From a virus, in IMG/VR virus record IMGVR_UViG_3300020457_000050, positions 1-31,091 of that record: a DNA stretch of 31,091 nucleotides. One strand, written 5' to 3'. How positions within the stretch are numbered: position 1 is the first letter of the stretch; every line of letters begins with the position of its first letter. Below the pieces are notes generated by a model. It saw only the letters and a program-made list of their open reading frames with translations, searched no databases and had not been told where the DNA came from. Position numbers and translations under genes: made by a program. This document shows positions 1 through 31,091 of this stretch, piece by piece.

Positions 1-459
1 TCAGCAATGCAACCACAGTTTGAAGATGAAACTCCAATAAATCCTTTCGATCTATGGAAGGGTGCTAACTTTAAGATTAAAATCCAGACCATTGGTGGAT
101 ACTGGAACTATGATAAGAGTGAATTTGATGCACCATCAGTCCTAGGTGGACTAGAAGATGATGCACTTGAAGCAGTCTGGAAGTCTCAGCATTCTCTTAA
201 AGAGTTTACTGACCTTAAGAACTTCAAGAGTTATGAGGAGTTATCAGCACGTCTGAATATTGTGCTTAACAAGTCAGCAAGACCTGTAGTACAAACCAAC
301 GAGGAAGAAGAGGATTTAGTACCTCTTGCTAGTCCAGTTGTTAAAGCGGACCCTACTCCCACCAAAACCAGTGGGTTTGGTGCTAAAGTAGAAGAAATAG
401 AAGGGGCAGAGGATTCTCCAGACCTTTCTTATTTCGCATCCCTAGCCAACGAAGACTGA
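1..459 (+). CDS. gp32: gp32-like single-stranded DNA-binding protein, C-terminal part (5' end outside window)
   Basis: The reading frame is already open at base 1, so the ATG at 7 is internal and only the C-terminal ~150 residues are present. The visible part has the T4 gp32 layout: the end of the OB-fold core, with a stretch like INPFDLWKGANF followed by NYDKSEF, which matches the T4 gp32 NPF-WKGA / NYxKSxF region. Then comes a Pro/Thr-rich linker and an acidic tail (EEEEDL, DSPDL, ANED) of the kind gp32 uses to contact replication and recombination partners. The protein would coat ssDNA during replication, repair and recombination. The stop overlaps the start of the next gene by one base (TGATG), suggesting translational coupling. 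Confidence 0.9.
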   Translation, partial: SAMQPQFEDETPINPFDLWKGANFKIKIQTIGGYWNYDKSEFDAPSVLGGLEDDALEAVWKSQHSLKEFTDLKNFKSYEELSARLNIVLNKSARPVVQTNEEEEDLVPLASPVVKADPTPTKTSGFGAKVEEIEGAEDSPDLSYFASLANED

Positions 460-770
460 TGAAACGATTCGCATTTTTGCTCCTATTACTCCCACTAGCG
501 GTTCCTGCTAAGGCAGAAGCACTAACATGGAAAGAGTTTTGGGAGCCATTTGCGGATTCCTACCACCATGGACATTCCCATGGGTCTCCTCACTGGCAAG
601 ATTGGAGGTACGATCACCACCATCATAGACCCAGATACAGGAGATGTGAAAGAGTAGTTGATTATGAGAAGTGGATACCTGGTCATTGGGGCAGGTTATC
701 CAACGGTGATGAATATTATGTGGATGGCTACGTCAAGTCGTGGTCAGAGATACGTTGGTACAGATGTTGA
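459..770 (+). CDS. small secreted His-rich protein with WxxGHW motif
   Basis: A 103-residue protein with a clear signal peptide: a basic start (MKRF), a leucine-rich core (residues 6-15) and an AKA cleavage motif ending at residue 19. The mature part has two histidine clusters (residues 36-45 and 53-56), suggesting metal binding. It then has KWIPGHWGR and YYVDGYVKSW, which resemble the WxxGxW repeats of small bacterial envelope proteins. Two cysteines (C63, C103) could pair outside the cytoplasm. It starts within the gp32 stop codon and is followed by a terminator, so it is probably cotranscribed with gp32. The role is unknown. A periplasmic or envelope function in the infected cell is an inference from the signal peptide. 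Confidence 0.75.
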   Translation: MKRFAFLLLLLPLAVPAKAEALTWKEFWEPFADSYHHGHSHGSPHWQDWRYDHHHHRPRYRRCERVVDYEKWIPGHWGRLSNGDEYYVDGYVKSWSEIRWYRC

Positions 771-800
771 TATATTATTCGACTTTTTGAACAAGCAAAA

Positions 801-828
801 CCCCCGAAAAAATCGGGGGTATTTTTTT
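801..828. terminator. intrinsic terminator between convergent units, probably bidirectional
   Basis: A perfect 7-bp stem, CCCCCGA (801-807) with TCGGGGG (813-819), and a 5-base A loop. It is followed on the + strand by a run ending in seven T (820-828), and on the - strand by TTTT (797-800 complement). It lies between the + gene ending at 770 and the - gene ending at 850, so it can serve both. Confidence 0.9.
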
Positions 829-849
829 GTCTGAGAGGGTCGCTAGGTA

Positions 850-1752
850 TTAATACCCACTAGACCCAAATGAGTTACTTGTAGTATTATCCTGTTGATT
901 AGTTGTTGACGTGGAGGGTGATCCAGTACCTGCTGTGGTTACTGCCACTGTGCTTCCATCCGCTAAAACGTCACCTTCGCTAATAGTGGCACCATTAGTG
1001 TCAAACGTCCTAGATGAGTAATCCTCTTGAGCAGCAAATTCGATAGAACTGGTCTGACCGATATTTGTGCTATATGTTGGTTTAACGTTGATAAACTGCT
1101 CTTGGACAGTATCCTTAGAAAGCTTGATTTGCTCGAATTCTTCAGTTTCTTGATTTGGAAGATATTGGACTAATGACTCAAATTCCTCTACAAACGCTCC
1201 TAGGTATTCTCGCTTTAAAAGGTAAATATTGCGTTTTTGCTCATTTATCTCAGAATGGTATTCATAGTTAGAAACAGGTCTAACGGTTGCTTCCTTATCA
1301 TAGACGGTACCATCAGCAAAGCGATATGTGAAGGTTTCGGGCACTTGAGTCCCTTCCTTTAAAACCACTCTTCCTTGAGTATCCTTAATTCTTTGAGTTT
1401 CCCAGTGATGTATTGCATTTGCTTCATCATCACTTCCATAGGTACTTACAAGATATTCATATAACTCCCCTTCTTCCATGGGCCAATCTTCATACACATT
1501 GATGATATTATTGGTCAGTAGTACCACCCAGTCCATTGACATATCACCATAAAATTCCAATGCAACCTGATCTGGTCTTAAACCGTTTGGAATCGTATAT
1601 TGAGTAAAACCCAAAATAGAGTCTTCTAGGTTATCTCTGATTTTAATCCTTCTAAAGAGATTCTTACCTAAAGTATAAGGATCTACATTATTCTGTCTAT
1701 AACTGGATGTCCTTACATAGACATCAGGTAGAAATTTGAAGTAGTTTGACAT
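850..1752 (-). CDS. gp53: gp53-like baseplate wedge protein
   Basis: A 300-residue protein. The N-terminal ~210 residues follow T4 gp53: a start on the FKFLP-DVYVRT type, the FRRIKIRD segment, then the hallmark AxEFYGDMSMDWVVLLTNNI (residues ~64-84), equivalent to the T4 segment in which a tyrosine-glycine pair precedes YWVLLMCN. This is followed by the wedge region with EDWPM. T4 gp53 is 196 residues; the extra ~90 here form a Ser/Thr/Asn-rich, low-complexity tail (residues ~230-300). gp53 joins neighbouring baseplate wedges and completes the hexagonal baseplate. It is second in a two-gene minus-strand unit; its ATG shares one base with the gp48 stop. Function is assigned from family resemblance; the tail is unexplained. 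Confidence 0.85.
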   Translation of the reverse strand: MSNYFKFLPDVYVRTSSYRQNNVDPYTLGKNLFRRIKIRDNLEDSILGFTQYTIPNGLRPDQVALEFYGDMSMDWVVLLTNNIINVYEDWPMEEGELYEYLVSTYGSDDEANAIHHWETQRIKDTQGRVVLKEGTQVPETFTYRFADGTVYDKEATVRPVSNYEYHSEINEQKRNIYLLKREYLGAFVEEFESLVQYLPNQETEEFEQIKLSKDTVQEQFINVKPTYSTNIGQTSSIEFAAQEDYSSRTFDTNGATISEGDVLADGSTVAVTTAGTGSPSTSTTNQQDNTTSNSFGSSGY

Positions 1753-2873
1753 TAGGTATCACTCCTCGATGTTGCTCCTGGGGCGTTTCTGCGTCTACCA
1801 CCCCTTCTCCATGCTCTACGATTTGCCCAATAATTAGGATTTGACCTAGATCTGTCATTATTGGGATTTTCCCTTGCTGGGGCAGGAGTTCCAGGAGGGG
1901 TAACTGTTGGATATGGGAATGAGTTAGTTCCAATGTTGAAATAACCACTATTCCTTGATGTGACACTATCAAAGGATTCCTTCGTAAGGAATTGAGTTTC
2001 TTGGAAACTGAGAGTCATGTTATATGACGCAGGACCAAAATCGGTCAAATTATTGCCTGGAGTCCAAGATTGTAGTGATGAGTAATTCCCATCAGGTGCT
2101 AAATCTACATCTACACCTTTTAGTACCATTTTGGTTGGGAATTGCATTAATGCACTTAACATACCCCCACCTGAACCATATCCTGGGTTGGATATTGTTT
2201 CATCCTTACCATTATCGGTGTATCGTACCACAGCGATTCTAAAGTACTCAGGTAATGTCAACCAGTTATTACCATCCTTTCCAGGAAGCATTGCTTTCCT
2301 GAACGTGTCGATTATCTGGTATATGGTCTGGACATCAGTAGTACTTCTTGGTTGCATCTTGAATGAGAACGAGTGATTCCTGAAACTCGTGCCACTAAAG
2401 ATTGCTTCTTCATAAGGGTTGAATATTTTACCTTGAGTAAGTGCGGATAGGTCATTTCCACTTAAACTACTCATTCCTTGTCCAGTTACACCAACTGTTG
2501 CACTAATTGCTTTTGCTCCAGCACCAAATGCCAATGATGGTTTTGCTGCTTTTGCGAATTGTTTCAATTCACCTTTAAATGATGTACCTTCAAAATCACC
2601 ACCAGATTGCACTATCTTCTGTGCTGCACCAACTGCTGCTGCACCTGCTGGACCTAATGTAACATTCTTATACTCTGCTGTATATTTCTCACTTAACTTG
2701 TTGGGAAGATACAAATATACGGTATCAAGCATTTCATCGTGCTCGTGACCATAAATATCTATTTTAAGGTAATCAACCACTCTCGTCGGGAAAGCTGCTT
2801 CATCTTTAATAGCTTCTCTGCTATTGCGATTATTGGCTCCTAACGGTTTGGCTGTTGGGAATACTAACGTCAT
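1752..2873 (-). CDS. gp48: gp48-like baseplate tail-tube cap protein
   Basis: A 373-residue protein, close to T4 gp48 (364). The middle carries the tube-cap signature NPYEEAIFSGTSFRNHSFSF, then KMQPRST and a helix of the IIDTFRKAMLP type (residues ~150-200). This is the 'PrSxxEa..i..ii..fk..m.P' pattern of tube-fold baseplate proteins. The N-terminal region before it is Ala/Gly-rich (residues ~75-140). The C-terminal ~50 residues are Arg/Asn/Pro-rich and probably disordered. gp48 caps the baseplate hub and, with gp54, initiates tube polymerisation. The start ATG (2873-2871) shares a CATG with the divergent gp4 start. A minus-strand TATAAATA at 2937-2944, inside gp4, is the likely promoter. 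Confidence 0.87.
   Translation of the reverse strand: MTLVFPTAKPLGANNRNSREAIKDEAAFPTRVVDYLKIDIYGHEHDEMLDTVYLYLPNKLSEKYTAEYKNVTLGPAGAAAVGAAQKIVQSGGDFEGTSFKGELKQFAKAAKPSLAFGAGAKAISATVGVTGQGMSSLSGNDLSALTQGKIFNPYEEAIFSGTSFRNHSFSFKMQPRSTTDVQTIYQIIDTFRKAMLPGKDGNNWLTLPEYFRIAVVRYTDNGKDETISNPGYGSGGGMLSALMQFPTKMVLKGVDVDLAPDGNYSSLQSWTPGNNLTDFGPASYNMTLSFQETQFLTKESFDSVTSRNSGYFNIGTNSFPYPTVTPPGTPAPARENPNNDRSRSNPNYWANRRAWRRGGRRRNAPGATSRSDT
2750..2757 (+). promoter_or_regulatory. late promoter CATAAATA driving the gp4 operon
   Basis: An NATAAATA late-promoter octamer on the + strand, 115 bases upstream of the gp4 ATG, embedded in the N-terminal coding sequence of the divergent gp48 gene. No other candidate was seen closer to gp4. 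Confidence 0.55.
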
Positions 2874-3306
2874 GGCTTACAAAGGAATCTACAGACCTCA
2901 AAATAGACATAAGTATAAAGGTGATCCCACTAGGATTATTTATAGGAGTTTGTGGGAAAAAAAATTCATGCACTGGTGTGACAAGAATGTAAACGTATTG
3001 GAGTGGGGAAGTGAAGAAATTATCATACCTTACCGTAGTCCTGTGGACAACCGTCCTCATCGTTATTATCCCGATTTCTATGTTAAAGCGAGGACAAAAG
3101 ACGGAAGACTCGCAAAGAGCATTATCGAAATTAAACCTTATAAACAGACTCTCCCACCGAAACGTAAAAAGCAGAAGTCTAAGACCTTTTTAACTGAGGT
3201 AAAGACATATACCGTGAATCAGGCAAAATGGAGAGCAGCGAGGGCATATTGTGCAGATCGTAGAATGACATTCTTGGTACTGACAGAGCATCACCTAGGA
3301 GTATGA
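2872..3306 (+). CDS. gp4: gp4-like head completion nuclease
   Basis: A 144-residue protein (T4 gp4 is 150). It begins MAYKGIYRPQNRHKY and continues IIYRSLWEKKFMHWCD and WGSEEIIIPY, all very close to the T4 head-completion protein. A PD-(D/E)xK nuclease core is visible: P67-D68 in RYYPDFY and E86-I-K88 in IIEIKPY, as in TnsA-type endonucleases, to which this family is related. It acts in late head maturation before tail joining. A longer in-frame start exists at 2824, but MAYKGIY matches the family start. The chosen ATG shares its AT with the divergent gp48 start. It ends in an ATGA overlap with the next gene. Confidence 0.88.
   Translation: MAYKGIYRPQNRHKYKGDPTRIIYRSLWEKKFMHWCDKNVNVLEWGSEEIIIPYRSPVDNRPHRYYPDFYVKARTKDGRLAKSIIEIKPYKQTLPPKRKKQKSKTFLTEVKTYTVNQAKWRAARAYCADRRMTFLVLTEHHLGV
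2937..2944 (-). promoter_or_regulatory. late promoter TATAAATA driving gp48-gp53
   Basis: The + strand reads TATTTATA, giving the exact T4-type late promoter TATAAATA on the minus strand, 64 bases upstream of the gp48 start. It lies inside the coding sequence of the divergent gp4 gene. The assignment rests on motif plus position. Confidence 0.65.
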
Positions 3307-3782
3307 GTATTTTCACAGACGTTAAAGATTTAGCAGGAGGTGCCATGCAGAGTAAGTCATGGTATCGAGAGCAGTTGCAGTATGGATTGGAATCATATAC
3401 TGGTGCATTTACTCTGGGTGACATTATATTTTTTAATTACTCAGCAGCGACACCTAACCTACCATTCTGGGATACATTTCCTATGGTTAGGATTACTGAT
3501 GTAGACTACGATAAGATGCAGTTTTCAGGAGGTAATTTACACTATCTGAGACCTAGTAGTAGGAAAAGTATGGCAAATACATGGGCTGCTGGTAGTATTT
3601 CATATCCTATGCGTTGCCATCATAAATACTTTATGAGTAATGTGACAAGTGCATATAATGTACCTCAAGAGGAGTTGGAGGATATGACTCCACTACCTGT
3701 GGAACAGTTTGTTATTCAACCGCCTGGATTAGGGAAAACGTTGGAAGTACCTAGTCGGATTATATGGAGTAGACTTAAGTAA
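3303..3782 (+). CDS. conserved T4-like virion protein, function unknown
   Basis: A 159-residue protein starting in the stop codon of gp4 (ATGA, 4-base overlap). It has a GDIIFFNYSA block (residues ~40), then PFWDTFPMVRI and GGNLHYLRP. The pattern 'y-F-Y ... P-WDtFPmv ... G-NLHYL-P' is shared by a family of T4-like phage structural proteins that I recognise but cannot assign to a T4 gene with confidence. The acidic MTPLPVEQF segment sits near the C-terminus. No signal peptide or membrane segment is seen. Its place between gp4 and a tube-fold protein suggests a role in the neck, tail or baseplate; that is inference. Confidence 0.7.
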   Translation: MSIFTDVKDLAGGAMQSKSWYREQLQYGLESYTGAFTLGDIIFFNYSAATPNLPFWDTFPMVRITDVDYDKMQFSGGNLHYLRPSSRKSMANTWAAGSISYPMRCHHKYFMSNVTSAYNVPQEELEDMTPLPVEQFVIQPPGLGKTLEVPSRIIWSRLK

Positions 3783-4510
3783 TGGCAAATGGATTTACAA
3801 AGTTCCGTGAGTTAGTAGCTACAGGAGCGAAAGAACCAGCAAGGAGTAATCTGTACTCAGTGAGGATAGATTTACCTCAAGCACTTATGCTGAACGATCG
3901 TATATTAAGATCTAGACAGAGAGAGGTGTGGGAGTCTATTAATTATTTTGCTGATGATGTAACAGTTCCAGGTAAGAGAATTACTACTGGTCAGATAAGA
4001 GATGTAGGACAGCAACGTAATTTTGCTACTGATACTGCTGCTACAGACCTACAAGTGTCATTTATTGTTACAAAAGATCTAATACATAGAGAATTATTTG
4101 AGAAGTGGATGCAATATACTGCTAGTGATGCAGAGAATAGAGTAACAATATACGACGAATATGTAACTAATATTTTAATATCTAAATGGGAGCTAGGATC
4201 CAATATTGTCTGGAATGGTATAACCCAATCAGGCAAACAATACGAACAGAGATTAAATAGAGCGACAGGTGTATGGCAGATGTTTGGAGCATTCCCATAT
4301 GATATGTCAGCAATTAGTTTTAATAATGGACAAACTGATCTTATGAAATTAGATATATCTTTCTATTATGAGAGATATAGATTTGATACCATTGGTGGTG
4401 AGGGTACTCGTTTTGATGCGGGTGATCGTCATATCAACTTCTTTAACGAAAGTGCGAATATCATGGGATATGATGTTGAGCAGAAAGATGTTTCCTTCTA
4501 TGGTGTCTAA
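3782..4510 (+). CDS. gp54: tail-tube-fold protein, probable baseplate tube initiator (gp54-like)
   Basis: A 242-residue protein of the gp19/gp54 tube fold. It has an N-terminal strand with SNLYSVRIDLP, then FADDVTVPGKRI (the 'v..PG' tube hallmark) near residue 60, a TDLQVSFIV strand, the helix RELFEKWMQY, and C-terminal strands DISFYYERYRF. T4 gp54 is longer (320), so the exact equivalence is uncertain; a minor tube protein is the alternative. Initiators polymerise on the gp48-capped hub and template the tail tube. It abuts the preceding gene (ATG shares the final base of the previous stop). A 24-base AT-rich gap containing CTAAATAA follows before gp26. Confidence 0.65.
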   Translation: MANGFTKFRELVATGAKEPARSNLYSVRIDLPQALMLNDRILRSRQREVWESINYFADDVTVPGKRITTGQIRDVGQQRNFATDTAATDLQVSFIVTKDLIHRELFEKWMQYTASDAENRVTIYDEYVTNILISKWELGSNIVWNGITQSGKQYEQRLNRATGVWQMFGAFPYDMSAISFNNGQTDLMKLDISFYYERYRFDTIGGEGTRFDAGDRHINFFNESANIMGYDVEQKDVSFYGV

Positions 4511-4534
4511 ATAAAGATAATATAATTAATCGTT

Positions 4535-5239
4535 ATGCCTTTACCCAAGTTAGCCATACCTGAGTATGAAATGGAATTGCCTATTACAGGCAAGAAGTTA
4601 ACATACCGTCCCTTTCTAGTGAAAGAGGAGAAATTGCTTTATCTCGCTATGGAGTCGAACAACGACAAAGAGATGATTAAAGCAGTGAAGACAATTATTA
4701 AAAACTGCACCAGTTTGAAAGGAAAAGTTGAAGATCTCGCAACTTTCGAGATTGAATATATCTTCCTTAAGATCAGATCTAAGGCAGTTGGTGAGGTCAG
4801 TGAATTTAAGATTACTGCACCAGATGATGATACAACAAAGGTCGATGTGAGTATACCATTAGATAAGGTAGGAGTAGTTGTACCAGATGGACATACTAAC
4901 AAAATTGAGTTAGATGGTAATGTAGGTATTAAAATGAAGTATCCATCATTGGATGTATTCATTCAACAGAATCTTACTGATAATCCCGATATTGATGATA
5001 TTTTTAAACTTGCTGCTGGTTGTATAGACCAAGTATGGGATAAAGAAGAGGTATATGATACCTTTACTAAGGCAGAAGCACTTGACTTCCTAGAAGGACT
5101 CAACTCTGAGCAATTCCAGAAGGTACAAGATTTCTTCCAAACAATGCCTAAGTTAGCGTATACTATTCCAGTTTATAATCCTAAAACTAAGGTCACCAGT
5201 GAGCTACAGTTAGAAGGTCTAGCATCTTTTTTCGAGTAG
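4535..5239 (+). CDS. gp26: gp26-like baseplate hub/assembly protein; probable tail assembly chaperone G-type half
   Basis: A 234-residue protein. The N-terminus, with LTYRPFLVKEEKLLYLAMES then KTIIKNCTSL, is the T4 gp26 baseplate-protein family core; T4 gp26 is 208 residues. The C-terminus has an aromatic/acidic helix rich in F and E (LDFLEGLNSEQFQKV) and ends LASFFE. The last codons read TCT TTT TTC GAG TAG: the heptamer T_TTT_TTC (5227-5233) is in the zero frame and is a canonical -1 slippery site. Slippage would continue into the next ORF without meeting a stop. Placement directly before the tape-measure genes is the classical position of tail assembly chaperones. The hub role is known from T4; the chaperone role is inferred. 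Confidence 0.82.
   Translation: MPLPKLAIPEYEMELPITGKKLTYRPFLVKEEKLLYLAMESNNDKEMIKAVKTIIKNCTSLKGKVEDLATFEIEYIFLKIRSKAVGEVSEFKITAPDDDTTKVDVSIPLDKVGVVVPDGHTNKIELDGNVGIKMKYPSLDVFIQQNLTDNPDIDDIFKLAAGCIDQVWDKEEVYDTFTKAEALDFLEGLNSEQFQKVQDFFQTMPKLAYTIPVYNPKTKVTSELQLEGLASFFE
5227..5233 (+). promoter_or_regulatory. predicted -1 programmed ribosomal frameshift site T_TTT_TTC
   Basis: The heptamer TTTTTTC is aligned to the gp26 zero frame as T TTT TTC, two sense codons before the gp26 TAG. After a -1 slip the frame reads CGA GTA GCC CTA and then the ATG at 5245. The -1 frame is open from 5203 (TGA at 5200-5202) to 5430, so the shift can only happen in this short window. An SD-like AGAAGG lies at 5212-5217, nine bases upstream, as in bacterial -1 sites where such a motif stimulates shifting. 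The product would be a 298-residue fusion. Confidence 0.65.
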
Positions 5240-5244
5240 CCCTA

Positions 5245-5430
5245 ATGCATGATAGTCTTGAGAATTACTACAAGACTAACTTCGCATTAATGCAACACCA
5301 CAAGTACTCTCTAACAGAGTTGGAAAATATGATGCCTTGGGAACGTGATGTTTATGTGAATCTTCTTATTGCTCATATACAAGAGGAAGAGAGAAGGCAA
5401 AAAATGGAAGAAAACAAGATGTCCCTTTAA
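5245..5430 (+). CDS. small ORF, probable frameshift extension of gp26 (GT-type chaperone half)
   Basis: A 61-residue ORF with MHDSLENYYKTNFALMQ at the start and ENMMPWERDVYVNLLIAHI then EEERRQ at the end. This matches the short acidic/aromatic second half seen in tail assembly chaperone pairs (helix, 'mp-wE-d-y--ll--hi-eEe'). The first ATG at 5245 has no Shine-Dalgarno sequence, but the frame is open back to 5203 and is exactly -1 to gp26, so translation by frameshifting is more likely than independent initiation. It occupies the position of T4 gene 51, but T4 gp51 is much longer (249 residues), so I do not assign that name. It ends directly at the tape-measure ATG (TAAATG). Confidence 0.75.
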   Translation: MHDSLENYYKTNFALMQHHKYSLTELENMMPWERDVYVNLLIAHIQEEERRQKMEENKMSL

Positions 5431-7989
5431 ATGGCAATTAAATCGTTTGTTACAATTAAACCATTTAAGATTTCTAGTAAGTTAGATGCAGACTTCAATG
5501 AGATCCGTAAGGGAATCAATCGTACAGGTGTTGTAACAGAGGGCATTGCTAATAATTTCTTTGAAACCAATACTATCATTGAGTTTCAACGTGACTGGCT
5601 TCGCACTGATATAGCAGAGAAGACAGAGAAATTAGATGATAAGGATAAAAAGAAGAAGACTCTATGGCAGAAGAGTATTAATGCATTTCGGAGAATGTTC
5701 CGAAAGAAGAAGAGAGATAAGGTAGAGAAGACATTAGAGGAAGCAGAGAAGGAAGCAGATAAACCTGTAAAGAAACGCTTTAATGAGATTAAAGGACCAG
5801 TACAGGGATTCCTGAAAAGGATCTTTGGGTTTTTGGATGCCATTATAAGCGGTTTTATATTGTACGGTATCTTCGACTGGATGGATAAGATGCCACAGTC
5901 GGCAGAGAAGATATTCAAATTAATATTTGCTATTGGTAAGTTTGCGTTTGCGATACTGGGATTTGGTATCAATGGCATAATGAACGGACTCACCAATATA
6001 TTTGGTGCATTTGATGAGAATCCTGTTAAGAGAGGACTAAGAGGACTATTAGGAGTCTTCCAGTTATTAGGTGGTATTGCTGCATTTAAGACAGCACAAT
6101 ACTTGATAATGCCATGGAAGGCAATACAAGATTTTAATGGTGTTAGAGAGACATTTGCTAGGAATACTCAGACACAAGAAGAGATAAAGCAGAGTGCTGC
6201 TGCAAGACGGACGGGATATAGAGACAAAAAGACGGGAGTAATATACAGTAAGGAGGAGTACGATCAGATCCAGAAGTCTGCTAAGAGAGCAGATGCTAAG
6301 AGAGCTAAGGGTGCAGGTAAAGGGTTTAAGTCTGATCTATATCAGAAAAACGCACAAGATAGATTCCAAGGACAATTTAAAGGGGCAAACAAAGGACCAC
6401 TCAGTAAGTTGAAGCAACGTGGTCGAATAATGGGTAAAAAAGGACTCAAATTCGGCAAGAAAGGTTTTGGTAAGATAGGTAAGTTTGCAAAGGCAAGACC
6501 AGGTGCAGCAGCAGGAGGTCTATCTGTATTGGGTGGAGCTGCACGTATAGCATCAGGTATAGCATCAGGTGAGAAGAAGTCTGCTGCTATAGGTGCAGGT
6601 GTTGGACAGGCAGCAGGTGGTTTGATAGGTGGTGCAGTAGGTACTGCGTTACTAGGTCCATTTCTAGGTCCATTTGCACCTATAGTTGGTAATGCTATTG
6701 GTGGTTTCTTAGGTGAATGGGTAGGTAAGACTCTAGGACCAATCATAGAACCTATATTTGGACCTCTTGGTAGAGCATTCAAGATGTATGGTCAGGTGAT
6801 CTGGGGTGTAATGAAGGAGGTCTTTGTACCATTTAAAGAGACCTTTGATGCATTGATGGGATTCCTTAGTGGACTAGGTGATTTATTAATTAAAGGTGCT
6901 AAAATGGTAGGGGAATTTGTCTCTTTCGTTTTTGGTGCTGCTGTAGATGCAATTAAATGGATCATAAGTCGGGTTATCAATGGTGTTAAAAACCTTATGG
7001 CATTTGCCAAGAATCCAATTGGATTTGCATACAAGGTTATAAGGACCAGAGGTAAAGTCCTACAGGTGGGACAAGAAAAATCAGAGGGTGGTGCTGTACC
7101 AGTTTATGGTACAATGAAAGACATTTATCCAGTAACAACACCACAGGATTATAGTATGGGCGGTTTAGTAGCAGGTATAGCAGGAGCAATGCTGGCAGGT
7201 AGTTCAATGTTTGCACCAGCAATGGCAGAGGGAGGACATATAATAACTTCAAAGATGGGTCAAAGGGGATTCGCTTTATCTCCTGGTATGCACATGGGAG
7301 TTGATATTGCCACAGAGGTAGGTGAAGCAATACATGCAATGTCAGATGGATTCGTTGATGCAGTAGGTAAGGATGCTGGATATGGATTCTGGATTAGTTG
7401 GGTAGATAGTAAAGGATATGGTCATTTCTTTGCTCATCTTGATAAGATGCCAACACTTAAGAAGGGAGATAAGACATCTAAAGGTACAATATTAGGATAT
7501 ACAGGTAATACTGGTAGATCATCTGGACCCCATCTTCACTGGGAGATGGCATTGGATCCAAAAGACACTGGTAGACCTAAGACAAATGTATTATCAAGGG
7601 TAAATCCACTTGATTTCTATGATAAGGAAGCACCATTTGGATCAGGTGGTGGTAATCAACTTCAACCAGCTAAGGAATTATCTTTTGATCCACCACATGT
7701 AGTAAAACCTATTGGAAAGGGTGCACAGAAAGCACTTGATGGTCTTGTTGGTCTTTGGAATAAGAGTTATGGGAAGGTGATCCCTCAACTCAAGATCGAT
7801 CCTGAGCATGCTAATCTGAAGAATATTGCTCAGAAAATAAAAGATAAAGCATTTAGGGATAAGGATGATGAGATGATGCCATTAGTTATGAAGGGTGAGA
7901 CTACAGTTGTTACTGAACAGGTAATAAATAACAATGGTGGTACTAACGTTATTCCTGTGTACTCACCTACGTCATCAATGTTAAGTTAG
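5431..7989 (+). CDS. tape-measure-like tail protein with M23 endopeptidase domain
   Basis: An 852-residue protein. Order: N-terminal region, very Lys/Glu-rich coil (~60-125), hydrophobic helical block (~130-235), basic linker (~250-350), Gly/Ala-rich hydrophobic block (~360-455), more hydrophobic helices (~455-530), then an M23/LytM domain (~600-720) and a C-terminal tail. The zinc-site residues are all present: H621 and D625 in HMGVD, H669 in FFAHLD, and H701/H703 in GPHLHWE. Tape measures set tail length and are ejected into the host; M23 domains cut peptidoglycan cross-links, so this protein likely opens the cell wall. Its first ~450 residues align in layout with the next gene. T4 gp29 (590 residues) is the functional analogue; direct homology is not evident. 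Confidence 0.8.
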   Translation: MAIKSFVTIKPFKISSKLDADFNEIRKGINRTGVVTEGIANNFFETNTIIEFQRDWLRTDIAEKTEKLDDKDKKKKTLWQKSINAFRRMFRKKKRDKVEKTLEEAEKEADKPVKKRFNEIKGPVQGFLKRIFGFLDAIISGFILYGIFDWMDKMPQSAEKIFKLIFAIGKFAFAILGFGINGIMNGLTNIFGAFDENPVKRGLRGLLGVFQLLGGIAAFKTAQYLIMPWKAIQDFNGVRETFARNTQTQEEIKQSAAARRTGYRDKKTGVIYSKEEYDQIQKSAKRADAKRAKGAGKGFKSDLYQKNAQDRFQGQFKGANKGPLSKLKQRGRIMGKKGLKFGKKGFGKIGKFAKARPGAAAGGLSVLGGAARIASGIASGEKKSAAIGAGVGQAAGGLIGGAVGTALLGPFLGPFAPIVGNAIGGFLGEWVGKTLGPIIEPIFGPLGRAFKMYGQVIWGVMKEVFVPFKETFDALMGFLSGLGDLLIKGAKMVGEFVSFVFGAAVDAIKWIISRVINGVKNLMAFAKNPIGFAYKVIRTRGKVLQVGQEKSEGGAVPVYGTMKDIYPVTTPQDYSMGGLVAGIAGAMLAGSSMFAPAMAEGGHIITSKMGQRGFALSPGMHMGVDIATEVGEAIHAMSDGFVDAVGKDAGYGFWISWVDSKGYGHFFAHLDKMPTLKKGDKTSKGTILGYTGNTGRSSGPHLHWEMALDPKDTGRPKTNVLSRVNPLDFYDKEAPFGSGGGNQLQPAKELSFDPPHVVKPIGKGAQKALDGLVGLWNKSYGKVIPQLKIDPEHANLKNIAQKIKDKAFRDKDDEMMPLVMKGETTVVTEQVINNNGGTNVIPVYSPTSSMLS
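7923..7930 (+). promoter_or_regulatory. candidate late promoter AATAAATA before second tape-measure gene
   Basis: An NATAAATA octamer inside the last codons of the first tape-measure gene, 61 bases upstream of the next ATG (7991). Distance and motif fit a late promoter. It may be a chance match, because it encodes part of an Asn-rich segment. Confidence 0.35.
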
Positions 7990-7990
7990 T

Positions 7991-10390
7991 ATGGCAGACG
8001 CACCTACTGTTAAAGTAAAGAAGGCAGCACTGTATAAGATGGTATCTTATAAGGGTACCAATACTGGTATGCAGGCTGTCATATCTGGTATGAACTCTTT
8101 GGGTCAGACCCTTAACAGTATTTCCTTGAACTCTCAAGCAATGGTTGAGGGATGGAGGACTAACATTGCCACACAGATATCTAATAACAAAGCATTAATT
8201 AAGAAAGAAGAGCAGATAGCTCAGAATGAGGAGAAGAGAGATAAAGCAAAGCAAGTAGATGAGAAGAAGAGAAGAGGTAAGGCAGCAAGAGATGATGCTG
8301 AGAATAAGTCAGAGACACAACCAGCACTCAAGAAGATAGCAGAGGCATTTAAAAAGGGAAGTACTAAAGCATTTGGTGGTCTATTCAGTGGAATAGTTAA
8401 GGTTGCCAAGTGGTTATTTGCTATTATGGCAGGGTGGAAAGTCTTTGAATGGATTGAGAAGAATCCTGATAAGGTAGAAGCATTATTTAAAGGTCTTGCA
8501 CGGATAGGTAAGTTTGTATTTAAGATAGTAGGTTTCTTAGCAGGATCATCCTTAGATGGATTGACTAAATTCCTAGAGAATCCTATTAGTCTGAAAGGAT
8601 TGTTTGGAGCATTACAGTTCCTTCTATCAGCAGCACCACTATTCTTAGGATTGGCATTCCTTAAGAATCCTATAGGTACAGTAAAAGCGGTAGGATGGGT
8701 AATATCTAAACTAGGTGGTGCCTTTGGAGGAATGAAGAAGGCAGCCTTAACAGGTATAAAGAAAGGATTTCAACTGTTCAAGGGTGCTGCTGGTGGTATA
8801 AAAGGTGTAGCTAAATCACTCTTACCCAAGGTGGGTAAGTTTATGAGAGGAAAAGGTGGCATGATGCTAGGATCACTAGCTGCTGGATCTGCTGCTGCTA
8901 TGATAGTTAAAGAGCAAGGTGGTAGTGGAGCAGAGATAGCTGGTGCAGGTGTTGGTGCAGGTGCAGGTCAAGCAATAGGATCTGCGTTGGGTGCTGCTAC
9001 TGGTATACCTGGAATGGGTATGCTTGCAGGTGCTGCTGGAGGATTCTTAGGAGGTAAAGCAGGTAAAGCAATAGGTGGAGCATTAGAGCCAGTCATTGAA
9101 CCGATCAAGAAGTTTGTTGGTCAGGTTGGTGCTGTCTTTAATAAGGTAATGGAGCCTATACAGAAGAATTTTAGTGAATTCTTTGTTGTATTGGGTGACT
9201 TTATGAGTGGTATACTTGATGCTGTAGAGCCTCATCTACCATTAATCACTAAGATACTAGGAATAGGTGTTAAGGCAATGTTCTTCCCCTTATTCATGGG
9301 AATGAAGGCATTAACTACTGTATTGAAATTCTTCTCTCCCAAGGGAGGTGCTGTCGAGGAGACAACTGAAACTACTTCTACTGAAGATACCTTTAGTCAT
9401 GAAGGTGGAAAAGAATTAAAAGATATGATGGAGGATAGTCGTACTGCAGATAATAACTATAAGGGTGGAGAGAAAGAGAAACCAGATAAGGCTAGAGGTG
9501 GATGGTATCAGGAATTTGCTAAGGGTGGTTGGATAAATGGTCCTCAGTCAGGTTACCCAGTTAGTCTTGATGGTGGTAAGTCTACAGCATTCATTGGACA
9601 TGGTAAGGAGTATGTTGCTCAGAAGTCTAGTGGTGGTGCATTTGTAGTACCATTCGATACACCAGCAACTAGAAAGAATAAAGGATTAACATCCATGAGG
9701 ATGCGTCAAGCATTGATGGGTGGTTTCTTACCACAGAAGTCAGAGGGTGGTGAAGTAGATCCACCTCAGTTAGTTGGAGCTTATAAGGAGTTTATAACTA
9801 AGACTACTGTGGAACCAGGAAAGGAGACACAGAGGGAGAAGGAAAAGATTAAGCATATGTATGCTATAGATGTTAATCATCTACATGAGCATAAGGAACA
9901 GATATTAGAGCAGTTACCACCAGGTACGACAATAGATATGCTTCTTAATAAGCAAACTATTGATATAGATCAGAAGAAACTTGCTCAGATCCTAGAGTCT
10001 AGTGATGCACATAAGGCATCAATAGAGAGGAGAAGAGAAAAGAATAAGGCATACTTAGAGAAGCATCAACTTGTATATAAAGATCCTGAAACAGGAGCAC
10101 AAAAGGTTAAGGGTCATTCTTCCTTTGACAGTTCCTTTATGGAAACAGGTGCTAAGTTAGAGACTGCAAAGCAAGATGAAACTACTAAGAAGAAAGAGTT
10201 ACAAGCAGCAGCATTATCTGGTGGTGGAGGTGTTAATGTAGTTAATGCACCACCTATAGAGACAGGTGGTGGTGGAGAAGATGTGCCAATAGCAATTCCA
10301 GGTGAAGATAAGCATGATTCACATGACTATATGGTACCTAAGTTTGGACTTATACATGAGTTCTTGGTTAATCCTTCGGAGTTAATGTAG
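7991..10390 (+). CDS. second tape-measure-like tail protein (paralogue, no peptidase domain)
   Basis: A 799-residue protein, one base after the previous stop. It repeats the plan of the upstream protein: charged Lys/Glu coil (~65-115), hydrophobic block (~125-240) with FEWIEKNPDKVEALFKGLAR, basic Gly linker, Gly/Ala block (~300-365) ending GGALEPVIEPIKKF, which aligns with GKTLGPIIEPIFGP in the neighbour. Instead of an M23 domain the C-terminal half has a GGWINGPQSGYPVSLDGG segment with FIGHGKEYVAQ (~510-545), common in phage tape-measure C-termini, and a Gly-rich tail (~743 on). No catalytic His/Asp set is seen. It is likely a partner or second isoform in the tail tube. Which of the two sets tail length is unknown. 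Confidence 0.72.
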   Translation: MADAPTVKVKKAALYKMVSYKGTNTGMQAVISGMNSLGQTLNSISLNSQAMVEGWRTNIATQISNNKALIKKEEQIAQNEEKRDKAKQVDEKKRRGKAARDDAENKSETQPALKKIAEAFKKGSTKAFGGLFSGIVKVAKWLFAIMAGWKVFEWIEKNPDKVEALFKGLARIGKFVFKIVGFLAGSSLDGLTKFLENPISLKGLFGALQFLLSAAPLFLGLAFLKNPIGTVKAVGWVISKLGGAFGGMKKAALTGIKKGFQLFKGAAGGIKGVAKSLLPKVGKFMRGKGGMMLGSLAAGSAAAMIVKEQGGSGAEIAGAGVGAGAGQAIGSALGAATGIPGMGMLAGAAGGFLGGKAGKAIGGALEPVIEPIKKFVGQVGAVFNKVMEPIQKNFSEFFVVLGDFMSGILDAVEPHLPLITKILGIGVKAMFFPLFMGMKALTTVLKFFSPKGGAVEETTETTSTEDTFSHEGGKELKDMMEDSRTADNNYKGGEKEKPDKARGGWYQEFAKGGWINGPQSGYPVSLDGGKSTAFIGHGKEYVAQKSSGGAFVVPFDTPATRKNKGLTSMRMRQALMGGFLPQKSEGGEVDPPQLVGAYKEFITKTTVEPGKETQREKEKIKHMYAIDVNHLHEHKEQILEQLPPGTTIDMLLNKQTIDIDQKKLAQILESSDAHKASIERRREKNKAYLEKHQLVYKDPETGAQKVKGHSSFDSSFMETGAKLETAKQDETTKKKELQAAALSGGGGVNVVNAPPIETGGGGEDVPIAIPGEDKHDSHDYMVPKFGLIHEFLVNPSELM

Positions 10391-10391
10391 T

Positions 10392-11804
10392 ATGAGCACC
10401 CCTGTAATGATATCAGCAGCACCCCCTATTCCACCCCCACCTGGGACGGTGGAGTTGAAGGGTCAGGCATCCCAGAATTCCAGAGGGATGACGGTAAATA
10501 AGATTGAACTTATTACCATGGATGATAAGAAGTGGAATATAGAAGAGATGGTAATGGATTTTGAGTACTTAGAATCTATTGAGTCTCCTTTCCTTCGTTG
10601 TGATTTCACTATCTTAGACGCAGTTGATTTTAACTTAATGCTTCAAGGTGGTGAGAAGATTAATGTCAGTATACAGACTGATAGTGCACTCAAGGATGAG
10701 AAGTTAGAAGTAACAATGCAGGTCTATAAGATAGGTAGTATTGTTAAGTCTGAGAGAGGACAGATGTATATCCTTCATACTGTCTCACCAGAGATGTATA
10801 ATAATGAGCAGTTTAAAGTATTCAGAGCATTTGGACCAGGTAAGGGTGCTAAGGATGTAGATAATATCCCTAAGTTTATCACTAAAGAGTATCTTAAAGG
10901 AGATAAGAAGATTAAGAAGAATGGATTTGAGAATCACTCAAAGTATACTTTTATATCTCCCAGCTGGAAACCAGTAGATACTATCATGTTCCTTAGTGAT
11001 AAGATCACCAGACTAGACAAGAGTAGGGGTAGTAATAAGCAATCTGGTTTCTTGTTCTGGGAGAATGGAAATGGATTTAATTTTAGATCTATTGATTCTA
11101 TATGTGAAGGTGGTGCTACTAGAAACATATACACATACAATTATGTACAGAAAGGTACTGAGCCAGCAAATAAATTATATACTATAGAGAATATACAGTA
11201 TCCAGATAAGGCAAATCATCTGAAGAGTATGAGGATGGGTGTCTATAAGTCTGCTGCTATAGGTATAGCATTACCATTACCTAAAGAATCACGTGCACCA
11301 AAGTCTGCTAAGACTGAAGATCAACCAGGTGGCACTATGAAAGAAGCTATGGTGATGACATATGAAGAACTATTTGGAAAGGCATCTACTGTTGAGAAGG
11401 TACCACCATTTAAGACACCAGAATTTTTACAAGAATCAGAGCCAACTAGGATTAAGTTTCGTGCATTACCTGGACTAAAGAATCAGTCTAATCAATCTTT
11501 ACCTAATAATGGTACTAGATCTGATGATGATTATATGGCAGTAGCAGAGTATGCATCTGCACGTTATACATTAATGAGTGCTATTAAGTTAAACATTTCA
11601 GTTCCTGGTAACGTTGGACTGGTTGCTGGAGCTATAGTTAAACTTATTATTCCAGGATCAAGACAGAAAGGTGCCAACGTAAAACAAGATAAAAAGTTTA
11701 GTGGAAAGTATGTAATCGCAGGACTGAAGCATACTTACAAGAGAAGTGGTATAACAACAGATTTAGAATTAGTCAGGGATTCCCTACCTCGTAGTGGCGG
11801 TTAA
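10392..11804 (+). CDS. gp27: gp27-like baseplate central hub protein
   Basis: A 470-residue protein (T4 gp27 is 391). It opens with a proline-rich leader (residues 8-18), then the hub domain: EEMVMDFEYLESIESPFLRC (~50-70), an unusually conserved region SPSWKPVDTIMFLSDKITR (~195-215) and SGFLFWENGNGFNFRSID (~223-240). The T4-like hub shares this 'fisP-W-P-DTI-FLs-K ... GF-F-En-nG-nFrSid' pattern. Near the C-terminus is the YVIAGLKHTYKRSGITTDLEL strand set, typical of hub proteins. gp27 trimers bind gp5 and continue the tube axis. It ends the tape-measure operon; a late promoter for cp12 follows at once. Confidence 0.78.
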   Translation: MSTPVMISAAPPIPPPPGTVELKGQASQNSRGMTVNKIELITMDDKKWNIEEMVMDFEYLESIESPFLRCDFTILDAVDFNLMLQGGEKINVSIQTDSALKDEKLEVTMQVYKIGSIVKSERGQMYILHTVSPEMYNNEQFKVFRAFGPGKGAKDVDNIPKFITKEYLKGDKKIKKNGFENHSKYTFISPSWKPVDTIMFLSDKITRLDKSRGSNKQSGFLFWENGNGFNFRSIDSICEGGATRNIYTYNYVQKGTEPANKLYTIENIQYPDKANHLKSMRMGVYKSAAIGIALPLPKESRAPKSAKTEDQPGGTMKEAMVMTYEELFGKASTVEKVPPFKTPEFLQESEPTRIKFRALPGLKNQSNQSLPNNGTRSDDDYMAVAEYASARYTLMSAIKLNISVPGNVGLVAGAIVKLIIPGSRQKGANVKQDKKFSGKYVIAGLKHTYKRSGITTDLELVRDSLPRSGG

Positions 11805-11827
11805 TAGTATTATTGCTATAATATTCA

Positions 11828-11835
11828 TATAAATA
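11828..11835 (+). promoter_or_regulatory. late promoter TATAAATA upstream of cp12
   Basis: An exact TATAAATA in the 55-base gap between the hub gene and cp12, 25 bases from the cp12 ATG. A TATAAT at 11817-11822 could be a host-type -10 box, but I see no convincing -35 partner. AGGA at 11853-11856 is the short ribosome-binding site. Confidence 0.75.
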
Positions 11836-11859
11836 ACTATACAGCTTGGGATAGGAACC

Positions 11860-12087
11860 ATGCAAACAATCGAACAGCACATTCAAAGAGATAGGGATCT
11901 TGTTGATGATCCACAAACGAATCCTGCTGCACGTCGTCACTTCAAAGAAGAACTTCATGAACTCGAAGTGTATGCAGAGCACCATGCAGCAGAGATCGAG
12001 GCAGGTGATCACCATGATCCAAATGCAATTGAACTCTTTTGCGAGATGCATCCAGACGAGCCAGAGTGCTTAGTTTACGACGACTAA
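11860..12087 (+). CDS. cp12: CP12-like Calvin cycle inhibitor
   Basis: A 75-residue protein with the CP12 C-terminal signature: C61 and C70 flanking EMHPDEPE, ending LVYDD. This equals the cyanobacterial 'FCxxxPxxxECRVYxD' loop that binds GAPDH and bridges to phosphoribulokinase. The N-terminal half is helical and charged (KEELHELEVYAEHH), with no cysteine, so the N-terminal disulfide of many CP12s is absent. Phage CP12 is thought to hold GAPDH and PRK inactive, steering carbon to the pentose phosphate pathway for nucleotide synthesis. This fits the talC gene 4 kb downstream. It has its own late promoter. Confidence 0.88.
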   Translation: MQTIEQHIQRDRDLVDDPQTNPAARRHFKEELHELEVYAEHHAAEIEAGDHHDPNAIELFCEMHPDEPECLVYDD

Positions 12088-12102
12088 ATACACTGGAGTC
12101 CA

Positions 12103-12390
12103 ATGTTATTCGGCATGCAGTTCAATGAACAAGAGCTTCACCAGTTAAGGGAAGCTTGTATCAATTTTCAGAACACAGTAAAGTCATCATCTCAGATACG
12201 TGATTATGACCATTTAATTAGTAAGATAGATAATTATAAGGAAGAACATTCTTGTGATGACTACTGTAACTGTGAAATTCATAGACCTTATGGAAGGTCA
12301 TTATCGAAACCAAAGACAAGCGATGAGCAACCCTTCGAGGTGGCCTCAAATCGATATTCGTCTTTCGATGTTGTCGGAACGGCAGATTGA
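12103..12390 (+). CDS. small ORF overlapping cpeT, function unknown
   Basis: A 95-residue ORF with GGAG at 12093-12096, six bases before the ATG; an internal ATG at 12115 (MQFNEQELHQL) is an alternative start. The first ~55 residues look like a compact helical protein (FNEQELHQLREAC ... YDHLISKIDNYKEEHS), followed by a Cys cluster DDYCNC. From about residue 52 it runs out of frame over cpeT for 134 bases; this tail (rich in Ser/Lys/Asp) reads like non-selected sequence. I think the N-terminal half is genuine and the tail a read-on from a lost stop. A CTAAATA, weak as a late promoter, overlaps the preceding cp12 stop. Confidence 0.6.
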   Translation: MLFGMQFNEQELHQLREACINFQNTVKSSSQIRDYDHLISKIDNYKEEHSCDDYCNCEIHRPYGRSLSKPKTSDEQPFEVASNRYSSFDVVGTAD

Positions 12391-12730
12391 AGCGAAGTCT
12401 TGGTACAAATATAAGGGTGAGGAAGATCCCTATAATATAATAAGATACGATCTGGAGGAGATAAATGAAAATCTTATTTACTCCAAAACGTATAATATTC
12501 TTACTGATAAGCCTTCTTGTCCTTTCATATGGCAGTATGTGGACAACTGGTGGTATGGGAATCTTGATGGAGAATGCATACAGGGTAAGACACGGATGGT
12601 CTCAAAGATAAGATTTAACGGACAAGAATATAGAGCAATAGATACTGGTTATGACTTAGAAACTGGTGCCTTCCGTTGGGGTAAAGAAGAGACAGAAGGT
12701 GAATTTCTTTTCACAAGACTTGCTAAATAG
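12257..12730 (+). CDS. cpeT: CpeT-like phycobiliprotein lyase
   Basis: A 157-residue protein of the T-type bilin lyase family in its short phage form. Visible family motifs: MEGHYRNQRQAMSNPSRWPQ (~12-31), AKSWYKYKG then PYNIIRYDLEE (~45-65), CPFIWQYVDNWWYGNLDGEC, the strand FNGQEYRAIDTGYD and the end TGAFRWGK-EGEF. T-type lyases attach phycoerythrobilin to phycobiliproteins. In cyanophages they are thought to adjust light harvesting during infection. I place the start at ATG 12257; GTG 12254 is one codon earlier, and an AAGGAAG at 12238-12244 can serve either. It starts inside the preceding ORF. No separate promoter is seen. Confidence 0.82.
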   Translation: MTTVTVKFIDLMEGHYRNQRQAMSNPSRWPQIDIRLSMLSERQIEAKSWYKYKGEEDPYNIIRYDLEEINENLIYSKTYNILTDKPSCPFIWQYVDNWWYGNLDGECIQGKTRMVSKIRFNGQEYRAIDTGYDLETGAFRWGKEETEGEFLFTRLAK

Positions 12731-12748
12731 AAGAAAAGATTATATACA

Positions 12749-15481
12749 ATGAGTAGATCTGGTACCGATTTTTTAGGAAAAGATGGATATACCTGGTGGG
12801 TAGGCGAGGTCGAGCATGTCGATGACCCTTCACAGCTAGGTCGTGTCAAGGTGCGTATCCTAGGTTGGTATACAGGTAGTAAGAGTAAAGAAGCATATAC
12901 TAAAGATGTCCCAACGGAGATTCTTCCTTGGGCTACTGTACTGTTACCTTGTGACCAACCACAGACTAAAGGTGCAGGTACATCAACAGAATTACAACCA
13001 GGTGCATGGGTATTAGGTTTCTTCCTCGATGGTGAGGGAGCACAGATGCCATGCGTCTTAGGTGCGTTCAGAGGTTTCCAACAAGAGAAGGCAGATAAGA
13101 AGACTACTATTGCAGACGCTAAGAACGCTGAGAAGAATAAGACTAATACCAACTCACAAAAGGATCTAGGTGGTCAGGACGCAATGAATGGTAATCCATT
13201 CCCTAAAGTCCAGAGTATTTCACCAGGCGATGCAAATGGTGCTCTTGAAGAAGCAAGAGGTGGTATCAGCACTGCGGTACAAGTATTACCAGGTAATGCT
13301 GTAACTAACCCATTTAAACCACCAGTTAATGCTAATGGTATTGGTGATGGTGTTGCAGGTCCAGCAGGTAAAGGATTTGAAACTGACCTAACAAGGATGT
13401 TAACTGAGTTAGGTGAGATGGCATCTACCATGGCATCAGGTCCAGGTGGATTTGTTTCTGTTGCCACAGGTAATAAGATGGCAGGAGATAAGGTAAGGGA
13501 GCATCTAGGTAAGATTATTAACTTCCTATCCAGTGGTATCTCTGGTATCCTTGCACCTTTAAAAGAATTACTAGCAAAACTAATTGCTGAGATTGTAGCG
13601 ATACTTGTTAAGATTGTATCTCAGTTTGTTCCTATTGTCGTCATCAACATGTTGATGTCATTCTTATCACAGATCTTTGATCTATTCTGTGCTAAGAAAC
13701 CAATGTGGTTGGGACTGGTGCAGAGTGCGTTGTCGGATACGGTGAACTTTGCGAACCAGATGGCAGCGTTAGCTGTCAATAAGATAGCTACGTCTGCAAT
13801 TGGAACAGCAATCGATTCTGCTGTTAAGGGATTAAGCAACCGTATCCTTTCTGGTATCACTTCATCAATGAATCGTGTAAGAGATGTTGCGGGTGATGTC
13901 ATAAGTGCTGTTAGTACTGCTAAAGGTATGGCAGGGGCAGCAAGGGCGTTGGGTGATACAGTCCAGATGATTATGGAGTTTGACTTCACATCATTGGATT
14001 GGGGATCTCTTTTACAGATCCTATTAGCAATTCTAGGTGCTCTATTTAAAAAGAGTTGTAACAGGAAGATAAAGAGGCCGAAGTCTAAGGCGTGGTTCCC
14101 ACTGATAGGATCCACGGAGTGCGATAATATAGAGGATGCTATTAAGGGCACAGGTTTTGACAATGTTGACCAGGTATATGGTGGTGGAGATTCTATATTT
14201 GATAAGATTGATAATGTAACTCAGAAGATAAAGGAGACTGGTAGTTACATCGATAAGATGTTCCAGAACATTAACCCATATCTAATGGAGACTAAGACAT
14301 CTCTTAATGGGGCTAAGGTTATTAATGATGCTACGCCAGGTAAAGAGAAACAGATAACGTCAGGTCCAGGTGGCGTGACGAGTTTCCAAGACTCTCATGG
14401 TAATGAGCACGTTAACGTACCAAATAACCAGACTAAGATCATTGCTAAGGATAAGTGTGAGACTATTAAAGGTAACTACTGTCTAACAGTTGAGGGTGAT
14501 TTCTATCTTAAGGTCATGGGTAACTACCATGAAGAGATAACTGGTGCTAAGAATGAGCATAACTCACAAGGACCACAGTCTGAATCTGGTGGTGAGTCTG
14601 AGACTCCAGATACCAGTGGTACAGGTGGTGCTACTGCTGAGACAGATACTAACGTAACTTCAGGTCAGATATCTAGTGAGACACAGAAACAAGCAACTGC
14701 AAACAATCTAGGGTCAGGTGGTAATTTCCTAAACTATACGTCTGCTGTAACAAGAGAAAGGGATAGAGTCCTTAAAGAGCAGAATGTAGGTGGTTTCTAT
14801 CCAGTAGATCAGATACCATATGCACCTGATGCTGATAGATTTGGTAGGACACCAACAGGTCCACAATTAACTGGTAAACTTAATGATACTACTGAGCAGA
14901 AGTCTGCTGCTAGAAAGGAAGGAGACCATGATATAGCATATACTGGTGAGATTAAGATACAGGGTGCTAAGGTTAGTATCGCTGCTATCGAATCGTTAAT
15001 GATTAACTCACAAAACGTTAAGATAGAAGGTAATACTATTGAAAATATTGCTGATGGTGAGATAGTTAACCAAGCAAACTTTATTACATCATTCCTAAAT
15101 GCAGGTAGATTTGAGTTTATTGCACTATTCAATCCATTTGCTGCATTAACTGGTCAGTTTACTATGGTTAAGGGTGCTATTGTGGATATCACATGTGACC
15201 TACCATTCCCTGCTGCTGCACCACCATCACAGGTTAGGATCTCGATTGGTACCCAAGTCCCATCCAGTATGGCAGACATCCTAGCAGGTTCACAAAACGC
15301 ATTACATGCCACTTTCGTAGCTGCACCTACTGGGGTCATCGCTGAGTTTGTGCCTTCAGGATCCCTGATAAACCAGGTGGTCACTGGGATGGCATCCTAC
15401 TCATGTGCAACTGGATACCTTGCTGCTGGTTGTGGTTTCGGTCCTTGTCAAATTTATGGCTTGCCAGTTCTCCTGAACTAG
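12749..15481 (+). CDS. gp5: gp5-like baseplate hub/spike protein lacking a visible lysozyme domain
   Basis: A 910-residue protein (T4 gp5 is 575). Residues ~14-110 are the gp5 OB-fold: WWVGEVEHVDDPSQLGRVKV, VPTEILPWATVLLP and LQPGAWVLGFFLDG, all paralleling T4 gp5. Where T4 has a lysozyme domain there is a long Gly/Ala then hydrophobic helical region (~215-450, e.g. LKELLAKLIAEIVAILVKIV), and I find no lysozyme-like Glu/Asp/Thr arrangement. Residues 573-604 are four octads (IKGNYCLT, VEGDFYLK, VMGNYHEE, ITGAKNEH) of the gp5C VxG type that build the triple beta-helix spike. A further Ser/Gly/Thr linker and a C-terminal domain with Cys/Gly-rich end follow. It acts as the membrane-piercing spike on the hub. 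Confidence 0.85.
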   Translation: MSRSGTDFLGKDGYTWWVGEVEHVDDPSQLGRVKVRILGWYTGSKSKEAYTKDVPTEILPWATVLLPCDQPQTKGAGTSTELQPGAWVLGFFLDGEGAQMPCVLGAFRGFQQEKADKKTTIADAKNAEKNKTNTNSQKDLGGQDAMNGNPFPKVQSISPGDANGALEEARGGISTAVQVLPGNAVTNPFKPPVNANGIGDGVAGPAGKGFETDLTRMLTELGEMASTMASGPGGFVSVATGNKMAGDKVREHLGKIINFLSSGISGILAPLKELLAKLIAEIVAILVKIVSQFVPIVVINMLMSFLSQIFDLFCAKKPMWLGLVQSALSDTVNFANQMAALAVNKIATSAIGTAIDSAVKGLSNRILSGITSSMNRVRDVAGDVISAVSTAKGMAGAARALGDTVQMIMEFDFTSLDWGSLLQILLAILGALFKKSCNRKIKRPKSKAWFPLIGSTECDNIEDAIKGTGFDNVDQVYGGGDSIFDKIDNVTQKIKETGSYIDKMFQNINPYLMETKTSLNGAKVINDATPGKEKQITSGPGGVTSFQDSHGNEHVNVPNNQTKIIAKDKCETIKGNYCLTVEGDFYLKVMGNYHEEITGAKNEHNSQGPQSESGGESETPDTSGTGGATAETDTNVTSGQISSETQKQATANNLGSGGNFLNYTSAVTRERDRVLKEQNVGGFYPVDQIPYAPDADRFGRTPTGPQLTGKLNDTTEQKSAARKEGDHDIAYTGEIKIQGAKVSIAAIESLMINSQNVKIEGNTIENIADGEIVNQANFITSFLNAGRFEFIALFNPFAALTGQFTMVKGAIVDITCDLPFPAAAPPSQVRISIGTQVPSSMADILAGSQNALHATFVAAPTGVIAEFVPSGSLINQVVTGMASYSCATGYLAAGCGFGPCQIYGLPVLLN

Positions 15482-15513
15482 TGTATACTTGATAGGAAGC
15501 GACTCTCTAAACC

Positions 15514-15711
15514 ATGAATGACTATGATGACGACCAATACCTAGAGCACATCTGGGTTAACATCCCTAAGAGGACCATCAAGATTATGGCAAACGATGGG
15601 GTTGACGAAGTTATACAATGGCATTTTAATGAGGATGGTACCGAAGGTTTCACCGAGACTTTAGCTACCTTTAACGAATATATACCAGAGGAGATGATAA
15701 CGTACCTATGA
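15514..15711 (+). CDS. small acidic protein, unknown
   Basis: A 65-residue acidic protein that begins MNDYDDDQYLEHIWVN and has a predicted beta segment (PKRTIKIMANDG) and an acidic C-terminus. No motif is recognised. AGGAAG at 15494-15499 is 14 bases upstream, rather far for a ribosome-binding site. Its stop overlaps the next start by four bases (ATGA), so it heads a coupled run of small gene, small gene, talC. It is real by context (coupling, codon-like composition). Confidence 0.6.
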   Translation: MNDYDDDQYLEHIWVNIPKRTIKIMANDGVDEVIQWHFNEDGTEGFTETLATFNEYIPEEMITYL

Positions 15712-15971
15712 ATATTATAGATTTATCACAAACAGAATTTGAAGAGAGTGTACCATTCTCACTTAAATTAGTAGAGAAAGGACATACCTTGAGAGTAACT
15801 ACGCATAATGGAATTGTGTGTATTGTCTCACCTGTTGCGTCAGTTACTAGAGAAGATGCTAATATAGATATACCAAGTCCAGAAGAATTCAAACCAGATC
15901 CTGTTGGCACACGACAGTTTGTGGAGGAAGCACTGGGTGAAATGACAAACGCACAAGGTTTTCCAATATGA
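15708..15971 (+). CDS. small protein preceding talC, unknown
   Basis: An 87-residue protein: MNIIDLSQTEFEESVPFSLK, then a beta-rich HTLRVTTHNGIVCIVSPVAS and an acidic Pro-rich tail. No catalytic motif, signal or membrane segment is seen. The start is ATGA-coupled to the previous gene and the end ATGA-coupled to talC, so all three are probably translated from one message. The name and role are unknown. Confidence 0.6.
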   Translation: MNIIDLSQTEFEESVPFSLKLVEKGHTLRVTTHNGIVCIVSPVASVTREDANIDIPSPEEFKPDPVGTRQFVEEALGEMTNAQGFPI

Positions 15972-16690
15972 GAATATTTTTAGACACTGCCGAGACCTCT
16001 GTTATTAGAGAGTACTATGCGACAGGTCTAGTTGATGGGGTCACTACAAACCCTACACTTATTATGAAATCAGGTAGAGATCCAGAGGATGTCTATTCTG
16101 AGTTAGCAGACATTGGTCTACAAGATATCTCTATGGAGGTTGTAGGTACTGGTGACGAAATGTTAAGCGAGGGCCGTCGTTTAGCTCAAAAGTTTGGAGA
16201 TGTTGCTACAATTAAAGTACCATGCACACGAGGAGGACTCGCTGCATGTAAATTATTATCCGAGGAGGGAATTAAAGTTAATGTTACGCTTATATTCAAT
16301 GCTGCTCAGGCTATCTTATCTGCAAAGGCAGGTGCTACGTACGTCTCTCCTTTTATTGGGAGGTTGGACGACAATAGCGTTGCTGGGTTGGAGGTTGTCC
16401 GATCAATAAGCGAAGTGTATAGAGTGCAGAATGTAAAGACACAGATACTTGCTGCATCTATTCGTGACGCATATAAAGTAACTAGAGCATTCTGGAATGG
16501 TGCACATGTTGTTACTATGCCACCTAAGATCTTAGGTAACATGTATAAGCATGTCCTTACTGATGCTGGATTAGATAAGTTTGATGAAGATTGGGCAGAA
16601 GTACAAGCACAAATTACACAGAGACAAGCGTATGAACCACCTGCTATTGCACAAGGTGTAAGACATGGTGGGGATTTAGATGCTATCTGA
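15968..16690 (+). CDS. talC: TalC-type transaldolase
   Basis: A 240-residue protein of the short MipB/TalC transaldolase family. Visible: MRIFLDTAE at the N-terminus, DGVTTNPTLI (~23-32), the Schiff-base lysine K83 in ATIKVPCT, NVTLIFNAAQA, ATYVSPFIGRLDD and the phosphate-end region ILAASIRD then GAHVVTMPP. It moves a dihydroxyacetone unit between sugar phosphates in the pentose phosphate pathway, as in many cyanophages, supplying ribose for nucleotides. Length is slightly above the 215-225 usual for the family, the extra being a C-terminal tail with a QAQITQRQAYEPP segment. It starts inside the stop of the preceding ORF. Confidence 0.95.
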   Translation: MRIFLDTAETSVIREYYATGLVDGVTTNPTLIMKSGRDPEDVYSELADIGLQDISMEVVGTGDEMLSEGRRLAQKFGDVATIKVPCTRGGLAACKLLSEEGIKVNVTLIFNAAQAILSAKAGATYVSPFIGRLDDNSVAGLEVVRSISEVYRVQNVKTQILAASIRDAYKVTRAFWNGAHVVTMPPKILGNMYKHVLTDAGLDKFDEDWAEVQAQITQRQAYEPPAIAQGVRHGGDLDAI

Positions 16691-17147
16691 AGAGGGAGTT
16701 GAATTTATCAAACAATATTATCCCATTCCTGATGTGACATGGGATGATGTTATCAACAAGCTCGATGAAGATGTATTAGATGGTGATTGGGGATATTCTA
16801 ATGAAAAGTACCCCGATGAAATTTTACCAGTAATAGTTGGCACTGGAAGTTATATTCCTGAGAATATACGTCCGATATATGAAGCAGTGAGAGAAGATGT
16901 AGGTATGACTTGTATGCATACCTACATTTCTTTTTCTAAGTTATCAGATACATTTGGCCGACATAATGATGATATGGATGTTTTTATTGTACAAGCAATA
17001 GGGGAAACGTCCTATAAATTTGATACAGGAGTGTGTCATAGACTGGAACCTGGAGATGCTATCTTCATACCTTCCTATGTTTATCATCATCCTTTTAATC
17101 ATGGACCCCGATGTTCATTAAGTTTTTCAACCTATGGAAGAGATTGA
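16680..17147 (+). CDS. JmjC/cupin-like protein, possible 2-oxoglutarate/Fe(II) oxygenase
   Basis: A 155-residue protein. The C-terminal half reads like a minimal cupin: H95-N-D97 in FGRHNDDMDVF (HxD metal pair), VQAIGETSYKF, LEPGDAIFIPSYVYHH (~122-137) with distal H136 or H137, and R144 as a possible 2-oxoglutarate anchor. The spacing 'HxD ... DvF--Q--G---y ... L-PGD--fIP--v-H' is that of Cupin_8/JmjC hydroxylases. The N-terminal ~75 residues are acidic and of unknown fold. The substrate is unknown; a protein or amino-acid hydroxylase is possible. The start at 16680 overlaps the end of talC by 11 bases. Confidence 0.65.
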   Translation: MLSEEGVEFIKQYYPIPDVTWDDVINKLDEDVLDGDWGYSNEKYPDEILPVIVGTGSYIPENIRPIYEAVREDVGMTCMHTYISFSKLSDTFGRHNDDMDVFIVQAIGETSYKFDTGVCHRLEPGDAIFIPSYVYHHPFNHGPRCSLSFSTYGRD

Positions 17148-17271
17148 ATGGGATTACGAAGATCTAAAGAAAGCATTGCTTGACAGTGCGTCAGACTATG
17201 ATAGAATAGTCCAAAGTATGAAACAAAATGACACTAAAGACAGAAAAGAGACGAGCACAGGTGAAGAGTAG
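17134..17271 (+). CDS. 45-residue charged ORF overlapping both neighbours
   Basis: A short ORF running ATG GAA GAG ... TAG at 17269-17271. The product begins MEEIEWDYEDLKKALLDSAS and ends in a highly charged KQNDTKDRKETSTGEE. It overlaps the cupin gene by 14 bases and the membrane-protein gene by 44. The helical N-terminus with regularly spaced Leu/Ala and acidic residues looks like a real small phage protein; the function is unknown. No clear ribosome-binding site is seen, so coupling to the upstream gene is likely. Moderate confidence. Confidence 0.5.
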   Translation: MEEIEWDYEDLKKALLDSASDYDRIVQSMKQNDTKDRKETSTGEE

Positions 17272-17419
17272 ATTTTATTATATCTTCTGGGGTGCTGCTA
17301 CAGTATCAGTATTCATTGGACAGTTATATGTTGGATCAGGATATAGACAGTTTGCAAATTCTTTGAATAGATTGTTTGATACTATTGAAGTAGAAGTAGA
17401 GAGACCTAGATTCTATTAG
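17228..17419 (+). CDS. small single-span membrane protein
   Basis: A 63-residue protein with a basic start (MTLKTEKRRAQVKSR), one hydrophobic helix (YYIFWGAATVSVFIGQLYVG, ~18-37) and a short C-terminal region ending EVERPRFY. The positive-inside rule predicts a cytoplasmic N-terminus. It resembles short membrane proteins common in T4-like cyanophages; the function is unknown. It is the last gene of the talC run and overlaps the preceding 45-residue ORF. Confidence 0.7.
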   Translation: MTLKTEKRRAQVKSRFYYIFWGAATVSVFIGQLYVGSGYRQFANSLNRLFDTIEVEVERPRFY

Positions 17420-17424
17420 TACAT

Positions 17425-17449
17425 AAAAAATCCCCCTATAAAAGGGGGA
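17425..17449 (-). terminator. intrinsic terminator for the minus-strand small gene
   Basis: Stem TCCCCC (17431-17436) with GGGGGA (17444-17449) and a 7-base loop. On the minus strand the stem is followed by TTTTTT (complement of 17425-17430), giving a full intrinsic terminator for the gene ending at 17502. On the + strand no T run follows, so it is directional. Confidence 0.8.
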
Positions 17450-17501
17450 AGATACCAAAGCCACTCGTTTTAGTGTGGAAAAGTTTGAAACACTTTTGGA
17501 T

Positions 17502-17690
17502 CTAACAAAGAAGATCTAGACATATTTTTTCCTCTTCCTTGCCGTTACTTTGAAGCATACAAGCGAAGTAATCATCGATTAATTCATCTTGTGGAGTTGA
17601 TAAGCAACGGTCATCCTTAAAGTGCTTCCACTCAGCTAATTGATTTTGTGGCATATTCATGTAATGGTATCTCCCTAGATTTGAAAACAT
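17502..17690 (-). CDS. small minus-strand protein, unknown
   Basis: A 62-residue protein that begins MFSNLGRYHYMNMPQ and contains LAEWKHFKDDRCLSTPQDEL then DDYFACMLQ, ending near CLDLLC. Two features argue that it is real despite lying opposite to all neighbours: an exact late promoter TATAAATA at 17734-17741 on this strand, 44 bases upstream, and a directional intrinsic terminator (17425-17449) 53 bases past the stop. The three cysteines and W/Y residues suggest a small folded domain. The function is unknown. Confidence 0.75.
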   Translation of the reverse strand: MFSNLGRYHYMNMPQNQLAEWKHFKDDRCLSTPQDELIDDYFACMLQSNGKEEEKICLDLLC

Positions 17691-17698
17691 AATAAATA
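17691..17698 (+). promoter_or_regulatory. candidate late promoter AATAAATA upstream of the 50-residue gene
   Basis: An NATAAATA octamer on the + strand just upstream of the minus-strand gene's start, about 100 bases before the ATG at 17797. With the minus-strand TATAAATA at 17734-17741 it forms a facing pair of late-promoter motifs in a ~105-base gap. This gap holds no other feature that I can see. Confidence 0.4.
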
Positions 17699-17733
17699 AG
17701 TTTTAACTCATTTATATTCCCCAATTCTACCAC

Positions 17734-17741
17734 TATTTATA
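17734..17741 (-). promoter_or_regulatory. late promoter TATAAATA for the minus-strand small gene
   Basis: The + strand reads TATTTATA. On the minus strand this is the exact late-promoter octamer, 44 bases upstream of the start at 17690. Confidence 0.7.
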
Positions 17742-17796
17742 AGATTTATGTGTGTAATCACTGATACAATTTACAAATATTATTGCCTAGGAGAAT

Positions 17797-17949
17797 ATGC
17801 CTAATCCAAACCAGTTATGGGAAGATATGGAGAAGTTGAACATGATGTACGAGGAACTTATGTGGGATCCCGATGATGAACTTGATTTTTCAGCAGATTA
17901 CGCTAATGACTGTATCATTATAAGGAATAAACAGAGACAGCTCCCCTAG
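17797..17949 (+). CDS. 50-residue acidic protein, unknown
   Basis: ATG at 17797 to TAG at 17949. The product starts MPNPNQLWEDMEKLNMMYEE and contains DPDDELDFSADYANDCIIIR, ending KQRQLP. AGGAGA at 17788-17793 gives a good ribosome-binding site. The sequence is strongly acidic with a basic tail and looks like the short conserved proteins found in T4-like cyanophages; the function is unknown. It precedes the fibre operon, from which it is separated by a late promoter. Confidence 0.7.
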   Translation: MPNPNQLWEDMEKLNMMYEELMWDPDDELDFSADYANDCIIIRNKQRQLP

Positions 17950-17952
17950 TGT

Positions 17953-17960
17953 TATAAATA
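17953..17960 (+). promoter_or_regulatory. late promoter TATAAATA before the fibre block
   Basis: An exact TATAAATA four bases after the stop of the 50-residue gene and 28 bases before the GTG start at 17988. It probably opens the transcription of the structural/fibre block. Confidence 0.8.
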
Positions 17961-17987
17961 AAACTGTAAGAATTGTGTTGAAATTCT

Positions 17988-19331
17988 GTGGCAACTAAAA
18001 GAATATCCCAGTTAGAAACAATCTCTAATGATCTGGTAACTGGTGAAGCTATTCTTCCTATTGTTATCTCTGACCCTCTAATACCTAATAGAAAAGCGAA
18101 GATTAACCAGCTTTTCCGTGGACTTAGTGCAGGTAGTCAGACTGCACCAGGACTAGCTTTTGACCTTGACCGAGATTCTGGAGTGTATCAAAGTGCGATC
18201 AATGAAATTGGTCTAACTTTTGGTACTGCTGCGTTCTATAATAGTAGAAGGGAAAACACTGATGGATCATCTACTCTGCTAGTCAGAGCGATTGATACTG
18301 CATCAGCTACATCAAGTATCGAAATGACCCCTCAAGGTAGTGGTTATTTCACAGTCGCTGGACCTATTATCCAGACTGACGTGCAATTTTATTTACAGGG
18401 TGACCAAAACCCTGCTAAGAGAGCACATTTTAACGTAGATACTATTTCTACACAGTCAGGGACAAGACGTTTTGATCTACCTAACGTAGGGACAAACACC
18501 AGCACTACTCTAGTTGCTAACGACACATTCCAAACTCTAACTAACAAGACTATCCTTATTAAGGATGCTGAGTTACAGATCACAGGTACCACAGATACCG
18601 CAAAGATCGCTAAGTTTGAGTGCGACGCATGGGAATCACCTGGTGCACATACATATAAGTTACCAGACTTCGGAGCAGCACAGACACAATCTACACTCCT
18701 TGATGACATTTCTACACAGAATGTCTTCAATAAGAATATGGTTAACCCCACATTCTCTAATACACCTTCCGATGATGAGAACAATCCTACGAAGTACGTA
18801 ATCTTTGATTCATCAGAACTCACACAGGATAGACAAGTTACATGGCCAGACCTTAATATTAAGGTTGTTGGTGAGGCATCGTCTCAGACTATTGAGAATA
18901 AGGTTTACAAAGGAGCAGTATTCTGCGATACCGACCCTTCTGATGGTCTAGGTCGTAAGATACAGTTTGATCTATCAAATATCGAGGATAATAAGACTTA
19001 TCAGTTTAGTTTCCCAGATGATGATCCTGCTGCACCATTAAATAATGGTACAGCGTCAAACGTCCTCGTCGCTGAGAGGAAGACTCAATTCCTCTACAAT
19101 AAGACGATGGAATTGATGAAGATAAATAACCCAGATAACGTCAACGGTTTAGTGACCCTTGACATGTCTAATATTACTGATGGGGTATCAATTCAATTCC
19201 CGAATGCCGATGCAACGCTACTTTCAACTAATAACATTAGTGATGTTGCTATTAGTTTCGGTGGAGCACTCGCAGCACCTGTCCTAGGTGGGCAAATTAG
19301 ACTACAACAACACTTTATGTCAGGATGGTAA
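17988..19331 (+). CDS. virion fibre protein with five ~61-residue repeats
   Basis: A 447-residue protein with a GTG start; an in-frame TGA at 17979 rules out a longer one, and the product then begins ATKRISQLE, a common cyanophage fibre start. From residue ~140 the sequence repeats a module: a strand ending in (L/W/F)P-N/D, a Thr/Ser-rich turn, then a TNKTI or FNKNM-type motif. The module prolines are P165, P226, P287, P343 and P405, a spacing of 61, 61, 56 and 62. TLTNKTI, NVFNKNM, TIENKVY and FLYNKTM occupy equivalent places in the first four. Such repeats are typical of trimeric tail-fibre shafts. The N-terminal ~130 residues are probably the attachment or baseplate-binding part. Confidence 0.72.
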   Translation: MATKRISQLETISNDLVTGEAILPIVISDPLIPNRKAKINQLFRGLSAGSQTAPGLAFDLDRDSGVYQSAINEIGLTFGTAAFYNSRRENTDGSSTLLVRAIDTASATSSIEMTPQGSGYFTVAGPIIQTDVQFYLQGDQNPAKRAHFNVDTISTQSGTRRFDLPNVGTNTSTTLVANDTFQTLTNKTILIKDAELQITGTTDTAKIAKFECDAWESPGAHTYKLPDFGAAQTQSTLLDDISTQNVFNKNMVNPTFSNTPSDDENNPTKYVIFDSSELTQDRQVTWPDLNIKVVGEASSQTIENKVYKGAVFCDTDPSDGLGRKIQFDLSNIEDNKTYQFSFPDDDPAAPLNNGTASNVLVAERKTQFLYNKTMELMKINNPDNVNGLVTLDMSNITDGVSIQFPNADATLLSTNNISDVAISFGGALAAPVLGGQIRLQQHFMSGW

Positions 19332-19338
19332 GTAAACA

Positions 19339-21537
19339 ATGACCGCAGGAAGACTAGCTGCTGACAAACCAGGAGCAACAACAAATACAGTTTTATATTC
19401 GTGTCCACCGACACTCAGTGGTAGCACAGTCTTGAATGTGTGCAATCAATCTGGATCAGGTGTTACATATAGGGCTGCTCTCAGGGACTACGATCAAGTC
19501 CTTCACTTGGATGGACCAAACACATCCACCTATAAGTTTGCAAAGGGTAATCCTATTACCGCTTATAAGATTCAGTTACAACCAGGATTCCAGTATTCAG
19601 AAGCGATTCCAGGAACTGAGTTTACTACAACTAATAACGCAAAGGCAAAGATACTTGATGTATTCAAACCTACTTCAGACGTTAATCTTTATACCATAGT
19701 TAAAGAAATCAGTCAGACTGACTTAGGTGCTGACTCACTTGCAGGTACATTTACAGGGGGTGAGACACTAACAGGATCAACTTCAAGTTTTACTGCTATA
19801 TTCAGAGGTATCGTTGGTACCACTCAGACATGGTTACAGTATACTGACGCAGCATCAAACGCCACTTCAGTTAGCATCTCTCGTAATACGGGTCTTGCTG
19901 ACGGGATGTATATCAACATTGGTCCTGCTGCATCTGCTGATACTGAAATTGCAACTATCAATGCTGGTGGTATTAACACTTCCACTAATGAATTAACAAT
20001 CACTAGAGGTGCACTAGGCACTACTGCTGTTGCTATTAAAGCAGGTACCGCAGTAAATGCTTGGTCTGAATCGGCAACCACAACCACCATTGATGAAGGT
20101 GGTACTTATGTTGCAGGTGATGGCACATTGACAGTGGTAGACTCCACTGGATTCATTACTGGTGGTATCATAAAGATTGATAATGAGTTACTAGCAATTA
20201 CTGATGTCGCAGGTAATGACCTCACTGTAGAGAGAGGACGTTATGGTACTGCTGACGTTGACCATAACAATGGTGTTGGTGTAACTCTATTAACAGACAA
20301 TGGACTATATCTCCTAAACTATTTCACAGAGGGTGAAACAATTACTGGAGCACAGTCTAACGCATCTGCATCTCTAAACTTTAGTGTCAGTTCTGCTGCT
20401 ACTATCGTTACTAAGTATCTTACTACTTCAACTGGACCATCTGCTACTGACCATCTATACAGTCAGATAGCACAGATACAGATAGACAGGACGTATAAGT
20501 GGGATCTAAGTGATGCTTCTTGTAATAACTATCCATTAAAATTCTCAGCAGATGATGCTGAAGGTACTAATGGAACAGGTACTGAGTATACTGCTGGAGT
20601 CAGTAAGGTAGGTACTGCTGGCACTGCTGGAGCATATACATCTCTTGAAGTGACAGAGAATACAGCAACGTCACTATTTGCATACGCAGATGGCACACCT
20701 GCTGGATCAACTACTGGTATTGGTTTCCAAGCAAACACAGATACCACTCCTTCTTATGAAGAGATATACATCTATGATGTATCTGGTGAAGCTATAGTAC
20801 AAGGAGACACCTTTACTATTAACCAGATCACTCAGACTGTCCAGGCAAATGGTGTTACTCCAGGAGCATTTGGATATGTCCAGTCATATGATGCTGATCA
20901 ATGTCATTTGAAAGTATCATTAGGTGTAGGATCAACTGCATTTGCAGCAAATGATGGATTCTACGATTCACCTACATTAAATAATGGCACACGTACCATG
21001 ACTACAGTTAGGACTGGTAAAGCATTGACACTGAATAATATCGGTGGTGCTGATGCCTCTCGTAGTGCTGGTACCTATGCAAGCATTTCACCCAACGCAA
21101 CAGGTGGATCTGGAGATCTAACGACTTCTAAGTTTACTGTTGTAGTTGATGGATCTGGAGCAGCAACTATCACTATCATCGATGGTGGATTTGGACATGC
21201 TGTATCTGATACACTCACCATTAATGATGCACAACTAGGTGGTGGTGGAGGTGCTGCATTAACATTTGATGTTGCTTCAATTAGCACAGGTGTTAATACA
21301 GATCAGACAGGAATATATGATGGAGAGGATTATCTATTCTACGGTAAAGCACTTAGTGCAAATACAACTGATAAGAATACATCTATTATAGTTGGACCTG
21401 GACAGAATTTACTTGTATATTCTAGTGCAGCAGACATTAGTTATTCAGTTAATGGATTTGAAACACAGTCCGATGACTTCCCTGTGGTTAACATGACGAA
21501 AGTGAGCTCTAGTGCAGGTGGCGGTGGAGCAGCCTAA
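19339..21537 (+). CDS. large virion structural protein with repeated beta modules
   Basis: A 732-residue Thr/Gly/Ala-rich protein without charge clusters. Two module types occur twice each: GGETLTGSTSSFTA / EGETITGAQSNASA, and a strand pair ending LTITRGALGTTA / LTVERGRYGTAD, each preceded by a 'G--DG--I-I' or 'GF--GGIIKIDNE-L' stretch. These 'GF--Gd-I-idnE-l-V---n-LTV-RG--GT' modules recur in phage virion proteins. The C-terminal ~100 residues end in Gly/Ala (GGGGAA). No enzyme motif is visible. The seven-base gap to the upstream gene and the late promoter at its stop codon place it in the fibre block. The exact role (baseplate periphery or fibre) is unknown. Confidence 0.68.
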   Translation: MTAGRLAADKPGATTNTVLYSCPPTLSGSTVLNVCNQSGSGVTYRAALRDYDQVLHLDGPNTSTYKFAKGNPITAYKIQLQPGFQYSEAIPGTEFTTTNNAKAKILDVFKPTSDVNLYTIVKEISQTDLGADSLAGTFTGGETLTGSTSSFTAIFRGIVGTTQTWLQYTDAASNATSVSISRNTGLADGMYINIGPAASADTEIATINAGGINTSTNELTITRGALGTTAVAIKAGTAVNAWSESATTTTIDEGGTYVAGDGTLTVVDSTGFITGGIIKIDNELLAITDVAGNDLTVERGRYGTADVDHNNGVGVTLLTDNGLYLLNYFTEGETITGAQSNASASLNFSVSSAATIVTKYLTTSTGPSATDHLYSQIAQIQIDRTYKWDLSDASCNNYPLKFSADDAEGTNGTGTEYTAGVSKVGTAGTAGAYTSLEVTENTATSLFAYADGTPAGSTTGIGFQANTDTTPSYEEIYIYDVSGEAIVQGDTFTINQITQTVQANGVTPGAFGYVQSYDADQCHLKVSLGVGSTAFAANDGFYDSPTLNNGTRTMTTVRTGKALTLNNIGGADASRSAGTYASISPNATGGSGDLTTSKFTVVVDGSGAATITIIDGGFGHAVSDTLTINDAQLGGGGGAALTFDVASISTGVNTDQTGIYDGEDYLFYGKALSANTTDKNTSIIVGPGQNLLVYSSAADISYSVNGFETQSDDFPVVNMTKVSSSAGGGGAA

Positions 21538-21543
21538 TAAATA
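21536..21543 (+). promoter_or_regulatory. late promoter AATAAATA overlapping a stop codon
   Basis: The stop TAA (21535-21537) of the preceding gene runs into AATAAATA; the octamer is 22 bases from the next ATG (21565), with AGGA at 21551-21554 as ribosome-binding site. Confidence 0.65.
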
Positions 21544-21564
21544 ACAATATAGGATTCTAAAAGA

Positions 21565-24500
21565 ATGGCACTAACTCGTCTTAAAAATATCATTACGTCG
21601 AGGACTGGACGTATTATATACGTCAACCCCGACGATTTTGATGCATCGGATGCATTTGATAACCGAGGTAACTCTGCTTTGCGTCCTTTTAAGACGTTAC
21701 AACGTGCATTCCTAGAAGTAGCAAGATTTTCATATAGAGTGGGTCTATCAAACGACGAGTTTGATGCTTTCTCTATCTACCTCTATCCATCTGAGTATGT
21801 GATAGACAATAGACCTGGTTTAACTGACTATAATCAGATCCAACCATTTAATGAGAATACTAACTTTGACCTCACTTCCCCCTCTAACGAGCTTCATAAG
21901 TTCAATTCAACTTCTGGTGGCGTTGTCGTACCCAGAGGTTGTTCAGTCGTGGGATCCGACCTCAGAAGAACTAAGATTGTACCTAAGTATGTACCGTATC
22001 CAACAGTACAAGGATCCCTAGGTATCACTGCTGCTAACGAACCAGTTGAGTCTGCTATATTCAAACTCACTGGTGGTTGTTATTTCTGGCAGATGTCATT
22101 CTTTGATGGAGATAACACTGGTGTATACTATCGTGATGACCTATCACAGATAGCACCAAACTTCTCACATCATAAACTAACTTGCTTTGAGTTTGCTGAC
22201 GTACCAGACTTAGAGTTATACTATCAAAAGATTTCAAAAGGATACGCAGTTATCCCTGACACCTCTGGTATCATCTCACAAGACCAGATGCAACCAAGGG
22301 TCGAAGAAAACAGAATTGTTGGTCCAATTTCAGATGAATTTGCTGTATCACAGATCATAAGAAATGGACAAACTGCAACAGCATTTACAGTCGATGAGCT
22401 TGGCAACCCGAAGAATCATGGATTCTCCGTGGGTGTCGCTGTTAATATATCTGGTGTTACTGGTCCTACTGACCAAGATGCTCTCCTCTATAATGGATCA
22501 TTCTTGGTAACCAGTGCACAAGGAAACCAATTTACGTACCAGATGTCTGCTGAGCCATCAGGTAACGCACTAGGTAACAACGTCCTAGTTAAGGTCGAGA
22601 TTGATACAGTTGACTCTGCATCACCATACGTCTTCAACAACTCCTTACGATCTGTATGGGGTATAAATGGTATGCATGCAGATGGAGCAAAGGCAACTGG
22701 ATTCAAATCTATGGTTGTTGCCCAGTTTACAGGTATATCGCTTCAGAAAGATGACAGAGCGTTCGTACTTTACAACCAAACTACTGGGGCGTATGAGCCC
22801 CAAGCTTCGGGATCTGGTGCTCACATTAATGGACTCGCCAAATACCGAAAAGGATGGAGACACAGACACATTAAAGCGTCCAACGACGCATTCATTCAGG
22901 TCGTCTCGGTCTTCGCAGTTGGATTCGGGGATCATTTCTTCTCTGACTCAGGAGGAGACCTCTCGATTACCAACTCGAACTCAAACTTTGGTAACACTTC
23001 TCTCCGATCTAAAGGCTTTAAAGCAGCAGCATTCACGAAGGATAAAGCTGGACAATTAACTCACGTTATACCACCTAAATCTTTGAGTGATGTTGAGGAG
23101 ATATCTATCAACTGGGTGACCATTGATATCACAAAGACAAGAAGTGTTGCAGACCCAACAAAACTATTTCTCTACGGTTATACGGTAGAGACAGGCCGAC
23201 CACCAAGTAAGATTCAAGGATATACTGTAGGTGCTAGAAGGGATGATGTTAATACCCCTGATAGACTATATGTGCTCTTGATTGCCTCTGGTGCGTCTGA
23301 ACCTACTACACACTATGCTGAGATTAACCCAAGTGGTACCACAGTTACAGGTACTAGAGCAGGTGATGATGATTCACCAATTAAATGGGATGCTACAAAT
23401 AGTCAGTGGTATATACAAGTAGATGGAGCACAGAATACCATCTATACTACATTACAGGCACAGTCACTATACCAGAACCTAGGATTTACACCTACCACAT
23501 TCATTAGAAGGATTCCCGATGCTAGAAACTTGGTTGATAGGTTATACAGGTATCGCTATGTATTGGACAAGGATGCATTCCCTGTTCCAAGACAGCCCAT
23601 TACTGGTTTCGTTCTTCAGCCACGAAGTAGTGAAACCAACTCTCCAGCATATAGTAAAACCTATTACATATATTCTGTAGAAACACATCAAGTATTTGAA
23701 AGAGGTGTGACGGATGGTATCTATTATCTGACTATTCTTAATGCGTCAGTGTCACCATCAACATCTAACTTCAATGAGTTTGCATTCTCACAGGCAACGG
23801 TTGACCTCTACCCTGCATTTGACAGAGACAACCCAGTAGCAGACCCAACCGCTTCAGTATCCATAGCAAGTAACGAAACTCTTGGAGTTGTTACTACTAC
23901 TGACGGTGCATCTCCTACACCTAATGAGGACACACAAAGATCTATCACTAAGGAAACATCTCAGTTCCTATTACTAGAGACAGAGAACAACTTAGGATAT
24001 AATACTACTTCAAACGTATTGAATGGTATCTCAGTTACAGCACGACTAGGTGATGCAGAAGATCGTAAGATCGCACTGAAGTTGAATGCTGATAACTCAG
24101 TACAACCTATACTCTGTGAATTGCGAAGATACTCAATCCTCAGAGCATCAGGTCACACGTTTGAATACCTAGGATTTGGTCCAGGTAACTACTCAACTGC
24201 ATTCCCATCTACACAGGTAGAAGTACTAACGCCAGCAGCAGTCAGACTATCACAGTCACTGAAAGAAGCAGCAGGTGTTGCATACTACTCTGGTGTTAAC
24301 AGTGATGGTGAGTTGTTTGTTGGTAACCAGGTTATCAACCCAGTTACAGGTCAGATCACTAACGAAGATATTGCTCAACTTAACGTGTTGGGTGAGGAAG
24401 GTACCACTATTGAAACCTTCTCAGAGATTGTGCTTACCGATAAACTAACGGTTATTGGTGGTGCATCTAACCAATTGGAATCAGTATTCTCTGGTCCTGT

Positions 24501-25137
24501 TACATTCCAGAAGAAAGTAACGGTTCAGGATATATTCCAGACTCTAAACTTTACCTTATCTAACGATGATGGTACTGTTTTGAGAAATACTTTCCTTGCT
24601 GAAGATGACGGTACTGGTAACCCAGTAACAGAGGTAGGGGCAGCATATAATAGTGGTGACATAGCATATAACGTAGACTGGACACCAGGTACGTTTATGG
24701 GATGGATATATGACTCAGGCGTTTGGTATAAGTGGGGTCTGAGTGATACAGCACCAATACAATCTAGTAGATTTAGTGGTGTAACACATTATGGTATCGG
24801 TGAACCACCAGATGCACTCAATAGAATGAAGATTACAGGTAACGTTAAGGTTACTGGTGATATTGACGTAACTGGTAAGTATGGTTGTGCAGATAAGTAT
24901 TCACTCGCTACGGGTGTAAACTTAGGAAATAACGGGGTGATGTATGCAGGAGATGGTATTACAACTTCCTTCGCTATATCTCCAGGACACACAGCATATT
25001 CATTAATGGTATTTTTAAATGGTGTCTGTCAGAGACCAGGAATTGACTATACAGTCTCATCTAACGCATGTGACTTCTCAGTTGGTACCACACCTCAGAC
25101 AGGAGACAACATTCAAATTCGTGAATTGGTCATCTAA
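21565..25137 (+). CDS. giant structural/fibre protein with beta-helix-like repeats and C-terminal fibre domain
   Basis: A 1190-residue protein. N-terminus: MALTRLKNIITSRTGRIIYV, then NRGNSALRPFKTLQRAFLEV and the SIYLYPSEYVIDNRPG segment, which looks like a right-handed beta-helix entry. Further on are GVVVPRGCSVVGSDLRRTK and SITNSNSNFGNTSLRSKGF, both typical of parallel beta-helix rungs. The last ~80 residues (DGITTSFAISPGHTAYSLMV, FLNGVCQRPGIDYTVSS, then GDNIQIREL) form a compact domain found at the ends of many cyanophage fibre proteins. I cannot assign a T4 homologue. The size and late promoter suggest a major baseplate or side-fibre component. Confidence 0.7.
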   Translation: MALTRLKNIITSRTGRIIYVNPDDFDASDAFDNRGNSALRPFKTLQRAFLEVARFSYRVGLSNDEFDAFSIYLYPSEYVIDNRPGLTDYNQIQPFNENTNFDLTSPSNELHKFNSTSGGVVVPRGCSVVGSDLRRTKIVPKYVPYPTVQGSLGITAANEPVESAIFKLTGGCYFWQMSFFDGDNTGVYYRDDLSQIAPNFSHHKLTCFEFADVPDLELYYQKISKGYAVIPDTSGIISQDQMQPRVEENRIVGPISDEFAVSQIIRNGQTATAFTVDELGNPKNHGFSVGVAVNISGVTGPTDQDALLYNGSFLVTSAQGNQFTYQMSAEPSGNALGNNVLVKVEIDTVDSASPYVFNNSLRSVWGINGMHADGAKATGFKSMVVAQFTGISLQKDDRAFVLYNQTTGAYEPQASGSGAHINGLAKYRKGWRHRHIKASNDAFIQVVSVFAVGFGDHFFSDSGGDLSITNSNSNFGNTSLRSKGFKAAAFTKDKAGQLTHVIPPKSLSDVEEISINWVTIDITKTRSVADPTKLFLYGYTVETGRPPSKIQGYTVGARRDDVNTPDRLYVLLIASGASEPTTHYAEINPSGTTVTGTRAGDDDSPIKWDATNSQWYIQVDGAQNTIYTTLQAQSLYQNLGFTPTTFIRRIPDARNLVDRLYRYRYVLDKDAFPVPRQPITGFVLQPRSSETNSPAYSKTYYIYSVETHQVFERGVTDGIYYLTILNASVSPSTSNFNEFAFSQATVDLYPAFDRDNPVADPTASVSIASNETLGVVTTTDGASPTPNEDTQRSITKETSQFLLLETENNLGYNTTSNVLNGISVTARLGDAEDRKIALKLNADNSVQPILCELRRYSILRASGHTFEYLGFGPGNYSTAFPSTQVEVLTPAAVRLSQSLKEAAGVAYYSGVNSDGELFVGNQVINPVTGQITNEDIAQLNVLGEEGTTIETFSEIVLTDKLTVIGGASNQLESVFSGPVTFQKKVTVQDIFQTLNFTLSNDDGTVLRNTFLAEDDGTGNPVTEVGAAYNSGDIAYNVDWTPGTFMGWIYDSGVWYKWGLSDTAPIQSSRFSGVTHYGIGEPPDALNRMKITGNVKVTGDIDVTGKYGCADKYSLATGVNLGNNGVMYAGDGITTSFAISPGHTAYSLMVFLNGVCQRPGIDYTVSSNACDFSVGTTPQTGDNIQIRELVI

Positions 25138-25147
25138 ATAGTACTAT

Positions 25148-25160
25148 AAGGAGGGTGATT
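25148..25160 (+). promoter_or_regulatory. extended Shine-Dalgarno sequence
   Basis: AAGGAGGGTGATT ends two bases before the ATG at 25162. AAGGAGG alone is a maximal anti-SD match, with eight bases between it and the ATG. It stands out because most genes in the window have weak or no ribosome-binding sites. A CTAAATA lies at 25133-25139 across the previous stop as a weak promoter candidate. Confidence 0.75.
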
Positions 25161-25161
25161 A

Positions 25162-26025
25162 ATGTCCACCAAAATAATTGGTAATCAGATTGATGCCACA
25201 ACTAGAGCAATTATGGAGGCGTTGCAGTTAACAGAGCAACTTAACCTACCATCTCTGAACCAAGCAGCAGTAACAGCACTCGGTGCACCTGCCTATGGTA
25301 CTTTGGTGTACAACTCTACCGAGGACATGGCACAAATCTATAAGGCCGATGCTGCCCAGGGTGTGCCAGGATGGACAGACGTAGGTGGAGGTGGTCCTTC
25401 AGTTGGTGAGAATAGTATAATCAGGACTAATGGTACCACAATATCAGAGAATTTAACAATAGGTCCAGTTGCTAACGGTGGTGTAGAATTTACCAACGGT
25501 TTTAGTGCAGGTCCTATTACGATTGCGAATGGATATACAGTAACTATTGAAAACGGTGCATCATGGAACATCATTGGTGGTGAAGGTGATGTTAACTTTG
25601 AAGCAGCGTCAGTAACAGCAGTAGATATAAACTCAACAGGTATACTTCATTTCTCAGAGACGAAAGAGAGTATCACATATTATAATGCTAGTGGTAATGT
25701 TTCCCACGATTTTGATAACAATAATACTATTTGGATAGTTAAATCATCTGACGGAGACTGGACATTATCTCTTACAGATGTACCAGCAAATGGTTGTGGA
25801 TATGGTATAACAGTTATAGTAGAGAATGCTGGTGGAGCAGGTATACCAAATGCACTTAATATCAACGGTGTATCACATAGTATACACTGGGCTGGAGGAT
25901 CACCACCAGGACATAATGAGACTTTGATTGTAGTATCCTTCGGTATAGTTGATAAACCACCTGAAAATGCTGATACTGGTGAGTCATACACTGTATTTGC
26001 ATCAGGTGTTAACTACGCAGGTTAA
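25162..26025 (+). CDS. tail fibre-like protein
   Basis: A 287-residue protein. The N-terminal ~75 residues (MSTKIIGNQIDATTRAIMEA, then APAYGTLVYNSTEDMAQIYK and WTDVGGGG) form the helical/beta connector seen in cyanophage fibres. Then come Gly/Asn/Thr-rich beta strands (NGGVEFTNGFSAGPITIANG, VTIENGASWNIIGGEG) resembling a beta-helical shaft. The C-terminal ~110 residues carry a globular domain with NGCGYGITVIVENAGGAG and a SIHWAGGSPPGHNET loop that may be a receptor-contact site. It has the strongest ribosome-binding site of the window. It is followed two bases later by the next gene. Confidence 0.65.
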   Translation: MSTKIIGNQIDATTRAIMEALQLTEQLNLPSLNQAAVTALGAPAYGTLVYNSTEDMAQIYKADAAQGVPGWTDVGGGGPSVGENSIIRTNGTTISENLTIGPVANGGVEFTNGFSAGPITIANGYTVTIENGASWNIIGGEGDVNFEAASVTAVDINSTGILHFSETKESITYYNASGNVSHDFDNNNTIWIVKSSDGDWTLSLTDVPANGCGYGITVIVENAGGAGIPNALNINGVSHSIHWAGGSPPGHNETLIVVSFGIVDKPPENADTGESYTVFASGVNYAG

Positions 26026-26027
26026 CC

Positions 26028-26861
26028 ATGTCGGCATTCGGTTTTAAATCAATATTTGTCCCAACTGGTAGGGGTATGGCCCATACTGGTGGTATGGGTG
26101 GTGATGGATCGACTGGTGGTGGAGGAGGAGGACCAAGTGGACCTACGGGAGCATACGGACGTGCACTCAATTTGAATACAGCATTACAGGGTTCTGGATG
26201 GTCATATAATAACTATAGTAGTATAATTAATAAGATACAGGAGTATCAGTTCATGGTAGTTGCCACACCTAGATATGGTGCTATGGCAGAATCTATGGGA
26301 CAGCAGAACCCTGTTACTGGTGGTGGTTATTTCTATCGACAAGAATTTGCTAGTGGTAACCAGATTGAAAACTCTGCTGGATTTCCTAATCCAACATATA
26401 ATGGTATACCTTTCTTAGGAATGGTAGGTTGGAGAGATAGTACCTATTATGGTATTCAATTCAACTTCTATCGTGACTATGGATCTAGAGATTTGAGAGG
26501 ACTATTCTATCCAGTACAGTGGAGGAACCTCTACACATTTGTTATAAATGCTAATGGTAGTGAGAGAGATGAAGGTAGTAGTAGTGCACGAACCTATTTC
26601 TCTGACAACAGTAGTCAGGGTAGTAATGGATATTATCAGGACAACAGGTTCTCTGCTGATGATGGTGTCTGGGGTTGTAACATGATAGGTGATGTCAACG
26701 GTGACTCACCTGGTCCTCGATTGAGTAACAACTCAGGTTATAGTTATGGTTGCGAAAACTATCATGCTGGTGACTCATCTGGTCCCTCACAGTATTTCTA
26801 CTGGGGTGGTCAGTATTCATCAACATCATATACGTTCTTCGTGTTTAGAGGAACCGCATAA
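26028..26861 (+). CDS. Gly/Tyr/Ser-rich fibre-tip-like protein
   Basis: A 277-residue protein with a Gly-rich linker (residues ~17-45: THTGG-type, GGMGGDGSTGGGGGGPSGPT) followed by an aromatic-rich globular part. It has many Tyr, Asn and Ser residues (SGWSYNNYSSIINKIQEYQF, GGGYFYRQEF, GWRDSTYYGIQFNFYRDYG) and two Cys (in VWGCNM and GYSYGCEN). It has no resemblance to known enzymes. Composition and location just upstream of the Gly-rich triplet suggest a receptor-binding or accessory tip protein. The late promoter for the triplet overlaps its stop. Confidence 0.6.
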   Translation: MSAFGFKSIFVPTGRGMAHTGGMGGDGSTGGGGGGPSGPTGAYGRALNLNTALQGSGWSYNNYSSIINKIQEYQFMVVATPRYGAMAESMGQQNPVTGGGYFYRQEFASGNQIENSAGFPNPTYNGIPFLGMVGWRDSTYYGIQFNFYRDYGSRDLRGLFYPVQWRNLYTFVINANGSERDEGSSSARTYFSDNSSQGSNGYYQDNRFSADDGVWGCNMIGDVNGDSPGPRLSNNSGYSYGCENYHAGDSSGPSQYFYWGGQYSSTSYTFFVFRGTA

Positions 26862-26864
26862 ATA
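26857..26864 (+). promoter_or_regulatory. late promoter CATAAATA overlapping a stop codon
   Basis: CATAAATA contains the stop TAA (26859-26861) of the fibre-tip-like gene and starts 34 bases before the next ATG (26891). AGGAAG at 26874-26879 is the ribosome-binding site. Confidence 0.7.
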
Positions 26865-26890
26865 AATACATATAGGAAGATAGTAATCAC

Positions 26891-27700
26891 ATGGCACAGT
26901 TAAACCTGGGAGCTATTAAAGATACGGCAGGGATCGGAGGTTTCACCTTCAGTTCTGGTGGCATTACAGCGAACGGCACCTTAACTGTTAATGATCTGGT
27001 TATCAACGGCAATATTGCTGGATCTTCTGCATATATTCTCCCAAGTCCATCAGGACAAACCGATAAGTATGTTACCAATAATGGATCCAACCTAACGTGG
27101 GGTACATTATCAACAACTTCAGGTGTGAGATCGATGCAGGTCTGGACATCTAATGGTACATGGAGTAGACCGAATGGTGTTAAAACCATTATGGTTACTG
27201 TCACTGGTGCTGGGGGTGGTGGATCTGGATATACTGAATCTGGTGGTGCTGGAGGTACTGCTCAGAGACAGGTTGATGTTACTAATGTTTCGTCAGTTTC
27301 GGTCACAGTAGGTAATCCAGGTGGAGGTTCTAATTACTCAGGTTGCGGTGGGTCTGGTAACTCATCAAGTTTTGGTGGGTATTGTAGTGCCTCTGGAGGT
27401 TACGGAGCCAATTGCAGAACTCAACATGCAGGTGGTATCGGAGGTAACGGATCTGGAGGGTCTCTAAATGTCTATGGTGGTGGAGGAAACGGTCACGGTT
27501 CTCACCACAGTTATGGAAACCATACTGCTGGATCTAGTTACTGGGGTGGTACTCAACCATCATCTCACTCACAAAGAAACTATGCACACAACCATCAAAG
27601 TCATTGTGCATGGGGATCAGGTGGTAACGGAGCACAGCATGGTGGTCGAGGTGCTAGAGGACGTGAAGGAGTCGTCGTAGTGCATGAGTTCTACGGATAA
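26891..27700 (+). CDS. glycine-rich adhesin-like fibre protein, copy 1 of 3
   Basis: A 269-residue protein. N-terminal ~75 residues: GAIKDTAGIGGFTF, the GGITANGTLTVNDLVINGNI strand repeat and a PSPSG turn, a connector shared with the two next genes. Residue 81-93: SMQVWTSNGTWSR, then a strand (TIMVTVTGAGGGGSG) and a Gly-rich region (~106-260) with runs of GG and SG, Cys at 152, 165, 175 and 239, and a His-rich stretch (residues ~202-240). The end is GARGREGVVVVHEFYG. The composition resembles polyglycine-rich phage adhesin tips (gp38-type). No enzymatic motif is seen. It has its own late promoter, and another lies at its stop. Confidence 0.75.
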   Translation: MAQLNLGAIKDTAGIGGFTFSSGGITANGTLTVNDLVINGNIAGSSAYILPSPSGQTDKYVTNNGSNLTWGTLSTTSGVRSMQVWTSNGTWSRPNGVKTIMVTVTGAGGGGSGYTESGGAGGTAQRQVDVTNVSSVSVTVGNPGGGSNYSGCGGSGNSSSFGGYCSASGGYGANCRTQHAGGIGGNGSGGSLNVYGGGGNGHGSHHSYGNHTAGSSYWGGTQPSSHSQRNYAHNHQSHCAWGSGGNGAQHGGRGARGREGVVVVHEFYG

Positions 27701-27703
27701 ATA
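27696..27703 (+). promoter_or_regulatory. late promoter GATAAATA overlapping a stop codon
   Basis: GATAAATA spans the stop TAA (27698-27700) of copy 1 and starts 28 bases before the copy 2 ATG (27724). Confidence 0.65.
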
Positions 27704-27723
27704 ACACAGGACAGATTTAACTT

Positions 27724-28533
27724 ATGTCTAAGCTAAAAGTTGCAGCACTAAAAGATTTAACAGGATCCCAAGGGTTTATGCTCTCAGGGGGTGGTATAAC
27801 TGCGACGACCACTCTAACTGTTTCAAATTTGGTCATTAACGGTGCTATAAGTGGAGGATCTACTTATAACGTGCCTGATCAGGGTGGTAATGCTGGTAAG
27901 GCATTGAGATCTACTGGTGATGGTTTTGAATGGGCAGAAGTATCAGCAGCATCTGGTATTCGCTCTATGCAAGTTTGGACATCTAATGGTACATGGACTA
28001 AACCAACTGGTGTCACGAGTATTATTGTTACTGTAGTAGGTGCTGGTGGAGGTGGCAGTGGATTCTGTGAATCTGCTGGTGCTGGTGGTACATCTGAGAG
28101 AGTTATTGATGTTACCAACGTATCTTCAGTATCAGTATCAATAGGTAATCCTGGCGGAGGTACAAACTACGCTGGATGTGGAGGAAGTGGTAACTCATCA
28201 AGTTTTGGTGGTTATTGCTCTGCTTCAGGAGGATATGGTGCAAACTGTAGACAGCAACACTCAGGAGGTATTGGAGGAAACGGATCAGGTGGTACTCTGA
28301 ATATTTACGGTGGAGGTGGTAACGGTCATGGATCATATTGGTCATTCGGATCACACCAAGCAGGTGCTTCATCAATGGGAGGTTCGCAACCATCATCCCA
28401 TAACCAAATGAATTATGCTCATAGGCATCAATCACACTGTGCTTGGGGTGCAGGTGGTAATGGATCTGGTCACGGTAACCGTGGTGCCAGAGGTCGTGAA
28501 GGTGTCGTTATCGTTCAGGAGTTCTTCGGATGA
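27724..28533 (+). CDS. glycine-rich adhesin-like fibre protein, copy 2 of 3
   Basis: A 269-residue paralogue of the upstream gene, same length and layout. The connector differs moderately (MSKLKVAALKDLTGSQGFML) and the central SMQVWTSNGTWTK segment is nearly unchanged. The Gly-rich core from SSVSVSIGNPGGGTNY to SGGYGANC is almost identical. The tip region differs: HGSYWSFGSHQAGASSMGG versus HGSHHSYGNHTAGSSYWGG in copy 1. An extra Cys appears in GSGFCESAG. It is preceded by a late promoter; its stop overlaps copy 3 (ATGA), so copies 2 and 3 are cotranscribed and coupled. Confidence 0.75.
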   Translation: MSKLKVAALKDLTGSQGFMLSGGGITATTTLTVSNLVINGAISGGSTYNVPDQGGNAGKALRSTGDGFEWAEVSAASGIRSMQVWTSNGTWTKPTGVTSIIVTVVGAGGGGSGFCESAGAGGTSERVIDVTNVSSVSVSIGNPGGGTNYAGCGGSGNSSSFGGYCSASGGYGANCRQQHSGGIGGNGSGGTLNIYGGGGNGHGSYWSFGSHQAGASSMGGSQPSSHNQMNYAHRHQSHCAWGAGGNGSGHGNRGARGREGVVIVQEFFG

Positions 28534-29351
28534 GTGTTCTTAAAGTATCAGGAGTATCAGACCTTGCTGGATTGGGAGGATTTTCCTTCAATTCAGGTTC
28601 TATCACTGCCAATGGAACACTACGAGTCCAAGATATTAATATCAACGGTGATATAACAGGGTCATCAAATTACAATATCCCAAACCTTTCAGGTAATACA
28701 GGTAGGTTCCTAAGCACTGATGGTACCAATCTGATTTGGTCTACAGATTTTGAAGGTGGTGGAGGTGGAGCAGGTTTCAGATCTATGCAGGTCTGGACAT
28801 CTAATGGTACTTGGAATAAACCAAGTAACTGTAAGTCCATCAAGGTAGTTGTAGTCGGTGCTGGTGGCGGGGGATCTGGTTATTGTGAGTCAGCAGGTGC
28901 TGGTGGATGCTCACAAAGAGTTATTGATGTTACTAACGTATCATCAGTATCAGTAAGTATTGGTAACCCAGGTGGTGGTACAAACTACTCAGGTTGCGGT
29001 GGTAATGGTAACAGTTCTTCCTTTGGAGGATACTGCTCTGCATCAGGTGGATATGGTGCCAACTGTAGGACACAACATGCAGGAGGTATCGGTGGTAATG
29101 GATCTGGTGGAAACCTCAACATATATGGTGGAGGTGGAAACGGATATGGATCATGGGGTAGATATGGTAACCACAACTGTGGAGTATCATACATGGGTGG
29201 ATCTCAACCTTCGAGTCACAACCAAGCAAACTATGCCCATAGACATCAGTCCCATGCAGCGTGGGGTGCTGGTGGTAACGGATCCATGTTTGGTAACAGA
29301 GGAGCGAGAGGTCGTGAAGGTGTAGTCGTAGTTTATGAATACTACGGTTAA
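28530..29351 (+). CDS. glycine-rich adhesin-like fibre protein, copy 3 of 3
   Basis: A 273-residue paralogue, starting in the stop of copy 2. Central SMQVWTSNGTWNKPSNCKS keeps the shared motif and the Gly-rich core is close to copy 2 (ESAGAGG, SVSVSIGNPGGGTNY). In the tip, YGSWGRYGNHNCGVSYMGG replaces the copy 1/2 sequences. The Cys found in HQSHCAWG in copies 1 and 2 is Ala (HQSHAAWG), while a new Cys appears in GNHNCG. Two more Cys lie in GSGYCESAGAGGCSQ. It ends GREGVVVVYEYYG. As in copies 1 and 2 it is probably a trimeric fibre tip. A late promoter follows at the stop. Confidence 0.75.
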   Translation: MSVLKVSGVSDLAGLGGFSFNSGSITANGTLRVQDININGDITGSSNYNIPNLSGNTGRFLSTDGTNLIWSTDFEGGGGGAGFRSMQVWTSNGTWNKPSNCKSIKVVVVGAGGGGSGYCESAGAGGCSQRVIDVTNVSSVSVSIGNPGGGTNYSGCGGNGNSSSFGGYCSASGGYGANCRTQHAGGIGGNGSGGNLNIYGGGGNGYGSWGRYGNHNCGVSYMGGSQPSSHNQANYAHRHQSHAAWGAGGNGSMFGNRGARGREGVVVVYEYYG

Positions 29352-29357
29352 TAAATA
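29350..29357 (+). promoter_or_regulatory. late promoter AATAAATA overlapping a stop codon
   Basis: AATAAATA begins within the TAA (29349-29351) of copy 3, 30 bases before the next ATG (29380). GGAG at 29364-29367 is the ribosome-binding site. Confidence 0.65.
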
Positions 29358-29379
29358 AATTACGGAGTTAATTAAAACA

Positions 29380-29811
29380 ATGTCTAAAGTAGCAATTTGT
29401 AACGCTGAATCAGGTCAACTCACAGACATCTGCGATGAAGCAGATAAGTTTGCAATTTATGAGGGACCAGATGCAACACTTAAGTGGGTAGATGTCCCAG
29501 ATGACACAACCTACGAACATTTTATGTGTAATGGTGAAGTAATTCACAGATCAACAACAGAAGATTTAAGAGTCAATGCAAATGTCGATAGGATATTAGC
29601 ATATGGTGATTTCGGTGAGCAGATGGACATGCAATACCGAGATGCAGTTAATGGTACTACTGAGTGGAAAGACCATGTTGCAAATGTAAAGGCAACAACC
29701 ACTAAACCAGATAGTATTCCAGCATTTGTAGAAGATCCTAAGAAAGTCCAGTTAGTTGGACGTAAGGCATGGGAACCATGGGTTGACAACTGGACTCCAC
29801 CTGTGTCATAA
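29380..29811 (+). CDS. 143-residue protein following the fibre block, possible fibre accessory/assembly factor
   Basis: A 143-residue protein. N-terminal half: MSKVAICNAESGQLTDICDE and FAIYEGPDATLKWVDVPDD, beta-rich. Middle: NVDRILAYGDFGEQMDMQYR followed by DAVNGTTEWKDHV, a helical pattern like the 'R--aY---geQ-Dm-y-d---g---w' seen in small phage tail proteins and tail-fibre assembly factors. No signal or membrane segment is present. It sits after the Gly-rich triplet and before the halogenase, with its own late promoter. A chaperone or structural accessory role is a guess from place and composition. Confidence 0.62.
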   Translation: MSKVAICNAESGQLTDICDEADKFAIYEGPDATLKWVDVPDDTTYEHFMCNGEVIHRSTTEDLRVNANVDRILAYGDFGEQMDMQYRDAVNGTTEWKDHVANVKATTTKPDSIPAFVEDPKKVQLVGRKAWEPWVDNWTPPVS

Positions 29812-29832
29812 TAATCAGAGCAACTCTTCGTT

Positions 29833-31091
29833 ATGAAAGATATTGTCGTTGTGGGAGGTGGCACCGCAGGTTGGATGACTGCTGCTACCATGGTAAAAGC
29901 ATATCCAAAAGCAAACATAACTGTGTACGAAGATGAACAATCCCCTGCTACTGGGGTTGGAGAATCTACGACACAGTTTTTTCGTAAGTGGTTATATTAT
30001 GTTGGAATAGAAGATGAAGAGTGGATGAAGGAGTGTGATGCTACCTATAAGATTAGTGTACAATTCCACGACTTCCATAAGAAAGGGGATCTCCCATGGC
30101 AATATCCATTTGGATTGCCTAGGACTGACACATATACCCCTGATATGTGGTTTTATAAGCAATATAAGGACAAATGGCCCTCAGATGGATTGGCAAGAGA
30201 TTATTACCTAGCAGCAGAATGTGGTGCTAGAAATAAACTACCTGTTACTGATAATCCTTGGTTCAATGTCAAACACAATAGTGGATTTCATTTTAATGCA
30301 GTAAAATTTTCTGCATGGTTGAGAGATAACTATTGTTTACCTAAAGGTATTAAGCATAAGAAGAAGAAAGTTAATAAGAAGAAACTACCTAAGCATGATA
30401 TATTATTTGATTGCACAGGATTTAAGTCAGTCTTTAATGATTCACCATGGGTGAGTTATGAGGACTATCTACCAAATAATAGTGCATGGGTAACACGTGT
30501 ACATTATGATGATAAGAATGAGCAGATCAAACCTGTTACTGATTGCACAGCATTAAGTAGTGGATGGGTATGGAATGTACCTACCTTTGATACTATAGGT
30601 ACAGGGTATGTTTATTGTGATAAGTTCATTTCGCCAGAGGATGCCCGAAATGAATTCAGGGAACATCTAACAGATAATGTACAGTCTGATTGTGGGGTAT
30701 ATGGAGATACAATGTTCCGTCAACTTAAATGGAAGACAGGACGTAAGGAAGAAGTATGGAAGGATAATGTAGTATCGATTGGATTATCTGCTGGTTTCAT
30801 TGAACCATTAGAATCTAATGGATTGTTATCTATTCATAACTATCTCCTGATGTTGGTACGTGTGCTAGAGGATAGACCAGTACATACTCAGTTTATGAGA
30901 GATACTTTCAATGAGAATTGTAAGTATACCTTTGATGCATTTGCATCATTCGTCTCTATGCATTATGCTTGTACTCAGAGAGATGATTCACCATATTGGA
31001 AGCATGTTAGCAGTATTAAATACCCTAACCACCATATGATACAGACTGCACAGATTAATTTCTTGGAGGAGTCAAGTAACTTTGGTCAGAA
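29833..31091 (+). CDS. prnA: tryptophan halogenase family flavoprotein (3' end outside window)
   Basis: The ATG at 29833 opens a frame that stays open to the window end, giving at least 419 residues. FAD fold: VVVGGGTAGWMTA (GxGxxG variant, residues 5-17) and GVGESTTQFFRKW (41-53). The halogenase catalytic lysine is K73 in DATYKISVQFHDF. The halogenase-specific WxWxxP motif is W245-V-W247-N-V-P250, and further on are GFIEPLESNGLLSI and the YTFDAFASFV helix. The family uses reduced FAD, O2 and halide to chlorinate or brominate tryptophan or similar rings. The substrate here is unknown. There is no obvious promoter; the 21-base gap suggests cotranscription with the 143-residue gene. Confidence 0.9.
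   Translation, partial: MKDIVVVGGGTAGWMTAATMVKAYPKANITVYEDEQSPATGVGESTTQFFRKWLYYVGIEDEEWMKECDATYKISVQFHDFHKKGDLPWQYPFGLPRTDTYTPDMWFYKQYKDKWPSDGLARDYYLAAECGARNKLPVTDNPWFNVKHNSGFHFNAVKFSAWLRDNYCLPKGIKHKKKKVNKKKLPKHDILFDCTGFKSVFNDSPWVSYEDYLPNNSAWVTRVHYDDKNEQIKPVTDCTALSSGWVWNVPTFDTIGTGYVYCDKFISPEDARNEFREHLTDNVQSDCGVYGDTMFRQLKWKTGRKEEVWKDNVVSIGLSAGFIEPLESNGLLSIHNYLLMLVRVLEDRPVHTQFMRDTFNENCKYTFDAFASFVSMHYACTQRDDSPYWKHVSSIKYPNHHMIQTAQINFLEESSNFGQ

Follow-up and report, generated by a model that had tools for sequence, protein, structure and literature searches.

A probable programmed -1 frameshift unites gp26 and gp51 in one tail assembly chaperone locus of an uncultured marine T4-like virus

The window, by which we mean the whole 31,091-nt stretch of virus record IMGVR_UViG_3300020457_000050 that was analysed, carried gp26 and gp51 as two adjacent open reading frames (ORFs) immediately upstream of an ORF with tape-measure matches (Table 1). 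The ORF preceding gp26 encoded the tail tube protein, giving the gene order tail tube, gp26, gp51 and tape-measure-like protein. The gp26 homologue scored 228 bits against PF12322, compared with a family cut-off of 24.5, and its zero-frame 3' end read TCT TTT TTC GAG TAG. The 61-aa ORF at 5245-5430 was located in the -1 frame relative to gp26. A search with this small ORF (the 5245-5427 part) revealed a match to phrog_634, “baseplate hub assembly catalyst” (E 3.2e-29, profile positions 61-120 of 121), and another to the C-terminus of the phrog_150 profile (E 4.6e-5), which suggests that both parts are joined in one protein in some members. The conceptual frameshift product of 298 aa runs ...LEGLASFFRVALMHDSLENY. 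The tape-measure-like ORF began directly after the gp51 stop; phrog_167, which it matched, is labelled “tail length tape measure protein”, and its top PHROG match was phrog_90, labelled endolysin. Elsewhere in the window, the head closure protein at 2824-3306 (phrog_218) also matched a TnsA-like endonuclease N-terminal domain (PF08722, E 5.4e-21), and a metabolic gene, a transaldolase (phrog_440, E 7.5e-90), was found at 15968-16690 between tail and baseplate genes.

Table 1. Features of the gp26-gp51 locus in the window
Feature	Position	Strand	Evidence or remark
gp26 homologue, short tail assembly chaperone (TAC-N, “G”; predicted role)	4535..5239	+	234 aa; PF12322 E 1.4e-67; phrog_150 E 1.3e-73
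-1 reading frame, open from 34 nt ahead of the gp26 stop through the gp51 stop	5203..5430	+	
Internal SD-like AGAAGG, nine bases 5' of the heptamer	5212..5217	+	sequence
Putative slippery heptamer T_TTT_TTC (Phe-Phe; zero-frame codons TTT TTC)	5227..5233	+	conservation and third-base constraint
Predicted frameshift extension RVALMHD...MSL, gp51 family (TAC-C, “T”)	5234..5430	+	would give the 298-aa fusion
Possible downstream hairpin (weak evidence)	5236..5296	+	single-sequence fold -18.5 kcal/mol
gp26 TAG stop, used by non-shifting ribosomes	5237..5239	+	
In-frame ATG from which a gp51 ORF can be annotated, five bases past the gp26 stop, without obvious SD	5245..5247	+	
852-aa tape-measure-like protein with M23 peptidase domain	5431..7989	+	PF01551 E 6.6e-21; phrog_167 E 2.2e-20

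The original prediction for this locus was that -1 slippage at the end of gp26 fuses it to the next ORF. Every detail checked against the sequence (the gp26 ending, the in-frame T_TTT_TTC, the spacing of AGAAGG and the open -1 frame) was as it had described, and both expected product lengths, 234 and 298 residues, were reproduced, the latter as a conceptual translation. Its view of the small ORF as a T-like -1 extension held; the ORF was nevertheless not anonymous, since it is a recognisable gp51 (phrog_634), an identity that had been missed.

To describe the junction among relatives, 244 sequences were gathered, comprising the window, viral contigs and named phages (L001-L244 minus L024, which is the window again). 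The sample was not random, as part of the loci were the best 80 among the scan matches listed. Five sequences (L017, L018, L118, L147, and L165) were left out because the contig ended before the gp26 stop, which left 239 loci, and for L135 the best-scoring ORF of the census was the long gp51 instead of gp26. The heptamer T_TTT_TTN was found in frame within the last 20 gp26 codons of 205 of the 239 loci, as TTC in 167, TTT in 32, TTA in five, and TTG in one. In all 205 the -1 frame was open from the heptamer, so the conservation test that had been proposed came out in favour of the frameshift, and a stop in the -1 frame between the heptamer and the small ORF, named beforehand as contrary evidence, was seen in 0 of 205. 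The gp51 HMM matched in the -1 frame in 202 of the 205 (none for L029, L113, and L232), and the frame relation between gp26 and gp51 was -1 in 202 of these 202. Identical gp26 and downstream sequence occurred in 21 sets, and when these were collapsed, the heptamer was present in 183 of 214 distinct loci. The 17 named phages with the heptamer were P-TIM40, S-RSM4, P-HM2, MA01, ACG-2014d, pelagiphage Mosig, Caulobacter Cr30, Stenotrophomonas YB07, Rhizobium Y68, phiM12, pf16, Xanthomonas X1, Desulfovibrio 7757, Aeromonas Asswx_1 and PX29, Vibrio VH7D, and Pseudoalteromonas XG4. In Mosig the gp26 stop was ten codons past the first Phe codon, with the heptamer position unchanged. The 34 loci without the heptamer were 14 of the T4-type/RB43 (with a separate long gp51), 19 of the Ackermannviridae type, and one broken gene, L168. 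Relatives lacking the heptamer had been the other pattern expected to speak against the prediction; they were absent outside these three classes, and they did occur as 17 Ackermannviridae that keep a -1 gp51, a group to which the support for the prediction does not extend. Around base 2121 of L168, gp26 stopped early and homologous sequence resumed in another frame, an apparent indel.

The same heptamer was rare elsewhere. Among 27 listed ORFs of the window, 2 of 9,288 codon positions had it in frame, one of them being the gp26 site; other stop-to-stop ORFs of at least 150 aa from the fetched loci had it in frame at 0.54 per 1000 codon positions (128 of 237,306). The second occurrence in the window, T_TTT_TTA at codon 8 of the hub/tail-lysozyme gene (12749-15481), is probably due to chance.

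Codon constraint was analysed in 63 sequences obtained after 70% dereplication, of which 61 were used for the representative figures on start codons and anti-SD pairing. The base before Phe-Phe was T in 63 of 63 sequences, although the codon it closes took seven forms and encoded any of six amino acids (Ser, Asp, Asn, Ala, Gly, and Arg), and the codon after that T-ending codon was TTT, again in 63 of 63. Third-base bias, given the amino acid and codon usage, placed the codon before Phe-Phe at rank 1 (z 8.3) and the first Phe codon at rank 2 (z 7.1) among 233 gp26 columns with a median z of 1.05; related sequences count as independent in these z-values, which are usable as a ranking. Rank 3 (z 6.7) was a leucine near the gp26 N-terminus, unrelated to the slip site. 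The second Phe was at rank 4, and the Glu codon of the SD-like element, with G as third base, at rank 7. The mean anti-SD duplex energy of the 61 representatives peaked at -6.8 kcal/mol, 11-12 nt upstream of the heptamer. Downstream of the heptamer, the mean fold z was -1.2 in the 61 representatives versus -0.22 and -0.12 in two controls. An alignment of 18 relatives contained no consensus pairs of a conserved downstream RNA structure, and a hairpin is therefore not claimed, despite folds somewhat better than those of shuffled sequences.

The start signals of gp51 were poor. Up to the conserved core, the gp51 frame contained no ATG, GTG, or TTG in 38 of 202 loci and no ATG in 61 of 202. An ATG was found at +5, +8, or +14 in many relatives, and an SD of -4.4 kcal/mol or better preceded 1 of 30 gp51 ATGs, compared with 32 of 59 gp26 starts, among the representatives. 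This agreed with the original prediction that the ATG of the small ORF has no ribosome-binding site: no obvious SD was found at that ATG in the window. Annotation of gp51 varied in the public records. It was annotated from internal ATGs as fragments of 30-48 aa in P-TIM40, S-RSM4, P-HM2, and Mosig (L026, L027, L032, and L133) and left unannotated in the Asswx_1, VH7D, and ACG-2014d records (L033, L127, and L140), so that gp51 was a truncated stand-alone gene or missing in at least 7 of 23 annotated phage records. The comparison of relatives attributed these truncated or missing annotations to the frequent absence of a start codon. No joined gp26-gp51 CDS was found in the annotated stretches of 26 records, three of which had no annotation. 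In the part of Sullivan et al. 2010 (PMC3037559) dealing with these genes, the cyanophage gp51 is described as about 20% of the usual length with the first ~200 residues missing, and gp51 as missing in Aeh1. Those ~200 residues would be absent from cyanophage gp51 because they are gp26.

In T4 the two parts were found in one protein. Residues 1-201 of T4 gp51 (249 aa) matched PF12322 (E 3.9e-52), and residues 3-248 matched phrog_150. Both profiles were possibly built with gp51 inside, and our own gp26-only HMM found T4 gp51 weakly (E 8.8e-4); separate profiles were therefore compared using hhalign. The N-terminal part of T4-type gp51 matched gp26 of the frameshift group (98.7%, E 1.5e-16), its C-terminal part matched the -1 extension (97.9%, E 3.3e-13), and the whole protein matched the conceptual gp26-gp51 fusion end to end over 240 columns (99.7%, E 4.1e-27). 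Judged by these profile comparisons, T4 gp51 is a gp26-like domain with the same C-terminal extension, and T4 would have one gene for the short form and another for the long form. A tree of 52 rows split the frameshift-type and Ackermannviridae-type gp26 (32 rows) from T4-type gp26 and gp51 with a support of 100/95. T4-type gp51 formed one group (100/99), and T4-type gp26 formed one group (99/96) except for RB43 gp26, which was on a long branch next to gp51. The tree fits a single duplication on the T4 side, under a root that the data do not fix. In RB43, a long gp51 and gp26 were in tandem on one strand (L134:2001-3294), followed by an ORF that resembled gene 25 by eye, and this tandem pair may be a relic of the duplication. 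In T4, Aeromonas 31, and Aes012, gp51 and gp26 were on opposite strands. In the T4 record (L025:786-1427), gp26 was annotated only from an internal start at 1188, and the PF12322 match spanned a longer ORF from about 804. According to the passages concerned of PMC3004832, T4 gp51 is absent from the final particle, and studies placing gp26 in the hub have also been reported.

The AlphaFold model of gp26 from the window had a pLDDT of 87.8. A T4-like gp51 (L117; pLDDT 83.2) was modelled with a similar run of elements, then four C-terminal helices. Residues 1-85 of the gp26 model aligned with the HK97 tail assembly chaperone 2OB9 with a Z of 7.6 (rmsd 3.7, 83 aligned residues), in the range below 8 where a match can reflect a common arrangement. 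The other entries with a Z of at least 5.0, all below 8, were 3FGX (7.7), YqbN 3KLU (7.2), and 5IR0 (5.0), and the next row had a Z of 2.9. 2OB9 was the only one of these four entries titled as a tail assembly chaperone; 3FGX, 3KLU, and 5IR0 are presumably related to it. Foldseek alone gave no significant PDB match for gp26 (2OB9 at E 1.1), and only VIA re-alignment ranked the chaperone entry high. Among the 50 PDB matches listed for the T4-like gp51 model, no tail assembly chaperone was present. The G/GT arrangement that had been proposed for the locus agrees with its gene order and with the way T4 gp51 is built, and tentatively with the moderate structural resemblance of gp26 residues 1-85 to the HK97 chaperone.

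On sequence evidence, gp26 and gp51 very probably form one tail assembly chaperone locus, from which a programmed -1 frameshift would give a short and a long form. From the sequence, its conservation, the codon constraint, the independent gp51 initiation signals missing in many relatives, and the homology of T4 gp51, we infer that slippage occurs at some rate and that the products function as chaperones. Most ribosomes would terminate at the gp26 stop, and their product would be the short form of 234 aa (TAC-N, comparable to gpG of lambda). Some ribosomes would pause at T_TTT_TTC while the upstream SD-like element pairs with the 16S rRNA, and the two tRNA-Phe would re-pair one base back, from TTT TTC to TTT TTT. 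Translation would go on in the -1 frame and yield a fusion of gp26 with the gp51 domain, the long form of 298 aa (TAC-NC, comparable to gpGT). As with the lambda proteins, both forms may cover the tape measure protein and bring in subunits of the tail tube.

In the closest alternative, gp51 would be a separate small protein made by termination and reinitiation at the ATG past the gp26 stop, and the heptamer would be an accident of a conserved Phe-Phe. The ATG five bases past the stop in the window, the ATGs at similar distances in many relatives, and the TAATG overlap in Vibrio phages K393 and 207E48.1 agree with such a mechanism. We nevertheless regard it as highly improbable. In 38 loci the gp51 frame offered no ATG, GTG, or TTG, and the gp51 ATGs had hardly any SD compared with the gp26 starts. 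Phe-Phe alone requires neither a T-ending preceding codon nor TTT, although both were invariant in the 63 representatives, and the -1 relation was found in every locus with the heptamer and a gp51 match.

Programmed ribosomal frameshifting could also be replaced by transcriptional slippage on the T run, which would yield mRNAs in the other frame. The heptamer holds six T and reads TTTTTTT in 32 loci, which speaks for such slippage. Six T followed by C were the commonest form, however, and TTTTTTA and TTTTTTG also occurred, a spectrum more in keeping with tandem tRNA slippage at X_XXY_YYZ than with polymerase slippage; the upstream anti-SD peak points to a ribosomal stimulator as well, and slippage of the polymerase seems a shade less credible still than reinitiation. 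An indel from sequencing or assembly that broke a single gene in two has a negligible chance of accounting for the locus: L168, with its early gp26 end and homologous sequence in another frame, shows that such breaks exist, but the same junction was present in 183 distinct loci, among them 17 records of named phages belonging to many groups.

The Ackermannviridae-type loci differed at the junction. In 17 of them (L034, L138, and L217-L231; Kuttervirus and Taipeivirus), gp51 was in the -1 frame and no T_TTT_TTN was present. Six sequence variants were represented among these loci, and three pairs were identical copies. An invariant block of 29 nt, ATTTTCATTTAATTTTTGAAATTGATTTA, spanned the gp26 stop in all 17, and in L034, the locus checked, no start codon appeared until ~30 nt past that stop. 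The invariant block suggests an unusual recoding site. The Vibrio phages K393 and 207E48.1 grouped with Ackermannviridae in the tree and had no heptamer; no gp51 HMM match was found in their -1 frame, although the sequence there was gp51-like by eye. A broader history of the family can be put forward tentatively, and we would sooner doubt it than adopt it. The G/GT frameshift might be ancestral to the whole gp26/gp51 family, with a single replacement in the T4 lineage, where duplication plus an in-frame fusion took its place; Kuttervirus and Taipeivirus might reach the same -1 gp51 frame through a different, perhaps undescribed recoding site, namely the invariant block that spans the gp26 stop and has neither T_TTT_TTN nor a nearby start codon.

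Vladimirov, Gautam and Davidson (Virology 2022, 566:9-15) dealt with the tail assembly chaperones of T4-like phages. The belief behind the original prediction that no such frameshift had been reported in T4-like phages was wrong, since a passage of PMC12846349 credits Vladimirov et al. 2022 with poly-T frameshift signals in the TAC-N genes of T4-like phages. A passage of PMC10885494 cites the same study for the two-gene solution, T4-like phages with a short gene and a long fusion gene, and further papers also cite it. The frameshift in the T4-like tail chaperone was already published in 2022, and the finding in the window is a correct rediscovery. The abstract of that study is said to name genes 26 and 51 and to describe frameshifting as conserved in several T4-like groups. 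Our codon-constraint ranking, anti-SD profile, and start-codon counts were computed in this analysis, and the agreement with the published identification is of value as confirmation and breadth, not as discovery. To the T4-like chaperones gp26 (TAC-N) and gp51 (TAC-NC) of Vladimirov et al. 2022, the window adds a further member from an uncultured marine virus. Two genes labelled “baseplate hub” in T4-like phages would become one chaperone locus with two products.

In lambda, G/GT sits just before the tape measure gene. The section of PMC5009743 on this system describes a short chaperone and its low-level -1 extension, which together serve the tape measure protein, and in the same source G-T frameshifting is called widely conserved “except T4” (Atkins et al. 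2016). By analogy, the window locus would resemble lambda G/GT in having a short chaperone with a -1 extension; it differs in its heptamer, T_TTT_TTC, with an SD-like element. In E. coli dnaX, an SD-like element lies about 10 nt upstream of the slippery A_AAA_AAG, and a well-defined hairpin follows. The window shares with dnaX the SD-like element upstream of a slippery heptamer, whereas its heptamer is T_TTT_TTC and no consensus downstream hairpin was found among the 18 aligned relatives. In the chaperone genes of Vandenendeviridae and Andersonviridae, which are different phage families, a passage of PMC12846349 places a -1 frameshift at the poly-T motif GTTTTT at the end of TAC-N. Although that motif is not the one found here, the locus in the window is similar in having a -1 poly-T site at the TAC-N end and a downstream ORF of the kind that, according to the same passage (PMC12846349), is routinely annotated as a separate gene.

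Follow-up and report, generated by a model that had tools for sequence, protein, structure and literature searches.

On balance, we consider that three tandem genes of a T4-like cyanophage encode position-specific distal subunits of the tail-fibre tip, which would together present one matched receptor-binding head. The genes (269, 269 and 273 aa, all on the plus strand; Table 1) lie in a 31-kb virus record that is most similar to T4-like cyanophages and has P-TIM40 (host Prochlorococcus NATL2A) as its nearest isolate; the whole stretch analysed, 31,091 nt, is referred to as the window. In the proposed arrangement, each protein would carry a C-terminal head with a TNF-like and polyglycine-lattice fold of the Pam3 gp24 type, presumably host-contacting, and an N-terminal connector that may fit each subunit to its own position, with trimerisation and docking assumed by analogy to Pam3. 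The heads would probably be kept matched by occasional recombination between copies together with selection for one shared head, a step that is shown in some relatives and inferred for the window. How the abundant T4-like cyanophages of Prochlorococcus and Synechococcus recognise their hosts is poorly understood, and the tail fibre proteins of these phages have been reviewed as largely 'missing' (PMC2984593). The locus provides a syntenic, defined module for the tip, for which a structural prototype exists and in which the docking part is told from the head by evolution and an adjacent slot gene is the part replaced between close relatives.

Table 1. Features of the tip module in the window (positions count from the first letter of the window).
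Feature	Position	Strand	Basis or remark
1190-aa tail fibre protein	21565..25137	+	phrog_529; 80-92% identical in other window-clade relatives
287-aa fibre-associated protein	25162..26025	+	conserved neighbour; phrog_29506
277-aa protein, hypervariable slot	26028..26861	+	homologue found in no relatives other than L004 and L005
Two overlapping NATAAATA late-promoter-like motifs before copy 1	26857..26868	+	consensus in PMC2984593
Copy 1, 269-aa putative fibre-tip protein	26891..27700	+	ORF; phrog_863 E 5.8e-60; fold matches Pam3 fibre
Copy 1 connector (residues 1-79), copy-specific	26891..27127	+	trees group by copy; no same-genome excess
Copy 1 head (residues 80-269), predicted TNF-like and glycine-rich	27128..27697	+	pLDDT mostly 90+; residues 151-250 group by genome
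NATAAATA late-promoter-like motif before copy 2	27696..27703	+	motif search
Copy 2, 269-aa putative fibre-tip protein	27724..28533	+	ORF; phrog_863 E 2e-59
Copy 2 connector	27724..27960	+	aligned to copy 1
Copy 3, 273-aa putative fibre-tip protein; ATGA overlap with copy 2	28530..29351	+	ORF; phrog_863 E 1.3e-53
Copy 3 connector (residues 1-83)	28530..28778	+	aligned to copy 1; four extra residues
NATAAATA late-promoter-like motif before 143-aa gene	29350..29357	+	motif search
143-aa protein, possible tip chaperone	29380..29811	+	always adjoins copies; top (non-significant) structure match Pam3 gp25

Family membership and predicted fold

The original prediction was of three tandem adhesin-like genes sharing an MQVWTSNGTW motif and a glycine-rich stretch, and the open reading frames and their alignment agree with it. 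At the protein level, the stretch is nearly identical in all copies from SSSFGGYC to GGNGSGG. The phrog_863 profile spanned the whole protein for each copy. With the Pfam model Gly_rich_2 (PF21722; curated cut-off 24.3), copies 1 and 3 scored above the cut-off (29.5 and 42.1) and copy 2 slightly under it (22.9). A single chain of copy 1 was modelled with AlphaFold2 and compared with structures using Foldseek. The model had a pLDDT of 82 overall, was poor in residues 1-50 and showed the TNF-like and polyglycine-lattice fold of Pam3 gp24. Its best PDB match, at rank 1, was the Pam3 fibre 7YPX (E 1.8e-8, TM 0.53, probability 1.00), followed by weak hits on the glycine-rich domain of ALK/LTK; the best viral match was Syn9 gp38. 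The phrog_863 match and the Pam3-type predicted fold support assignment to a fibre-tip family, as had been proposed from the adhesin-like appearance of the genes. Residues H233/H235/H238 vary hardly at all within the window and P-TIM40 clades. A metal site of the HxH type, as in T4 gp37/gp12, was rejected, these residues not being kept in S-WAM1/P-RSM6-type or Sf-FP1-type copies.

The likeness to Pam3 gp24 and its chaperone gp25 (7YPX; PMC9608196) lies in the predicted TNF-like and glycine-rich head and in a possible chaperone gene nearby. Pam3 has one fibre gene, whose product has an alpha-helical shaft and forms a homotrimer (PMC9608196), whereas the window has three paralogues, no helix is predicted in residues 1-79 (where model confidence is low), and sequence searches gave no credible relative of solved structure for the three copies or the 143-aa protein. 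The model of the 143-aa protein (pLDDT 92) has a beta N-terminal half and a helical C-terminal half. Its top PDB match was the Pam3 gp25 chaperone (7ypx_a), at a non-significant E of 1.8 and probability of 0.10, and its Pfam hits were weak and inconsistent only. Some pelagiphage proteins share the C-terminal module of the 143-aa protein and match no other part of it. This resembles the pattern described for chaperones of this type, in which the N-terminal part varies and the C-terminal part is conserved (PMC9608196). The 143-aa protein may be the common assembly chaperone of the tip.

Age of the three-gene set and divergence of its parts

The window copies are 68-71% identical to each other in protein and 66% in DNA, with silent sites saturated (dS about 1.4-1.7) and longest shared DNA runs of 17-26 bp, so they are not recent duplicates. 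The long near-identical stretches originally reported between them therefore hold for the protein and not for the DNA. In a tree of 95 copies, copies 1, 2 and 3 formed separate orthologous groups in the window's clade, where the copies are orthologous by position, and we found 27 distinct sets with three full copies (window included). Together, these results show that the set is old and has been maintained, the product of an early triplication whose order was kept. Three copies also occur in distant loci (46-59% identity) and in the isolates S-RIM44, Sf-FP1 and Sf-FR1; these loci and isolates have other connector types, each type common to all three copies of one genome. The closest isolate, P-TIM40, has three copies (gp042-gp044) at the equivalent place and differs in its middle copy of 529 aa, which in this clade carries an extra ~260-aa C-terminal domain. 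The Syn9 gp38/gp39 pair and the 'tail fiber assembly' pairs of S-WAM1, P-RSM6 and S-SZBM1 share family and neighbourhood with the window but number two copies, not three, and those of S-WAM1 and S-SZBM1 are about 46-52% identical to the window's. For S-CREM1 one copy is annotated, and our search matched two places in its record; copy number across the wider family ranges from one to three. The maintenance of three copies suggests a multi-part tip.

The copies had been described as having a conserved core and variable tips, and the pattern proved to be the inverse. Between copies of one genome, the N-terminal ~79 residues are 43-49% identical and the tip patches 75-79%, so that the largest differences lie in the connector and the heads are conserved. 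Across 17 window-clade genomes, connector identity was 0.66 between orthologues and 0.45 between same-genome copies, compared to 0.87 and 0.89 in the Gly region and 0.755 and 0.77 in the tip. Same-genome copies matched better than different-genome copies in the TNF, Gly and tip regions (0/2000 permutations), and the same comparison gave no such excess in the connector; regions and thresholds were picked after a first look at the data, and the permutation counts here and below are descriptive. In trees of 13 genomes, the connector (residues 1-79) required 2 changes by copy, the minimum, and did not group by genome. The head (residues 151-250) required 23 changes by genome against 31.2 when shuffled (0/200), and 16 by copy against a shuffled mean of 18.9 (15/200), which is weak at most. 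The switch from grouping by copy to grouping by genome falls at residue ~76-85, that is, at MQVWTSNGTW. These comparisons of sequence indicate, on statistical grounds, that heads in the window's clade are kept matched within each phage and connectors kept different, and the heads, which group by phage, thus evolve together within one phage. Distant clades also have a same-genome excess in the Gly region and, to a smaller extent, in the connector. Heads of the P-TIM40 clade have no same-genome excess, and their tips are copy-specific (0.96 between orthologues, 0.79 between same-genome copies).

Adhesins of the T4-superfamily gp38 type (Salmonella phage S16) resemble the window proteins in their glycine-rich motifs and in having a fibre-tip gene downstream of a large fibre gene. 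In the gp38 adhesins, variation lies in hypervariable segments that separate the Gly motifs, whereas the window-type head is among the most conserved parts of the protein and its Gly-rich region has no such segments, as the orthologue identities above indicate. S16 gp38 was absent among the 50 structure matches listed for copy 1.

A more tentative extension, to which we give rather less than even weight, is that the three paralogues form a single mixed (hetero)trimeric tip rather than three homotrimers. Their separate connectors would then fit an asymmetric site, and gene conversion and selection would keep the heads similar, allowing them to pack together and to bind as a single receptor-binding surface. 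Unlike the Pam3 fibre, such a tip would not be a homotrimer, and it would account for the recurrence of three copies in distant clades. Titles and abstracts from the part of the literature covered gave no clear precedent for phage fibre paralogues that evolve in concert or form mixed trimers.

The original prediction allowed for heteromeric or alternative tips; if alternative, each copy would have a different receptor and recombination among them would shift host range. We regard this second reading as unlikely, although some head positions distinguish the copies (e.g. 205-206, 212-218 and 227-229), chimeric copies exist (L059 and L045, below) and heads of the P-TIM40 clade are copy-specific. 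In the window's clade, a head is as similar to the other heads of its phage as to its orthologues, heads group by genome and are less variable than connectors, and the gene that is replaced wholesale lies elsewhere, in the slot upstream of copy 1. Copy identity resides in the connector. The variable-tip idea does not fit the window's clade and could still apply to the P-TIM40 clade, and the results suggest that the three genes work together as a set rather than as interchangeable host-range variants.

A role in fibre assembly without incorporation into the virion, as the 'tail fiber assembly' label of both phrog_863 and RefSeq and the example of T4 gp38 suggest, seems improbable. The predicted fold matches a fibre head and not a chaperone, related Gly-rich domains sit at the ends of long tail fibre proteins (phrog_21412, phrog_6202 and phrog_454), and a separate chaperone-like gene lies next door. 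Least probable are redundant duplicates kept for dosage with drifting connectors: the heads are near-equivalent and copy number varies in the wider family, but drift alone would not preserve copy-specific connectors, whose orthology and order persist in many genomes, and sets of three reappear in distant clades.

Recombination among the copies

The position-specific subunits that we favour would have their heads matched in part by recombination, which had also been suggested from the similarity of the copies. Evidence for it was found in relatives: silent sites are strongly homogenised in L031, L032 and L041 (z 4-9; runs of 39-73 bp), a sign of gene conversion, and two candidate chimeras were seen. 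In the window itself it was undetectable, with no silent-site homogenisation (z -0.2 to 1.4) and no clean donor tract from the other copies at the SNPs that separate it from the near-identical L004 and L005; recent gene conversion in the window was rejected on these grounds. Eight other genomes of the thinned set showed a clear silent excess in residues 80-150 and none in the Gly and tip regions, which therefore match at the protein level only. Either selection or an older conversion whose silent sites have become saturated since then would account for this.

The first candidate chimera, L059 (contig IMGVR_UViG_3300006329_000009), joins copy 1 to copy 2 with a crossover at codon ~155. At informative sites, 169/181 on the left match copy 1 and 115/116 on the right match copy 2; its flanks share about 97-98% identity with L023. 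An assembly artefact is possible. The second, L045:1822-2627, is a single copy with the N-terminal part of copy 1, the C-terminal part of copy 3 and a frameshift near the junction, and may be an assembly error. The two contigs carry neighbouring metagenome numbers (3300006329 and 3300006334).

Compared to L004, about half of the 37 SNPs in copy 1 of the window fall in 82 nt of the connector (26932-27013). These are mostly unlike the phage's own other copies, which suggests exchange with another phage's copy 1. The 17-mer that had been noted in all three copies is exact at 27143, 27976 and 28794 (chance expectation 0). It was absent from every copy of 15 relatives tested and was discarded as a recombination or regulatory element.

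Gene neighbourhood and expression signals

In close relatives with enough sequence, the order is the 1190-aa fibre gene, the 287-aa protein, a variable slot, the copies, the 143-aa protein and tryptophan halogenase genes. Scattered copies unrelated to fibres, which would have spoken against a fibre-tip set, did not occur; synteny was kept. The slot (26028-26861) is replaced wholesale between relatives (compared in L006, L009, L010, L017, L018, L022 and L043), where it holds a Gly-rich protein, 260-275-aa proteins with an M..GFSG..GGGGG-like leader, oxygenase-like genes or nothing. The slot gene is a better candidate for host range than the copies. The extra domain fused to copy 2 of P-TIM40 (L047:7415-9004) is homologous to free-standing slot proteins elsewhere (L010:1467-2249, L018:3286-4077 and L035:1745-2542), and this module thus exists in fused and separate forms. 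It had no credible PDB or Pfam match, and a first impression from its sequence of a fibrinogen/intelectin-like domain was dropped, nothing having confirmed it.

As originally noted, copies 1 and 2 have late-promoter-like motifs in front of them, and an ATGA overlap joins copy 3 to copy 2. For cyanomyoviruses, NATAAATA has been published as the late motif (PMC2984593). Its core ATAAATA is over-represented on the plus strand (12 against about 5 expected), and several cores sit 27-34 bp upstream of a start. Of the 17 window-clade genomes, all have a TAAATA motif ahead of copy 1, 16 have one ahead of copy 2 and 11 ahead of copy 3; the ATGA overlap of copies 2 and 3 occurs in six. Coupling is therefore lineage-specific, and stoichiometric control by it, which had been suggested, was not supported: in 11 of the genomes copy 3 has its own promoter-like motif.

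Beyond the tip module lies a tryptophan halogenase gene (29833-31089, truncated where the window stops). Nearly all relatives have such a gene in this place, often paired, and isolates carry 2OG-Fe(II) oxygenases beyond it. At 850-2873 the window has two adjacent minus-strand ORFs (300 and 373 aa); its other long ORFs are all on the plus strand.
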